A DNA stretch of 64,000 nt from Woeseiaceae bacterium (GTDB taxonomy: Bacteria > Pseudomonadota > Gammaproteobacteria > Steroidobacterales > Woeseiaceae). The DNA is taken from contig JABDQH010000116.1 in assembly GCA_013042375.1 (NCBI GenBank), forward strand, positions 1 to 64,000. The letters are read 5' to 3'. A model generated the notes under the pieces. That model was not told where the DNA came from and ran no database searches. It saw only the letters and a program-made list of their open reading frames with translations. Made by a program: the position numbers and the translations under genes. Positions 1-64,000 of this stretch are shown here, piece by piece (the first letter of the stretch is position 1; each line of letters opens with the position of its first letter).

Positions 1-974
1 TCGAGGACGCCGAAGAAGAAAATGTCGAGATCATGGTCAACCATTCGCCGAAGGAGTTCGTCATCGAGGACGGCCGGGTCGTCGGCATGAAGTTCGACCT
101 CATGGAATACAACGTCGACGAGCAGGGTCGCATTGATCGTGGCACCGTCACCGGCGAGAAGGTTATCCCCTGCGATGATGTGATTCTTGCGATTGGACAG
201 GACAACGCTTTTCCGTGGATCGAGCGCGATCTTGGTATCGAATTCGACCAGTGGGAATGCCCGGTCGTCGATGAAACGACGATGATGTGCTCGCGCGAGG
301 GCGTGTTCTTCGGCGGCGATTCGGCCTTCGGGCCCAAGAACATCATCTGGGCCGTCGAGCATGGTCACCAGGCAGCGGTTTCGATTCACAAGTATTGCCA
401 CGGAGAAGATCTTCGCGATCGCCTGCCGTACGGTCTGAACCTGTACACGCAGAAGATGGGCATGCACGAATGGAGTTATTCGAACGACTACGACACGTCG
501 GCGCGCCGGCTCATGCCGCACGTGGACCTCAAGAAGCGTTTCCAGAAGCTTGATATCGAAGTCGAGCTCGGTTTCTCGGCCGAGCAGGCCGCGGAAGAAG
601 TCGAGCGCTGTCTCAACTGCGATATCCAGACCGTATTTGCGGCGAAGCTCTGTATCGAGTGCGACGCGTGCCTCGACATCTGCCCGGTCAGCTGTCTGAC
701 GATCACGCAGAATGGCGACGAGGACGACCTGCGCACACGCCTCAAGGTGCCGGCGCAGAATCTCGAACAGGCGCTGTACGTATCCGACGACCTGCCGCAG
801 ACGGGTCGCGTCATGGTCAAGGACGAAGATCTGTGCGTCCACTGCGGCCTGTGTGCCGAACGTTGCCCGACCGGGGCGTGGGACATGCAGAAGTCGAAGC
901 TGCTCATCCCGTATGCCGTCGACGAAGCCGCCGGCGAAGTGCTGCAGACCGCGACTGCCGGATCAACCAGTTAA
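1..974 (+). CDS. C-terminal part of a GltD-like FAD/NAD(P)-binding oxidoreductase with two [4Fe-4S] ferredoxin motifs (truncated by window start)
   Basis: ORF 33..974 is open to the window edge in frame (EDAEEENVEIMVNHSP...). Motifs: VILAIGQDN, GVFFGGDSAFGPKNIIWAVEHGHQAA, LCIECDACLDICP and LCVHCGLCAERCP. Confidence 0.85.
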   Translation, partial: EDAEEENVEIMVNHSPKEFVIEDGRVVGMKFDLMEYNVDEQGRIDRGTVTGEKVIPCDDVILAIGQDNAFPWIERDLGIEFDQWECPVVDETTMMCSREGVFFGGDSAFGPKNIIWAVEHGHQAAVSIHKYCHGEDLRDRLPYGLNLYTQKMGMHEWSYSNDYDTSARRLMPHVDLKKRFQKLDIEVELGFSAEQAAEEVERCLNCDIQTVFAAKLCIECDACLDICPVSCLTITQNGDEDDLRTRLKVPAQNLEQALYVSDDLPQTGRVMVKDEDLCVHCGLCAERCPTGAWDMQKSKLLIPYAVDEAAGEVLQTATAGSTS

Positions 975-983
975 GGAACTCCC

Positions 984-2786
984 GTGGCCGCAATCAACGA
1001 CGTCGTCATCAAGATAGCCACGGTGAACGGCACCGGCTCGGCGAGTGCAAACGGCTTGTTGCGCAAGGCGATCTTCCGCATGGGCGTGCCCGTCGTCGGC
1101 AAGAACTACTTCCCTTCGAACATCCAGGGCCTGCCGACGTGGTACGAGATTCGCGTGACCGGCGATGACTACCACTGTCGCTCGGATCGCGTCGACATCA
1201 TGGTGGCGATGAACGCCCAGACCTATGCGCGGGACATGGCCGAGGTCGAGCCCGGTGGCTGCCTGATCTATGATTCGACCTGGCCCCGCAGCAGCCTGCT
1301 GGACCGAGAGGACATCACGATCATCGGCGTGCCGCTGTCGAAAATGTGCAACGAGAACTTCGACGGCGTCCGGGCACGCATCCTGATGAAGAACATCGCC
1401 TATGTCGGCGTGATAGCGGCCCTGGTTGCGGTCGATCTCGACGTCATCAAGGACCTGCTCGAAGAGACCTTCGCCGACAAGGCGCACCTGATCGCCTCGA
1501 ATATGGAGGCGATTCACTTAGGATTCGATTACGCGGCCGCAAAATTCTCGTGCCCGCTGCCGGCGCGTGTCGAGAAGATGGACAAGACCAAAGGCCATAT
1601 CGTCGTCGATGGCAATACAGCCGCCGGCCTTGGCTGCATGTACGCCGGCGCGACGGTCGGCGCCTGGTACCCGATCACGCCGTCGACCTCGCTCATGGAC
1701 GCGTTTCGCAACTTCTGTTCGCGCTACCGAGTCGATCCCGAGACGGGCAAGCGCACCTACTGCATCATCCAGGCCGAGGATGAGCTCGCGGCCATCGGCA
1801 TGGTGCTCGGCGCGAGCTGGAGCGGCGCGCGCTCGTTCACGCCGACGAGTGGACCGGGCATCTCCCTGATGAGCGAGTTCATCGGCTTTGCCTACTACGC
1901 CGAGATCCCGGCCGTCATATTCAACGTGCAGCGCGTGGGCCCGTCGACCGGCATGCCGACGCGCACCCAGCAGTGCGACCTGATTTCCTGTGCCTATGCG
2001 TCGCACGGCGACACGAAGCACGTGTTGCTGTTCCCGGCCGACCCGGCCGAGTGCTTCTACATGTCGCCCGAGGCCTTCGATCTCGCCGAGCGCCTGCAGA
2101 CGCCGGTCATGGTCCTGACCGACCTCGACATCGGCATGAACGACTGGATGGTGCCCGAGCTCGAATGGGATGACGACTACGTTCCCGACCGCGGCAAGGT
2201 GTACACGGCCGAGGATCTCGAGAAGATGGAGAAATTCCACCGCTACCTCGATGTCGACGGTGACGGCATTCCTTACCGGACCCTGCCCGGTGTGCACCCC
2301 AGGGGCGCCTATTTCACGCGCGGGTCGGGCCATTCCAAGTACGGGGGCTACACGGAAGACTCGGACGAATATCAGGAAGTGATCGACCGCCTGCTGGTCA
2401 AGTGGGAGACGGCTCGCACGCTCGTGCCCGAAGCCGAAATCCGCTACTCGAAATTCAACAAGGCGGCCATCCTTACCCTCGGCAGCGGTGACGGCGCCTG
2501 CAAGGAGGCCCTCGACCGGCTCGAGGCACAAAGCGTCGGGCTCAACTATTGCCGTGTCAAGGCATTCCCCTTCACCGACGCCGTACGCGATTTCATCGAC
2601 GCACACGACCTCGTTTATGTCGTCGAACAAAATCGGGACGCGCAGCTGCGCACGCTGCTGATCAATGATATCGAGGCTGACCAGGGCAAACTCGTGCCCT
2701 TGCTGCATTACAACGGCATGCCGATCAATGCGGGCTTTGTCGTCGAGGGTGTGCTCGCCGAAATCAAGAAAGGACGCGCCGCATGA
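984..2786 (+). CDS. 2-oxoacid:acceptor oxidoreductase subunit alpha with N-terminal gamma-type domain
   Basis: 600 aa. GTGSASANGLLRKA (gamma domain), GCMYAGATVGAWYPITPSTSLMDAF and QAEDELAAIGMVLGASWSGARSFTPTSGPGISLMSEFIG (alpha domain). Confidence 0.9.
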   Translation: MAAINDVVIKIATVNGTGSASANGLLRKAIFRMGVPVVGKNYFPSNIQGLPTWYEIRVTGDDYHCRSDRVDIMVAMNAQTYARDMAEVEPGGCLIYDSTWPRSSLLDREDITIIGVPLSKMCNENFDGVRARILMKNIAYVGVIAALVAVDLDVIKDLLEETFADKAHLIASNMEAIHLGFDYAAAKFSCPLPARVEKMDKTKGHIVVDGNTAAGLGCMYAGATVGAWYPITPSTSLMDAFRNFCSRYRVDPETGKRTYCIIQAEDELAAIGMVLGASWSGARSFTPTSGPGISLMSEFIGFAYYAEIPAVIFNVQRVGPSTGMPTRTQQCDLISCAYASHGDTKHVLLFPADPAECFYMSPEAFDLAERLQTPVMVLTDLDIGMNDWMVPELEWDDDYVPDRGKVYTAEDLEKMEKFHRYLDVDGDGIPYRTLPGVHPRGAYFTRGSGHSKYGGYTEDSDEYQEVIDRLLVKWETARTLVPEAEIRYSKFNKAAILTLGSGDGACKEALDRLEAQSVGLNYCRVKAFPFTDAVRDFIDAHDLVYVVEQNRDAQLRTLLINDIEADQGKLVPLLHYNGMPINAGFVVEGVLAEIKKGRAA

Positions 2787-3838
2787 CCTATATTGCCAAG
2801 CCCAGGGTTGCCCACCCGAGCCTGCCGAAAAACGAGCTCGGATTGACGACGCGTGACTACGAGGGCGTCGTTTCAACGCTCTGCGCGGGCTGCGGGCACG
2901 ACTCGGTAACGGCGGCGCTGATCCAGGCCGTGTTCGAGCTCGATATCGAACCGCACATGCTCGCCAAGATGTCGGGCATCGGCTGTTCGTCGAAAACGCC
3001 GGCGTATTTTGCCAGCCAGGCGCATGGCTTTAACTCGGTACATGGGCGCATGCCATCGGTGACGACCGGGGCGAACGCGGCCAACCGGGACATGACCTAC
3101 GTCGGCGTATCGGGTGACGGCGACTCCCTGTCGATCGGCGTTGGCCAGTTCGTTCACGCGATCCGGCGCAATCTCAATGTCTGCTACCTCATCGAGAACA
3201 ACGGCGTCTACGGTCTGACCAAGGGCCAGTTCTCGGCTTCTGCCGACATCGGTTCCAAGCCGAAGAAGGGCCTGCCGAACCAGCAGGAGCCGATCGACCC
3301 GGCGAGCGCGGCGCTCGCACTCGGTGCGACCTATATCGCGCGCAGCTTCTCGGGCGACAAGGAACAGCTCGTGCCGCTGATCAAGGGCGCGATTATGCAT
3401 TCAGGCTTTTCGCTCGTCGACGTCATCAGCCCCTGCGTGACGTTTAACGATCACGAAGGTTCGACCAAGAGCTATGCGCATACGCGCCAGTTCTATCATC
3501 ATGTTGCCAACATCGATTACATCCATCCGTCGGAAGAGATCAAGGCCTCCTACGACGAAGGAGAAGCAATGTCGGTGCACCTGCATGGCGGCGACTCTAT
3601 AGTCTTGCGCAAGATCAGCCGCGAGTACGACCCGACGAGCCGCGCCGAGGCCTTCAAATACCTGCGCGATCGTTTCAACGAGGGCGAAATCACGACGGGT
3701 CTCCTGTACGTGAACGAAGAGCGTGCCGAGATGCACGAACTCATGGGCAACTCCGATACGCCGCTGGCACAGCTGCCTTACGAGGGCCTGCACCCCGGCG
3801 ACGACGAACTGCAGGAGATTCAGCGACGCTACCGCTAG
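2783..3838 (+). CDS. 2-oxoacid:ferredoxin oxidoreductase subunit beta (TPP-binding)
   Basis: 351 aa. LCAGCGHDSVTAAL, GIGCSSKTPAYF, GDGDSLSIGVGQFVHAIRRN (TPP motif). ATGA overlap with the alpha gene. Confidence 0.9.
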   Translation: MTYIAKPRVAHPSLPKNELGLTTRDYEGVVSTLCAGCGHDSVTAALIQAVFELDIEPHMLAKMSGIGCSSKTPAYFASQAHGFNSVHGRMPSVTTGANAANRDMTYVGVSGDGDSLSIGVGQFVHAIRRNLNVCYLIENNGVYGLTKGQFSASADIGSKPKKGLPNQQEPIDPASAALALGATYIARSFSGDKEQLVPLIKGAIMHSGFSLVDVISPCVTFNDHEGSTKSYAHTRQFYHHVANIDYIHPSEEIKASYDEGEAMSVHLHGGDSIVLRKISREYDPTSRAEAFKYLRDRFNEGEITTGLLYVNEERAEMHELMGNSDTPLAQLPYEGLHPGDDELQEIQRRYR

Positions 3839-3992
3839 CTCGGCGTCCGCGGTTCACCCGGTTGCTATTTGACATTGCCATTATTAGACGCGTGTCTCAT
3901 TCTTCGCGCGCGCGCTCGAGCGCCGCGCAATCTGACTGAACCTGGTCCTCGAGTATCGTGTTTGTAACTGGTACACGGACAAGGAAAGTCAT

Positions 3993-4202
3993 ATGGATCC
4001 CCGCGAAAAAAGGCACGAGTTCCTCCCGACACTATGCTTCGCGATGGGCGTGATATTCGTCCTCGGCGCCGCCTACATCGGCATCGGTCATGCTTTCACG
4101 CTCGGCTACGCAGTAATCGGCATTACCTGCATGATGGCAGGCACCTTCATGGGCGCCGTCCGGCACGTGGCGCGCGCGCAGGTAGTACGATCGCACCATT
4201 GA
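3993..4202 (+). CDS. small two-TM membrane protein, unknown function
   Basis: 69 aa with two hydrophobic segments. Upstream GGAAAG RBS-like sequence. Confidence 0.5.
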   Translation: MDPREKRHEFLPTLCFAMGVIFVLGAAYIGIGHAFTLGYAVIGITCMMAGTFMGAVRHVARAQVVRSHH

Positions 4203-4286
4203 GTTTGCGGGGCCCGGTCGGCAGTCCGGCGCCATACTGTGACGTAGGCACGACGTAGCCAAGGTCGCGCCGGATACGATACGCGG

Positions 4287-5594
4287 ATGACCGCCGATGC
4301 CCTCACACAGTCGTTCCTGCTGACGGCGCAAGCCGTGGCTGTGTGCGGCCTGTTGCTCGCCTTTTTCAGCCTGCGCCATCGTTTCGGCTATGCGCCGCTG
4401 TATGTGACGCTCGGCGGTTTCCAGCACCTGCAGACGCTGCTGGCGAAGACCCTGTATATCGAGGTGTTCCCAGGCATCGTCGTTTCGCCGGGATCGGTCG
4501 TCTTGTTCACGGCGACGCTGTTCGCCGTACTGCTCGTCTATATTCGCGAGGATACGGCGCAGACCCGGTCGTTGATCGTCGGGATCGTCGCCGCCAACCT
4601 GACGCTCAGTCTCGTCGTCTGGATGACGACGTTCCACCTGGGCAGCGACCTGCTCGTCCAGACCGGTTTCGCAAGCGAGCACCTGCTGCAATGGAGCCTG
4701 CAGGCGTTCGTCGTCGGTACCGTGACCCTGATTGTCGACGCCTTCCTGATCGTCGTGCTGTACGAGTACTTCTATCGGCTGTTTCCGCGCCTGCTGTTCG
4801 CGCGCATCTTCGCCGCCATGTTTGTCGTCGTTGTCATCGATACCCTGCTTTTCGTTACGGCGTCTTTTTACGGCAGCACGGACTTCACGGGCATCCTCGC
4901 GTCCGGAGTTATCGGCAAGGCGTCGGCAGCGCTGATTTACACGTTCTTGCTGAGTTCTTACCTGCGATGGGCGCGATCCCGTGCGGCAGGGGGTCATGGA
5001 TTTTCAGGCCATGCCGACGACATTTTCCATATTCTTACCTACAAACAGCGCTTCGAGCTATTGGAAGAGGAAATCAAGCGAGATGGTTTGACCGGGCTCT
5101 TCAATCGGCGCTTCTTCGACGAGAACCTGCGCCGGGAAATGGGGCGCGCCGACCGGCTCGCACACGAGCTCAACCTCGCACTGATCGATATCGATCACTT
5201 CAAGTCCATCAACGACAGCTACGGGCACCAGGTCGGCGACCAGTTCATTCAGGCGCTCGCGGACAGCATGCAGGCGGCATTCCGTGCCGCAGACATTCCG
5301 TGCCGCTACGGCGGCGAAGAATTCGCGATCATCATGCCGGACTGCCCTGTCGAGGGCGCGTCGAGGGCAACGGAGCGCCTGCAGGCCGAGTTCTCGGCCT
5401 TGTGCAAGGCTCGCGGACTGCCGGGTGCCGACGGCGTCACGTTTACGGCAGGTATCGCGAACTACCCGGCCGACGCGGATACTGCGGTCGACCTGATCGA
5501 ACGGGCTGATCAGCGTCTCTACAAGGGCAAGCGGCACGGGCGCAACCGCGTGATGCTGGATACGGTCAGAATGAGTAAGCTGGCGATGAGCTGA
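4287..5594 (+). CDS. membrane-anchored diguanylate cyclase (GGDEF)
   Basis: 435 aa. Several N-terminal TM segments, then DGLTGLFNRRFFDENL and CRYGGEEFAIIMPD (GGEEF). Confidence 0.9.
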   Translation: MTADALTQSFLLTAQAVAVCGLLLAFFSLRHRFGYAPLYVTLGGFQHLQTLLAKTLYIEVFPGIVVSPGSVVLFTATLFAVLLVYIREDTAQTRSLIVGIVAANLTLSLVVWMTTFHLGSDLLVQTGFASEHLLQWSLQAFVVGTVTLIVDAFLIVVLYEYFYRLFPRLLFARIFAAMFVVVVIDTLLFVTASFYGSTDFTGILASGVIGKASAALIYTFLLSSYLRWARSRAAGGHGFSGHADDIFHILTYKQRFELLEEEIKRDGLTGLFNRRFFDENLRREMGRADRLAHELNLALIDIDHFKSINDSYGHQVGDQFIQALADSMQAAFRAADIPCRYGGEEFAIIMPDCPVEGASRATERLQAEFSALCKARGLPGADGVTFTAGIANYPADADTAVDLIERADQRLYKGKRHGRNRVMLDTVRMSKLAMS

Positions 5595-5610
5595 ACCCGG
5601 CTCCCGGGTT
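5594..5610. terminator. candidate bidirectional hairpin between convergent genes
   Basis: AACCCGG-CTC-CCGGGTT, perfect 7-bp arms spanning the convergent stop codons. U-tract is weak. Confidence 0.4.
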
Positions 5611-6793
5611 AACTGCGGACCAGGTCCTCGAGCGGCGGCGCCGCGGCGCTGTTGGGGAACACCGTGCGGTCGATGAAGCCCGCCGACAGGCCGAGGTGCT
5701 GTTCGAGCAGGCCCTTGAAGAGGCTGCGAACGTCGGTCGTCGGCCGCAGGTCCCTTGCTTCGTAGAGGTCGGCATTGCCGAGCCCGGGCCAGTCCGAGAT
5801 GATCCTGCCGCCGTTGACGGCGCCGCCGACGAGCACGGCCGCGGTACCCGTGCCGTGGTCCGTACCGCGGGTGCCGTTCACCCGCACGGTACGGCCGAAT
5901 TCCGTGACGATGGCAACCACCGTATCGGACCAGGCATCGCCAAGACCGTCGCGCAGCTTGTCGAGACCGCGGTCGAGTGCGGCAAAGCGATTCGCGAGGG
6001 CACCGTTCGTCGTTCCCTGGTTCGCGTGTGTGTCCCAGCCGCCGAGTTCGACGACGGCGATACGCGGCCCGTCGGGGGCAACAAGAAAGCGTGCTGCCGA
6101 CGTCATGAGTTCACCGAACTGTTGCGCCTCGTTGCCTCTGCGCCCGCTCATGCTGTCCATGCCCGTGGCGATGTCCTGCGACCTGAGCGCCTGGCTCAGG
6201 CGCGTCGCAAAAAACTCGTCGCCGGCATACAGGCGTTGCAGGCGTCCGAGCGTGCTGTCGTCGGCATCCGGCAATCTCGACGGCGCCCAGCTCGTGGTCG
6301 AATTGTCGCCACGCAGCACGAGCGGCGTGTTCTGTGCGAGCGCAATCGCGATTTCGCTGCTGCCCGAGAGAGGGGCAAGCGCACGGTTGAGCCAACCGTC
6401 GCGCAGGCGACCGACGGAGGTCCCGCCGCTTTCGAGCACATCCTGTCCGTCGAAATGCGAACGCTCACGGTACGGGCTTGCGACGGCGTGGACGACGATA
6501 GCCTCATCGTCCCTGAAGCGCGCGTGCACGCCGGGCAACCCGGGGTGCAGGCCGAACAGGCCGTCCAGCTTGAGCAAGTCAGACCTCTGCAGCGCAAGTT
6601 CGCCACGCAAGTTGCGGTAGTTACCGTCGCCATAAGGCGCGGCCAGCGCGAGGCCGTCGACGGCACCGCGCAGTACGACGAGTACAAGACGCGCTTCGCT
6701 GGTGCCGCCGGCAAGGGCCAGGCCTGGCAGCGAGTTCGCGGCGGCGGTCAGCCCGAGCGCCTGCAGGAGCTTTCTGCGGGTCAGCATTTTCAT
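5609..6793 (-). CDS. DUF1501 domain-containing secreted protein
   Basis: Start MKMLTRRKLLQALGLTAAANSLPGLALAGG (Tat-like signal). LVVLRGAVDGLALAAPYGD, VVELGGWDTHANQG and VATEFGRTVRVNGTRGTDHGTG are DUF1501-like. Confidence 0.85.
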   Translation of the reverse strand: MKMLTRRKLLQALGLTAAANSLPGLALAGGTSEARLVLVVLRGAVDGLALAAPYGDGNYRNLRGELALQRSDLLKLDGLFGLHPGLPGVHARFRDDEAIVVHAVASPYRERSHFDGQDVLESGGTSVGRLRDGWLNRALAPLSGSSEIAIALAQNTPLVLRGDNSTTSWAPSRLPDADDSTLGRLQRLYAGDEFFATRLSQALRSQDIATGMDSMSGRRGNEAQQFGELMTSAARFLVAPDGPRIAVVELGGWDTHANQGTTNGALANRFAALDRGLDKLRDGLGDAWSDTVVAIVTEFGRTVRVNGTRGTDHGTGTAAVLVGGAVNGGRIISDWPGLGNADLYEARDLRPTTDVRSLFKGLLEQHLGLSAGFIDRTVFPNSAAAPPLEDLVRS

Positions 6794-8175
6794 CTCCTCT
6801 GAAAATCCGGCGACGCCAGCAACAGCGTCATGCCCTGGATGCGGCTCTCCGCCCGTGAAATCGCCCGGCGCGTGTCGGGGTCGAAACGCGTCCCGAGGAC
6901 CGCAGCGCCGAGCTCGACCGGGTCGACGCCCGAGCCGATGAGGCGCGCGGCCTGGTTGGAAAACTCGATGCGCTTGTAGAGTGCGTCGGCGCCTCCCCAT
7001 TGCTCGGCCGTATCGGGCCAGCCTGCGGGCGAGCCCGGTCGGAACGGCGTCTGTCCGAGGAGGTCGAGGGCGCCGACAATGAACTGCGGCCTCTCCGGCA
7101 CATGATTGAAGGCGCGCAGGGTCGAAACGACAAAATCGTGCGGCGACTTGTACTTGCGTTGTCCGTCATCCCAGGCCTCGTCCGAGGTCAGCATCGCCTC
7201 GTAGACGGTGGGCAGATCGCCGCCGCTCTCGAGCCAGGCACGGGCCATCTCGTCGACGAGCCCCGGGGGCGGGTCGTCGGCGACGAAATGACGCGCCAGC
7301 TTGGTCGAGACGAAGCGCGCCGTCGATGCGTGCGTCGCCAGGTCGCGCAACACCGCCTCGCCCTGCGCCACGCCGGCCTGGGCGTAGCGCCTGCCGAGTA
7401 GCTGCCTGGCGCCGGGCTCGTGAATCGCTTCGCGAAACTCGAACCTGCCCGGCTCGCCATCGGCGAAGCGCCCGCGGTCACCTGCGCCGCCGATCGACCA
7501 GCCCGTGATCACCTGGGCAAAGGTCGTCACGTCGCGCTGCGTGTAGCCGCCGTCGACGCCGAGCGTATGCAGTTCGAGGATCTCGCGAGCGAGGTTTTCG
7601 TTGAGGCCGACCTGCTGGTCGGGGCGCCGTCGCCCGGCGCGTTTCCCGAGCGGCGAGTTCGGCCCGATCGAGCGCTGGTTGTCGAGATAGATGATCATCG
7701 CCGCGTGCTTCTCGACGGCGAGGAGCAGGTCCGCAAACCTGCCGCCGACGTGCGGACGGATAGCCTCGTTCTCCATGAGGCCGGCGATGGCCGGCAACGG
7801 CTGTTTGTCGGCCGATACCGCGAAATGATTGCTCCAGAAATGCACGAGGCGATCGTGAAAAGGCCCGTCGGTTTCGACCGCGTGCCGGTATCGTGCCGCC
7901 GTCTGTGCGACGTAGTTGCGGCGGGCCCAGCGGCCGTATTTCCTGACGACGTCTTCATCATTGCGCTTCGCCTCACGTTGCTCGCGGCGCAGGTCGCGTG
8001 CTTCGGTCAGCACGCGTGCAGAGTCGGGCAGGTCGCGAAACACGGCGGGCTCCCGCGCCGGTCCCTGCAACTGGTCGAGCAGCCAGGCCGCGGGGCGCTG
8101 CACGCGGTCGAGTTCGCCCGGCCGGGCACCGAGCCCGAAGCGGTTGACGGCGATGACGATCTTCGATGCGTTCAC
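6790..8175 (-). CDS. DUF1800 domain-containing protein
   Basis: 461 aa. NRFGLGARPGELD, FWSNHFAVSADK, NENLAREILELHTLGVDGGYTQRDV. Overlaps the DUF1501 start (usual genomic partner). Confidence 0.88.
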   Translation of the reverse strand: MNASKIVIAVNRFGLGARPGELDRVQRPAAWLLDQLQGPAREPAVFRDLPDSARVLTEARDLRREQREAKRNDEDVVRKYGRWARRNYVAQTAARYRHAVETDGPFHDRLVHFWSNHFAVSADKQPLPAIAGLMENEAIRPHVGGRFADLLLAVEKHAAMIIYLDNQRSIGPNSPLGKRAGRRRPDQQVGLNENLAREILELHTLGVDGGYTQRDVTTFAQVITGWSIGGAGDRGRFADGEPGRFEFREAIHEPGARQLLGRRYAQAGVAQGEAVLRDLATHASTARFVSTKLARHFVADDPPPGLVDEMARAWLESGGDLPTVYEAMLTSDEAWDDGQRKYKSPHDFVVSTLRAFNHVPERPQFIVGALDLLGQTPFRPGSPAGWPDTAEQWGGADALYKRIEFSNQAARLIGSGVDPVELGAAVLGTRFDPDTRRAISRAESRIQGMTLLLASPDFQRR

Positions 8176-8382
8176 TGGTGCTCCTTGCAGGGTCGCTGCG
8201 CGCAGTCCATAACATTACAACGTGAACGGCGCCTGTTCGTTGACCACTGTCGCGCGCGGCCGGGAACGGTGCTATAACTAATTGATAGTTAATAAAATAA
8301 TTATTGCATCCAATCCACCTGCGGCGCGCATCTAAGGGATGACAGTTCGAAACGCAGATATTCTGCGAAAGGAGAAACGATC

Positions 8383-8742
8383 GTGACAGGTGAATGGATA
8401 GGATTTACGTCCGTTGTCGGACCACTGATTTTGCTGTGCGTATTTTTCTGGCTGCGATTCAGGGCACGCCGCGAAATGCAGGAGACAATCCGAGCGGCGC
8501 TGGACAAGGGTCAGGAGCTGAGCCCCGAGCTTATTGATCGCCTCGGCCACCCGAAGGCGCCGAAAGACCGCGACTTCCGCCTGGGCGTCATCTGGATCGC
8601 GGTTGCAGTGGGTATCGCGATTCTCAGTTTTGCCATCCCCGAGGAAGAGGCGACGGGACCTCTGCTTGGAGTCGCTGGCTTCCCATTCGTGATCGGTGCT
8701 GCGTACCTGATCCTCAACAAGTTCGCGAAGCGGGAAGACTGA
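8383..8742 (+). CDS. DUF6249-like small membrane protein
   Basis: 119 aa, GTG start with AAGGAG upstream. TM segment, then RARREMQETIRAALDKGQELSPELIDRLG, then two TMs. Sits upstream of an ECF sigma factor. Confidence 0.6.
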   Translation: MTGEWIGFTSVVGPLILLCVFFWLRFRARREMQETIRAALDKGQELSPELIDRLGHPKAPKDRDFRLGVIWIAVAVGIAILSFAIPEEEATGPLLGVAGFPFVIGAAYLILNKFAKRED

Positions 8743-8754
8743 GGAAACGGAGTC

Positions 8755-9306
8755 TTGACTTGGGGCGAGGACAAGCAGCTCGTTGCACGTGCGCTCGCGT
8801 CGCCGGATACGGCCGCCTTCGGCGAGCTCGTCCGTCGCCACCAGTCGCACGTACGCAACTTCCTGAGAAAGCTCGCCGGCGATTACACGCTGGCGGACGA
8901 CCTCGCCCAGGAGTGTTTCATGCACGCATGGGACAAGCTGCATACGTATTCGGGCAAAGGTACGTTTATCGGCTGGCTCTTGAAAGTGGCTTATACGACG
9001 TTCCTGCAATCGAAACGCAAGTCGAGGCGTTACGCGGAGATTCTCGAGCAGGTCGGACACGTGTCGGTCGCCGAGGAACGCATGAGTACGCCGGCATCCG
9101 AGGACATCGGCGACCTGGATCGCTTCCTCGCGGTGCTGAACGAGGAAGAGCGCGCGATCATGGTCATGTCCTACGCTTTAGGGATGTCGCATCGCGAGAT
9201 CTCCGAGTCCCTGGGCATGCCGGCTGGTACCGTGAAATCCGTGATTCATCGTGCTAAACAGAGAATCAGGACGAGTTTTGACATCAAAGATCATCAACAT
9301 GGCTGA
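8755..9306 (+). CDS. RNA polymerase sigma factor, ECF/sigma-70 family
   Basis: 183 aa, TTG start. YTLADDLAQECFMHAWDKLHTYSGKGTFIGWLLKVAYTTFLQSKRKSRR (sigma2) and LGMSHREISESLGMPAGTVKSVIHRAKQRIR (sigma4). Confidence 0.9.
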   Translation: MTWGEDKQLVARALASPDTAAFGELVRRHQSHVRNFLRKLAGDYTLADDLAQECFMHAWDKLHTYSGKGTFIGWLLKVAYTTFLQSKRKSRRYAEILEQVGHVSVAEERMSTPASEDIGDLDRFLAVLNEEERAIMVMSYALGMSHREISESLGMPAGTVKSVIHRAKQRIRTSFDIKDHQHG

Positions 9307-9637
9307 ACGAATCAGAGACGAAGACGATCGGCTGCTGGAGACGATGTTCGCAGCAAGCCCGATCGCGGACGATGGTTTCAGTGCGCTGGTGGTTCGGCGC
9401 ATCCGTCGCAAGGTAATGCTGCGCAGGCTGAGCCTGCCACTCGCCGCACTGATCGGTGGCGCCATCGCGTTCAAGCCGCTCGTCGCTCTCGCAGGATTCG
9501 CGCAACAACTCTTTCTGCAGCTGCCCGACGAACTCGTCGCGAGCGCGACCGAGAGTCTGCCGGCATTGCAGTTCGTGGTAACCGGCGGACTGCTGTTGCT
9601 CGTCGCCGTGATGGCGCTGAACATGATCGAGGACTGA
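9299..9637 (+). CDS. putative membrane protein downstream of the ECF sigma factor (anti-sigma candidate)
   Basis: Start MAERIRDEDDRLLETMFAASPIADDGFSALVVRRIRRK, followed by two TM segments. Overlaps the sigma gene end. Confidence 0.6.
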   Translation: MAERIRDEDDRLLETMFAASPIADDGFSALVVRRIRRKVMLRRLSLPLAALIGGAIAFKPLVALAGFAQQLFLQLPDELVASATESLPALQFVVTGGLLLLVAVMALNMIED

Positions 9638-9665
9638 CGAGACCTACGTCATTGTCTTGCCGTAA

Positions 9666-9893
9666 ATGCTCGGTTACCCTGCGCTCATGAGCCTGAGGGA
9701 CAAAGTCGAAGCATTATTGCCCAACTGGGAGCGCTGGTATCCCAGCCTGTTCGACGCTGCCAGCGATCTCGGCATCATCAAGGCCGAGGTATGCGATCCG
9801 GGCTCTCTTCTCCTGACTTCACGTCACCGCAAAGTCCGGCAACGCGCCGAGGATGCGCATCGCGAGAAGTGGGGCGGCAAGGCGCAGGATTAG
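9666..9893 (+). CDS. small hypothetical protein
   Basis: 75 aa ORF (alternative ATG at MSLRDKVEALLPNW). Sits in the colinear gap before the aminotransferase. Confidence 0.45.
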   Translation: MLGYPALMSLRDKVEALLPNWERWYPSLFDAASDLGIIKAEVCDPGSLLLTSRHRKVRQRAEDAHREKWGGKAQD

Positions 9894-9905
9894 AAGGACC
9901 TGGTT

Positions 9906-11153
9906 TTGACTTACGATCTTGCCGCTGTTCGCGCGCAGTTTCCGGCTCTCGCAATCGAAGACGGCGGCAGACGCCGTATCTATCTCGACAACCCGGCGGG
10001 TACGCAGGTGCCCTCGCGCGTCGCCGAGGCGATGTCCGAATGCCTGCTTGCGACCAATGCGAACGCGGGCGGCTACTTCGCGACGTCGCGAGCGGCCGCA
10101 GAGCTTGTCGCCGAAGCCCGCCGCGCGATGGCGGATCTCCTGAACGCGGCATCCGCGAGCGAGATCATCCTCGGACAGAACATGACGTCGATTACGCTGC
10201 ACATGTCGCGGTCGATCGGGCGCCTGTTCAGGCCGGGCGACGAGATCGTCCTGTCGCGCATGGACCACGATGCCAACGTCTGGCCCTGGGTCATGATGGC
10301 GCGCGAGCATGAGCTCGAGGTCAAATGGCTGCCGTTCGATACGGCAAGCTTCGAATTCGAGCTCGAGGTACTCGACGAGCTGCTCACCGAGCGTACGCGG
10401 CTGGTTTGCGTCGGCGCCGCGAGCAATCTGACGGGTACGGTGAACGATGTTGCGACGATTTGCGCGAAGGCACGCACGGCGGGTGCGCTCACCTTTATCG
10501 ATGGCGTGCAGTCGGTTCCCCACGTAGCGACTGACGTGCAGTCTATCGGGTGTGACTTTCTCGCCTGTTCGCCGTACAAGTTCTTCGGTCCGCACCAGGG
10601 CGTGCTGTACGGCCGGCATGAAGTACTGGAGCAACTCGAGGCGTACAAAGTCCGTCCCGCACCCGCAGAGGTGCCGGGCCGTTTCGAGCCCGGTACCCAG
10701 AGCCACGAGGGTGCCGCCGGCATCACTGCCGCGGTCGATTACCTGGCCTGGATCGGTGCAACGATGGCCGGTACAAGCGGGCGCCCCGCAGCCTTACGGG
10801 CTGCGATGCGTACGCTGTTCGATTACGAGAAAGCGCTCGCGGCGCGCCTCATAGCGGGACTGCGTGAACTCGACGGCGTGACGGTGCAGGGGATCACCGC
10901 GCCCGACGCGCTCGAGCGGCGCGTGCCGACCGTGTCGTTTACGCATGAGCGCCTCGCACCGGACGCGATCGCGAGGGCCTTGGCGGACGAGAACATCTTT
11001 GTCTGGAGCGGCCACAACTACGCCATCGAGGTTGCGCGCGCCCTGGACCTGCTCGAGTCCGGCGGTGTCGTGCGAATCGGGCTCGTGCACTACAACAGCG
11101 CCGAAGAGGTCGATATGACGCTCGAGGCGCTGCGCGAAATCATCGAAGCCTGA
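9906..11153 (+). CDS. class V aminotransferase / cysteine desulfurase-like protein
   Basis: 415 aa, TTG start. YLDNPAGTQVPSRVAEAM, LTFIDGVQSVPHVATDVQSIGCDFLACSPYKFFGPHQGVLYG (PLP lysine region). Confidence 0.88.
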   Translation: MTYDLAAVRAQFPALAIEDGGRRRIYLDNPAGTQVPSRVAEAMSECLLATNANAGGYFATSRAAAELVAEARRAMADLLNAASASEIILGQNMTSITLHMSRSIGRLFRPGDEIVLSRMDHDANVWPWVMMAREHELEVKWLPFDTASFEFELEVLDELLTERTRLVCVGAASNLTGTVNDVATICAKARTAGALTFIDGVQSVPHVATDVQSIGCDFLACSPYKFFGPHQGVLYGRHEVLEQLEAYKVRPAPAEVPGRFEPGTQSHEGAAGITAAVDYLAWIGATMAGTSGRPAALRAAMRTLFDYEKALAARLIAGLRELDGVTVQGITAPDALERRVPTVSFTHERLAPDAIARALADENIFVWSGHNYAIEVARALDLLESGGVVRIGLVHYNSAEEVDMTLEALREIIEA

Positions 11154-11189
11154 GCAAAGAAAGCCGCCCAAGGGCGGCACTCGCAAATA

Positions 11190-11214
11190 AGAAAGCCGCC
11201 CGAGGGCGGCTTTC
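11190..11214. terminator. strong intrinsic terminator hairpin, best oriented for the minus strand
   Basis: GGAAAGCCGCCCTCGGGCGGCTTTCTTATTT on the minus strand: GC-rich stem followed by a U-rich tail. A related GCCGCCCAAGGGCGGC hairpin lies at about 11162-11177. Confidence 0.75.
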
Positions 11215-11244
11215 CGTGGAACGGTTCAGTATCGAAAACTCAGG

Positions 11245-11325
11245 TCAGCGAAGTGAGTCGTGGTGCTCCATCTTTCGCGTCGAAGCCTTAAGGTTTTCAG
11301 ATACCCCAGTTATCCCACGAGACAT
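11245..11325 (-). CDS. unannotated 26-aa small protein candidate MSRGITGVSENLKASTRKMEHHDSLR
   Basis: ATG..TGA of 27 codons, immediately preceded by AAAGGAGGTGATCC (13 nt identical to the perfect anti-SD complement). Promoter-like TTGGAA-N17-CATACT at 11387-11359 and a terminator downstream. Confidence 0.6.
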   Translation of the reverse strand: MSRGITGVSENLKASTRKMEHHDSLR

Positions 11326-11358
11326 GGATCACCTCCTTTCGTTTGTTAGCCCGCGTTG

Positions 11359-11387
11359 AGTATGTCTTTGAAATCAAGGAATTCCAA
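11359..11387 (-). promoter_or_regulatory. sigma70-like promoter for the 26-aa ORF
   Basis: Minus strand: TTGGAA (11387-11382), 17-nt spacer, CATACT (11364-11359). Confidence 0.45.
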
Positions 11388-11496
11388 GCGTTTTCTTAAG
11401 TAACAAATATGCCTTCTGTTTTTCGCATTTTGTGGGTTATCATTAACGGCCGGCCCGGGAATGCGGCCCGATAAGAATCACAACAGAGAGTAGATC

Positions 11497-11940
11497 ATGG
11501 CAATCTCAGATCTCGCGAATGTGCTGAATGTCTTCGGCGGTTCAGAAGTCAGCGCAGAAAAACAGCAGCAATTATTCGAAGAAACACTGCTCATGACGCT
11601 CGCGCGAGCCGCGAATGCCGACGTCAGCATCCAGCGTGTCGAAGTGGAGCGCGTCCAGGCGATTCTAAAGAAGCACACGGGCAAGGACTTCAGCGTGGCC
11701 GACGTTCGAGTCGCGGCGCGCGAGGAACTCTATGCCGAGGCGACGCTCGTAAGGTACCTGCGCGGCGTCGAGAAAAAACTTTCCCAGACGCAATGTTCGG
11801 AAATCGTCGTGGCGTTGACCGAGGTATTCCGCAGCGATGACAACGTGAGCGCGCTGGAGGTCGATTTCTTCAACAATGTCGTCAATGCGCTCAACGTCAC
11901 GCCGGCCCAGATCGCAGGGCTTACCGCGGGCGACGTCTAG
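11497..11940 (+). CDS. TerB-like protein
   Basis: 147 aa helical protein. LLMTLARAANADVSIQRVEVERVQAILKK, DNVSALEVDFFNNVVNALNV resembles the TerB/DjlA-N fold. Confidence 0.65.
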   Translation: MAISDLANVLNVFGGSEVSAEKQQQLFEETLLMTLARAANADVSIQRVEVERVQAILKKHTGKDFSVADVRVAAREELYAEATLVRYLRGVEKKLSQTQCSEIVVALTEVFRSDDNVSALEVDFFNNVVNALNVTPAQIAGLTAGDV

Positions 11941-11945
11941 CAGCC

Positions 11946-12995
11946 CTAGTCTTTCGAGATATTCTCTTCTCTGCGGGCGATCAGGGCGCTGAGCCGCTCG
12001 ATGCGGTTCTCGAGCCGTTCCTTTTCCGTCTTTGCGGCCTCGGCTGCCAGTTCATTCGCCGGGTTGGCGATGACCTCGGCGCAGGCCCTGAGGCGCGTCT
12101 CGGCTTCTGCGAGTGACTCGCGGAGTTTCGAGACGGACGCCGCCTTTTCCGCCTTGTCGAACACCATTGCGTCGGGCGATCCGCCCGTCGCCGTTGCGTC
12201 GTCGCCTTCATCGACCTCCGGAATGAACGGCTGGCCTTTCTCGATCGCACGCGTATTCATGAACGATGGCGAAACGATCTCGATACCCGCGCCGTGCAGC
12301 ACGTCCATGGTCCTGGCCCGCAGTTCACGGCGCTTTTCGATGATCCGATTGATCTCCTTGAGCAAACCCGATACCTGGTAGGTAACCGAAAAGTCGCCGA
12401 GTTCGCGAATCTGTACGTACGGACTTTCGAGTTCGGAATCGGTGGCGGCCTTTAGCAGGAGATCTTCGATGACGCGGCGCGAAACGTCGTAGCCGAGCGA
12501 AACCTCGACCGACAGCAGCGTCCCCGACGCGCGCATCACGCGCACGGGATGTGTGACCAGGTAGGTGTTGGGCAGCGTTGTGAGGTCACGCTCTTCTGTC
12601 TGGATCTCGATGTGCAACAGGTCCACCTCCGAAATCCGTCCGAAATAATCGCCAACCGTGATGTAGTTGCCGGGGCGACAGTTGCCGATCGCCTTGAGCA
12701 TGAGGCCAGCCATGATGTTGCCGACGAGGGTCGTCGACGACAGGGCGATCGTGGCGCTGAAGATTAGTCCAAAGAGCCTCAGGAGCTGCCCTCGTAACTC
12801 GCCGCCGACCGGAAGCAGCAGGATGAGAAACAGGATTGCGACGAGTACCGCTGCGATCTGGATGAGTTGGTGACGAAACTTCAGGTGTGGCCGGCTCTCG
12901 AAGTAGTGATTCAGGCGTCTGCGGCCAAACCAGAGCACGCCGCCCAGTACGAGCACGGCCGCGAGCCCCTGGATAAACAGACCTATAGTTTCCAT
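11946..12995 (-). CDS. MscS-family mechanosensitive ion channel protein
   Basis: Start METIGLFIQG. VGNIMAGLMLKAIGNCRPGNYITVGDYFGRISEVDLLHIEIQTEERDLTTLPNTYLV is the MscS core; coiled-coil tail. Confidence 0.88.
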   Translation of the reverse strand: METIGLFIQGLAAVLVLGGVLWFGRRRLNHYFESRPHLKFRHQLIQIAAVLVAILFLILLLPVGGELRGQLLRLFGLIFSATIALSSTTLVGNIMAGLMLKAIGNCRPGNYITVGDYFGRISEVDLLHIEIQTEERDLTTLPNTYLVTHPVRVMRASGTLLSVEVSLGYDVSRRVIEDLLLKAATDSELESPYVQIRELGDFSVTYQVSGLLKEINRIIEKRRELRARTMDVLHGAGIEIVSPSFMNTRAIEKGQPFIPEVDEGDDATATGGSPDAMVFDKAEKAASVSKLRESLAEAETRLRACAEVIANPANELAAEAAKTEKERLENRIERLSALIARREENISKD

Positions 12996-13201
12996 TGCTT
13001 CTCGGCTTCTCCGGATAAAGAAAGCGACTGTCGCTTCAGAAGGACGAAAGAATACCACTCGCCGCGGAGGTCTCTTCGGTACTTTTTCTGAACGCGGGCT
13101 GAACATGTTCGCACAGCATTGTCTGCATGCCCACGGGGTTCAGCACGGATTCAGCGTGCCGCGTGCCTAATCGAATCACAGGAACACGAGAGGGCACTGC
13201 A

Positions 13202-13966
13202 ATGAGGCACTTTATTCGCACCGTTACACTTATCTTGCTGTCGCTGCTTGGGGCCGTCGGTATGGCCGACACGGGTGAAGAGCCGCGCCAGAGCTTTACC
13301 TCGCAAGGCCAGGGCATCGAACGCGGTAGCGTCGGCGACGGCATTATCTCCTTCGACGAACACGCGCCCCTGAGGCTGAAACATGCAGGGCAGCCGGGCG
13401 AGCCGAACAAAAGTCTCGCGTCCGGGGCGCGCACGGCCGAAATGGGCGTTTCGGCCGACTCGAACTTCTGGTTCTACGACGTAGACGTAATCCTGTTCGC
13501 CGATCATGATCGCGACGGCTATTACTACGGTATCGATCTGCTGTTCGACGCCGATACGACATACTTCAGCGCCGAGGTCTACGCGGTCATCTACCTGAGC
13601 TACGAATTCGGTCCGTGGAACGAATACGCCGCGACGGAGGATTTCACGTTGCTTGGCGCCACCAGCGAAGACGAGTACACGATCGAAACGGAACTCGTAT
13701 CGGGCTACCCGGCGGGCAGCTACGACATCCTGATCGAGTTGTTCGATGCCTACGACGGAACTTTCCTCGTGAGCATCGGCCCCGAAGATACGTCCGAACT
13801 GTCGTACCTCTCGCTCGAGGACTCGACGCGCGACGCCACGCAGGGCGGGACGACTCAGGTGGTCGTCAGTTCGGGCGGTGGCGGCTCGCTCGGCTGGCTC
13901 GTTCTTCTGACGCTCCTCGCCGTGCGCATGACCTTGCGGCCCCAGCCAGCGAGGTTGTCGAAGTAA
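13202..13966 (+). CDS. secreted choice-of-anchor H-like protein with GlyGly-CTERM-type C-terminus
   Basis: Signal MRHFIRTVTLILLSLLGAVGMAD. Acidic beta-rich domain FWFYDVDVILFADHDRDGYYYGIDLLFDADT. C-term GGGGSLGWLVLLTLLAVRMTLR. Confidence 0.72.
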   Translation: MRHFIRTVTLILLSLLGAVGMADTGEEPRQSFTSQGQGIERGSVGDGIISFDEHAPLRLKHAGQPGEPNKSLASGARTAEMGVSADSNFWFYDVDVILFADHDRDGYYYGIDLLFDADTTYFSAEVYAVIYLSYEFGPWNEYAATEDFTLLGATSEDEYTIETELVSGYPAGSYDILIELFDAYDGTFLVSIGPEDTSELSYLSLEDSTRDATQGGTTQVVVSSGGGGSLGWLVLLTLLAVRMTLRPQPARLSK

Positions 13967-16953
13967 ACATACAGGGCCGGCACGACGAGCAGTGATACCA
14001 CCGTCGAAAATGCCAGCCCGCCAATGATTGCCCTCGCCATTGGGTAGTACGGAGGACCGTCTCCACCCACCTGCGTAGTACCCACGGCGAGCGGCGTCAG
14101 CCCGACGATGGTCGTCGCGACCGTCATGAGAATAGGCCGCAATCGATCCCTGCCCGCAACGACAATGGCCTCGTTGCGCGGCATACCGGAGACACGCAGA
14201 TTGTTGATGTGATCGACGAGCACGATGCCGTTATTTACCACGACGCCGATCAGGATCATGATGCCGATGGTCGCCATGAAGGAGAACGTCGTGTCGGTCG
14301 CCGCAAAGAACAGGAAGACGCCGAAGATCGAGAACACGATCGAACCCAGGATGATCGAGAAGGGCAGCAGCAGCGACTCGAACAGTGCGGCCATGACCAG
14401 GAAGATGCAGGCGACGCCGAGAATGATGTTCTGCTGCATGAGTTCGGCCGTTTCGTCACGGCGATCGAAGCCCTGACCTTCTTTCCAGGAGTAGCCCGGC
14501 GGCAGGTTGATCTGCTCCATGAGACTGTTGACGCGCGGGCGTACGTCCTCGACGCTCACGTCCTCTTCGAGATTGGCGCTGATGATGACGGCGGTCTGCC
14601 GATCTGATCTGCGGATCGTGTCGGGCGATCGGCCGAGGCGCAACGACGCAACTGTGCCGAGCGTGATGCGCTCGCCATCGGGTGTATAAAGCGGCAGGGC
14701 GGCAAGTTGTTCCATACTCTGACGATCATTTTCGCGGAACGCGATGCGCATGGCGATTTCGCCGTCGGGATCGCGGAACTCGCGCAGGTTCTCCCCGCGC
14801 ATTGCGACGGCGACCATCTGCCCGATCTGGGCCGTCGTCAAACCGACGTTCGCCGCACGTGTGCGGTCGATGATGACGCGGACCTCGCGAGCGCCGGCCT
14901 CGGCGTCGCTCGTGACGTCCTTGAGACCCTCAACGCTGTCGAGGACACGCGCAAGGTCGAGGCTCAGTTCGTTGAGCGTCTCGGTCGAGTCGCCGCTGAC
15001 CTGGATCGAGAAACCCTCGCCGCCACCCTGTTGTTCGAACTCGAAACTGGGTAAGCCGATCGCGATCTTCGGCAGGCCTTCCTCGATGCGCCTGATGATT
15101 TCCTTGGTTGACAGCGTTGCGTCGTCCTCGTCGGTCAGCAGGATCGTCGACTCCGCCCGTCCCTGGTCGAAGTAGCTGTAGATCGAGCGGATGTTCAGTT
15201 CTTCCTGGCGCGAGAACAGGTATTCCTCGATCTTGTCGACGGCCTCTTCGACACGCTCGACCGGGTATTCGCCCTCGACGTGATAGGGCATGAACAGACG
15301 ACGCCCGGACTCCTGCGGGAACATGTCGAACTTGACGGCCTCGGTGATCAGCGGCGTCACGCCGATGATGCAGATCGTCACGATGCCCCCGAACGTCCAC
15401 CAGAGATGCGACGTCGTCCACTCGAGCGCACGCTCGTAGCGATTTGTCAGCCGCGTGATCAGCGCGCCTTCTTTCGGTCGTGGCGGCGCCGCAATGCGTG
15501 CTGCCAGCATCGGCACGAGCGTCTGTGCGATGACGAGTGAGGCACCGAGCGCCACGAATATCGTGATCGCCACGTGCGTCAGGAAGATCGTGATGTCGAC
15601 CTTGGCACCGAAGACGATCGGCGCGAAAACAATGATCGTCGTCATCGTGCCGGCCACGACCGCGAGGCCGACCTCCCGTACGCCGCGGATCGTCGACGTG
15701 TACGGATGTTCCTTGTCGTCGGCGCGGTGCCGGAAGATGCTTTCGGTGACGACGACCGCGTTATCGACGAGCATGCCGACGGCGAGCATCAGGCCCATCA
15801 TCGTCAGGATATTCAACGACAGCCCAGCGAAGTACAACGCGCCGAGCGTGATCAGCAGCGAGAACGGTATCGACGCGATGACGATCAGCGTGGTCGTTAC
15901 GTGGCGCAGGAACAGGTAGAGAACGATTACCGCGAGCAGGCCGCCGTAGAGGCCGGCCCGGAGCAGGTCGCCGAGCGAGCTGCGCACGCTGTCTCCCTGG
16001 TTGTCCAGCGGGAAGATATTGATGCCGCGCATCTGCGGCAAGTCGCCGATCTTCTCGACCTCGGCGATGACGCGGTCCGTGACCTCGACAAGGTTAGACC
16101 CCGTCGTCTTGTTGACGACGAGGCCGATGGCGTACTCGCGATCGAGGTGGCGGCCGTAGTTCCGGTCGGGCGAGCGCAGGTCGACCTCGGCAACGTCGCG
16201 CAGCCGCAGGCCGCGCTCGTTGACGGCGAGATTGCGGACTTCCTCGACCGAGGAGAACTCGCCGCTCGGTCGCACGCTGAAGCGCTGCCCGCCTGCCGTG
16301 ATGCGGCCGGCGCTGACCGAGAAGTTGCTGCGCATGAGCAGGTCGCGGATCTCCGCGATGTCGACGCCATAAGCGGCAAGCATGTCGGGCTTCAGGAGGA
16401 TGCGAATCTCGCGCGGCTCGACGCCCTGCAATTCAACGCGCGAGACGCCCTCGATTCGCTCGATGCGTCGCTTGAGGACCCGGTCGAGCATGTCGTAGCT
16501 GCCCGACAGGTCGCGCTCGCTCGCGATGCGCAGCTGCAGCACCGGCTGGTCGCCCAGCGAGCCTGTGAAGACGAATACGCGCCGCACGTCGTCGGGAAGC
16601 TGGTGGCGAATCGCATCGATCTTGGCTCGTGCCTCGATGCCCTTGGCGCCCATGTTCTCGTCCCAGCCAAAACGCATGAAGACCTGCGCCTGGTTATCGC
16701 TCGAAGTCGAGAACATCCGCTCCACGCCCGACAGTGTGGCGAGCGCCTCTTCCATGGGGCGTGTGATGAGGCGCTCGACCTCCTCGGGCGTGGAGCCGTC
16801 GTAGGGGATCTGGACGAAGATGCCCGGGAATTCGATGTCCGGGAACTGCTCGAGCGGCAGCAGGCGCGAGGCGATCAGGCCCATGAGCGCCAGCGCCACG
16901 AACACGACGATGGTCGTAACAGGGCGGTGCAGCGCGGCCTCGGTGTGTTTCAT
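13855..16953 (-). CDS. RND efflux transporter permease (AcrB/HAE-like)
   Basis: 1032 aa. ASRLLPLEQFPDIEFPGIFVQIPYDGSTPEEVERLITRPMEEALATLSGVERM, GLMLAVGMLVDNAVVVTE, IGVVVNNGIVLVDHIN. Confidence 0.93.
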   Translation of the reverse strand: MKHTEAALHRPVTTIVVFVALALMGLIASRLLPLEQFPDIEFPGIFVQIPYDGSTPEEVERLITRPMEEALATLSGVERMFSTSSDNQAQVFMRFGWDENMGAKGIEARAKIDAIRHQLPDDVRRVFVFTGSLGDQPVLQLRIASERDLSGSYDMLDRVLKRRIERIEGVSRVELQGVEPREIRILLKPDMLAAYGVDIAEIRDLLMRSNFSVSAGRITAGGQRFSVRPSGEFSSVEEVRNLAVNERGLRLRDVAEVDLRSPDRNYGRHLDREYAIGLVVNKTTGSNLVEVTDRVIAEVEKIGDLPQMRGINIFPLDNQGDSVRSSLGDLLRAGLYGGLLAVIVLYLFLRHVTTTLIVIASIPFSLLITLGALYFAGLSLNILTMMGLMLAVGMLVDNAVVVTESIFRHRADDKEHPYTSTIRGVREVGLAVVAGTMTTIIVFAPIVFGAKVDITIFLTHVAITIFVALGASLVIAQTLVPMLAARIAAPPRPKEGALITRLTNRYERALEWTTSHLWWTFGGIVTICIIGVTPLITEAVKFDMFPQESGRRLFMPYHVEGEYPVERVEEAVDKIEEYLFSRQEELNIRSIYSYFDQGRAESTILLTDEDDATLSTKEIIRRIEEGLPKIAIGLPSFEFEQQGGGEGFSIQVSGDSTETLNELSLDLARVLDSVEGLKDVTSDAEAGAREVRVIIDRTRAANVGLTTAQIGQMVAVAMRGENLREFRDPDGEIAMRIAFRENDRQSMEQLAALPLYTPDGERITLGTVASLRLGRSPDTIRRSDRQTAVIISANLEEDVSVEDVRPRVNSLMEQINLPPGYSWKEGQGFDRRDETAELMQQNIILGVACIFLVMAALFESLLLPFSIILGSIVFSIFGVFLFFAATDTTFSFMATIGIMILIGVVVNNGIVLVDHINNLRVSGMPRNEAIVVAGRDRLRPILMTVATTIVGLTPLAVGTTQVGGDGPPYYPMARAIIGGLAFSTVVSLLVVPALYVYFDNLAGWGRKVMRTARSVRRTSQPSEPPPPELTTT

Positions 16954-19900
16954 TGCGCCGCCCGCATCTGTTTGCGATCCATGAGCGAGTACACGACCGG
17001 AATGACGATGAGGGTCAACAGTGTCGACACCGTAAGCCCACCGATTACTGTGATCGCCATCGGCGTGCGCACCTCGGCGCCCTCGCCGAAGCCCATCGCC
17101 ATTGGTAACAGCCCGAGTGCCGTCGTCAGAGAGGTCATCAGGATCGGCCGCAGGCGCGCCGTGCCAGCCTCCATGATCGCATCGAGGCGTTCGCTGCCCT
17201 TCGCCCGCAGCTGGTTGATCAGGTCGACGAGTACGATCGCGTTGTTGACGACGATACCGGCGAGCATGATCACGCCGATCAGCGCGACGATGTTGACGGT
17301 CGTCCCCGTAACGAACAGCGCGAGCACGGCGCCGACCAGTGCGAGCGGGATCGTGAACAGGATCACGAGGGGATGAATCAGCGACTCGAACTGCGACGCC
17401 ATGACGAGGTAGACGAGGAACACGGCGAGAGCCAGTGCGAAGACCATCGAGTTGAACGAGGCCTCCATCTCCTCACTCTGGCCCGCGACGATCGCCGTGA
17501 CGTCGTCGGGCATCGGGATGCGCGCGAGAATGGCGCCGGCTTCGGCCGTCGCCGCGCCGAGGTCGCCGTAGGCGAGGTTGGCCGTGATGATTGCGACACG
17601 CTCCTGCGCGATGCGCCGTATTTCGGCGGGTCCGTGCGAGACGCCCACATTGGCGACGGCGTCGAGCGTGACGGGTCGCGCCGAGTCCGGATTGACAATC
17701 AGGCGGCGAATTTCGTCGATGCTCGAAGCGCGGGGATCGATGCTGCGCACGAGTACGTCGATCTTCCTGTCGCGCAGCGTGTAGCGCGTCGCGAGTTCGC
17801 CGCGCACGTTGGCGACGACGCGATCGGCGATGTCGCGGACGGCAAGACCGAGCTTGGCAGCGCGCTCCTGGTCGAAGACGATCTGGATCTCGGGGTTGCC
17901 CCGTTCCACGGTAGTGCGAATGTCGGTGAAACGGTCCGCGTCGGTCATGGCCTGGACGACCGAGCCACTGATGCGATCGAGCGCGTCGAGATCGTAGCCG
18001 GCGATCTCTATCTGCAGGGGGCTCGCAAAAGTGAACAGCGCCGGGCGGCTGAATTCGAACTGCACGCCGGGGAGCCGCGCGAGTTCGTCGCGCATCGCAT
18101 TTATCGCAGCGTTTTCGGCGAGGCGTCCCGAGCCTGGGGCCATGCGCACGCTCAGCGTGCCAGCGTGATCGCCGGCGTCGACCGGATTTGCATCGAGGCG
18201 ATTGCCGGTGCCGGCGACCGAGTAGTCGAGCTCGATCGCGTCGATATCCGTAGCCGCACGTTGCGCAGCCTGGATCGCGCGGTCCGTCTCCGACAGCGGT
18301 GCACCCGGCGCGAGCCGCAGATCGACATTGAACTCGCCCTGCGAGAATTGCGGGATTAACTCGGTGCCGAGGCGCGGCAGCAGAGACATCGTCGCGACGA
18401 ATATCAGCACGGCCGTGGCGACTACGGCGCCTTGATGACGCAGCGACCAGTCGAGCAGGCCCGGGTACACGGCCGCAATGGCCCGGTACAGGCGCTGCAG
18501 CAGCCAGGTCGGCACCCACAGCAGGACCCACAGTATCCAGCCCAGCACCTTCTTCAGGAACCCGAAGACGATCACGAATATCGCCGCGACCCACGTGACG
18601 ACGAAGACGATGAAGGCCACGACGCGCCTGAGGAATCGGCCGATTGCGGCGAAAATCCGGCCGATGCGGGTCGTGGGTTCCCTGGCGGGCAACGGCTCCG
18701 TCGTGCTCGGACTCCCGGCGTAGCGGCCTTGTGCACCGAGTGCCGCGAGCATCGGGATCAGCGTCAGCGCCACGACCAGGGAGAAGATCAACGCGAACGT
18801 CACGGTCAGCGCCTGGTCCCTGAACAGCTCACCCGCGATTCCCTGGATGAAGATCATCGGGAAGAAGACCGCGATCGTCGTCAGCGTTGCGGCGACGACG
18901 GCCGAGCCGACTTCGGTCGTACCGTTCTGTGCCGCGTCGAGGATGCCCTGGCCCTGTTCCTTCTTGCGCACAATGTTCTCGAGCACGACGATCGAGTTGT
19001 CGACGAGCATGCCGACTGCGAGTGCGATGCCGCCGAGTGACATGATATTCAGCGACAGGTCGTTCGCGTACATGAGCAAGAAGGCGCCGATGACCGACAC
19101 GGGAATTGCGATGCCGACGATCGTGGTCGAGCGCGCATCGCGCAGGAATCCGTAGAGGACCACGATGGCGATGAGGCCGCCGAGGAGCGCCGCCATGCGG
19201 ACGTCGTTGACAGCCGAGGAGATGAAGGTCGACTGGTCGTATATCTTGACGAGTTCGATACCGTCTTCGGCGAGTTCCTCGGTCATCGTTGCGACGCGGC
19301 GCGCGACGCGGTTCGCGACCTGGACCGTGTTGGCATCGCCTTCCTTGTACACGGCCAGTTCGACCGACTCGCGCCCGCGCACGCGCGTGATGGCCTCGCG
19401 TTCCTTGAAGCCGCGCACGACCGTGGCGACGTCGCGCAGGTAGACGGGGCGGTCGGCGACATAGGCGACGATGGCGTCACGGAACTCCTCGACGCTCTGG
19501 AATTCGTTCAGCGTGCGCACGAGGAAGCGTTGGCTGCCTTCCTCGAGTCTGCCGCCCGAGAGATTGACGTTCTCGGCGCGAATGCGTGCGGCTATCTCGT
19601 TGATACTGAGACCGAGCTGGGACAGCTTCTGCTGATCGACGTCGATCTGGATCTCGTCCTCGAGGCCGCCGCTGACCTTGACCGCGGCGGTGCCTTCCTC
19701 GGCCTCGAGTTCGGTCTTGATATTCTCCTCGGCGATGCGCCGCAGCTCCTTGAGGGAGGCTTCCGCATCGACCGTTTCCGCCGTTTCCTCGCTGCGCAGC
19801 ATGCCGAGGCGCACGATGGGCTCGGACGACGGGTCGAAACGCAGCAACATCGGCCGTTCGGCCTCCAGCGGCAGCTGCAGGATATCGAGTTTCTCCCGCA

Positions 19901-20228
19901 CATCGACGCCGGCGAGATCCATGTCGGTACCCCACAGGAACTCGATCGTGACGTCCGACTGGCCCGAGCGGGATACCGAGCGCACCACGCGTGCGTTGCG
20001 CACCACGCCGACGGTCTCTTCGATCGGTTTCGTCAGGAGGTTTTCGATCTCGGCCGGGGCCGCGCCTGTCAGCTCGGTGCGCACGGTCAGCGTGGGATAT
20101 GAGATATCGGGGAGCAGGTTCAGTTTGAGTCGTGCCAGCGACACCATGCCGAACAGGACGATCGCGACCATGAACATCGCGATCGTCACGCGCCGCTGCG
20201 TCGCGATCTCGATCAGGCGACGCATCAA
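16950..20228 (-). CDS. RND efflux transporter permease with an extra hydrophobic insertion
   Basis: 1092 aa. LLPDISYPTLTVRTELTGAAPAEIENLLTKPIEETVGVVRNARVVRS, GIALAVGMLVDNSIVVLENI. ATGA-type overlap with the downstream permease. Confidence 0.93.
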   Translation of the reverse strand: MMRRLIEIATQRRVTIAMFMVAIVLFGMVSLARLKLNLLPDISYPTLTVRTELTGAAPAEIENLLTKPIEETVGVVRNARVVRSVSRSGQSDVTIEFLWGTDMDLAGVDVREKLDILQLPLEAERPMLLRFDPSSEPIVRLGMLRSEETAETVDAEASLKELRRIAEENIKTELEAEEGTAAVKVSGGLEDEIQIDVDQQKLSQLGLSINEIAARIRAENVNLSGGRLEEGSQRFLVRTLNEFQSVEEFRDAIVAYVADRPVYLRDVATVVRGFKEREAITRVRGRESVELAVYKEGDANTVQVANRVARRVATMTEELAEDGIELVKIYDQSTFISSAVNDVRMAALLGGLIAIVVLYGFLRDARSTTIVGIAIPVSVIGAFLLMYANDLSLNIMSLGGIALAVGMLVDNSIVVLENIVRKKEQGQGILDAAQNGTTEVGSAVVAATLTTIAVFFPMIFIQGIAGELFRDQALTVTFALIFSLVVALTLIPMLAALGAQGRYAGSPSTTEPLPAREPTTRIGRIFAAIGRFLRRVVAFIVFVVTWVAAIFVIVFGFLKKVLGWILWVLLWVPTWLLQRLYRAIAAVYPGLLDWSLRHQGAVVATAVLIFVATMSLLPRLGTELIPQFSQGEFNVDLRLAPGAPLSETDRAIQAAQRAATDIDAIELDYSVAGTGNRLDANPVDAGDHAGTLSVRMAPGSGRLAENAAINAMRDELARLPGVQFEFSRPALFTFASPLQIEIAGYDLDALDRISGSVVQAMTDADRFTDIRTTVERGNPEIQIVFDQERAAKLGLAVRDIADRVVANVRGELATRYTLRDRKIDVLVRSIDPRASSIDEIRRLIVNPDSARPVTLDAVANVGVSHGPAEIRRIAQERVAIITANLAYGDLGAATAEAGAILARIPMPDDVTAIVAGQSEEMEASFNSMVFALALAVFLVYLVMASQFESLIHPLVILFTIPLALVGAVLALFVTGTTVNIVALIGVIMLAGIVVNNAIVLVDLINQLRAKGSERLDAIMEAGTARLRPILMTSLTTALGLLPMAMGFGEGAEVRTPMAITVIGGLTVSTLLTLIVIPVVYSLMDRKQMRAAQ

Positions 20229-21355
20229 GTATCGCCTTCTGCGGCGGCTTGCTCGTCGGTGTCCCCAGCGGGGGCGGCTTCTTCTTCGGCCTCGGCGTTG
20301 ATCACGATCACAGTCGCTTCGTTCTTGAGACCGACGTGCCCGACCGTGACGACGGCGTCAGCGTCGGCGAGGCCCGCGGTTATTTCGACCATGCCATTCT
20401 GGCCGAATCCGGTCTGGACCGGACGCCTGATGGCCTTGTCGTCCTCGATGACGTACACGGATTCCTCGCCGCGCTCGTCGAAGATCGCGGCCCGGGGAAT
20501 CTGCAGGACATTCTCATGGCGGTCATAGATGATATTCATCCGGCCGAACATGCCGGGCTTGATGCGGCGCTGTTCGTCGCGCATTTCGATCGTGGTCTTG
20601 AACGTGCCCGTCACCGGGTCGACCACCGGGCTCACTCGCGTCACGGTTGCCATGAACGGCTCGCCTGGCAGGGCATCGATCTCGATTGCGACGGGCTGGC
20701 CGGGTGCGATGCGCTGGAACTCGCGCTCGGGAATGTGGAGGTACGTGACCAGCGGATCGAGGCTCGTCACGCGATAGGCGGGATCGCCGACGCGGATCGT
20801 GTTGCCGAGCTTGATGTAGCGTTCGGAAACGACGCCGTCGATCGGTGCGCGGATCCGCGTGTAGTCGAGCTCGAGGCGCGCGAGGTTGTAGGACGCCTCG
20901 AACGCTTCGAGATCGTAGCGCAGTTTCTCGAACTCGCCTTCGGACAGCAGTCCTTTCTCGCGCAGTTCCTTGTTGCGCTCGAAGTCACGCTGCAACTTGG
21001 CGAGATTGGCACGGGACTGGTTGAGTTCGAGGCGCAGTCGGTCGCCGTCGAGACGTGCGAGCACCTGGCCGGCGTCGACCTCGTCGCCTTCCTCGGCCAG
21101 GAGTGCCCGGACCTCGCCTTCGACCTTGGCGATGACGTCCGCCTCGGCGTACGCCTCGATAGGCGCCGTGCCAGAGTACATGGCATAGACGTCGCCACGT
21201 ACGGGCATCGTGGTCTCGACCGGAACCGGCGCGCTTTCTTCTTCCTCTTCTCCCGCCACGGATTCATCGTTATCGTCGCTGCCGACCTGTACCTGGCAGG
21301 CTGCGAGCAGCGGGATGCACGCGAGCGCGGCCCAGCCAATGCGAAACAGCTTCAT
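20225..21355 (-). CDS. RND efflux periplasmic adaptor (MFP) lipoprotein
   Basis: Start MKLFRIGWAALACIPLLAACQVQ (lipobox). DVIAKVEGEVRALLAEEGDEVDAGQVLARLDGDRLRLELNQSRANL, IRAPIDGVVSERYIKLGNTIRVGD. Confidence 0.9.
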   Translation of the reverse strand: MKLFRIGWAALACIPLLAACQVQVGSDDNDESVAGEEEEESAPVPVETTMPVRGDVYAMYSGTAPIEAYAEADVIAKVEGEVRALLAEEGDEVDAGQVLARLDGDRLRLELNQSRANLAKLQRDFERNKELREKGLLSEGEFEKLRYDLEAFEASYNLARLELDYTRIRAPIDGVVSERYIKLGNTIRVGDPAYRVTSLDPLVTYLHIPEREFQRIAPGQPVAIEIDALPGEPFMATVTRVSPVVDPVTGTFKTTIEMRDEQRRIKPGMFGRMNIIYDRHENVLQIPRAAIFDERGEESVYVIEDDKAIRRPVQTGFGQNGMVEITAGLADADAVVTVGHVGLKNEATVIVINAEAEEEAAPAGDTDEQAAAEGDT

Positions 21356-21403
21356 GAAATCTCCCCAAAGTCCGCCTGCGTCCGGCATGGCGCCGTGCTT
21401 GCG

Positions 21404-22483
21404 TCAGCCCGTGAAGCTCCCGGGAACGTCATTGCTTGCGAGCACCTTGCTGCCGTCACGCAGGCCCGAGTGCCCGACGACGACAACGATATCCTGTTCG
21501 TCGAGTCCGCCGAGAATCTCGACCATGCCGTCGGTCTCGATGCCGACCTCGACGGTACGGCGCTCGACCTGCTCGTTATTGACGACGTATACGGCGCTTT
21601 CTTCGTCTTCGCCGATGAGCGCGGCGGCCGAAATCACGAGCGCACGCTCGTGCTCTTCCCAGGCGATCGTGAAGCGGCCGAACATACCCGGTGCGAGTTC
21701 GCCCGAGGCGTTATCGATGATGGCCGTGGCGCGGAAGGTGCCGTTGCGCGTGTCGATCGTCGGGCTTATTCGCTCGATTCTGGCGGGAAACCCCTGTCCC
21801 GGCATGGCGGCGACCTCGACAGCAGCCTTTTGCCCGGCAGCAAACTTGGCCAGCTCCGCCTGCGGAACCTGCAAATGGGCAATCAGCTCGCTCGGGTCGG
21901 TGATGCGAAACGCTATGTCATTGACCGCGAGATGTTGCCCTGGTTTGATCTCGCGCACGGCGACAATACCCGCAATCGGAGCGCGGATCTTCGAGTAGCC
22001 GTACATCAGCCGCCTGAGTTCGTACGTTGCCTCGAGCGCCTCGAGATCGTAGTGGAGGTTGTCGAACGCCGCGGCGCTGATCAGGCCGCGTGCGGCGAGG
22101 TCGACATTGCGCTCGTACTCGGCCTGCGCCTGCCGCAGGTTGGCGAGGGCCGCCAGCATCTCGAGCCGCAGGCGCTCGCCGTCCAGCGTCGCCAGCACAT
22201 CGCCTTCATTGACGACTGCGCCTTCTTCGACGTGGATCTTGACGACTTCGCCGGCAGCGCGTGCCACCACGGGCGCATCGGCGTCCGTCGTGATCGTGGC
22301 CGTGGCCTGGTAGGTGGCGTGGATGTCGGCCCGGTAGGGCCGGGCAACCTCGACCGGGACGGCCGCCACCGGTTCGGCACCGGCCGCATCCGCGGCGACA
22401 CTCGCCTCTCCGACACCGCAACCCGCTAAATGGGCGGCAGCGGCGAGGGCCAGAACGCTCGTTGTTGCTGTTGCTGCTCTCAT
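21404..22483 (-). CDS. RND efflux periplasmic adaptor (MFP) lipoprotein
   Basis: 359 aa. LALAAAAHLAGCGVG lipobox, APVVARAAGEVVKIHVEEGAVVNEGDVLATLDGERLRLEM, IRAPIAGIVAVREIKPGQHL. Confidence 0.9.
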   Translation of the reverse strand: MRAATATTSVLALAAAAHLAGCGVGEASVAADAAGAEPVAAVPVEVARPYRADIHATYQATATITTDADAPVVARAAGEVVKIHVEEGAVVNEGDVLATLDGERLRLEMLAALANLRQAQAEYERNVDLAARGLISAAAFDNLHYDLEALEATYELRRLMYGYSKIRAPIAGIVAVREIKPGQHLAVNDIAFRITDPSELIAHLQVPQAELAKFAAGQKAAVEVAAMPGQGFPARIERISPTIDTRNGTFRATAIIDNASGELAPGMFGRFTIAWEEHERALVISAAALIGEDEESAVYVVNNEQVERRTVEVGIETDGMVEILGGLDEQDIVVVVGHSGLRDGSKVLASNDVPGSFTG

Positions 22484-22503
22484 GACCGGACGACCGTCTA
22501 CTT

Positions 22504-22529
22504 TAGTGTTATAGTGGAGTATAACACTA
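22504..22529. promoter_or_regulatory. perfect inverted-repeat operator overlapping the efflux operon promoter
   Basis: TAGTGTTATA-GTGGAG-TATAACACTA (10-bp arms, 6-nt spacer), 21 bp upstream of the MFP ATG. The minus-strand -10-like TATACT lies inside it. Confidence 0.65.
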
Positions 22530-22657
22530 GTTCGCTATAACGCAAGTGGCAAATTCAAGGGACGCGAGCCAACAGCTCCCGTCCTACCCTATTAGATGCA
22601 CGAGCAGGGCATTTGGATTGCCGCAAGCCGAGAAAGTTTCGGCGCCCGCGCCGCGTC

Positions 22658-25600
22658 TCAGGATACGGTCGAGCCCCTGCGCACCGCCTGCGCCGTGCGG
22701 CGCTCGTTCCAGCGCTTCACGGCATTCGCCTGGATCATGAGCAGGCTCGGCGTCAGCAACAGCGTCAGCAGGGTTGCGAAAGCGAGGCCACCGGCCACGG
22801 ACGAGGCGAGCTGCGTCCACCATTGCGAACTCGGGGCGCCGACGGAGATGTCGCGATCGATGAGGTTGATATTGACACCGAGGACCATCGGCATCAGGCC
22901 GACGATCGTTGTGACCGTGGTGAGTAGCACGGGACGCAGGCGCACGGCACAGGTCCTGAGGACCGCATCGAACGGCGCCTCGCCGCGGCTGCGCAGCACA
23001 TTGTAGGTATCGATGAACACGATGTTGTTGTTGACGACGATACCCGCGAGCGTGATCACGCCGACGCTCGACATGATGACGCCGAAGGGTTTTGCGAGCA
23101 GCAGGTGTCCGAGCAGGACGCCGCCGGTCGAGAACAGCACGGCCGTCAGTATCAGCAGGGCCTGGTAGATGCTGTTGAACTGCGTCACGAGGATGATCGC
23201 CATGATCGCGAGCGCCATGAGCATCGCGCGGCCCAGGAAGTCCATGTCCTCCTGCTGGTCTTCGGTACTGCCGCGGAACGACAAGGACACGCGCGCATCG
23301 ACGCCGAGCTCTGGCACTTCGAGCTTGAGCCTGCGCACGACGTCGTCAACGAGCACGCCCGGCGCGACGTCGGCGTCGATCGCCAGCGTGCGGCGCATGT
23401 CCGTCCTGCGAATTGTGCCGACTTTCTGCGCCGGTACACGCTCGATGAAGGTGCTGATCGGCACGAGACCGCTATCGCTCGGAATACGCAGCTCGTCGAT
23501 CTGCGCAAGGCTGCGGCTCTGTTCCGGATAACGGACGCGAATGTCGATCTCGTCGTCGCTGTCGTCGGGACGGTATTCACCGATCTTGATGCCGTTGGTC
23601 ACGAGCTGCACCATCGCCCCGACCAGCGAAATATCGGCCCCGAAACGGGCGGCCTCGGCGCGATCCACCTTGATCTGCCACTCGATTCCGGGCAGCGGCC
23701 GGCTGTCTTCGATGTTGACGACGTCATCCTGCATTTCGAGGTGCGCGCGAACGCGCTCGACCGCCCGGTCGAGCTGCTCGTAGTCGCGCGACGAGAACTC
23801 GATGCGTATCGGCTTGCCGATCGGCGGCCCCGGGTCGGGCTTGCGAGTCTCGATGCGAATACCGACGAGGTCGCTGGTGCGCTCGCGGATTTCGGCGAGG
23901 ATCTCGTCGGCGCGCCGCCTCTCCTGCCAGTCGACGTAGTTCAGCGTGAGCGTGCCGATCTGGTCTTCCGCGCCCTGGTCATTCGCGCCGGTCTTCGCAT
24001 ACAGGAACTCGATCTCGGGCATGTCGAGTACGCGCGCCTCGACCTCGCGGACCAGCCGGTCGCGTTCCTCGGTCGACATGTCGCCGCGCGCGCGAATGTC
24101 GACCATGCCGAACGGTTGTTCGACGTCGGGGAAGTACTCGATACCCTTGCCGAACAGGAAGAACGCGGCGTAGACGGTAACGAGCAGTGCGGATACGCCC
24201 GCGACGCCGAGCCACGGCCGCCGCAGGGTCGCGCGCAGGAAGCGAATGTACTTGCCCGTGAAGCCGGTCACCTCGTCGAGGTTGCCGGTCTCGGCATTGG
24301 CGAGGTTGCGCCGCGCCTCTTCGGTGTTGGCGCCGGTGCGGCCGAAGATTGCGCCGAGTGTCGGGACGAACAGCAGCGCCATGAACAGTGACGCCGCGAG
24401 AACGGCAATCAGCGTAATCGGCAGGTACTTCATGAACTCGCCCGACGTGCCCGGCCACAGTGCCAGGGGGACGAACGCGGCGAGCGTCGTGCAGGTGGAG
24501 GCGATGATCGGCCACGACATGCGCACGGCGGCGCGCGCATAGGCGTCGTGCCGGGCATCGCCTTCGGCGAGGCGGCGATCCGCCATTTCGGTCACGACGA
24601 TCGCGCCGTCGACGAGCAGGCCGACGGCCATGATCAGCGCGAACAGCACCATCATGTTGATCGTGACGCCGAACGAGCCGATTAGAAGGATGCCAAGCAG
24701 GAAGCTGCCCGGGATGGCGACGCCGACGAGCAGCGCGGAGCGGATGCCAAGAATGCCGATGATCACGATGAATACGAGCAGCACGGCGGCAAGCACGCTG
24801 TTTTGCAGCTCGGTCAGCATGTCGTGGATGTCTTTCGACTTGTCACGCGAGGCGACGATGTCCATTCCGGGTGGCCAGTACTGCCGCTCCTGATCGATGA
24901 TCGCGTTCACTTCGTCAATCGTGTCGATGACGTTTGCGCGCGAGCGCTGGATGACCTCGATTGCGAGGGCCGGCTTGCCGTTGAGGCGCGCGACGCTTTC
25001 CGCATCCTTGTAGGTGCGACGCACCTCGGCGATGTCGCGAAAATGCACGACACGATCGCCAACCGCCTTGATCGGCATGTCGAGCACGTCCGCCGAGGTT
25101 TCGAACACGCCCGGCACCTTGACCGGGAACCGGCCTTCGCTGGCGTGCAGCGCACCGGCGGCGACCAGCCGGTTGTTGCGGCTGACGAACTGGATGATCT
25201 GTGCCTGGTCCAGCCCGTAGCTTTCCATGGCGAGCGGGTCGACGACGACTTCCATGAGTTCCTCGCGCGTGCCGACGAGGTTCACTTCGAGCACGCCGGG
25301 CAGCGCCTCGAGCTTTTCTTCGAGGTCTTTCGCAACGTTGGTCAGCGTGCGTTCGGGAACGTCGCCCGCGAGATTGAGCACGAGCATCGGGTCGAAGCGC
25401 GACATCTTGACCTCGTTGACGGTCGGCTCGTCCGTTTCGCCGGGCAGTTTCGCCTGTGCGAGGTCGACTTTCTCACGGACATCCTGGAGCGCGCGCTTGG
25501 TGTCGATGCCGGCGTCGAATTCGAGCTGCACGTTCGCGCCGCCCTCATAGGCGTTCGCGGTCATCTCCTTGACGCCCTCGATCGAGCGCAGCTCCTGTTC

Positions 25601-25801
25601 CATCGGCCGCACCAGCAGGCGTTCGGAGTCCTCGGGCGAGATACCGTCGTGCTCGATACTGACGTAGACGATCGGAATCTCGATGTCCGGTTCGGCCTCC
25701 TTCGGGATGGTCAGGTACGCGACGACGCCGCTGACCAGGATGACAAGCAGCGACAGGACAACGGTTCGCGATCGCCGCATGGCGAGCTCGATGACGTCCA
25801 T
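22658..25801 (-). CDS. RND efflux transporter permease
   Basis: 1047 aa. IPKEAEPDIEIPIVYVSIEHDGISPEDSERLLVRPMEQELRSIEGVKEM, IMAVGLLVDGAIVVTEMADRR, ITLAGIVVNNNIVFIDTYN. Confidence 0.93.
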   Translation of the reverse strand: MDVIELAMRRSRTVVLSLLVILVSGVVAYLTIPKEAEPDIEIPIVYVSIEHDGISPEDSERLLVRPMEQELRSIEGVKEMTANAYEGGANVQLEFDAGIDTKRALQDVREKVDLAQAKLPGETDEPTVNEVKMSRFDPMLVLNLAGDVPERTLTNVAKDLEEKLEALPGVLEVNLVGTREELMEVVVDPLAMESYGLDQAQIIQFVSRNNRLVAAGALHASEGRFPVKVPGVFETSADVLDMPIKAVGDRVVHFRDIAEVRRTYKDAESVARLNGKPALAIEVIQRSRANVIDTIDEVNAIIDQERQYWPPGMDIVASRDKSKDIHDMLTELQNSVLAAVLLVFIVIIGILGIRSALLVGVAIPGSFLLGILLIGSFGVTINMMVLFALIMAVGLLVDGAIVVTEMADRRLAEGDARHDAYARAAVRMSWPIIASTCTTLAAFVPLALWPGTSGEFMKYLPITLIAVLAASLFMALLFVPTLGAIFGRTGANTEEARRNLANAETGNLDEVTGFTGKYIRFLRATLRRPWLGVAGVSALLVTVYAAFFLFGKGIEYFPDVEQPFGMVDIRARGDMSTEERDRLVREVEARVLDMPEIEFLYAKTGANDQGAEDQIGTLTLNYVDWQERRRADEILAEIRERTSDLVGIRIETRKPDPGPPIGKPIRIEFSSRDYEQLDRAVERVRAHLEMQDDVVNIEDSRPLPGIEWQIKVDRAEAARFGADISLVGAMVQLVTNGIKIGEYRPDDSDDEIDIRVRYPEQSRSLAQIDELRIPSDSGLVPISTFIERVPAQKVGTIRRTDMRRTLAIDADVAPGVLVDDVVRRLKLEVPELGVDARVSLSFRGSTEDQQEDMDFLGRAMLMALAIMAIILVTQFNSIYQALLILTAVLFSTGGVLLGHLLLAKPFGVIMSSVGVITLAGIVVNNNIVFIDTYNVLRSRGEAPFDAVLRTCAVRLRPVLLTTVTTIVGLMPMVLGVNINLIDRDISVGAPSSQWWTQLASSVAGGLAFATLLTLLLTPSLLMIQANAVKRWNERRTAQAVRRGSTVS

Positions 25802-26928
25802 CAGTCGGCGTCCTGCTCGTCCTTGATTGCCACGGCCGTCGGAATGTCGCTTTCCGCAACGGCATCGACGACCGTACCGCTGGCCACGTAGCCCTGTCCG
25901 ACCGTGATAATGGTCGCGGTTTCGGGCAGCCCGGTCAGCCAGACGCCGTCGTTGGTCGACAGTGCGATGTCCGCGACGACGAAGCTCACGCGACCTTCAT
26001 TGTTGACGATCTTGACGCCGACGTTGCCCGCGTCGTCGAGGGTGAGCAGGGAAGGAGAGACGCGATGCGCGAGGACTGTCTCCGCTGGAATACGCAATTC
26101 GGCCGTTCCGCCGATGCGCAATGCGCCGTCGCTGTTATCGACTTCGAGTTCCACCCTGAACGTCCGCGTCGCTTCTTCCGCCACCGGGGCAACATAGCGG
26201 ATGCGACCCTGCACGGTTTCGCCCGTGGCGAGAAAGGCGGCGGCCTCGTCGCCGACGTCGACGAAGCGGGCGTCGAACTCCGACAGGTCGGCGCTGACGA
26301 TGATCGTGCGATTGTCGACGTAGCTCGCGATGGGGTCGCCGCGGGAAACGAAGTCACCGAATTCGACCACGCGCTCCTGCAGCGCGCCCGCGAACGGGGC
26401 GCGGATCGTCATGTAGCCAAGGTCGAGCCTGGCCCGCGTCAGTTCGGCCCGCGCCGACTCGAGCAGCGCGACGGCTTCCTGCAGCTGTGCTTCCGATACG
26501 TAGCTCTCGGACTCGAGGCGCTTGCGCGCCTCGTACTCGACTTCGCGCTGCCGCACAAGCGCTTCGGCCTGCGCAAGACGTGCCGAGCGATCGCGTTCGT
26601 CAAGGCGTAACAGCACGTCGCCGCGTTCGAGCGCGGCGCCGCGCTCGGCGCCGATGTAAACGACGCGCCCGTCGGTTTCGGCGGACAGTTGTGCAAGCCG
26701 CGCCGGCGCCGTGTTGCCGTTGACGATAATAAGGCGCTCGATTTCCTCGGCCGATTGCGTGCGTACGCGCACGGCGTTCTTTGCCGTTGCCACGTCAGCG
26801 ACAGGCATGGCAACAACATCGCCAGACGCGTCGTCGAGCTGGCCGGAAGCAAGCCACAGCGCAATCACGACGACGATGCCGGCCGATACCAGCCAGGACT
26901 TGTGGCGCACCACCTGTTCGATGTTCAT
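25801..26928 (-). CDS. RND efflux periplasmic adaptor (MFP)
   Basis: 375 aa. LSAETDGRVVYIGAERGAALERGDVLLRLDERDRSARLAQAEALV, MTIRAPFAGALQERVVEFGDFVSRGD. Start/stop overlap with the permease. Confidence 0.9.
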   Translation of the reverse strand: MNIEQVVRHKSWLVSAGIVVVIALWLASGQLDDASGDVVAMPVADVATAKNAVRVRTQSAEEIERLIIVNGNTAPARLAQLSAETDGRVVYIGAERGAALERGDVLLRLDERDRSARLAQAEALVRQREVEYEARKRLESESYVSEAQLQEAVALLESARAELTRARLDLGYMTIRAPFAGALQERVVEFGDFVSRGDPIASYVDNRTIIVSADLSEFDARFVDVGDEAAAFLATGETVQGRIRYVAPVAEEATRTFRVELEVDNSDGALRIGGTAELRIPAETVLAHRVSPSLLTLDDAGNVGVKIVNNEGRVSFVVADIALSTNDGVWLTGLPETATIITVGQGYVASGTVVDAVAESDIPTAVAIKDEQDAD

Positions 26929-26941
26929 CGTTTCCGTTTCC

Positions 26942-27481
26942 TCAGCCGGTCGCGGCCTTCGCGTCCCATTCTTCCGTCAGCAGATGACGGTTTTCTTTAA
27001 TGTAGGCTTCCTTTGCCTCGGTGATCGCCTTGCCGAAGCCCAGCACGAATTTCATCCCGGCCGGCCAGTCGCCCATGCAGTCCGAGAGTTCGGCGAAAAG
27101 TTCCTGGTAGCGTCCGATCTCGTCGAGGCGATGTTCGACGACGGCCTCGACATCTGCGGGCCGCATCAGGTGCGCGAAACACAGCATCGCCAGGAACTCC
27201 GAGCGTATCTTGTGGCAGGGCGTCGTATTGCGCAGGGCTTCCAGCAGGTGCTGCCGGCCGGCGTCACTGATGCAATAGACCTTGCGGTCGGGCTTCCCCT
27301 CCTGCGGGATTTCCTCGCAGTCGACAAGGCCCTGCTCGGCCAGCGATGCGAGGGCCGGATAGATCGAGCCGTAACCGGCCGCGAAGAAATGGGCAAAACT
27401 CGACTCGAACTGTTTCTTGAGGTCGTAGCCCGAGGCCGGGCCCTCGGTCAGCATCCCGAGACAAACGGTCTTTACATCCAT
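26942..27481 (-). CDS. PadR-family transcriptional regulator
   Basis: MDVKTVCLGMLTEGPASGYDLKKQFESSFAHFFAAGYGSIYPALASLAEQGLVDCEEIPQEGKPDRKVYCISDAGRQ is the PadR winged helix. First gene of the operon; ORF track start is 27490. Confidence 0.9.
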   Translation of the reverse strand: MDVKTVCLGMLTEGPASGYDLKKQFESSFAHFFAAGYGSIYPALASLAEQGLVDCEEIPQEGKPDRKVYCISDAGRQHLLEALRNTTPCHKIRSEFLAMLCFAHLMRPADVEAVVEHRLDEIGRYQELFAELSDCMGDWPAGMKFVLGFGKAITEAKEAYIKENRHLLTEEWDAKAATG

Positions 27482-27511
27482 AAGGCACACGCAACGCGGC
27501 AGACGCCGCCC

Positions 27512-27548
27512 ATATATCGATGCGATGCATAATATCAGTTCGATATAT
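27512..27548. promoter_or_regulatory. inverted repeat upstream of padR-like gene (autoregulatory operator candidate)
   Basis: ATATATCGA-N19-TCGATATAT with AT-rich centre containing TATTAT on the minus strand. Confidence 0.5.
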
Positions 27549-27577
27549 AAATGCGAGCTTTTTCTAGCGGCGCGCGC

Positions 27578-28966
27578 TTATTCGAAACATTGCGACAGGA
27601 ACGGGTTGAGGAGGCGCCCGTGCGGGTCGAGCTGGCTGCGGATCTTGCGGAAAAAGGCCAGGCGGTTGCTGTACAGGTCCCGGGCGTACTCGGCGCGCAG
27701 CGCTCTCGAATGGCTGAACAGCGGCACGCCACCCCAGTGCTCGGCGAACTGGTCGAGGTCGATCACGAAATCCTCCCAGCCCTTGCGCTGCGTCGACACG
27801 ACGTTGAGGGCAACCATGGGTTCGTCGAACGACGGTGACATCATGGCCGCCGTGTCCTGCGCAACGCCGAAGCCCACGGCCGGCAGATCGGTGCGATAGC
27901 CCGACTCTGCGAGCGTCTTGCGGCAGAACTCCCGGTAGGCCTTGACGACGACGGCGAAATCGCACGCCGGGAAGCACCAGGTCGAGTGCAGCAAGTCGCG
28001 TGGCTCGCGCCGGCGGCGACCGCTCGCCATCACGTTGGTCCCGTTGGTCACGAAACGCGAATTGACGAGGTCGTGTGTCGCGGTACTGAGCCTGTCCATG
28101 AGGCGGTAGCGCACCGAGGGGATCGGCACGATGCGATTGAGCGACTTGAAGACGTGCGGCAGGACCGTGCTCTCGCCCCAGTCCTTGAGCTTCCACGGCA
28201 CGCGATGCGCGTTACCGGGCGATGCCTCGTAGCGCCGCAGATCGAGATAGACGCGATCCTTGTGCGGCAGCAGGTAGAATTTCAGGCCGACATCACGCGT
28301 CGCGAGGCGATCGACGACGTCGGCGAACGTGTCGAGGTCGATGCTGCGATGGCTGGCCGAAAACGTGCTGATCAGGCACACGCGCAGCGTCACTTCGTAG
28401 ATTGCACCGAGCATGCCGTAGCTCAGGCGTAAGGCATTGAGCAGGTGCTTCTGCTGCTGCGACACTTTCATCAGCCTGCCGTCGGGTGTGACGAGCCTGA
28501 TGCTGATCGCCTCGCTGGAGAGAAATGACGAACGGTCGCCGATGCCGGGCGCCATGCAGGGCGATGCGATCGCACCGCCCACGGTACGTTCGGGCTGGTC
28601 GTAATTCGCGGCGAGCTCGAGCCCGTGCGGTGCCAGCGCCTCGACCAGCGTGCCGAGGCGAACGCCGGCCTGTACGGTAACCGTCAGGCGGTGAGTGTCG
28701 ATCGTCCCGATGCGATCGAGCGCAGTCATGTCGACAATCGTGCCCGAGTCGTTGGTATTGCAGTCCGTCGATGCCGTGCCGGCACCGCGAATGCGGATCG
28801 GTGTCGCCGCCCGGCTCTCGGGATCGAGATAGCGCATCAGGTCGGCGAGATTGCCGGGCCTCAGTATCTTTGCAGTAGCAGGCCGTCGGACGTAGCGGCC
28901 CGTATCACGAAATCTCGGTGAAGGCATCCTTGCTCCCGGCACATCCCCCACGTGATCCTGACACAA
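27578..28966 (-). CDS. FAD-binding oxidoreductase (FAD_binding_4 / aldonolactone oxidase-like)
   Basis: TPIRIRGAGTASTDCNTNDSGTIVDMTALDRIGTIDTHRLTVTVQAGVRLGTLVEALAPHGLELAANYDQPERTVGGAIASPCMAPG. Start may be 28927. Confidence 0.82.
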   Translation of the reverse strand: MCQDHVGDVPGARMPSPRFRDTGRYVRRPATAKILRPGNLADLMRYLDPESRAATPIRIRGAGTASTDCNTNDSGTIVDMTALDRIGTIDTHRLTVTVQAGVRLGTLVEALAPHGLELAANYDQPERTVGGAIASPCMAPGIGDRSSFLSSEAISIRLVTPDGRLMKVSQQQKHLLNALRLSYGMLGAIYEVTLRVCLISTFSASHRSIDLDTFADVVDRLATRDVGLKFYLLPHKDRVYLDLRRYEASPGNAHRVPWKLKDWGESTVLPHVFKSLNRIVPIPSVRYRLMDRLSTATHDLVNSRFVTNGTNVMASGRRRREPRDLLHSTWCFPACDFAVVVKAYREFCRKTLAESGYRTDLPAVGFGVAQDTAAMMSPSFDEPMVALNVVSTQRKGWEDFVIDLDQFAEHWGGVPLFSHSRALRAEYARDLYSNRLAFFRKIRSQLDPHGRLLNPFLSQCFE

Positions 28967-29051
28967 GCGGACAGGAAGCTGCTGTGACGCAGTTCCACCC
29001 GGCCTGTTTTGTCAAATTGCCATCGCGACGCGAGACCTCCAAACTGGACGC

Positions 29052-30557
29052 ATGGGGATGTTTTCGACACTCGTCGGCAGCCGTTTGCCGCCCAGGTACC
29101 AGCGATTCTTCAAGCTGCCGGAGCGCGTGGAGTCCTACAAGGTGACGGACACGGCGTCGACGGCACTGGGTCGATCGGTCCGCGCGTGGTTTGCCGGTCG
29201 CGATGCGACGGCCGCCGTGTATCGGCTGGACTCGGGCATCGACGCGCTCAGTGCGCGCGTCGGCCTGATCGATCGTGCCGAACGCACGATCGATATGCAG
29301 AGCTTCCTGCTCAAGGACGACGTCAGTGGCAACCTCGTGGCGTTGCACCTGGCGAAGGCCGCCGATCGCGGCGTGCGTGTGAGGCTGCTCATGGACGACG
29401 CGCTGACCGAGCTCGTCGACCCCGGACTATTGTCGCTGGACGAGCACGAAAATATCGAAGTGCGCGTTTTCAACCCGTTTCCGCGGCGACGGTCGCGCTT
29501 CATCAGCCTGCTCGCCAACTACAACATCCTCAATCGCCGCATGCACAACAAGTCGCTCACGGTCGACAACGAGGCGACGATCGTGGGCGGTCGCAACATC
29601 GCCGACGAGTACTACCAGACCGGCGGCGAAAGCGAGTTCATCGACGAAGACCTGCTCGCCATCGGGTCACCCGTCGACGTCGTGTCCGACGGTTTCGACG
29701 AGTACTGGAACTCGCCCGAAGCCATCCCCATGGGGGCTTTTGACAATCTTGTCGCGCACGGCGGCGTCGTGGAGTCGGTCGCCGAGGCGCGCAAGCTCAT
29801 CGACGCGCATCGCGGCGGACCGTTTCTCGATGGCGTCGATGGGCGCCTTGTCGATCGGCTGGTCGCCGGCACCCTGCAACTGGTTCCGGCCGAGGTCGAG
29901 GTCGTGCTGGATCGCCCCGACAAGGTGCGCTATTTCAAGCTCAGCCGGACAAGCGTGACGAGCGATTACCTGCAGCGGCTGGCCACCGCCGCAGTGCGCG
30001 AACTCATCGTCATCTCGCCGTACTTTGTTCCGCGCAAGGAAGGCGTCGACTTCTTCGCGGCGCTCGTGAAGAGGGGCGTCAACGTCATCATCATTACCAA
30101 TTCGCTCGCTTCGACCAATCACGCCAGCGTACACGCGGTTTACGCACGCTATCGCAAACCGCTGTTGCAGCACGGCGTGCAGTTGTTCGAACTGCGCGCG
30201 CGCTCGGAGTCGGCGGAAGCACGCACCAAGTTGACCTTGCATTCAAAGGTCGCGACCGTGGACCGGCAACGCCTGTTCGTCGGTTCGTTCAACCTGGATC
30301 CGCGCTCACTCTACCTGAACACCGAGATGGGCATGATGGTCGAGTCATCGGAGCTCGCCGAATCGATGGCGACGAGCATCCTGGTCTCGCTCCCGGAATC
30401 GTCCTATCGACTGCGCCTCTCGGAGCGCGGCAAGCTGCAATGGGTGTTGCAGACGACGGACGTCGAGGAAGTCATCACGACCGAACCCCAGAGCGGGGCC
30501 TGGCTGCGATTCAGGACGTGGCTGCTGGGTCTCCTGCCCATCGAGGAACAGATGTAG
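29052..30557 (+). CDS. phospholipase D family protein (cardiolipin synthase-like)
   Basis: 501 aa. Two HKD motifs: MHNKSLTVDNEATIVGGRNIADEY and LHSKVATVDRQRLFVGSFNLDPRS. Confidence 0.9.
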   Translation: MGMFSTLVGSRLPPRYQRFFKLPERVESYKVTDTASTALGRSVRAWFAGRDATAAVYRLDSGIDALSARVGLIDRAERTIDMQSFLLKDDVSGNLVALHLAKAADRGVRVRLLMDDALTELVDPGLLSLDEHENIEVRVFNPFPRRRSRFISLLANYNILNRRMHNKSLTVDNEATIVGGRNIADEYYQTGGESEFIDEDLLAIGSPVDVVSDGFDEYWNSPEAIPMGAFDNLVAHGGVVESVAEARKLIDAHRGGPFLDGVDGRLVDRLVAGTLQLVPAEVEVVLDRPDKVRYFKLSRTSVTSDYLQRLATAAVRELIVISPYFVPRKEGVDFFAALVKRGVNVIIITNSLASTNHASVHAVYARYRKPLLQHGVQLFELRARSESAEARTKLTLHSKVATVDRQRLFVGSFNLDPRSLYLNTEMGMMVESSELAESMATSILVSLPESSYRLRLSERGKLQWVLQTTDVEEVITTEPQSGAWLRFRTWLLGLLPIEEQM

Positions 30558-30586
30558 AATGAGCGGCCACTACACGAGGATCGGCG

Positions 30587-31444
30587 ATGCGTTGGCGAGG
30601 CAGAAGGCGTAGCAGCAATATCGAAGACCGGCGCGGCTCCCGCGCGCCGAAGCTGGTCGGCGGCGGCATCGGCACGATCGCTCTGGTGCTCGTGGCGATG
30701 TACTTCGGCGTGGACCCGGCGCCGCTGCTGCAGGGCATGCAAGGCACGGGCGGTAGCGCGTCGTCGAGCGGCACGCGCCCGACCACGGCAGACCTGGAAA
30801 ACGATCCCCTGGCCGACATGATCTCGGTGGTCGTCGCCGATACCGAGGATGTCTGGACCGAGCTGTTCGCGGCGCAGGGCAGGCGTTACAAGGCACCGTC
30901 GCTCGTGATGTTCAGCGGCGCGACGCAATCGGCGTGTGGCCTCGGCCAGGCCGCCATGGGTCCTTTTTATTGCCCGGCCGACCAGAAGGCCTACATCGAT
31001 CTGGCCTTTTACGACCAGATGCGCACGAAATTCCGGGCGCCCGGTGACTTTGCGCAGGCCTACGTCATTGCGCACGAGGTCGGCCACCACGTGCAGAACC
31101 TGCTGGGGATATCGGGACAGGTCCACCAGATGAAGCAGCGCGTCAGCCAGGGCGAGGCCAACGCGCTGTCGGTGCGGCTCGAGCTGCAGGCCGACTGCCT
31201 CGCCGGCGTCTGGGCGAATCGTACGCAAAAGGCGCACAACTTCCTCGAGCGCGGCGATGTCGAGGAGGCGCTCAAAGCCGCGAGCGCCATCGGCGACGAT
31301 ACGCTGCAACGCCAGGGTCGCGGCACCGTCGTTCCCGAGTCGTTTACGCACGGCACCTCGGCGCAACGGCAGCGCTGGTTCATGGTCGGCCTCGACAGCG
31401 GCGACCCGGACAGATGCGACACGTTCAGCGCCGATCGCCTGTGA
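30587..31444 (+). CDS. neutral zinc metallopeptidase, YpfJ family
   Basis: 285 aa. MRWRGRRRSSNIEDRRG, FYCPADQKAYIDLAFY, YVIAHEVGHHVQNLLGI (HEVGHH), ELQADCLAGVWA. Confidence 0.93.
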   Translation: MRWRGRRRSSNIEDRRGSRAPKLVGGGIGTIALVLVAMYFGVDPAPLLQGMQGTGGSASSSGTRPTTADLENDPLADMISVVVADTEDVWTELFAAQGRRYKAPSLVMFSGATQSACGLGQAAMGPFYCPADQKAYIDLAFYDQMRTKFRAPGDFAQAYVIAHEVGHHVQNLLGISGQVHQMKQRVSQGEANALSVRLELQADCLAGVWANRTQKAHNFLERGDVEEALKAASAIGDDTLQRQGRGTVVPESFTHGTSAQRQRWFMVGLDSGDPDRCDTFSADRL

Positions 31445-32781
31445 TGCGTCGATTCTGGCCGCTTGTCGCTTTACTGGCGGGCGCGCCGGCCGTCGCCGCG
31501 GACACGACGGCCTTCATCAACGTCAACGTCGTGCCGATGGACACGGAACGCGTCATCGCACAGCAGACCCTGATCGTGCGCGACGGACTCATCGATGCGA
31601 TCGGGAGCGTCGACGACGTACCGATCCCCGAGGGGGCTACCGTCGTGGATGGCACGGACCGCTACCTGATGCCGGGCCTCGCGGAGATGCACGCACACGT
31701 TGCGGCTGCCGACTCACCGTTGCTGGCGCGCTATTTCGACCTGTACGTTGCGAACGGCGTGACGACGATTCGCGGCATGCTCGGGCGCGAGTCGCACCTC
31801 GGGCTGCGCGACGACCTCGAGACAGGCAGCCGGTTCGGCCCGCGGCTCGTGACCTCCGGGCCGTCGCTAAACGGCCGGACCGTCGGCGGCGTACAGCAGG
31901 CACGGGACATGGTCGCGGCGCAGCATGCGGCGGGTTACGACTTCATCAAGATTCACCCGGGGTTGACGGCTGACGAGTTCGACGCCGCCGCAAACACGGC
32001 CAACGCACTCGGCATGCCGTTCGCGGGGCATGTCCCGGTTGCGGCCGGCGTCAGCCGCGCGCTCGAACTCGACATGGCGTCGATCGACCACCTGGACGGC
32101 TATTTCGCGGCATTACTGCCGCCGGACAGCCACGGCCGGGGAGGGTTCGGGGGCTTTTTCGACGTGTTCCTCGCCGACGAGATCGACGCCGACCGCATCG
32201 CCGATATCGCAGCGGCGACGGCGGAGGCCGGTACCTGGAACGTACCGACCGAGGTGCTGATCGAGCAGCTCGTCGACGCGACACCGGTGAACGAATTGCG
32301 CAATCGACCCGAAATGCACTACATGCCGGCGGCCACCGTGGCCGATTGGGTGCGCGCCAAGGAATCGCAGCTCGCAGATCGCGACTACGACGCGGAAGTC
32401 GCCGCACTGGCCGTCGAGCTGCGCCGCAAGCTGATTCTCGAGTTGCAGCGCGCCGGCGCCGGGTTGCTTCTCGGTTCGGATTCGCCACAGATATTCAATG
32501 TGCCGGGTTTCTCGCTGCACCGGGAGCTGGACACGCTCGTGGCGGCCGGCCTGACTCCCTGGGAAGCCCTGTACTCGGGCACCGTTGCCGTCGCCGCGTA
32601 CCTCGGGAGCAACACGGGCATCGTCGCCGTTGGGCGTGCCGCCGACCTCGTGTTGCTGGACGCCAATCCTCTTGACGATATCCGCAACAGCCGCCGCATC
32701 CACGGCGTCGTGCTGCGCGGCGCCTGGTTGCCGGCCGCAACGCTCGAGAACCGCATGGAGCGCTGGCGCGACGACCGGTAA
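31444..32781 (+). CDS. amidohydrolase family protein, secreted
   Basis: Start MRRFWPLVALLAGAPAVAAD (signal). DRYLMPGLAEMHAHVA, GVTTIRGM, GLLLGSDSP, GTVAVAAYLGSNTGIVAVGRAADLVLLDANPL. Start overlaps the YpfJ stop (TGATG). Confidence 0.9.
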   Translation: MRRFWPLVALLAGAPAVAADTTAFINVNVVPMDTERVIAQQTLIVRDGLIDAIGSVDDVPIPEGATVVDGTDRYLMPGLAEMHAHVAAADSPLLARYFDLYVANGVTTIRGMLGRESHLGLRDDLETGSRFGPRLVTSGPSLNGRTVGGVQQARDMVAAQHAAGYDFIKIHPGLTADEFDAAANTANALGMPFAGHVPVAAGVSRALELDMASIDHLDGYFAALLPPDSHGRGGFGGFFDVFLADEIDADRIADIAAATAEAGTWNVPTEVLIEQLVDATPVNELRNRPEMHYMPAATVADWVRAKESQLADRDYDAEVAALAVELRRKLILELQRAGAGLLLGSDSPQIFNVPGFSLHRELDTLVAAGLTPWEALYSGTVAVAAYLGSNTGIVAVGRAADLVLLDANPLDDIRNSRRIHGVVLRGAWLPAATLENRMERWRDDR

Positions 32782-32844
32782 CCTCGCCCTCGTCTGCTAG
32801 AATCAAGGTAAGACCTTAGCCGTCGCCGATAATGGGGTAGCCGC

Positions 32845-33273
32845 ATGAAGCTCGTTCAGCATTTGCTCGATATGAAGGGCAGGGACCTTATCTCGACTCA
32901 CCGCGATGCGTCGGTGTTCGACGCGATCAAGCTCATGGCCGATCATGCCGTGGGCTCGCTGCTCGTCATGGACGGTGATGCGCTGATCGGGATCGTTACC
33001 GAGCGCGACTACGCGCGCAAGGTGATCCTCAAAGGGCGGTCTTCGGACGAAACGCCGGTCGGCGACATCATGACGAAGAAGGTCATCACATCGCGACCGG
33101 AGCAGTCCGTGAAGCAGTGCATGGAGCTCATGTCGGAGCGACGTATGCGGCACTTGCCCATTGTCGTGGACGACAAGGTCGTCGGGATTATCTCGATCGG
33201 CGATCTCGTGCAGGCCATCATCGCGGACCAGCAGGAGGAGATCGAGCAGCTGGAGCAATACATCAGTGGCTGA
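32845..33273 (+). CDS. CBS-domain pair protein
   Basis: 142 aa. Two CBS repeats: AVGSLLVMDGDALIGIVTERDYARKV and MRHLPIVVDDKVVGIISIGDLVQAI. Confidence 0.92.
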   Translation: MKLVQHLLDMKGRDLISTHRDASVFDAIKLMADHAVGSLLVMDGDALIGIVTERDYARKVILKGRSSDETPVGDIMTKKVITSRPEQSVKQCMELMSERRMRHLPIVVDDKVVGIISIGDLVQAIIADQQEEIEQLEQYISG

Positions 33274-33350
33274 CCGCCTCCGATAAGCGGAACTTGCGGC
33301 GTCGGCAGCGATCTATTCGTGATGAAAGTGTAAATCCGACGGGGTCTGGA

Positions 33351-33905
33351 ATGAATAGCAGAATGCTGGCTGTCCTGAGCATCCTGGCCGGCGCGGGGCT
33401 GCTATGGTCGCCTGTTGTTGCGGCACAGAAGAGCGCTGTGCAGGGCCCGACGACCGTCATCGGGCCACGTAACCCGTGGCTGGCGTCAGGGGCCCGTGCG
33501 ATCGAAGACGGCAATCCCCAGCGAGGTGTCGAGCTCACGGAAATCGGGCTTGCCAACGCGCAGGGTAGTTACGAGCGCAAGGCCGCCCTGTCGAATCTCT
33601 GCGCGGGCTATCTCCTGATCGATAAACCCGAGCATGCGCTCGATTACTGCAACCGCGTGATCGCAATGGACACCAATTTCTGGCGTGCGTACAACAATCG
33701 TGCGCTGGTTTACCTCGCGCTGGGCCGCTATGCGGAATCCGAGGCCGACATCAAGACGGGCCAGGCCCTGCGCCCCGGATCGTCGAAGCTCAAGGACACC
33801 AAGGCGATGTTCCTCGACACGGTCGCGCCGGTTGAACCAATCGTCGAGATCGACGAGCGTCGGGCGCACGTCGAGGACAAGCGCGGCGATGACGAATCGA
33901 AGTGA
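33351..33905 (+). CDS. secreted TPR-repeat protein
   Basis: Start MNSRMLAVLSILAGAGLLWSPVVAAQ. Repeats such as YCNRVIAMDTNFWRAYNNRALVYLALGRYAESEADIKTGQAL. Confidence 0.75.
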   Translation: MNSRMLAVLSILAGAGLLWSPVVAAQKSAVQGPTTVIGPRNPWLASGARAIEDGNPQRGVELTEIGLANAQGSYERKAALSNLCAGYLLIDKPEHALDYCNRVIAMDTNFWRAYNNRALVYLALGRYAESEADIKTGQALRPGSSKLKDTKAMFLDTVAPVEPIVEIDERRAHVEDKRGDDESK

Positions 33906-34281
33906 GGCAACGCTGATCGTCGCCCTCCTGGCGCTGGCAATCCCGGCGCTGGCTCAGCAAGACGACGATCCGGTCGACGCGATGGATTCGAAGACCGAGC
34001 GCATGCCGGTCAACACGATCGTGCCCGAGTATCCCGAGGCGGCGCGGCGCGAGCGTATCGAAGGCGAGGTCCAGGTCTGTTTCGACATCACGCGCTCGGG
34101 GATGCCGCGCCGCATCGCCGTGCGGCGCAGCTCGCATCGCTATTTCGAGAAGCCGGCGCGCGATGCCGTACGGCGCTCTACCTGGCGGGCCGTTCCGCCC
34201 GGTGAGAAAGCGCCCAATATCAAGGCCTGCAGGACGTTTCGTTTCAGGCTGGAGCGGATTCCGCTCGACGAGCGAGACTGA
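33889..34281 (+). CDS. TonB C-terminal domain-like secreted protein
   Basis: MTNRSEATLIVALLALAIPALAQ, then NTIVPEYPEAARRERIEGEVQVCFDITRSGMPRRIAVRRSSHRYFEKPARDAVRRSTWRAVP. Overlaps the TPR gene. Confidence 0.75.
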   Translation: MTNRSEATLIVALLALAIPALAQQDDDPVDAMDSKTERMPVNTIVPEYPEAARRERIEGEVQVCFDITRSGMPRRIAVRRSSHRYFEKPARDAVRRSTWRAVPPGEKAPNIKACRTFRFRLERIPLDERD

Positions 34282-34287
34282 CGCGGA

Positions 34288-34890
34288 CTAATACTCAAGC
34301 AGGTCGAGCATCCGTGTCGCCGCCTCTTCGAGCGTCGTGCCGAAACTGACCAGGCCGTCTTCGTGGCCGCCCATCACGGCGACGCCGGCCTCCTTTAGCC
34401 CGCCCATGCGGTAAAGGCGATCGAATTCACGCGCCATCTCGGGCGTACCGTAGGGGACGTCCGGGTCGGTCGTTGGCAGGTCACCTTGCCGATCGCGCCA
34501 CAATTCCCGGCTGTGTACGTGCACGACGGCACCGATCGCGTCACCGAGATTGTAGATTGCCGCATGCGTCAACGCTTCGGATGAGGCCTGGATCGGCCCA
34601 CTGCAGCGGACGATGCCGCTGCGAATGTCGCAATCCGTGACCAGCGAATAGTGGCGCTCATCCGTCGCAGCAAGGTGTCCTGTCTGCGTGCCGCTGATCA
34701 GGAACAAGCCGCTCGAGCCGCGGCTCACGCTGATGTTCCCGTAGCCTACGCCGATGTCTTCGTACTCACCGATGAGGCCGGCTTCGTACAATGGTCTTCG
34801 CCAGGATTCGAGCAGCCGCGTCGCTTCGACGTGCGTTGCCGGGCCCGGCGTCCAGTGGCTCTCATACTTGATGTAGCCTTCGTCGATCAC
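34288..34890 (-). CDS. class II aldolase/adducin family protein (methylthioribulose-1-P dehydratase/aldolase type)
   Basis: 200 aa. DIGVGYGNISVSR, FLISGTQTGHL, AIGAVVHVHSRELW (HxH metal site), GGHEDGLVSFGTTLEEA. Overlaps the mtnA start region downstream. Confidence 0.8.
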   Translation of the reverse strand: MIDEGYIKYESHWTPGPATHVEATRLLESWRRPLYEAGLIGEYEDIGVGYGNISVSRGSSGLFLISGTQTGHLAATDERHYSLVTDCDIRSGIVRCSGPIQASSEALTHAAIYNLGDAIGAVVHVHSRELWRDRQGDLPTTDPDVPYGTPEMAREFDRLYRMGGLKEAGVAVMGGHEDGLVSFGTTLEEAATRMLDLLEY

Positions 34891-35981
34891 GAGCGGTCCC
34901 GCATCTCCGGAAACAACCCGAGCAGGCCATCCTCTGAGGCAGCGCAGATGCCACGTTCCGTGATCAGTCCCGTGACGAGGCGGGCGGGAGTGACGTCGAA
35001 CGCGTAGTTGCTGATCGGCGTACCTGGTGCCGTCGTCCTGACCATGGTTGGCGCACCCTCGCGCATGCCGTGGACATGACTTACCTCTTCGGCATCGCGT
35101 TCCTCAATGGGGATCTCGGCGACGCCGTCGCAGCTGCGCCAGTCGATTGTCGTGGATGGCAACCCGACATAGAACGGGATGTCGTTGTCGAAAGCCGCCA
35201 GCGCTTTGAGATACGTGCCGATCTTGTTGGCGACGTCTCCACAGCGCGTCGTGCGGTCGGTGCCGACGATCACGATGTCGACGAGCCCATGCTGCATCAG
35301 GTGGCCGCCGGCGTTGTCGACGATGAGGGTGTGTGGCACGCCGCTTTGGGCGAGTTCCCATGCCGTCAGCTGCGAGCCCTGGTTGCGCGGCCGGGTCTCG
35401 TCCACCCACACGTGCACGTCGATACCGCGCTGTTGCGCGATGTAGACGGGCGCCGTCGCCGTGCCGTAGTTGATGGTCGCGAGGGCACCCGCATTGCAGT
35501 GCGTGAGCACGTTGACGGGTTCACCCGGCTTGCGTGCCGCAATCGCCTCGAGCAGCGCGACGCCATGTTCGCCGATGCCGCGGCTGATCTCGACATCCTC
35601 GTCGCAGATCGCCTGCGCATCCCGGCGGATCTCGTCGGCAAGCTCGCCGCCGGCGTGCGCATCGACGACGCGCATGATGCGCTCGATCGCCCAGCGCAGG
35701 TTGACGGCTGTCGGCCGCGCGGCCAGCAAACGGTCCGCGACGGCGTGCATCGCAACGGACTCGGGGCTCTCGAGCGCCGCGAGGTAGAGACCCCAGGCCG
35801 CAGTCGCACCGATCAATGGCGCGCCGCGCACGTACATGTCGGCGATGGCGGTCTCGGCGTCCTGCCAGCTGCCAAGGTCGTGCAGCTTGAATTCGTGGGG
35901 CAGCAGGCGCTGGTCGATGATCTTTACGACCGACGGATCGTCGGCGTCCAGCCAGATGGTCCTGAAGGTCTCAGCCGTCAC
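34887..35981 (-). CDS. mtnA: S-methyl-5-thioribose-1-phosphate isomerase
   Basis: 364 aa. [94 protein letters not shown]. Confidence 0.93.
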
Positions 35982-36883
35982 GCGGTCGCCTGGTCCTCTA
36001 ACCCGGCGGACAGGCGCGCCGAGCGCAGCGTGTTGAACATGAGCATCGTGATCGTCATCGGTCCGACGCCGCCCGGCACCGGTGTGACCGCGCCGGCCGT
36101 CTCGATGACGTCGTCGTAGTCGACGTCGCCGGTCAGTTTGGTCTTCATCTCGCCGTCGACTTGCCTATCGACGCGGTTGATGCCGACGTCGATGATGACG
36201 GCACCCGGCTTGATCCAGTCGGCCTTGACCATGTCGGGCCGGCCGACTGCCGCGATGACGATATCGGCATTGCGCACGACGCCGGGCAGGTCTTTGGTCC
36301 TGCTATGCGTCATCGTGACCGTTGCATTGCGCTGCAGCAGCAGCGCGGCCATGGGTTTACCGACTATATTGGAGCGCCCGATGACGACCGCGTTGAGGCC
36401 CGACAGATCGCTGCCGAGTTCGTCCTCGATCATGAGCATGCAGCCCGCCGGCGTGCACGGCACGAACGCATCGTCGGTGTGGCCCGCCGTCAGCTTGCCG
36501 ATATTGACGAAGTGAAAGCCGTCGACGTCTTTCTGCGGCGAGATCGACTGCGTGATGGACTGCTCGTCGAGATGGCCGGGCAGGGGCAGCTGCACGAGGA
36601 TGCCGTGAATTGCATCGTCGTGGTTGAGCTTGTCGACGAGCGCGAGCACCTCCTGTTGCGCCACGTCATCGGGCAGCGAGTGCTGTACCGAGTGGAAGCC
36701 GCAGGCTTCGGCACGGCGTCCCTTGTTGCGCACGTACACCTGGCTGGCCGGGTCCTCGCCGATGATGACGACGGCGAGCCCGGGCTTGATGCCGTGCTCT
36801 TCGAGCAGCGCGGCAGTCTGTTGCGTAATGGACGTGGCGAGTTGTTCGGCTTTCGCCTTACCGTCGATTCGTTTGGCGGTCAT
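35978..36883 (-). CDS. folD: bifunctional methylenetetrahydrofolate dehydrogenase/methenyltetrahydrofolate cyclohydrolase
   Basis: [115 protein letters not shown]. Confidence 0.95.
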
Positions 36884-37023
36884 CGGTGCATTCCGTCGGT
36901 GGATGGGAGCGGGCCGCATGGTAACGCCTGCCCAAACCGGAATCTACTCGGGACATTCCGTAACGGACGACCGGCCCGGCACTTCAGGCTAGAATGTGGG
37001 GTCTTTGCGTTGAGCCTTAGTCA

Positions 37024-37956
37024 ATGAGCACGCTTCTTCGGACCATTCGCGGCATTCTCGTGTTCGGCGTCATAGCCCTGAACACGCTGTTCTGGTTCGT
37101 GCCGCTCATGATCCTGGCCGTCGTCAAGGTATTGCTGCCTTTCAAGCTCGTCCGCAAGCCGCTTACGCAGGCCCTGACGGCGATCGGCGAGAGCTGGGTC
37201 GGCGTCAACACGGCGCTGTTTCGTACCGCGTGTTCGATCGACTGGCGCCTCGAAGGCGATACGGATCTGCGCCGGGACGAGTGGTACCTCGTCATGGCCA
37301 ACCACCTGACGTCGATCGACATACTTGCCATGCAGGCCCTGCTCAACCGGCGCATCCCGTTCCTGAAGTTCTTCATCAAGCAGCAGCTGATCTGGGTGCC
37401 GTTCATCGGCCTCGGCTGGTGGGCGCTGGACATGCCGTTCATGAAGCGCTACTCGGCGTCCTACCTGGCGCGTAAGCCGCACATGAAAGGCAAGGACTTC
37501 GAGACGACGCGACGCGCCTGCCAGAAATTCCGCGACATGCCGACGTCGGTCATGAACTTTGTCGAAGGTACGCGCTTCACGGTCGAGAAGCGTGACCGTC
37601 ACAAGGATCCGTATCGCCACGTGCTGAGACCCAGGGGCGGCGGATTCGCCGTCGCCATGTCGTCGATGGGCGATATGTTCGGTGCCATCCTCGACGTGAC
37701 GCTCGTGTACCCGAACGGCCCTGCGAGTCTCTGGGCGCTTTGCTGTGGGGAGCACGTCGAGACCGTGGTGCACATACGGCAACGCGCCGTAGAACCCTGG
37801 CTCATCGACGGGGACTACGAGAACGATCGTGCCTGGCGGCGCCGGGTGCAGGAGTATCTGGGCGATATTTGGCACGAGAAGGACGAACTGATACAACAGT
37901 ACTCACGGTCTGTTAACGTCACTGGAACGGGTCCTGAACAATCGAGCATCCCATGA
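37024..37956 (+). CDS. acyltransferase, PlsC/LPLAT superfamily (YihG-like)
   Basis: 310 aa. VMANHLTSIDILAMQ (NHxxxxD), SVMNFVEGTRFTVEK (FxEGTR). Confidence 0.88.
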   Translation: MSTLLRTIRGILVFGVIALNTLFWFVPLMILAVVKVLLPFKLVRKPLTQALTAIGESWVGVNTALFRTACSIDWRLEGDTDLRRDEWYLVMANHLTSIDILAMQALLNRRIPFLKFFIKQQLIWVPFIGLGWWALDMPFMKRYSASYLARKPHMKGKDFETTRRACQKFRDMPTSVMNFVEGTRFTVEKRDRHKDPYRHVLRPRGGGFAVAMSSMGDMFGAILDVTLVYPNGPASLWALCCGEHVETVVHIRQRAVEPWLIDGDYENDRAWRRRVQEYLGDIWHEKDELIQQYSRSVNVTGTGPEQSSIP

Positions 37957-38324
37957 TCGGTAGCCGCCAGTACGACACGGTCGCATTCGACGTCCGCGAC
38001 AATGCGACGATGCTGTTCTTCGCGAAGACGACGGACACGGGCGATATTCTCGATTACCTGCTGCTCATGCGAACTGTCGAAGAAGACTTCGATGAATCGA
38101 TCTATATCGAGGTCAACGAGCAACAGTTCGGCGGCCACAACCTGATCAGCGAAGCGAGCCTGACCGGTAATGTGTTGACGCTGCGCCTCCACGAAGCTGC
38201 CGAGCAACTCGGCGGCGCGACCGAGATCGTCCTGACCTGGTCGGAGACTACCGAGAATCTCGACAGCATCGAGGCCGGCGTATTCCGCGTTCTCGGCGAC
38301 ACGCTGACGGGCGGCCATGCCTGA
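37953..38324 (+). CDS. hypothetical protein, possible Imm10-like fold
   Basis: 123 aa. ATG overlaps the acyltransferase stop (ATGA). SIYIEVNEQQFGGHNLISEASLTGNVLTLRLHEAAEQLGG resembles Imm10-like proteins from memory only. Confidence 0.45.
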   Translation: MIGSRQYDTVAFDVRDNATMLFFAKTTDTGDILDYLLLMRTVEEDFDESIYIEVNEQQFGGHNLISEASLTGNVLTLRLHEAAEQLGGATEIVLTWSETTENLDSIEAGVFRVLGDTLTGGHA

Positions 38325-38640
38325 CGCGGCGCGGACGCGCCCTGAATACAGCCTGTACATTGTGCGCTGCGCGGACGGCAGCCTGTACACAGGCATCGCC
38401 ACCGACGTGGACAGGCGATTCGATGAGCATGTATCAGGTGTGCGCGGGGCCCGCTTCCTGCGCGGCAAGGGGCCGCTCGAGATCGTCTTCTGTGCAAGAG
38501 CCGGTGATCGGGCAGCCGCTTCGCGGCTCGAGTATCGGGTCAAGCGCCTGAACCGCGCGCAGAAACTGGCCCTCGTCGCCGGCAGGTTCCGCCTCACCGA
38601 CCTCGTCGATGATCAGGTGGTCGAGGACGGCGGAACGTAA
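38317..38640 (+). CDS. GIY-YIG nuclease family protein
   Basis: 107 aa. YSLYIVRCADGSLYTGIATDVDRRFDEH...ARFLRGKGPLEIVFCARAGDRAAASRLEYRVKRLNRAQK. Confidence 0.9.
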   Translation: MPDAARTRPEYSLYIVRCADGSLYTGIATDVDRRFDEHVSGVRGARFLRGKGPLEIVFCARAGDRAAASRLEYRVKRLNRAQKLALVAGRFRLTDLVDDQVVEDGGT

Positions 38641-39629
38641 ACGGCGATGCGCCGGCCGAAAGCCGGTTTGTACAGCCGCGTGTCGAGATCCCATGTATCG
38701 CGGAACGATTCGAACCATGCCGCCGCCTGTTCGATGTCGTCGAGCACGCGCGGGAACGGCACGACCTCGCCGAAGGGACGCGTGAAATCATCGAAGTGCA
38801 TTGGCATCACGGCGCTCGCACCGGTCGTTGTGACCATTTCCTGCCAGTAGTCTTGCGCGTAGTCGCGGCCGAGCGACGACAGGCCGTAGCTGCACAAGAG
38901 GACGAGATCCGCCTGCACGCCCTCCAGCGCGCCCGCAACGAATCCGGAGCTGCCCTGCACGAGAATCGTGCCCTGCGGGTGCTCTATGACGATCGACAGC
39001 GCGGCGCCGAGGCGCATGGACTGCAGCGGCGCAGGCAGCGTCAACGGCTCATCGATGGTGCCGTCGAGTGGCACGCTACCGCGCCAGCCTATCGGACCGT
39101 GCCGTGTCGGCACGAGGCGCACGCTGAATTGGCCGAACTCGTAGGTCTCGCCGTCCGCGACGATGACCTGGTCCTCGGGAACGCCGGCACCCCGCGCGAT
39201 GTTGGCCGTCGACTCGGTGCCAAGCACGGATGCTTTGCTGCGCCTGGCGACGGCGCCGATGTCCATGGCGTGGTCGAAATGCGAATGCACGGGGATGATG
39301 GCCGCCAGTCGTCGTATGCCGTACTCGTGCAACGCATAGTTGATCGTGGCGGCATCGTTGTCGACGGGGCGGCGCAGCAGACCCTCGGCGAGTGACGGCC
39401 GCGAGAAGAAACCGTCGATCAGGATCTGCGTTTCGCCATCGTCGACCAGCACCGTGGTAACGCCGAGCCACGTCGCGGCGAGTCCGCCGTCGACGGCCTC
39501 GGGCCCCGGAGCCCAGGCCAGGCTGGCGAGGCTGGGCCGGTCGTGCCACAACAGCGCGACGACGAGCGCGGCGGCAGCCACTGCGATGGCCGCGACGATT
39601 ACGACCCGTCTTGCCCGCCGCTTCCACAT
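38613..39629 (-). CDS. MBL-fold metallo-hydrolase, membrane-anchored
   Basis: 338 aa. N-terminal TM, IPVHSHFDHAMDIG (HxHxDH), VMPMHFDDF. Confidence 0.85.
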   Translation of the reverse strand: MWKRRARRVVIVAAIAVAAAALVVALLWHDRPSLASLAWAPGPEAVDGGLAATWLGVTTVLVDDGETQILIDGFFSRPSLAEGLLRRPVDNDAATINYALHEYGIRRLAAIIPVHSHFDHAMDIGAVARRSKASVLGTESTANIARGAGVPEDQVIVADGETYEFGQFSVRLVPTRHGPIGWRGSVPLDGTIDEPLTLPAPLQSMRLGAALSIVIEHPQGTILVQGSSGFVAGALEGVQADLVLLCSYGLSSLGRDYAQDYWQEMVTTTGASAVMPMHFDDFTRPFGEVVPFPRVLDDIEQAAAWFESFRDTWDLDTRLYKPAFGRRIAVYVPPSSTT

Positions 39630-39631
39630 AT

Positions 39632-40843
39632 TTACTGCCCGACGGCCATCCTGGCCAGGTGGCCCGTCAGCGGCGCCAGGTAGTTACCGAGAGCGTAGCC
39701 GAGCAAGGCCAGCAGGATCGACGCAGGGACGAGGTTCGGCCGATGGTGCGCTGCGACGATCGGTGCCGATGCGGCGGCCCCGATGTTGGCGGCGGACGCA
39801 ATAGCGACGCTATGCACGTCGACGCGGAAGATCCACGCCCCGGCCAGCATGAACAGGCCGTGGATGAATATCCAGATGAAGGCGCCGAGCACGAAGGCGG
39901 GCGCATCGGCGAGCCCCGCGACGTCGGCGCGCGCGCCCATACCCGCGACGAAGATGTAAATGAGCGCGGTGCCCATGGCGGTCGAGTTCGGCAGCTCGGA
40001 GACGCGCGTCGCGGACAGCAACAGCGCGATCGTCGTGATGAGCAGGATGCGCACCGTGGTCTCGGAAAAGACGCCGGTCAGTGCGGGAAGCGATTCCCTG
40101 ATCCAGTTCGCGATGCCGGGCGCGAGTGTGTGGCCGATCGCCGCGACGCCGAGGACGACGGCGGCGAGGAAAAGGTACTGCGGCATCGTCGGTGGGTGAT
40201 CTTCCTCGGCGTGTATCTCGGCCGCTGCATCCATCGCCGCAAGCCGGTCGGCCGGGACGCGTGCCCAGGCGTTGAACTTGTCCGCGAAATCGCGGGACAT
40301 CAGGAGCAGCGGCAGCCAGACGATATAGACGAGGTTGTCGGCGACGACGGCGAGTCCGAGCTGCGCGTCCGAGGCCTCGAGCATTTCCTTGGTCGCGAGC
40401 ATGTTGGCCGTGCCGCCGATCCAGCTGCCGGCGAGCGCGCCGAAGCCGCGCCACGAATCCTCGGGCAGCCACCGGTGCACGATAAAGTATGCGACGACGC
40501 CGCCCACCATGACGCCGGCCGTGCCCATGAGCATGACGAGCACGCCCTTGCCCATGACCTTGACGACCGCAGGCACGTTGACCTTGATCAACATCAGGAC
40601 GATGAAGACGGGCAGGACGTATTTGCTGAGCCCCGAATAGATGATCGAGGAATTGGGCAGGACCGTCTGGCCGCCGAATTTCAGGTTGCTGAGGAAAACG
40701 GGCGTTGCGTAGATGAACAACAGCGGTGGCACGTACTGGAACAGCCGGGCCTTGGTGCCCTCGGCCACCAGGAAGAAAAACGCGGCCACGATGCACAGTA
40801 CGGCGAGTACACCTATTGGTGCGGTGATCATTACGTTTTCCAT
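39632..40843 (-). CDS. DUF819-family integral membrane protein
   Basis: Start MENVMITAPIGVLAVLC. Multi-TM, GSWIGGTANMLATKEMLEASDAQLGLAVVADNLVYIVWLPLLL, ASAANIGAAASAPIVAAH. Confidence 0.85.
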   Translation of the reverse strand: MENVMITAPIGVLAVLCIVAAFFFLVAEGTKARLFQYVPPLLFIYATPVFLSNLKFGGQTVLPNSSIIYSGLSKYVLPVFIVLMLIKVNVPAVVKVMGKGVLVMLMGTAGVMVGGVVAYFIVHRWLPEDSWRGFGALAGSWIGGTANMLATKEMLEASDAQLGLAVVADNLVYIVWLPLLLMSRDFADKFNAWARVPADRLAAMDAAAEIHAEEDHPPTMPQYLFLAAVVLGVAAIGHTLAPGIANWIRESLPALTGVFSETTVRILLITTIALLLSATRVSELPNSTAMGTALIYIFVAGMGARADVAGLADAPAFVLGAFIWIFIHGLFMLAGAWIFRVDVHSVAIASAANIGAAASAPIVAAHHRPNLVPASILLALLGYALGNYLAPLTGHLARMAVGQ

Positions 40844-40901
40844 GCGTTCCCCCGGAGCCCCTGGACTGGCGCCCGAGTATAAAGCATGGGGAAAGCGGCG
40901 T

Positions 40902-41657
40902 TCAGCCGAAACTGATTTGCGCGTCGAAGTCCTTGCGCGCCGCCTCGTCGCGCAGGATTGCCGAGCGCACACTGAGCCACACGGCGTCCCAATCCTCGAT
41001 CCGGCTCGGGCCGAACACATGCCTGGCGACATAGCTCTCGAGCTGATCGACGCGAATGACATTTTGCGCAGGCGGCGCCGGAAATTCGACCGCGCCTGTG
41101 AAAATGACGAGATTGTCGACCGGCACGCCGGGAACGATCCGGCGCAAGGCGCGCGCGCGTCCTTCGTTACGAATCAGCGGATTGAGGAAGCGTCGCCGAT
41201 GCACGCCGTCGACGTTGGTCCACTGGGCTTCGTCCTTGCCGCCGAAAACCATGCCGTTGCAATGTTTGCTCTCGATGCAGAGGATGCCACCTGCAGTGAA
41301 GATGGCGTGATCGATTTTCGCGAGGCCGCCGTGGGCACCCGGGATGATGAAGTCGTGCAGGACGTGCTTGCTGTGCTGTGCAAGTGCCCGGCGGATGCGG
41401 AACACGCCGATCCGGCTCGTTACCCAGGTGACAATGCGATTGGCAGCGGAGCGAAACACGAGCACCAGTAACAGCGCGCTCGCGATCGTGAACAGGAACA
41501 TGGCCGGTCCCACACTCGTGATACCGGTTTGCGTGCCGGGATCGGCCGCTATTGCCGGCACGGCGACGAGCGGCGTGCCCGTGATGAATCTGCGGATCGG
41601 CCTCAACATAACGTTAGGGTACGCCTTCCCCTTGAGGATGGGCGAGTAACGCGTCAC
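40902..41657 (-). CDS. membrane-anchored nuclease-related (NERD) domain protein
   Basis: KIDHAIFTAGGILCIESKHCNGMVFGGKDEAQWTNVDGVHRRRFLNPLIRNEGRARAL. Start may be 41609 (MLRPIRRF). Confidence 0.8.
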   Translation of the reverse strand: MTRYSPILKGKAYPNVMLRPIRRFITGTPLVAVPAIAADPGTQTGITSVGPAMFLFTIASALLLVLVFRSAANRIVTWVTSRIGVFRIRRALAQHSKHVLHDFIIPGAHGGLAKIDHAIFTAGGILCIESKHCNGMVFGGKDEAQWTNVDGVHRRRFLNPLIRNEGRARALRRIVPGVPVDNLVIFTGAVEFPAPPAQNVIRVDQLESYVARHVFGPSRIEDWDAVWLSVRSAILRDEAARKDFDAQISFG

Positions 41658-42466
41658 GTTTCCTGGTGCGGGTCCGGGTAGGCGAAAAAGTACCCGTCGA
41701 TTTCCCGGACGCGCACGCTTACCCCATAGGCGCGGCTCAGGTGTTCGTCCGTGAGGATGTCGCGCTTGTTGCCGTCCCCGACAATGCGGCCTTCCTGCAG
41801 CAGGATGATGCGTTCCACCTCGGGCGGAATCTCGTTGAGGTGATGCGTCACGATGACGATGTTGTGTCCCGATGCCGACAGGGCTCGGATACGCGCGAGA
41901 TAGTCGAAGCTCGCCGCGAAGTCGAGGCCCGCGGTGGGCTCGTCGAGGATCAGCGTCTGCGGCCGATGCACGAGCGCGCGCGCCAGGATGCAGCGTCGCT
42001 GCTGTCCCGTAGACATTGATTTGAGCGGCGTGGCGGCGAGTTCGCCGATGCCGACGTCGGTGAGCGTGGCACGGGCGGCGCCGACCTGTTCTTCGCTCAC
42101 GCGATCCGCGAGGATACCGTGAACGCCAATACTCGAATGGAAGCCCGAGACGACGACTTCGAGTGCCGTCGTCGTCGGCGTGTAGCGTTGCTGCAGGTCC
42201 TGCGACACGACACCTACGCGTTTCCTGAGCTCCCAGACATTCCAGCGCTCGCGTCCGAGAATGCGAAAGGTCGTGCCGGGATCGACGACAGGGTACAACT
42301 CGCGGTTAAAGGTCTTGAGCAGCGTTGTCTTGCCCGAGCCGTTGGGGCCGACGATCGCGACACGCTCATGCTGTTCGATCACGAGATCGAGGTTGTCGAA
42401 TACGAGTGTCGATCCCCGCCAGATGGTCGCGCCGCCAATCTCGACGAGCGGTGGCTCAGGCCTCAT
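41654..42466 (-). CDS. ABC transporter ATP-binding protein without an adjacent permease
   Basis: VAIVGPNGSGKTTLLKTF (Walker A), LKSMSTGQQRRCILARALVHRPQTLILDEPTAGLD. ORF extends to 42499; MRPEPPLVEIGG start preferred. Confidence 0.87.
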   Translation of the reverse strand: MRPEPPLVEIGGATIWRGSTLVFDNLDLVIEQHERVAIVGPNGSGKTTLLKTFNRELYPVVDPGTTFRILGRERWNVWELRKRVGVVSQDLQQRYTPTTTALEVVVSGFHSSIGVHGILADRVSEEQVGAARATLTDVGIGELAATPLKSMSTGQQRRCILARALVHRPQTLILDEPTAGLDFAASFDYLARIRALSASGHNIVIVTHHLNEIPPEVERIILLQEGRIVGDGNKRDILTDEHLSRAYGVSVRVREIDGYFFAYPDPHQET

Positions 42467-43910
42467 GGGTCTTCCAGCCGCCGCGACGGAATACGACAAC
42501 GCTGAGGACAGTCAACAGCGATTCGGACAGGACGATAGCGATGAACGCGCCCTCGGGGCCGAGCGCGGTGCGCGTCGCCAGCATGAATGCCAGGGGGATC
42601 TGCACCAGCCAGAAGCTCACGAGGTTGAGGGTCATCGGTGTCTCCGTATCGCCGGCGCCGTTCATCGCCTGTACGACGACCATGCCGACAGCATACAACG
42701 GAAAGCCGAGCGCGAGGATCCGCATGCAGTGTGTGCCGATGCGTAATACCTCTGCGTCGTTCGTAAACCAGCCCGTGATGACGGCCGCGAAGACAATCAG
42801 GAAGACTGCCGTCACGCCCATGAAGATGGCGTTGTACTTCGAGGCTTGCCACGCCGAACGCTCCGCCCGGTCAGGCCGTCCGGCTCCGAGGTTCTGGCCG
42901 ACGAGTGTCGCGGCCGCATTGCCCAGGCCCCAGGCGGGAAGGTAGATGAACTCCATGGCGCGCAGCGCGATCGTGAACGCCGCGATAGCCGGGCTGCCGA
43001 ACATTGCGACGATCCGCATCACGCCGATCCAGCTCGCAGTCGCGATCAGGAACTGGCCGATGCCGCCCAGCGAAATGCGCAGCAGGCGCCACGCGAGCGA
43101 GGGAATGAAACGCAGGTGCCGGGTAGCAAACGCGAGTCGGCCGCTGCCTCGCAGCAGGTACCAGAGCTGGTAGGCCACGCCGATGCCGCGGCCGATGGTC
43201 GTTGCCACCGCGGCGCCCGTCACGCCCATCTCGGGGAACGGTCCGAGGCCGAATATGAAACACGGGTCGAGGACGATGTTGCAGCCGTTTGCGATCCACA
43301 GCGAACGCAAAGCGACGGTCGCATCGCCCGCGCCGCGAAACGCCGCATTCAGCAGGAACAGGAAGATGATGCTGAAGCTGCCGCCGAGCAGCACGGTCGT
43401 GAAGCCCGTGCCCTGCTCGATCACGCTGTCGGACGCGCCCATGAGGACCAGCAGGTCGCGTGCGAACATCACGCCAAGTACGCCGACGCCGACCGACATG
43501 AGTACCCCGATCCAGATCGACTGCCCCGTGACCTCGGCCGCACCCTGGGCGTCCCCGGCACCGATACGGCGTGACACCATTGCCGTGATACCCATGCCGA
43601 GCCCGATAGCGGCCGCGTACAGTACCGTGATCAACGCCTCGGTGATCCCGACCGCGGCGACGGCGTCGGTTCCCAGGCGCGACACGAAGGCGATGTCGAC
43701 GACGGCGAAGATCGACTCCATCGCCATTTCCAGCATCATCGGAATAGCAAGCAATCCGAGCGCCCGGCCGATAGGCCCCGATGTGAAGTCCTCGTCGTTG
43801 TCGCGCAGCGCTTCGGCGAGAAACAGCCGCGCGCGCCGCAGCGCCGTGGTTCGTTCGCTCACGCGCGGCCCGCCGGTGCTATGCTCATCGAACATCCGCA
43901 CTGGAGGCAT
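42456..43910 (-). CDS. MATE-family efflux transporter
   Basis: 484 aa, 12-TM type. AIPMMLEMAMESIFAVVDIAFVSRLGTDAVAAVGIT, GNAAATLVGQNLGAGRPDRAERSAWQ. Confidence 0.92.
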   Translation of the reverse strand: MPPVRMFDEHSTGGPRVSERTTALRRARLFLAEALRDNDEDFTSGPIGRALGLLAIPMMLEMAMESIFAVVDIAFVSRLGTDAVAAVGITEALITVLYAAAIGLGMGITAMVSRRIGAGDAQGAAEVTGQSIWIGVLMSVGVGVLGVMFARDLLVLMGASDSVIEQGTGFTTVLLGGSFSIIFLFLLNAAFRGAGDATVALRSLWIANGCNIVLDPCFIFGLGPFPEMGVTGAAVATTIGRGIGVAYQLWYLLRGSGRLAFATRHLRFIPSLAWRLLRISLGGIGQFLIATASWIGVMRIVAMFGSPAIAAFTIALRAMEFIYLPAWGLGNAAATLVGQNLGAGRPDRAERSAWQASKYNAIFMGVTAVFLIVFAAVITGWFTNDAEVLRIGTHCMRILALGFPLYAVGMVVVQAMNGAGDTETPMTLNLVSFWLVQIPLAFMLATRTALGPEGAFIAIVLSESLLTVLSVVVFRRGGWKTHEA

Positions 43911-43916
43911 CGCGCA

Positions 43917-44075
43917 ATGCCCAAAGGCCTGCTCGTCCTGCTCGTTCTCATTGCTGTCGTCATCGTTTATACGATCGCGAGGGTCGTGAGCCTGAACCGC
44001 CTAAGTCAACAGCAATGGGAGGAGGTAGACAAGAGCAAGCTCAAGGAATGGGACGACGACGACACATGGGACTAG
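43917..44075 (+). CDS. small single-TM protein with acidic tail
   Basis: 52 aa MPKGLLVLLVLIAVVIVYTIARVVSLNRLSQQQWEEVDKSKLKEWDDDDTWD, preceded by CTGGAGG. Confidence 0.6.
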   Translation: MPKGLLVLLVLIAVVIVYTIARVVSLNRLSQQQWEEVDKSKLKEWDDDDTWD

Positions 44076-44085
44076 TCGCCCGTGT

Positions 44086-45045
44086 TTGGACTACACTATG
44101 GCGGCCAATACTGAGCTGGTCATGCACATGATGATTGCGAACAAACGAATTCCAATGGGGCTCGCCGCGCTGCTTGCAGTAGTTCTGCTGGTCGGAGGCT
44201 GCGGTAAAGACGGTGCGTCTCCCGCCGATGGCGAGACGGCGGCAGCGCGGGACAACGTCGATGCCATGTCGCGCGAGCATGCAGACGACACGACCGACCC
44301 GAGCCCGGCTGCCTGGCTGGCCCCCAGGCGCGCAGTCGAATCGGACCCGCGCATGCCGTATGCCGAGTTGGGTGACGACCTGGTGTACGGTTACTTCGCG
44401 GCGCCGGCGGACGTCGTCGAACCCCTGCCGGCCCTGATCCTGATCCACGAGTGGTGGGGACTCAACGACAACATCCGTGCCGTGGCTGACCGGCTTGCCG
44501 GTGAGGGCTACATGGTGCTGGCTGTGGACATGTACGGCGGCAGGACTGCCAGCAATGCCAGCGAGGCCAGGCAGTTGATGCTCGAGGTGGTCGAGGAGCC
44601 CGAGCTTGCGAACGAAAATATTCGCTCTGCATACCAGTTCCTCGAGGAGGTGGCCGGTGCGCCGAAGATCGGCTCGCTCGGCTGGTGTTTCGGTGGCGGC
44701 TGGTCATTGAATACGGCGCGGCTGTTTCCCGCCGATCTCGATGCCAGCGTGATCTACTACGGGCGCGTAACGGCTGACGAAGAGATTCTGCGCCCGGTTA
44801 ATGCACCGATACTTGGCCTGTTCGGCGCCGAGGACACGGGCATTCCGGTTGCCTCGGTCGAGGCTTTCGGTGATTCGCTGGAGCGCTTGCGCAAGGATTA
44901 CGAAATTTACATCTACCCCGATGTCGGGCATGCGTTCGCCAATCCCTCCGGGAGGAACTACGACGAGGACGCGGCGACCGACGCGTGGAACAAGACCCTC
45001 GAATTTCTCGCGCGTCACCTGTCCGGTTCGCCGGGTTCTTCCTGA
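44086..45045 (+). CDS. dienelactone hydrolase family lipoprotein
   Basis: Lipobox LLAVVLLVGGCGKD (start probably 44122). ILIHEWWGLNDNIRAVADRLAGEGYMVLAVDMYGG, IGSLGWCFGGGWSLNTA, DVGHAFANPSGRNYDEDAATDAW. Confidence 0.9.
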   Translation: MDYTMAANTELVMHMMIANKRIPMGLAALLAVVLLVGGCGKDGASPADGETAAARDNVDAMSREHADDTTDPSPAAWLAPRRAVESDPRMPYAELGDDLVYGYFAAPADVVEPLPALILIHEWWGLNDNIRAVADRLAGEGYMVLAVDMYGGRTASNASEARQLMLEVVEEPELANENIRSAYQFLEEVAGAPKIGSLGWCFGGGWSLNTARLFPADLDASVIYYGRVTADEEILRPVNAPILGLFGAEDTGIPVASVEAFGDSLERLRKDYEIYIYPDVGHAFANPSGRNYDEDAATDAWNKTLEFLARHLSGSPGSS

Positions 45046-45572
45046 GGTGCATCGGGTTCTTCCTGAGGTGCATCGGGCTCGCGTGCGCAGCTCAGCCTGA
45101 GTTGCAGCGGCGCGCTGGCAAAATGCAGCGACTCGACGTCGCCGTTCATACAGCGCAGCGACGCATGCGCGGTCGTGAATCCCGGTAGCAACAGCTCGTC
45201 AGACGTAGCCCTGTCCTCTGCGATGCAGAAGCCGTCGTGGGCGGCGAGTGCCAGCTGACCCGCCGCAACCTCGACCGTGGCCTCGGCGGCGCGTTTGTCC
45301 AGCAACGCATCACGCCCGATCGTCGTGAACGTGTCGGCGATGCTCAACGTAACTGACACGGGTTCCCCCTTACACTGGATTGCGGCGCGCAGGGCGAACC
45401 CGACAGCGGGCAGGTTGACGACGTCGAGGCCCGCGGCGCGGGGCGCAACCGCCACCGAGGTCTCCCTGGCGGCCACGACGATATTGTCGTCTGCCCTGGC
45501 CGGGGAAAAGATGCCCGTCGTGACTACTATTGCCGCAATCGGCGCTAGAATAGGGAGTCTTTGCCGCCTCAT
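45015..45572 (-). CDS. hypothetical secreted protein with C-terminal DAPQEEP repeat
   Basis: Start MRRQRLPILAPIAAIVVTTGIFSPARADD. Tail DAPQEEPDAPQEEPGEPDR. Confidence 0.6.
   Translation of the reverse strand: MRRQRLPILAPIAAIVVTTGIFSPARADDNIVVAARETSVAVAPRAAGLDVVNLPAVGFALRAAIQCKGEPVSVTLSIADTFTTIGRDALLDKRAAEATVEVAAGQLALAAHDGFCIAEDRATSDELLLPGFTTAHASLRCMNGDVESLHFASAPLQLRLSCAREPDAPQEEPDAPQEEPGEPDR
45033..45074. repeat. perfect 21-bp tandem duplication
   Basis: GGGTTCTTCCTGAGGTGCATC x2 (45033-45053, 45054-45074). Confidence 0.9.
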
Positions 45573-45631
45573 CGGGTCCAAGGCTACGGCAAGGCGGAGC
45601 AAAAGCGAAGGGTCAGGGCCCGGACACACTC

Positions 45632-45880
45632 ATGATCAGGCGAGCAGTACATTTCACTTACAAGGCGGCGCGGCGCATCGTTATCGGCGTCGTCGGCGCA
45701 ACGGTGCTGATCATTGGCGTCATCATGCTCGTAACGCCCGGCCCGGCGCTCGTGGTCATCCCGGTGGGCCTCGCCATTCTCAGCATCGAGTTTACGTGGG
45801 CGCGGCACTGGCTGCGTCGACTGCGCGAGTCGATCTCGAACAACAGCTTCAACAGCCGGCAAAAAAAAGGCGCCGGATGA
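45632..45880 (+). CDS. PGPGW-type transmembrane protein
   Basis: 82 aa. RRIVIGVVGATVLIIGVIMLVTPGPALVVIPVGLAILSIEFTWARHWL. Confidence 0.75.
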   Translation: MIRRAVHFTYKAARRIVIGVVGATVLIIGVIMLVTPGPALVVIPVGLAILSIEFTWARHWLRRLRESISNNSFNSRQKKGAG

Positions 45881-45890
45881 CCGGCGCCTT
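45867..45890 (+). terminator. hairpin overlapping the end of the PGPGW gene, stop codon in the loop
   Basis: AAGGCGCCGG-ATGA-CCGGCGCCTT (10-bp arms), followed by ATAGTTT. Confidence 0.6.
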
Positions 45891-46046
45891 ATAGTTTACG
45901 GCAAGGGGGAATGCCGCCGGACCTTCCTGGTCCGTTTACGCCGGACTCCGCCCGGCGTTGTGTCCGGTGGTGTCGGCCGGGAGTTCAGGGGGGAGAGATT
46001 CCCGACCAAGCGGCCACCGGAAGGGGGTCTGTTGCGGGTACCGCCC

Positions 46047-46331
46047 TCAGGGCTGACCCGCTATCAATTGAGATCTGCGGTCTTCCAGGCGAATTTCAAG
46101 CTCCACCCAGTTCTGGCGGGCCAGCGACTGTGCCGCCCGTTGAGCGGCTTCTGCATTCGCCGCGGCCGCGATCTCGAGCGTAGCGTCGGGCACCGTGTGA
46201 ATCGCGACAGCTGTCGCGTTTATTGTTGGGCTTTCCTGAGCGAAAGCGTCCCCGGCGGCCGACGACACGCCGATAAGCACGACCAGCGCCGCGAGAAGCG
46301 CGAGGCGTTCCTCGGTAATCCTGGTTTTCAT
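46047..46331 (-). CDS. hypothetical secreted small protein
   Basis: Start MKTRITEERLALLAALVVLIGVSSAAGDAFAQ, Ala-rich mature part. RBS-like AAAGGACACG upstream. Confidence 0.55.
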   Translation of the reverse strand: MKTRITEERLALLAALVVLIGVSSAAGDAFAQESPTINATAVAIHTVPDATLEIAAAANAEAAQRAAQSLARQNWVELEIRLEDRRSQLIAGQP

Positions 46332-46454
46332 CATCGTGTCCTTTGTAAAGAAAGTTAAAGCTGCCACAGTAAATGCACAACTCGTGCCAACTTGACAAAT
46401 TCATAAGAATCAACGGGTTGTGCAATATCAGGCGATAACGGAAATCCGTGAATA

Positions 46455-46489
46455 ACGAATTATCGTAGGCGGAATTACGAAATTTCGTA
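46455..46489. promoter_or_regulatory. tandem ACGA-N4-TCGT dyads upstream of the sigma54 activator gene
   Basis: ACGAATTATCGT (46455-46466) and TACGAAATTTCGTA (46476-46489), phased 22 bp apart. Confidence 0.55.
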
Positions 46490-46501
46490 TATAGTCCGCC
46501 G

Positions 46502-48301
46502 ATGATTACGCAGCAAGACTATGAATGGCTGTTCCGGCGCCTGCCGGTGATGTCGACCCTGATCGCGGCGGACGGCGCCTGCCTCGACGTCAACGACACG
46601 ATGCTCGAGCGGCTGGGCTATACGCGCGAGGACATGGTCGGGCACCGGCCCGAGGAGTTCATGACGCCCGAGTCGGCGGCGCGCGTGACGAGCGAGCTGC
46701 GCCCGGCGCTGCGGCGTCGCGGCAAACTGGAGGACAAGTACATCAGCTTCGTCACGGCCGGTGGCGACGTCGTCGACTGCATCACCAATGCGCTCGTCGA
46801 GTACGATCGCTCGGGCGAGTTCCTGCGGACCGTGGGCATGTACATGGAGGTGTCGGACCAGGCGCGTGCCAACTTCAAGTATCGCACTCTGTATCGCTCG
46901 ACCCCGGCCATGCTGCATACCGTCGACGGTGACGGCCTGCTCGTTACCGTGACCGATCACTGGCTGGCCAAGCTCGGGTACCGACGCAAGGACGTGCTCG
47001 GCCGGCCGGTTACGGATTTCATGAGCGAGGCCGACCAGAAGAAGTACGCCGACGGACGTCTCCAGGAACTGATCGCCGCGGGCGATTTCAACAACGTCGA
47101 GCGCCAGATGGTGCGCAAGGATGGCACAACGATCGACCTCGTCATGTCCGCTATCGCAAACCGGGACGAATCCGGCGAGGTCGACCGCATGCTGGTCGCA
47201 TCCAAGGATGTGACGGAGCGCAATCGCGCGGAGCGCGAGTTACGCCGCGCGCTCGCAGAGAACGCGAAGTTGCGCAAAGAACTCGAACGCGAACGTGACT
47301 ACCTGCGCGAAGAAGTCAACGTGGCGCTCAACTTCGGGCCAATTGTCGGCACTAGCACGGCGCTCAAGCGAATGCTCAAGCGTGTCGAGGCCGTGGCCGA
47401 GACGCCTGCAAGCGTCCTGCTGCTCGGCGAATCCGGCGTGGGCAAGGAACTCGTGGCGCGCGCCATCCACGCGCGCAGCCCGCGGGCCGATGGACCGCTG
47501 GTCAAGGTGAACTGCGCCTCGATACCCAAGGAGTTGTTCGAGAGCGAGTTCTTTGGACACGTCAAGGGCGCCTTCACCGGCGCGCACCGGGATCGCGTGG
47601 GGCGGTTCCAGCTGGCCGACGGCGGCACGATCTTCCTCGACGAGGTCGGGGAGATCCCGATGGAATTACAGGGAAAGCTGCTGCGTGTCCTGCAGGAAAG
47701 CGAGTTCGAGCGCGTCGGTGATGACGTGACCCGCTACGTCGACGTGCGCATCGTCGCGGCAACCAACCGCAATCTCGAAAAGCTCATGGTCGAGGGCAAT
47801 TTCCGGGAGGACCTGTTCTACCGACTCAGCGTGTTCCCGATCGACGTTCCGCCATTGCGGCAACGCGGCGGGGACATCGTCCAGTTGGCGCAGCACTTCC
47901 TCGAGCAGACCTGCAAGGACTTCGGCCGCGAGCCGATGACGCTGACCCGGTCGCAGGCCGCGGATCTCAAGGCCTACGACTGGCCGGGTAACGTACGCGA
48001 ACTGAAGAACGTCATCGAACGCGCCGTGATCCTGTCGCCTGGCCAGGTGCTGCGCCTGGACCTGTCGATGCCGGGCGCACGGCCCGAACCGGTGATAGTC
48101 GCGTCATCCGAGCCCGTGCGGACTGACATACTGACGGACAATGAGATGCGCGCATTCCAAAAAGGCAATATTGTAAAAGCGCTCGAGCGAGCCGCGTGGA
48201 AAGTCTCCGGCAAGGGGGGCGCGGCCGAGTTGCTCGGAGTCCGGCCGACGACGCTGGCAGACCGCATCAGGACCCACGGGATCAAGCGACCGACACGATG
48301 A
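46502..48301 (+). CDS. PAS-PAS sigma54-dependent transcriptional activator (Fis-type HTH)
   Basis: 599 aa. [17 protein letters not shown] (Walker A), [17 protein letters not shown] (GAFTGA), [22 protein letters not shown]-term [22 protein letters not shown]. Confidence 0.94.
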
Positions 48302-49722
48302 AACCGACAATCACGTTCCTGTTCATACTGCTCCTTTTCGCGGCGTGGGCCGACGCGGCGGCGGAGATTCCCGCCGGCGTGCGCGGTGTGTTGCAGACGC
48401 GGCAGGTCCCTGACTCTTCACTGAGCATCTATGTCGAAGACCTCGATTCGGGCGAGGTTGTTTTGGACTGGCTGGGCGACGTCCCGAGGAACCCGGCGTC
48501 GACGATGAAGCTGCTGACGACCCTCGTCGCGCTCGATGTCCTCGGGCCGGCATACCGCTGGAGAACCGACGTGTACGCGCTCGGCGAAATCGCGGACGGC
48601 AAGCTCGACGGTGATCTCCTTGTCAAAGGTCACGGCGATCCATTCCTCGTCGCCGAACGCGTCTGGCGGCTGTTGCGGCAAATCCGGTACAAGGGCATCG
48701 ACGAGATCACGGGCGACCTGCTCATCGATGACAGCTGGTTCGACGTCGGGGACTATGACCCCGCCGCTTTCGACAACCAGCCACTTCGGGCCTACAACGT
48801 CGCGCCCAACGCCCTGCTCACGAATTTCAAGGTCGTCCGTTACTGGTTCGAGCCCGACGGCGAGCGCGTGCGCGTGCGCATGGATCCCGAACTCGACAAC
48901 CTGCGCATCGATAACCGCCTTAGTGTTCGGCAAGGCTACTGTCGCGGGTTCCAGCGCGGCATCGCGGTCAACGTGAACGGCAACAATGACGAGGTCATCT
49001 TCTCGGGCCGCTTCCCGAGCGGCTGCGAGCGCTACGCGATGGATCGTACGGCCTTGTCGCACAATGCGTTCACCTACGGGCTGTTTCGATCGCTGTGGGA
49101 GGAGTCGGGTGGAGTGCTCGAGGGTTCGTGGAGCAACGTGCTCAAGGACGATCTGGTCAAGGACGAGGAAACCGAGCCGCTTGTTTCCTTCCGGTCTCCG
49201 CCGCTCGTCGAGATGATCGCGCGCGTTAACAAGCACAGCAATAACGTCATGGCGCGGCAGGTCCTGTACACGCTTTCCGCCGAGGTCAATGGGCCGCCAG
49301 GCACAGAGACGGGCGGGCGCGAAGTCATCGAGACCTGGCTCCAGCAAAACAAACTCGGCTCGTGCAAGATGGCGCTCGAGAACGGCGCCGGGCTGTCGCG
49401 GGAGACGCGCATCTGCGCATCGGGCATGGCCGCGATGCTGCGCTTTGCGTGGCATCAGCCATACATGCCGGAATACCTTGCCTCGATGTCGCTGAGCGGC
49501 CTTGACGGCACTCTGCGGCGCAGGTTCACCGGCAGCGAACTCGTGGGTACAGCGCACCTGAAAACGGGCTCGCTGGATCATGTCGCGGCAATCGCGGGCT
49601 ACCTGCAGGCGCGCTCGGGCAGGCGCTTCGCAGTCGTCGCACTGCACAACCACGACGACATTCATCGCGGCTATGGCGAAGAAGTCCAGGAAGCGCTGCT
49701 GCGCTGGCTCTATGATCAGTAG
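48298..49722 (+). CDS. dacB: D-alanyl-D-alanine carboxypeptidase/endopeptidase (PBP4 type)
   Basis: [24 protein letters not shown] (SxxK), [15 protein letters not shown] (SxN), [20 protein letters not shown] (KTG). ATGA overlap with the activator. Confidence 0.93.
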
Positions 49723-49752
49723 TACACTCCCGGCGGGCACCGGAGTTCGATT

Positions 49753-50340
49753 ATGCGTCTGATCATTGCAGTTCTTCTTTTTGCGCCGCTGCTGGCGGCT
49801 GCCGAAACGGCGTACGTGACCGACAACCTCAGGCTGGGACTGCATCGGTCCGCGGACACGAGCGACAGGGCGTTTCGTTTCCTCGATAGTGGGCAGGCAA
49901 TGGAAATCCTGACGCGCGATCGACTCTACGCCAATGTGCGCCTGCCCGACGGCGCGCAAGGCTGGGTGAAGTCCGCCTATCTCGTCGACGAGAAGCCGGC
50001 GAAACTGATCGTTGCCGAGACGATGGCCGAACGTGACGCACTCGCGACCGAGCTCGAGGAGGCCAGAGCCGCGTTCGCGGAACCGGCCGCGACGATCGAG
50101 CAGCTGCGCAACGAGGCGTCGGACCTGACGGCGCGGCTCGAGACGGCGCAGGCGGAAATAGCCGCGCTGCGCGAAGAGGGCGCTTCCGTGCAAAGGCTAA
50201 AGGAGCAATACCGCGGCAGCGTGCCGATCGCCTGGGTCGGCGGCGTGATACTCGTATGCCTGGTCCTCGGCTTTCTCGCGGCTCAGTGGTGGGTCGACTA
50301 CCGGAGCCGCAAGCGCCACGGCGGCATACGCGTCTACTGA
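49753..50340 (+). CDS. TIGR04211-like SH3-domain protein with C-terminal TM
   Basis: AETAYVTDNLRLGLHRSADTSDRAFRFLDSGQAMEILTRDRLYANVRLPDGAQGWVKSAYLVDE, coiled coil, TM. Confidence 0.85.
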   Translation: MRLIIAVLLFAPLLAAAETAYVTDNLRLGLHRSADTSDRAFRFLDSGQAMEILTRDRLYANVRLPDGAQGWVKSAYLVDEKPAKLIVAETMAERDALATELEEARAAFAEPAATIEQLRNEASDLTARLETAQAEIAALREEGASVQRLKEQYRGSVPIAWVGGVILVCLVLGFLAAQWWVDYRSRKRHGGIRVY

Positions 50341-50374
50341 GGCTCGCAAGGCAATGCGACGGGTAGCGGAGGCG

Positions 50375-51385
50375 TCAGGCGGCAACCGTTACCTGTTCGC
50401 CACACGCGCCGCGCAGCGGTAGTTCGGACTTGTCGAACAGCGCGTCGATATCGGCCTGATTGCCGGCGCGGCGCAGTTGGTCGAGCTGTCGCGATGTAAT
50501 GTGCGGCGCGAATCGCTGAATGAACTCGATCATGTAACGGCGCAGGACCGAGTCCTTGCGGTAGCCGATCCAGGTCGTGACGCGCGGAAAAAGTCCCTCC
50601 GCATCGAGGACCCGCAGGTCATTATCGTCAGAGCAATCCGCGGCCATGCTCGCGACAATGCCGACTCCGAGCCCCATGCGCACATAGGTCTTGATGACGT
50701 CGGCATCGCGCGCCGTGAAGCCGACATTGGGTTCGAGCCCTTCTGCGGCGAATGCGCGCTTGAGCGACGACTCACCGCTGAGACTGAAAACATAAGTGAC
50801 GAGCGGATACTCGACGAGATCGTGCAGCGTTATCTTGCGATCGAGCCGGGCCAGCGCGTGCCCCTTCGGCACGATGATGGAACGATCCCAGCGATAGCTC
50901 GGCACGAGCAGCAGGTCGGCAAAGAGATCCTGTGCGCCCGTTGCGATCGCAAAATCGATCTGGTTTGCGGCCACCATGTCGGCGATCTGCTCCGAGGTAC
51001 CCTGGTGCAGGTCCAGCGTGATGTTCGGATAGCGTTCGCGAAATCCCGTGATCACCTCGGGCAGCACGTAGCGGGCCTGTGTGTGTGTCGTTGCGATTGA
51101 CAGCGATCCTCTCTGCTCCTCGAAGTACTCGGCTGCATGGCTGCGGATATTGTCTACCTCCCGCATGATGATGCGAGCCCGCTCGATCACCATCTCGCCG
51201 GCCGGCGTGATACCGCCCAGGCTCTTGCCCTTGCGCGTGAACAGCTGCATACCGAGCTCCTCCTCGAGCAACTTCAGCTGCTTGCTGACGCCGGGTTGCG
51301 ACGTGTACAGGCGCTCGGCCGCGGCCGTGATGTTCAGGCCGTTGTCGACGATCGCGATCAGGTACTTGAGTTGCTGGAGTTTCAT
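50375..51385 (-). CDS. cysB: CysB-like LysR-family transcriptional regulator
   Basis: MKLQQLKYLIAIVDNGLNITAAAERLYTSQPGVSKQLKLLEEELGMQLFTRKGKSL, THTQARYVLPEVITGFRERYPNITLDLHQGTSEQIADMV. Divergent from cysK. Confidence 0.9.
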   Translation of the reverse strand: MKLQQLKYLIAIVDNGLNITAAAERLYTSQPGVSKQLKLLEEELGMQLFTRKGKSLGGITPAGEMVIERARIIMREVDNIRSHAAEYFEEQRGSLSIATTHTQARYVLPEVITGFRERYPNITLDLHQGTSEQIADMVAANQIDFAIATGAQDLFADLLLVPSYRWDRSIIVPKGHALARLDRKITLHDLVEYPLVTYVFSLSGESSLKRAFAAEGLEPNVGFTARDADVIKTYVRMGLGVGIVASMAADCSDDNDLRVLDAEGLFPRVTTWIGYRKDSVLRRYMIEFIQRFAPHITSRQLDQLRRAGNQADIDALFDKSELPLRGACGEQVTVAA

Positions 51386-51599
51386 CGCTTCCCGTTGGAG
51401 CAATCCACGCGGTCATTAATCAGACCGCACAGATTCGAATCAGTTTCAGGCTGCCCCGCATCATAGCGCCCACGGGTACGGATCCGGAAATCGCCAGTCG
51501 CCGCCGCGGACTCTCGCGTGCGCCACGGGCGGGATCATTGGGCAATCGCCAGTATTGTGCCAATATGCCCCGATCAGCGCTCAGCAGGGGGATAAGACA

Positions 51600-52553
51600 A
51601 TGATCTACAATAATATCCTGGAAACAATCGGTAACACGCCCGTGGTGCGACTCAATCGCATGGGCCCCGACCATGTCGAGATGTACGTCAAGGTCGAATC
51701 GTTCAACCCGATGGCCTCGGTCAAGGACCGCCTCGCTCTGGCCATCATAAAAGACGCGACGCAAAAAGGCGCGCTGCAGCCGGGACAGACGGTCATCGAG
51801 GCGACCTCGGGCAATACCGGCATTGCTCTGGCGATGGTGTGCGCGGCGACAGGTCATCCGTTTGTCGCGACCATGGCGGACTCGTTTTCGGTCGAGCGCC
51901 GCAAGATCATGCGCGGCCTCGGTGCCAGGGTCATACTGACGCCCGCCGCCGAGCGCGGCTCGGGCATGGTCCGCAAAGCCGCAGAACTGGCCGAGGAGCA
52001 TGGCTGGTTTCTTGCCCGGCAGTTCGAGAACCCGGCGAATCCCGCGTACCACCGCAGCACGACGGGCCCCGAAATCCTCATTGATTTCGCGGGGCGGCGC
52101 CTCGACTACTGGGTCACGGGATATGGAACGGGTGGGACGATGACGGGTGCCGGGCAGGTGCTCAAGGCCGCTCGCCCCGATGTCAGGATCGTTGCAACCG
52201 AACCCGAGGCGGCGAAATTGCTGGCCGGCGACGACTGGCAGCCGCACAAGATCCAGGGCTGGACGCCGGACTTCGTTCCCGACGTGCTCGATCGCGACGT
52301 GTTCGATGAACTGCGAGCGGTTTCCGACGGCCGTGCCATCGAGGTCTCACGCGAGCTCGCACACAAGGAAGGCATATTCACGGGCATCTCAGCGGGCGCG
52401 ACACTCGCCACGGCGCTCGACGTCGCCGAGGATGCGCCCGAAGGGGCGGTCGTTCTCGCGATGCTTCCCGATACGGGTGAGCGTTACCTGAGCACGCCGC
52501 TGTTCGAGGGCGTGAACGAAGGATCCGACGACGAGTGGCTCGGAGGGCTCTGA
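51600..52553 (+). CDS. cysK: cysteine synthase
   Basis: MIYNNILETIGNTPVVRLNRM, VESFNPMASVKDRLAL (PLP Lys), EATSGNTGIALAMVCA, GTGGTMTGAGQVLK, GISAGATLATAL. Confidence 0.92.
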   Translation: MIYNNILETIGNTPVVRLNRMGPDHVEMYVKVESFNPMASVKDRLALAIIKDATQKGALQPGQTVIEATSGNTGIALAMVCAATGHPFVATMADSFSVERRKIMRGLGARVILTPAAERGSGMVRKAAELAEEHGWFLARQFENPANPAYHRSTTGPEILIDFAGRRLDYWVTGYGTGGTMTGAGQVLKAARPDVRIVATEPEAAKLLAGDDWQPHKIQGWTPDFVPDVLDRDVFDELRAVSDGRAIEVSRELAHKEGIFTGISAGATLATALDVAEDAPEGAVVLAMLPDTGERYLSTPLFEGVNEGSDDEWLGGL

Positions 52554-52687
52554 TTTAGCGACGAAACCGCTCGTTTCGGCCGAGTCGCTGCGTCAGAATA
52601 TCGGAGCTGAGACCTGAGTCACATCGCAGTCGCACCGGGGCTGGCAAGGTTTGCAGGTAGCGCGTTAAGTCGTGAACCGGAGCCCGT

Positions 52688-54904
52688 GTGGCCGCAAACC
52701 CGCAATCGCTGGAGGTCAAGAACAATGTCAGCAAGGCGCAGGCCTTGCTGCACTCGCTCGTGCCACGAGCGCAATGCTTCTGCTATTACGACAATGCCCG
52801 CGACTGCGGCTGGAGCTCCGACGGCGTGCAGGATCACGAGCTTCACGATTTCATCACGGAGCTGCCCGATGAATTAATCGAGGGGCTCGCCGATGCAGAC
52901 GAACCGCTGCGCAGGTCGCTGCCGTCGGGTCGTATCGTCATTATACTGCCCGTGGATGGCCGGCAAGGCGAGCGCCTCGGCATGCTTGTTGCCCTGTTCT
53001 CGAAGGATGCCGGCAAGTCGGCATCGTTCAACCCGGGACTGATTCGCAACATACTCGTGCCCGCGATCGATGTTATTGCCGAGAGTCTCCATATCGCGAG
53101 CAGGCTCGGGTTGATGGAGCGCGAGGTTGCGAGGGCCAGGGCGGAACTCGATATCGTCTACGATATCGACGAGAAGATACATGGTGCCAGGACACGCCAG
53201 TCCAGCCTCGGGCAGCTCGTCGGGCAAAGCGGGCGTTTTCTCGGCATCGGCTACAGCGTGCTTATGATTCCCTCGAAACGCATTCGCATAAGTGCCACGC
53301 ATTCGAGCTGGAAAAACGTCAACCGTAAGGTGCTCAACCGGTATCTCGTCGAACAGCTCTTCGCGCAGGTCGAAGGTGAGCGCGCACCGGTCATCTTCCA
53401 GATTCCGTCGGTCGAAGGATCCGACGTCGCAGCCGCACATGGCTACGAGGCGTTGCTGAGCCCATTGCTGGACAGCCAGGACAACGTCGAGGGCGTGCTC
53501 GCGCAGATCGGCCGCGTCGAGCAGCAGCCGTTCAAAAAATCAGACATCCGCTTTATGGCGAATGTCGTCCGCAAGGTTACGCATGTCATCGACGAGTCCT
53601 TCGATACGATGACCGGCTTCATGAACCGGTCCGGCTTCGAAGATCAACTCAACGAAGTCAGCGAGGAGCTGGAACCGGGCGACGAGGCGCACCAGCTGAT
53701 TTATTTCGATCTCGATAATCTGCAGCTCGTCAACGATACCTTCGGGCGTGAGGCGGGTGACGAAGTCATCATGCGCGTCGCGCGCCTGCTCGAGCAAGAC
53801 CTGCCTAAGACCGGTGTCGTTTCGCGACTCGCGGGTGACGAATTCTGCATGCTGCTGACGCGCACGGACCTGACGATGGCGCTCGATCGCGCCAATAAGA
53901 TTCGGGAACAAAGCGGCAGCCTGCGATATCTCGAGGGTGACAAGTCCCTGCAGGTAACGATGAGCATCGGCGTTGCCGAATTGAATTACGAGACGAACGC
54001 GAGGGGCAGCGCATTGACCCACGCCCGCATGGCATGCCAGGCGGCAAAGGACCGCGGACGCGACAGGGTCGAGGTGTACGACGAAGACGACCAGAGCATC
54101 CTGCGTCGCTACGACGACATGCAGCTCGTATCCGAGATTCAGAGGGCGATCGACGGGCAGGGTCTCGAGCTCATGGCACAGCCCATCAAGTGCCTGACCT
54201 CCAAAAACCACAATCCCCGATGCGAGGTCCTGCTGAGGATGGTGGACTCTCACGGCGAGCGAGTGGACACGGGCGCCCTGTTCTCCGCGGCGGAGCGGTA
54301 TCGCCTGATGCCGCAGATCGACCGCTGGGTCGTGTCGTCGACGATCGCGACGCTGGTCGCGGCTCGCGAACAGCTCGAGGAACAGTCGGCCGTAATCTCG
54401 ATCAACCTGTCGGGCCAGTCGCTCGGTGACAAAGAAATTCTCGAATTCATCGAAGGGGAGATCAAGCAGAGTGGCCTGTCGCCCGGGCGCCTGTGCTTCG
54501 AAATCACCGAGTCGGCGGCCGTGGCGAAACTCGACAGGGCACAGGTCTTCATTGACCGGCTGCGCCAACTCGGCTGTGGCTTCTCGCTCGACGATTTCGG
54601 CGCGGGCCTGAGTTCCTTCGCGTATCTGAAGAATTTCAAGGTCGATATGCTCAAGATCGACGGTGGTTTTGTCCACGACATCACGACCAATCGAATCTCG
54701 GAATCGATGGTTGCGGCGATCACGCAGGTGGCCAAGGTCATGGAGCTCGAAACTGTCGCCGAGTACGTCGAAGACGAGGCGACGCGCGAGCTTGTCGCAA
54801 GTCTCGGCGTCGATTATGCGCAGGGCCACAGCATCGGCAGACCGGTCCCGATTCGGGAAGCACTGGCATCGATGTCGGAGACGTCGGAGTCTCGCTCGGA
54901 CTGA
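52688..54904 (+). CDS. bifunctional GGDEF/EAL c-di-GMP protein with long N-terminal sensory region
   Basis: 738 aa, GTG start. SRLAGDEFCMLLTR (AGDEF), CEVLLRMVDSHGERV (EVL), SINLSGQSL, CFEITESAAV, SLDDFGAGLSSFAYLKNFKVDMLKIDGGFV. Confidence 0.92.
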   Translation: MAANPQSLEVKNNVSKAQALLHSLVPRAQCFCYYDNARDCGWSSDGVQDHELHDFITELPDELIEGLADADEPLRRSLPSGRIVIILPVDGRQGERLGMLVALFSKDAGKSASFNPGLIRNILVPAIDVIAESLHIASRLGLMEREVARARAELDIVYDIDEKIHGARTRQSSLGQLVGQSGRFLGIGYSVLMIPSKRIRISATHSSWKNVNRKVLNRYLVEQLFAQVEGERAPVIFQIPSVEGSDVAAAHGYEALLSPLLDSQDNVEGVLAQIGRVEQQPFKKSDIRFMANVVRKVTHVIDESFDTMTGFMNRSGFEDQLNEVSEELEPGDEAHQLIYFDLDNLQLVNDTFGREAGDEVIMRVARLLEQDLPKTGVVSRLAGDEFCMLLTRTDLTMALDRANKIREQSGSLRYLEGDKSLQVTMSIGVAELNYETNARGSALTHARMACQAAKDRGRDRVEVYDEDDQSILRRYDDMQLVSEIQRAIDGQGLELMAQPIKCLTSKNHNPRCEVLLRMVDSHGERVDTGALFSAAERYRLMPQIDRWVVSSTIATLVAAREQLEEQSAVISINLSGQSLGDKEILEFIEGEIKQSGLSPGRLCFEITESAAVAKLDRAQVFIDRLRQLGCGFSLDDFGAGLSSFAYLKNFKVDMLKIDGGFVHDITTNRISESMVAAITQVAKVMELETVAEYVEDEATRELVASLGVDYAQGHSIGRPVPIREALASMSETSESRSD

Positions 54905-54972
54905 GGCCCGGCCGGGGGCTGTGTGCCTGATTTGTGCCGGAGCCGCCGCATTTTTTCGATAGACTGCGGGCC

Positions 54973-57798
54973 ATGGATTCCGATCCCTCGTCGCTGCCCG
55001 ACGCGCTCCGTGAGCCGGTCGGGAACTGGCTCGAACGATACGGCGAGCAGCCTCATGCCGATACGTTGCAGCGGCTCGCTGCCTGCAGCGAGTTCGCCGG
55101 CGCCCTCGTGCTGCGCGATATCGCATGGTTCCTCGAAAACGTCGGGAGTTTCGATCAGCCGCCGGATGCGGCTGGGCTCGAGTCGCTCGTCGACGACGCC
55201 GGCGATGTCGAGTCCGTCAAGCGAACCCTGAGGCGTTATCGCAATCGCTTCATGCTGCATATCCTGTGGCGCGAGGTCTTTGGCCTGGCGAGCCTGGATG
55301 AGACGCTGCAGTCTCTTTCGTCGCTTGCGGACCGTATGCTCGACGTCGCGACGCGCCGCGCGGAGCGCGCCCTCGAACCGCGCTACGGCAGCCTGCGCGA
55401 TCGTGACGGACGCAGGGTGCCGCTCGTCATCCTGGGCATGGGTAAGCTCGGCGGGCGTGAACTCAATTTCTCATCGGACGTCGACCTGATATTCCTGTAT
55501 CCCGATGACGGCGAGACCGACGGCGCCAAGTGCATCACAGCCCAGGAGTATTTCGGCCGCCTGACGCGCCAGGTTATCGCGTTACTCGACGAGACCACGG
55601 TCGATGGCTTCGTATTTCGCATCGACACGCGCCTGCGACCGTTCGGCGACAGCGGGCCGCCCGTTGTCAGCTTCGGCGCGCTCGAGTCCTACCTGCTGCA
55701 ACACGGGCGCGATTGGGAACGATACGCCTACGTCAAGGCACGCATCGTCGGACCGTGGCCGGGCGACGATGTTGCCGAAGACCTGTACGGCAACCTGATC
55801 CGGCCGTTCGTCTATCGTCGGTACATCGACTACGGCGTTTTCGAGTCGCTGCGGGAGATGCACGCGATGATTGCCGAAGAAGTACGCAGGCGCGAGCTGC
55901 AGGACAACGTCAAGCTCGGCCCGGGCGGCATTCGCGAGGCCGAGTTCGTGGTGCAATCCCTGCAACTCGTCCGCGGTGGCAGTGACGCTACGTTGCAGAC
56001 ACAGGCGCTGCAGGACGCACTCCCGAGCCTGGTCAACAGTCGCGGACTCACCGCTGCCGAAGCCGATCGGTTGCGGGAAGCGTATCGATTTCTGCGTCGC
56101 GTCGAAAATTTCATCCAGGCAATGCAGGACAGGCAAACGCACGACTTGCCGCGAGACGCGGTGGGCCGGAGCCGCCTGTGCGTGGCTATGCGCTACCCGG
56201 ACTGGGAGACGCTGGCCGCCGAGATCGATGTGCAGCGTGGCGCAATTGCGGCGCAATTCGACCGCGTGGCGTTTCGCGACACCGACCAGGATGCGCCGCT
56301 GCTCGAGCGCCTCGAGCGCGCCTGGGAGACCGGTCTTGCCCGCGAGTCCTGGAACGAACTCCTCGACAACGAAGGATTCAGAGATGCGCCCCGGCTTGCG
56401 GCCACGCTGGCCGCGTTTGCTGGCGCGGCCGGGACCCGGCAGCTCGATGCGACCTCACGCGCGCGGCTCGCCCGCTTCCTGCCGCGCCTGCTGGTCGAGG
56501 TCGGTGCATCGGACACGCCCGGCACGGCGCTGACGAGATCGCTCGGCGTCGTCGAGCGCATCCTGCGCCGCAGCGCCTACCTGTCGTTGCTCAACGAGAA
56601 CCAGGGCGCGCTGGCGCGTCTCGTCGGCATGTGCGCGCGCAGCAGCTATGTCGCGGATCAGCTGGCGCGGTTCCCGGTGCTGCTTGACGAACTGCTCGAC
56701 CCGCATTCGTGGACGGCGTCGGTCACGCGCGAGGATATCGTCAGGGACCTCGACGCGCGCCTTGCCGACGAGGATGACGACAGTGAAGGCCGCATGCAGG
56801 CGATCGGCCAGTTCCAGCGTGCCTCCATGTTCCGTATCGCGGTCGCCGATTTCAGCGGCAACCTGCCGATCATGAAGGTCAGCGACGGGCTGACGTGGCT
56901 GGCCGAAGCGGTCCTCGCCGAAGCGCTGCGCGTCGCGTGGCAAGATCTGACCTCCCGGCATGGCGTGCCGTGTTATCTCCTCGACGGCGTGGAACACGAG
57001 GCGGGCTTCGGCATCATTGCCTACGGCAAGCTCGGCGGTCTCGAGCTGTCCTACGGGTCCGACCTCGACATCGTGTTCCTGCACGATTCGCGCGGCAGCA
57101 GGCAAAACACCGACGGCGGCAAGTCGCTCGATAACGGTCTTTTCTTCGGCCGGCTGGTGCGCCGCCTGGTCCATTTCCTGACGATGCAGACGGGCTCGGG
57201 GCAGCTCTACGAAATCGATACACGCCTGCGGCCGGACGGGCGCTCCGGCCTGCTCGTCACCAGCACCGAGGCGTTCGAACGCTACCAGGTAGACAACGCG
57301 TGGACCTGGGAGCACCAGGCGCTGCTGCGGGCGCGACCGGTCGCGGGCAGCGCGGCGATCGCGGACGACTTCACACGCATACGGCGCGAAACGCTGGTCG
57401 GGCGTGTGCGGCGCGACACGCTGCGCGACGATGTCAACTCGATGCGGCAGCGCATGCGCAAGAATCTGGACCGCAGCGACGCGCAGCTGTTCGATCTCAA
57501 GAACGGCCGGGGCGGAATCGGTGACATCGAGTTTCTCGTGCAGTTTCTCGTGCTCGAGAATGCCCGTGAGCAACCCGACGTTATCTTCTGGTCGGACAAC
57601 ATCCGTCAGCTCGACGCGCTGGTTGCCGCCGGCTGCATCGAAAAGCGCGACGGTGACGCGCTCCAGGATGCGTACCGGGCGTACCGCCGGCGCGCGCATC
57701 ACCTCGTGCTCGACGAACGCCCGCCGCTTGTTCCCCTGGCCGAGTTCGCGTCGTCGCGCGACTTCGTCGCCCAAAAATGGGACGAGTGGCTGGGTTGA
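54973..57798 (+). CDS. glnE: bifunctional glutamine synthetase adenylyltransferase/adenylyl-removing enzyme
   Basis: Start MDSDPSSLPDALREP. Two nucleotidyltransferase halves: LGMGKLGGRELNFSSDVDLIFLYPDDGET and IAYGKLGGLELSYGSDLDIVFLHDS. Confidence 0.95.
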   Translation: MDSDPSSLPDALREPVGNWLERYGEQPHADTLQRLAACSEFAGALVLRDIAWFLENVGSFDQPPDAAGLESLVDDAGDVESVKRTLRRYRNRFMLHILWREVFGLASLDETLQSLSSLADRMLDVATRRAERALEPRYGSLRDRDGRRVPLVILGMGKLGGRELNFSSDVDLIFLYPDDGETDGAKCITAQEYFGRLTRQVIALLDETTVDGFVFRIDTRLRPFGDSGPPVVSFGALESYLLQHGRDWERYAYVKARIVGPWPGDDVAEDLYGNLIRPFVYRRYIDYGVFESLREMHAMIAEEVRRRELQDNVKLGPGGIREAEFVVQSLQLVRGGSDATLQTQALQDALPSLVNSRGLTAAEADRLREAYRFLRRVENFIQAMQDRQTHDLPRDAVGRSRLCVAMRYPDWETLAAEIDVQRGAIAAQFDRVAFRDTDQDAPLLERLERAWETGLARESWNELLDNEGFRDAPRLAATLAAFAGAAGTRQLDATSRARLARFLPRLLVEVGASDTPGTALTRSLGVVERILRRSAYLSLLNENQGALARLVGMCARSSYVADQLARFPVLLDELLDPHSWTASVTREDIVRDLDARLADEDDDSEGRMQAIGQFQRASMFRIAVADFSGNLPIMKVSDGLTWLAEAVLAEALRVAWQDLTSRHGVPCYLLDGVEHEAGFGIIAYGKLGGLELSYGSDLDIVFLHDSRGSRQNTDGGKSLDNGLFFGRLVRRLVHFLTMQTGSGQLYEIDTRLRPDGRSGLLVTSTEAFERYQVDNAWTWEHQALLRARPVAGSAAIADDFTRIRRETLVGRVRRDTLRDDVNSMRQRMRKNLDRSDAQLFDLKNGRGGIGDIEFLVQFLVLENAREQPDVIFWSDNIRQLDALVAAGCIEKRDGDALQDAYRAYRRRAHHLVLDERPPLVPLAEFASSRDFVAQKWDEWLG

Positions 57799-57840
57799 GC
57801 ATATAATTCGCGACCACGGCACGACGACGAGAGGAATCAC

Positions 57841-58071
57841 GTGAGCCCCAGAACTGGAACCGTCGACCAGGACCTGATCCCGGCCAACGCGCAGAACCGT
57901 TACGGCGTCCGGAAATCCGACCTGCCCCTGAGCTGCCCCATGCCCGGCATGTACCTGTGGAATTCGCACCCCAAGGTGTTCATCCCGGTTGCCGCGACGG
58001 GCGAGGCCAAGTGTCCCTATTGCGGCGCGCAGTACTACATGCTGGATGACGCTGGCGGCAGTGCTTCCTGA
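57841..58071 (+). CDS. zinc-finger (CHCC-type) protein
   Basis: 76 aa, GTG start. [38 protein letters not shown]. Confidence 0.8.
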
Positions 58072-59024
58072 TGTACGTCGTTACCGGGGGCGCCGGCTTC
58101 ATCGGAAGTAACCTGGTTCATGCGCTCGCGGAGCGTGGGCACGATGTCGTTGTCGTCGATGATCTCGAGGACGGGCACAAGTTCGTCAACATCTCGGATC
58201 TGCCGATTGCCGACTATCTCGATAAAGACGATTTCCTGAATCGTCTCGAGACGGACAGGGCGTTCGCGAAGCACCTCACGGCCGTGTTCCACCAGGGCGC
58301 CTGCTCGGCGACGACCGAATGGGACGGTCGCTTCATGATGCGCAACAACTACGGCTATTCACAGACGTTGCTGCATCACTGCCTCGAACACCATACGCCT
58401 TACATTTACGCATCCTCGGCCGCCGTTTACGGGGGCTCGCAGAAATTCGTCGAGGACCCGCGCTACGAAAATCCGCTCAATGTATACGGATACTCGAAAC
58501 TGCAGTTCGATCGTTACGTGCGGCGCGTCGCGGCAAATCCAGACAGCCAGGTCGTCGGTCTGCGTTATTTCAACGTGTACGGCCCGCGCGAGCAGCACAA
58601 AGGCTCGATGGCGAGCGTCGCATTTCACTTCAGCAACCAGGTGCTCGTGGACGGCGAGGCACGGCTCTTCGAGGGCTCGGGCGGTTACGACGATGGCGGC
58701 CAGCTGCGTGACTTCGTCTATATCGATGACGTCTGCGAAGTGAATCTCTGGTTCCTCGATCACCCCGAGGTCTCCGGTATCTACAATACGGGCACGGGCC
58801 GCGCGCAGAGTTTCAACGACGTTGCCAATGCCGTGATTGCGTGGCACGGCAAGGGCAATATTCGCTACGTGCCGTTCCCCGAACACCTCGAAGGCGCATA
58901 CCAGAGTTATACGCAGGCCGACCTGACGGCCTTGCGCGCATGCGGTTGCGACGTCGACTTCCGACCGGTTGAACAGGGCGTGCCGGCGTACCTGGACGAA
59001 CTTTGCGGACCACGGCAACGCTAG
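58071..59024 (+). CDS. hldD: ADP-L-glycero-D-manno-heptose 6-epimerase
   Basis: [88 protein letters not shown]. Confidence 0.95.
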
Positions 59025-60004
59025 TCGTCGGGCCGTCATGGGTCGGCGACATGGTCATGGCCCAGTCGCTGCTGCGGCTCCTCAAAGCGCGCGACCCGGA
59101 GCGGGCGCTCGACGTGCTGGCCCCGGCATGGTCGCTGCCGATCGTTTCCCGCATGCCCGAAGTACGCCGGGGCATCGCATCCGAAACCGCGCACGGCGAG
59201 ATCGGATTCGCGAAACGTCGGCGCATTGCCGCCGGCCTGCGTGGCGACTACGACACCGCCATCGTTATGCCACGCTCCTTCAAGGCGGCGTTGATCCCCT
59301 GGTTCGCCCGCATACCGCGGCGCATCGGCTTTCGTGGCGAATCGCGGTTCTTCCTGATCAACGAGGTGCGTCCGTTCGACCCGATCGTCCTCGACCAGAC
59401 CGTGAAACGCTTCGTTGCGCTCGGGCTCGATGCGGGGGAGGAGCTGCCGGGCGCAGTGCCCCTGCCGTCACTCAAGGTCAACGATGAAAACCGCGAGCGC
59501 GCACTGCGCGCGCTCGGCCTGTCTGTCGATCGACCCGTTGTCGCAATGATGCCCGGCGCCGAGTACGGGCCGGCCAAGTGCTGGCCGCTCGAGTACTTCG
59601 CCGCACTGGCGCGGCGGCTCGACGACGCGGGATACGCCGTGTGGATCCTCGGGTCGGACAAGGATCGCCCGGCCGGCGACGCCATCGCCGCTGCCGCCAC
59701 GGCTGTAAATCTCTGCGGACGGACCTCCCTCGAGGACGTTATCGACCTCCTCTCTGCCTGCGAGCGGGCCGTGTCGAACGATTCGGGCCTCATGCACATC
59801 GCGGCGGCCGTCGGTACGCACGTTCACGGCATTTATGGCTCATCTTCGCCGAAATTCACGCCACCGCTCACGAAAAGTCGCGATATTCACGAAATTCACC
59901 TGGATTGCCGGCCTTGCTTCGAACGCGAGTGCCCGCTGGGCCACACGAAGTGCCTTCGCGACCTCTACCCCGACGCTATTTACGATAAAATAGCGGAAAA
60001 ATAA
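59003..60004 (+). CDS. waaF: lipopolysaccharide heptosyltransferase II (GT9)
   Basis: TTG start; overlaps hld[78 protein letters not shown]. Confidence 0.93.
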
Positions 60005-60006
60005 CG

Positions 60007-61071
60007 CTAATTGCCGCGATCGTCGAAGAAAAGGTCGATCTTTTCAACGACGTCGGCGACCGTGATCAGGTCCATTGCATCGGCATGACGGACCCTTTGG
60101 CCCCAACGAAGATCGGCGACGTTCTTACCAAGATAGCGGGATATCGCGTCCGGATAGCGATTTATCGTGTACTTTTGCGACAAATAAGGGCCGGTCCGTG
60201 ACGGATTCGATGTGGCGTACAGGCCGACAACGCCGGTTCCGAGGGCTGTCGCGATATGGGCAGGACCGGAGTCCGGGCAAATGACGAGGTCGGCCTCGGC
60301 GATCAGCGCCGCCAGCCGCTTGAGAGTCGTCGCGCCGACGAGGTTGTCGACGCCCTCGGCCGAGGCCAGTCGACTGCCGTATTCGATCTCGAGATCCGAC
60401 GGTCCGCCCGTGATCACGACGCGGGCGCCGTAACGGCGCGAGAGGTGGTCGATGATCGCGGCGAAATTGGCGGCGCCCCAGTTGCGGTAGTTGCGCGCGC
60501 GCTGGCTGGTGCAGGGGCTGATCACGACCAGCGGCCTGCCACTGGCCCGGTAGCCTGCGGCGAACGCGCGGTCGGCCTCCGGTAGCGGGATGTCCCAGCG
60601 CAAGGCGTGCTCCCCGGCGCCGATGGCCGTCGCGAATCCCATCATGGCCTCCATCGCGTGCTCGCCCCGGGCGGGCGCAATGCGGCGGCTCGTGAGCAGC
60701 CACTGGAAGTCCCTGGCCCGTCGACGATCGAAGCCGAGGCGAACGTCGGCAGGCAACAGGCGAATGAGGAAATTGGCGCGCATCGAGGCATGCATGCACA
60801 GCGCGACGTCGAAGTGCCTGCCGGCGAGCGCCGCCCGGACGTCGTGGTAGGCGGCGCGGCCACGGGACTTGTCGAACACGACAAAATCGATATCCGGAAT
60901 ATCCGACATCAGCCCGGCCTCGGTCCGGCCGATAATCCAGGTTATGTCACTGTCGGGCCAGGTGTCCTGCAGCCGCCGGATGACGGCAAGTGCGTGGCAA
61001 GTATCGCCAATGGCCGACAGGCGCAATACGCAGATGCTACGAGGCTTCGATTGCAGGTCCAAATCAGGCAA
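60007..61071 (-). CDS. glycosyltransferase family 9 (heptosyltransferase I-like)
   Basis: 354 aa. ICVLRLSAIGDTCHALAVIRRLQDTWPDSDITWIIG, VISPCTSQRARNYRNWGAANFAAIIDHL, LVICPDSGPAHIATALGTGVVGLYATSNPSRTGPY. Confidence 0.88.
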   Translation of the reverse strand: MPDLDLQSKPRSICVLRLSAIGDTCHALAVIRRLQDTWPDSDITWIIGRTEAGLMSDIPDIDFVVFDKSRGRAAYHDVRAALAGRHFDVALCMHASMRANFLIRLLPADVRLGFDRRRARDFQWLLTSRRIAPARGEHAMEAMMGFATAIGAGEHALRWDIPLPEADRAFAAGYRASGRPLVVISPCTSQRARNYRNWGAANFAAIIDHLSRRYGARVVITGGPSDLEIEYGSRLASAEGVDNLVGATTLKRLAALIAEADLVICPDSGPAHIATALGTGVVGLYATSNPSRTGPYLSQKYTINRYPDAISRYLGKNVADLRWGQRVRHADAMDLITVADVVEKIDLFFDDRGN

Positions 61072-61106
61072 TATCCGGGCACGTGATGCTGTAAGGAAAA
61101 GGTCCG

Positions 61107-61838
61107 TTGACCGAAACCGTCGAGACGACCGCGACCGGCGCCATCCTATACGATAAGGCCATTATCAATCATATAACGGAAGCGCACTTCGCGACCGGGG
61201 GGTGGCCGCACGCCGAGGTCCTGACCGGTTCGCTGCGGTCGAGCGGCCGCGGCAATACGCTGTATGTTGGCAATGTCCCGCGTCAGTTCGTGCTGCGTCA
61301 TTACGTGCGCGGTGGCCTGATCGGCAAACTGATCCGCGACACCTACGTGTTTTCGGGTGCGGACAAGACGCGTTCGTTCATGGAATGGCGCCTGCTCGAC
61401 AAGCTCGCTGCGAACAACATGCGTGTGCCGCGCCCGGCCGCGGCGCGCTACGTTCGCCGCGGCACGCTCTACACGGCCGATCTGATCACGGTGCGCGTCC
61501 CCGGTATCGTGCCGCTGTCGCAGTACATCGCCGACAATGATCCTGACGAGTCGTTCTGGCGGGATTGCGGCGCGGCCATCTACGAGTTCCACGCGGCCGG
61601 CGTCTATCACGCCGACATGAATGCCTATAACGTCCAGATCGATAGCGATGGTACGTTGTGGCTCCTTGATTTCGACAAGGGGGCGCTGCGGTCTCCGGGT
61701 CCCTGGCAACAGGAAACGCTGGGTCGTCTGCACCGTTCTCTGCTAAAGATCGTCGGGCTCGAACCGCGGCTCAGCTTCCGTTCGCCGAACTGGAGGCAGC
61801 TGCTCGACGGCTACTTCGACGCGTCGAGATCGGCGTAG
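61107..61838 (+). CDS. kdkA: 3-deoxy-D-manno-octulosonic acid (Kdo) kinase
   Basis: 243 aa, TTG start. RQFVLRHYVRGGLIGKLIRDTYVFSGADKTRSFMEWRLLDKL, AGVYHADMNAYNVQIDSDGTLWLLDFDKG. Confidence 0.9.
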   Translation: MTETVETTATGAILYDKAIINHITEAHFATGGWPHAEVLTGSLRSSGRGNTLYVGNVPRQFVLRHYVRGGLIGKLIRDTYVFSGADKTRSFMEWRLLDKLAANNMRVPRPAAARYVRRGTLYTADLITVRVPGIVPLSQYIADNDPDESFWRDCGAAIYEFHAAGVYHADMNAYNVQIDSDGTLWLLDFDKGALRSPGPWQQETLGRLHRSLLKIVGLEPRLSFRSPNWRQLLDGYFDASRSA

Positions 61839-62746
61839 TAGTCGGGATAGCCCGCCGGCAGGTCCTTGAACTTGCGGTGAATCCAGAAGTACTGCTCAGT
61901 CGCCTTGCGGATGTGCTCCTCCAGCAACGCCACGTAGCGCTTCGTATCGGCAACCGGGTCATCGCTCGGGAAGTTCTCGAGCGGCGGCAGCAGGGTCATC
62001 TCGTAGGTACCGTCTCTCTTGCGCAACGGGAAGAACGGTATGGTGACCGCATTGCCGAGGCGCGCCAGCGTTGATGTCGCGGTCGTGTGCAAGGCCGGGA
62101 TACCAAAGAACTCGATAACTTCCGAACCCTTGCGGTTGTAACTCTGGTCCGGCGCGTACCAGACGGCGCGCCCGTTGCGCAGGCTGCGCACCATCTTCTT
62201 GATGTCACGTTTCTCGATCGTGGATTCGGCCGAGACTTCGCGGCCGCTGCGCTGCAGCTCCGTCATGAACTCGCTGCGGTTCTTGCGAAACACGGCATCG
62301 AAGGGCGGGATCTCGGTGGCCAGAACCCGACCCATGATTTCGAGCGTCGTGAAGTGAGCGCTCAACAGGATGACGCCTTGTCCGGACTCGAGCGCATCGT
62401 TGACGTGTTCAACGCCGGTTAGCGTCGTAATGGACCGCAAGCGCCGGTCGCTGGCCCAGCGACCGAGACCCGTTTCGATCAACATCATGCCAAGCGCCTC
62501 GAAATGCTCGCGCGTCAGGTCGTCAAGCTGATTCTCCGGCATGGCGCGAAAACAAAGCGCGAGGTTTCGCCGGACGACCTCGCGCCGAGACCCGGCAAAC
62601 CTGTATGCGAGACGACCGATGACCCGGCCGATCCACAGCGCGACGCGGTGTGGCAGCAAGCAGACCAGCCTGAGCAGGCCCATGCCGATCCACACGGGCC
62701 AGGTGCCCGGCGACCGGTAACTGGACAGGGGTTTGCGCATGCTCAT
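61811..62746 (-). CDS. LpxL/LpxM-like lipid A acyltransferase
   Basis: 311 aa. VILLSAHFTTLEIMGRVLA (HxxxxE/D-type), VWYAPDQSYNRKGSEVIEFFGIPALHTTATSTLARLGNAVTIPFFPLR. Confidence 0.9.
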   Translation of the reverse strand: MSMRKPLSSYRSPGTWPVWIGMGLLRLVCLLPHRVALWIGRVIGRLAYRFAGSRREVVRRNLALCFRAMPENQLDDLTREHFEALGMMLIETGLGRWASDRRLRSITTLTGVEHVNDALESGQGVILLSAHFTTLEIMGRVLATEIPPFDAVFRKNRSEFMTELQRSGREVSAESTIEKRDIKKMVRSLRNGRAVWYAPDQSYNRKGSEVIEFFGIPALHTTATSTLARLGNAVTIPFFPLRKRDGTYEMTLLPPLENFPSDDPVADTKRYVALLEEHIRKATEQYFWIHRKFKDLPAGYPDYYADLDASK

Positions 62747-62758
62747 GCGAGCAGGATT

Positions 62759-63952
62759 CTACTCGGACATGCCGTCCACGTAACCACCGCGCTCGCGCTG
62801 CGGCGCGACGTCGGCGGCCGCTTCGTCTTCGACCTCGAAATCGTCGGCCTGGATAGCGATGTGGAACGCCGCGTTTCCCGGCATCACGACCTGGTTGCGC
62901 GCCATGCCGATGACGCGGCCCGACCAGGGCGAGCGCACCTCGGTGCGGGCATTGTTCATCGGGTCCGTAATCGTGCCGAGGAGGTCGCCCTTGCGCACGG
63001 TGGTGCCAAGGCCGACGTCGGCAAGCAAGATGCCGCCGTTGTCGGCGCGCACCCAGGACGAGCGGTAGTAGACTGGTTCGGGATCGCTCCAGCGACGCCG
63101 TTTCTTGACCATGTCGAGCGCAGCGAGCAGCGTATCGATGCCCTCGACGCCACGCTTGACCTCGGCGAGCTCGAGTTCGGACGGCCCGCCCGCTTCGACG
63201 GTCACGGCAGGAATTCCCGCGAGCGTCGCCGCATGACGCAGCGTGCCCGCGGTCGGTTTGCTGTGCAGTACGACCATCGCGCCGAAGCCCAGCGTCAGCG
63301 TCACGACGTCCGGATTCCTGAGGTCGGCGCGAATCTGGGGCAGGTTGGCGCGTTCGAACGAGCCGGTGTGCAGGTCGACGAGCGCATCGCAATGCGCGAT
63401 CACCTGCGTGAACAGCGAGTGGGCAATGCGCGCCGCCGCGCTGCCATTCGGGTTGCCCGGAAAATAGCGATTCAGGTCGCGTCGATCGGGCAGGTAGCGC
63501 GAACCGCGGCGAAAGCCCTGGACATTGACAATGGGTACGCCGATCACGGCACCGGACAGTCGCTCGGGATTGATGTCGTGCAGCACACGGCGCACGATTT
63601 CGATGCCGTTGAGTTCGTCGCCGTGGACGGCCGCGGTAAGGCACAGCGTCGGTCCGGGCAGCGCACCGTTGACCGCGAGCACCGGCGTGGATACAGGCAC
63701 GCCCTCGAAAAGCTGGGTCGCCGACCACGACAGCCGGGCGGCGGAACCCGGCTCGACGCCGGTGCCGAGAATCCGCAGAGGCTCGGCCCGTCCGTCGGCC
63801 GTGGTCACGGCATCGGCGAGCGGCACATCGTGTTCGTGTTCGGCCACGGCATCGACCAGTTCTTCGGCGACGGCTGAAGTCTCGCTGGAACGCGCGTCAC
63901 CCTCATCGGTCGAATCCTGCATGAGGTCGACGCCGCCGTCCGAGCGCTCCAC
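62759..63952 (-). CDS. succinylglutamate desuccinylase/aspartoacylase family protein (5' end uncertain)
   Basis: LTAAVHGDELNGIEIVRRVLHDINPERLSGAVIGVPIVNVQGFRRGSRYLPDRRDLNRYFPGN, DALVDLHTGSFERANLPQIRAD. Frame is open past 63952 to the window edge; start could be 63922, 63952 or outside. Confidence 0.88.
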   Translation of the reverse strand: MERSDGGVDLMQDSTDEGDARSSETSAVAEELVDAVAEHEHDVPLADAVTTADGRAEPLRILGTGVEPGSAARLSWSATQLFEGVPVSTPVLAVNGALPGPTLCLTAAVHGDELNGIEIVRRVLHDINPERLSGAVIGVPIVNVQGFRRGSRYLPDRRDLNRYFPGNPNGSAAARIAHSLFTQVIAHCDALVDLHTGSFERANLPQIRADLRNPDVVTLTLGFGAMVVLHSKPTAGTLRHAATLAGIPAVTVEAGGPSELELAEVKRGVEGIDTLLAALDMVKKRRRWSDPEPVYYRSSWVRADNGGILLADVGLGTTVRKGDLLGTITDPMNNARTEVRSPWSGRVIGMARNQVVMPGNAAFHIAIQADDFEVEDEAAADVAPQRERGGYVDGMSE

Positions 63953-64000
63953 GGACGTCTCACCGGCCAGTGCGGCACCAGGCAGTCCGGAGATGCACCA

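Follow-up and report, generated by a model that had tools for sequence, protein, structure and literature searches.

Introduction

Small genes of the kind described here are already known from Alphaproteobacteria. The genes rreB and rreR ('ribosome-regulated expression'; Hahn et al. 2017, RNA Biol 14:1353, doi 10.1080/15476286.2016.1256534) reportedly produce a small mRNA that is bound to 30S subunits, and its translation is said to be weak, impeded by a long Shine-Dalgarno sequence (SD) and a GTG start. Destroying the start codon reportedly stabilises the RNA, and rre genes are said to have been listed for alphaproteobacterial orders only. The encoded peptides are unstructured, namely SP-1 of Bradyrhizobium japonicum (14 aa, 1.6 kDa) and SP-3 of Dinoroseobacter shibae (18 aa) (PMC7217052). 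In Flavobacteriales the rpsU message, which encodes bS21, carries an extended SD and senses ribosomes that lack bS21; Flavobacterium rpsU is the nearest experimentally worked extended-SD ribosome sensor (PMC9976891).

Results

Layout of the cassette

The cassette lies on the minus strand of the window (the whole 64,000-nucleotide stretch of Woeseiaceae DNA that was analysed) between positions 11387 and 11185, and comprises the following parts.

11382 to 11387, minus strand: -35 element TTGGAA, from the sequence; a CTTGGAA-like -35 also occurs in genus relatives
11359 to 11364, minus strand: -10 element CATACT after a 17-nt spacer; CATACT/GATACT in 55/56 Woeseiaceae-type copies
11351 to 11358, minus strand: G+C-rich discriminator CAACGCGG; mean GC 74% there vs 41-43% in the flanks (56 copies)
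11326 to 11340, minus strand: extended SD GAAAGGAGGTGATCC, abutting the start codon, complement of the 16S 3' tail; core invariant in 30 aligned copies
11245 to 11325, minus strand: ORF of 26 codons plus stop, MSRGITGVSENLKASTRKMEHHDSLR (ATG 11325-11323, TGA 11247-11245)
11312 to 11320, minus strand: 5' strand of helix P1, TCGTGGGAT, codons 2-5; partner 11222-11214; covariation
11214 to 11222, minus strand: 3' strand of helix P1, GTTCCACGG, adjoining the terminator; covariation
11185 to 11214, minus strand: intrinsic terminator GAAAGCCGCCC-TC-GGGCGGCTTTC with TTATTT, from the sequence; helix covaries in relatives
11193 to 11348, minus strand: match to RF01867 (CC2171), 44.5 bits, cut-off 75

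An earlier note had described the locus as a complete unannotated small gene, and this description held, since promoter, SD, frame and terminator were all present and conserved in relatives. The promoter-like pair TTGGAA-N17-CATACT reads as claimed, the 26-aa peptide had been written out exactly, and the GC-rich hairpin with a T-rich tail that was placed behind the ORF was located at 11214-11191, followed by TTATTT. Judged by its sequence, the cassette is a genuine small gene that stands alone and is conserved.

Beyond the first hairpin, a second terminator-like one was found at 11178-11163; it faces the end of a gene for a class V aminotransferase, which is convergent with the cassette. The region 11163-11214, between the element and that gene, is occupied by a tandem pair of GC-rich hairpins with T-rich tails (GCCGCCC..GGGCGGC); similar repeated hairpins were seen 3' of several relatives (L003, L004 and L114). 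Elsewhere in the window, two large ORFs, one of 463 aa and one of 461 aa, lie side by side and overlap at 5609-8175 on the minus strand, presumably an ordinary pair resembling DUF1501/DUF1800 genes.

Relatives and distribution

No family had been recognised for the cassette, which proved to be related to rreB/rreR and to Rfam CC2171. In a permissive Rfam search, RF01867 matched the site over its whole length with 44.5 bits (E 1.8e-8), and the same model gave 79.5-98.7 bits in five MSH-type alphaproteobacterial loci, which pass the cut-off, 44.5 in 14-aa and 37.7 in 18-aa loci, the sub-threshold scores being owed in part to the shared SD itself. The cassette is described as a relative of CC2171 and not as a member, because 44.5 bits lies below the cut-off of 75. 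The closing helix of the CC2171 type, in which codons 3-5 pair with the stretch beside the terminator, is present in the window cassette.

Within Woeseiaceae, the element was found in 30/37 genus genomes by DNA search and in two more by covariance model, giving 32/37. Promoter, SD, ATG, the 26-codon frame, P1 and terminator are common to the window copy and 30 genus copies. The pattern AGGAGGTGATYCAN{0,3}TGTC matched 34/349 genomes of a phylum sample, with 0 matches for a reversed control pattern, and a near-identical pattern matched 20/190 genomes of an alphaproteobacterial class sample (class inferred from gene sets); both counts are lower bounds because the pattern is exact. Three class matches (L032, L034 and L037) were set aside, as they lay inside coding genes and looked like chance. 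A scan of named genomes gave matches in Woeseiaceae, MAGs of other Gammaproteobacteria, Pelagibacterium, Agrobacterium, Rhizobium, Henriciella, Neomegalonema and others. Copies were also seen on MAG contigs with odd taxon titles, namely L078 and L117 (Klebsiella pneumoniae), L097 (Rheinheimera), L102 (Gemmatimonadales) and L076 (Deltaproteobacteria); these titles are probably binning or naming errors.

Among 321 gammaproteobacterial genomes, only four exceeded 100 bits with model R1, two of the window's genus and two of one other genus. No other match exceeded about 30 bits; such low-scoring matches, seen in 49 of the gammaproteobacterial genomes, were rejected as short or terminator-like, and a clear gap separates them from the true matches. 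In the window's order, diverged copies scoring 60-82 bits were found in three more families, each with an SD, ATG-TC and a short ORF. On these searches the element appears rare in Gammaproteobacteria and wide in Alphaproteobacteria.

The alphaproteobacterial copies have in common an SD, [AG]TG TC, a short ORF and a terminator. The ORF sets were MSHCHQP.. (GTG start), a 14-aa form MS[YF]TKRCHLAGIAR in large genomes, an 18-aa form MSR.. and MSSE.. of 23-31 aa. Where the ORF has 14 or 18 aa and its SD measures 17 nt, we take the gene to be rreB or rreR, respectively. The 14-aa form MSYTKRCHLAGIAR, from genomes of about 7-9 Mb, has a mass of 1.607 kDa, in agreement with the 1.6-kDa SP-1, and from this mass and the large genomes we infer that these loci belong to Bradyrhizobium; the 18-aa form has the length of SP-3 of Dinoroseobacter.

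Shine-Dalgarno sequence and 16S tail

The 13-nt complement of the 16S tail that the earlier note had placed directly before the ATG, AAGGAGGTGATCC, is exact and was the sole match in the window even with up to two mismatches allowed. With the A of the ATG, GAAAGGAGGTGATCC gives 13 nt of certain complement, and up to 16 nt if the organism's 16S rRNA ends in ..UGGAUCACCUCCUUUC. The 16S 3' end of the window's genome was looked for, with no match in 14 genomes and the sequence probably missing or withheld, so the full complement length rests on the near-universal GGATCACCTCC tail. Predicted pairing of the SD site with GGAUCACCUCCUUUC amounted to -27.1 kcal/mol vs a best value of -13.7 and a median of -6.7 kcal/mol at the candidate starts of 167 ORFs of at least 150 aa, in line with the claim of an SD far stronger than is typical.

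Since the SD and the 16S end are exact reverse complements, the SD could also stem from an antisense 16S rRNA fragment, or the ORF could stand by chance next to an unrelated terminator. No flanking rRNA sequence was present, however, and Rfam at gathering threshold gave no match over the window, rRNA included; conservation of the whole cassette already refutes this explanation, to which practically no weight was given.

The SD of the window copy lies outside P1 in the MFE model, at most in a weak local hairpin. Masking of the SD by a 3'UTR anti-SD, CCTCCTTT, was considered as a general feature and rejected: at least 6 nt of it were found in 21/57 Woeseiaceae-type copies, it is absent from the window copy, and the MSH, 14-aa and 18-aa groups were without enrichment. 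Several 18-aa copies (L062-L067) have a 3'UTR with CCCACCTCC..CTTTC, like the 16S tail itself, and CCTCCTTTT directly follows the stop codon in some Woeseiaceae-type copies; in those lineages only, these stretches could act as an internal anti-SD.

Reading frame and peptide

Conservation of the reading frame in relatives, whose absence would have refuted the gene, was found: the ORF was open in all of the first 30 genus copies, with 26 codons in 29 and 31 in one, which has gained 15 nt in frame. The remaining two frames were almost always closed. In 57 distinct Woeseiaceae-type copies the ORF had 26 codons in 56, and the length of the 3'UTR drifts, the distance from the stop codon to the P1 3' strand taking nine values. 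With one representative per family, an ORF of 14-31 codons was present in 29/29 families vs 8.1/29 in dinucleotide shuffles (joint probability 3e-17), the codon bounds having been fixed after the data were seen. Values of pN/pS were 0.75 for codons 6-26, 0.64 for codons 6-22 and 1.1 for the last four. Shifted frames gave 0.66 and 0.95, and RNA structure constrains part of the ORF as well. Selection was borne out for frame and length, whereas constraint on the amino acids appears weak (0.75 vs 0.66 in a shifted frame). Taken together, the comparisons indicate a reading frame under selection, in which frame and length are kept and the amino-acid sequence appears nearly free.

The motif GGAGCARCCTYC near the ORF end, which codes for EQPS, is conserved in many alpha- and gammaproteobacterial copies (e.g. 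L044, L053, L071 and L113). In MFE models it forms a small stem-loop whose loop reads CAGC/CAAC; the window copy is without a perfect stem.

These data bear on a functional micro-protein gene, in which the strong SD would serve high-level translation of a 26-aa trans-acting peptide. The open frame with 26 codons in 56/57 copies, the C-terminal (M)EQPS/MEHPS motif recurring in many lineages and the mild constraint at codons 6-22 would fit such a gene, but the overall pN/pS and the value at the C-terminus exceed that of a shifted frame, peptides of different families cannot be aligned past MSS/MSH, the known rreB/rreR peptides are unstructured, and the EQPS motif may be explained by the RNA, because GGAGCARCCTYC folds as a hairpin in many copies. 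A Pfam search with the 26-aa peptide gave no match. We consider this explanation unlikely. The earlier suggestion of a highly translated micro-protein is not supported: the peptide appears only weakly constrained, and in rreB the over-long SD is said to impede translation and not to boost it. The mild constraint at codons 6-22 (pN/pS 0.64) would leave room for some role of the peptide.

RNA structure

P1 is formed by codons 3-5 together with the bases adjoining the terminator. Since the pattern fixes the 5' strand, the pattern-selected set is biased for P1 testing, and the P1 score was determined on 59 copies chosen without selecting for P1 codons. The mean helix score was 6.17 vs 4.75 ± 0.13 with swapped 3' parts and 4.92 ± 0.13 with a shuffled 5' segment, and 0/200 shuffles reached the observed value with either control. 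In alignment A1, 96% of the cells of P1 and the terminator were paired and 41 cells were double-changed; 0/500 shuffles were as high, and slid registers never exceeded 56% paired. Versions of P1 across families included GTGAGAT/ATCTCAC, CATTGTC/GACAATG, CACCAAA/TTTGGTG, CATAGTT/GACTATG and CATGAAT/ATTCATG, and some 18-aa copies have GAAAG/CTTTC near the terminator. In 19/26 family representatives, hence not in all, P1 measures at least 5 bp and directly adjoins the terminator. In the window copy, P1 is formed in the MFE model.

Strong structure with covariation, the stand-alone locus and the filing of relatives as sRNA in Rfam would also suit a base-pairing regulatory sRNA with an incidental short ORF, which would act on other mRNAs or, as a sponge lowering SD-dependent initiation, on the 16S tail. 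A pure sRNA would need neither start codon, frame nor stop position, yet all three are kept in every sampled family, and among single-stranded stretches it is the SD, and not a target-specific seed, that is most conserved. This explanation was judged improbable, somewhat more so than a micro-protein.

Promoter and independence of the locus

A consensus promoter scanner made no call at TTGGAA-N17-CATACT. The recurrence of TTGGAA..[CG]ATACT in relatives is nevertheless better evidence for the putative promoter than the scanner. Promoters subject to stringent or growth-rate control typically carry a G+C-rich discriminator, and the one found here suggests such control of synthesis, as a hint and not as proof.

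Neighbouring genes were conserved inside the genus only and none was shared beyond it, which argues for an independent RNA and not a leader. A cis-acting leader or attenuator was accordingly rejected, the downstream aminotransferase gene being convergent and the neighbourhood kept only within the genus. With its own conserved promoter and terminator, the element would, judged at sequence level, be an independent short transcript with a length of probably about 170 nt.

Discussion

We interpret the cassette, with a probability of roughly 0.7, as an rre-type small structured mRNA that would bind 30S subunits via its over-long SD and be poorly translated, its translation setting the fate of the RNA. 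The conserved promoter would give a transcript with a short leader holding the 16S-tail complement up to the start codon. P1 pairing puts the ORF inside one long closed structure and leaves the SD outside, where it would strongly capture free 30S subunits. The over-long duplex without a spacer, with P1 just downstream, would slow both start-codon entry and elongation. The RNA would then sit on 30S subunits, with successful translation opening P1 and deciding the stability and amount of the RNA, which would in this way sense or buffer those 30S subunits that are competent for initiation. This sensor or buffer role is the weakest step of the rre-type interpretation. The element probably acts via its grip on the ribosome rather than via the peptide, which would be a by-product, at most of secondary importance.

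Few encodable contacts between mRNA and ribosome are stronger than a perfect match of 13-16 nt with the 16S tail. That so strong an SD is kept before a nearly free ORF sequence in two bacterial classes suggests that selection acts on initiation itself rather than on the product. More tentatively, and at somewhat less than even odds, rreB, rreR, CC2171 and the window's clade may form one ancient RNA family of Alpha- and Gammaproteobacteria that acts as a 30S sensor or buffer. In it, SD and P1 would form a built-in trap for initiation, the read-out would be whether a disposable ORF is translated, and the peptide sequence would be irrelevant.

As far as could be checked, the gammaproteobacterial clade with its fixed 26-codon frame and zero-spacer ATG is new, as are the link of the rre genes to Rfam CC2171, the covariation of P1 across lineages and the evidence of a selected reading frame in the CC2171 'sRNA' family. 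This indicates that the members of that family are translated small mRNAs and ties them to the rre genes, on which few studies exist; the cassette also offers a testable RNA architecture of SD, P1 and terminator.

Comparison with known systems

Like rpsU of Flavobacteriales, the cassette has an exceptionally strong SD that would serve to sense the state of the ribosome; unlike bS21, the window peptide is tiny and without likeness to a ribosomal protein. With Caulobacter sRNA CC2171 (RF01867) it shares a similar length, the start AACAA..GAAAGGAGGTGATCCA..TGTCTC, a P1-like closing helix and the terminator. The P1 of CC2171 is CATTGTC/GACAATG, whereas that of the window cassette is GTGGGAT/GTTCCAC, and Rfam treats CC2171 as non-coding, whereas all loci of this analysis carry a conserved ORF. 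The likeness to rreB (Bradyrhizobiaceae, 14 aa) and rreR (Rhodobacter/Roseobacter, 18 aa) extends to a putative stand-alone small mRNA, an extended SD presumably matching the whole 16S tail and a tiny ORF right behind it, and it is to this comparison that the short unstructured peptide belongs. The window cassette differs from both in being gammaproteobacterial (Woeseiaceae), in its 26 codons and GTGRGAT-type P1, and in its zero-spacer ATG (GATCC-ATG) where rreB and rreR have GATCCA-GTG.
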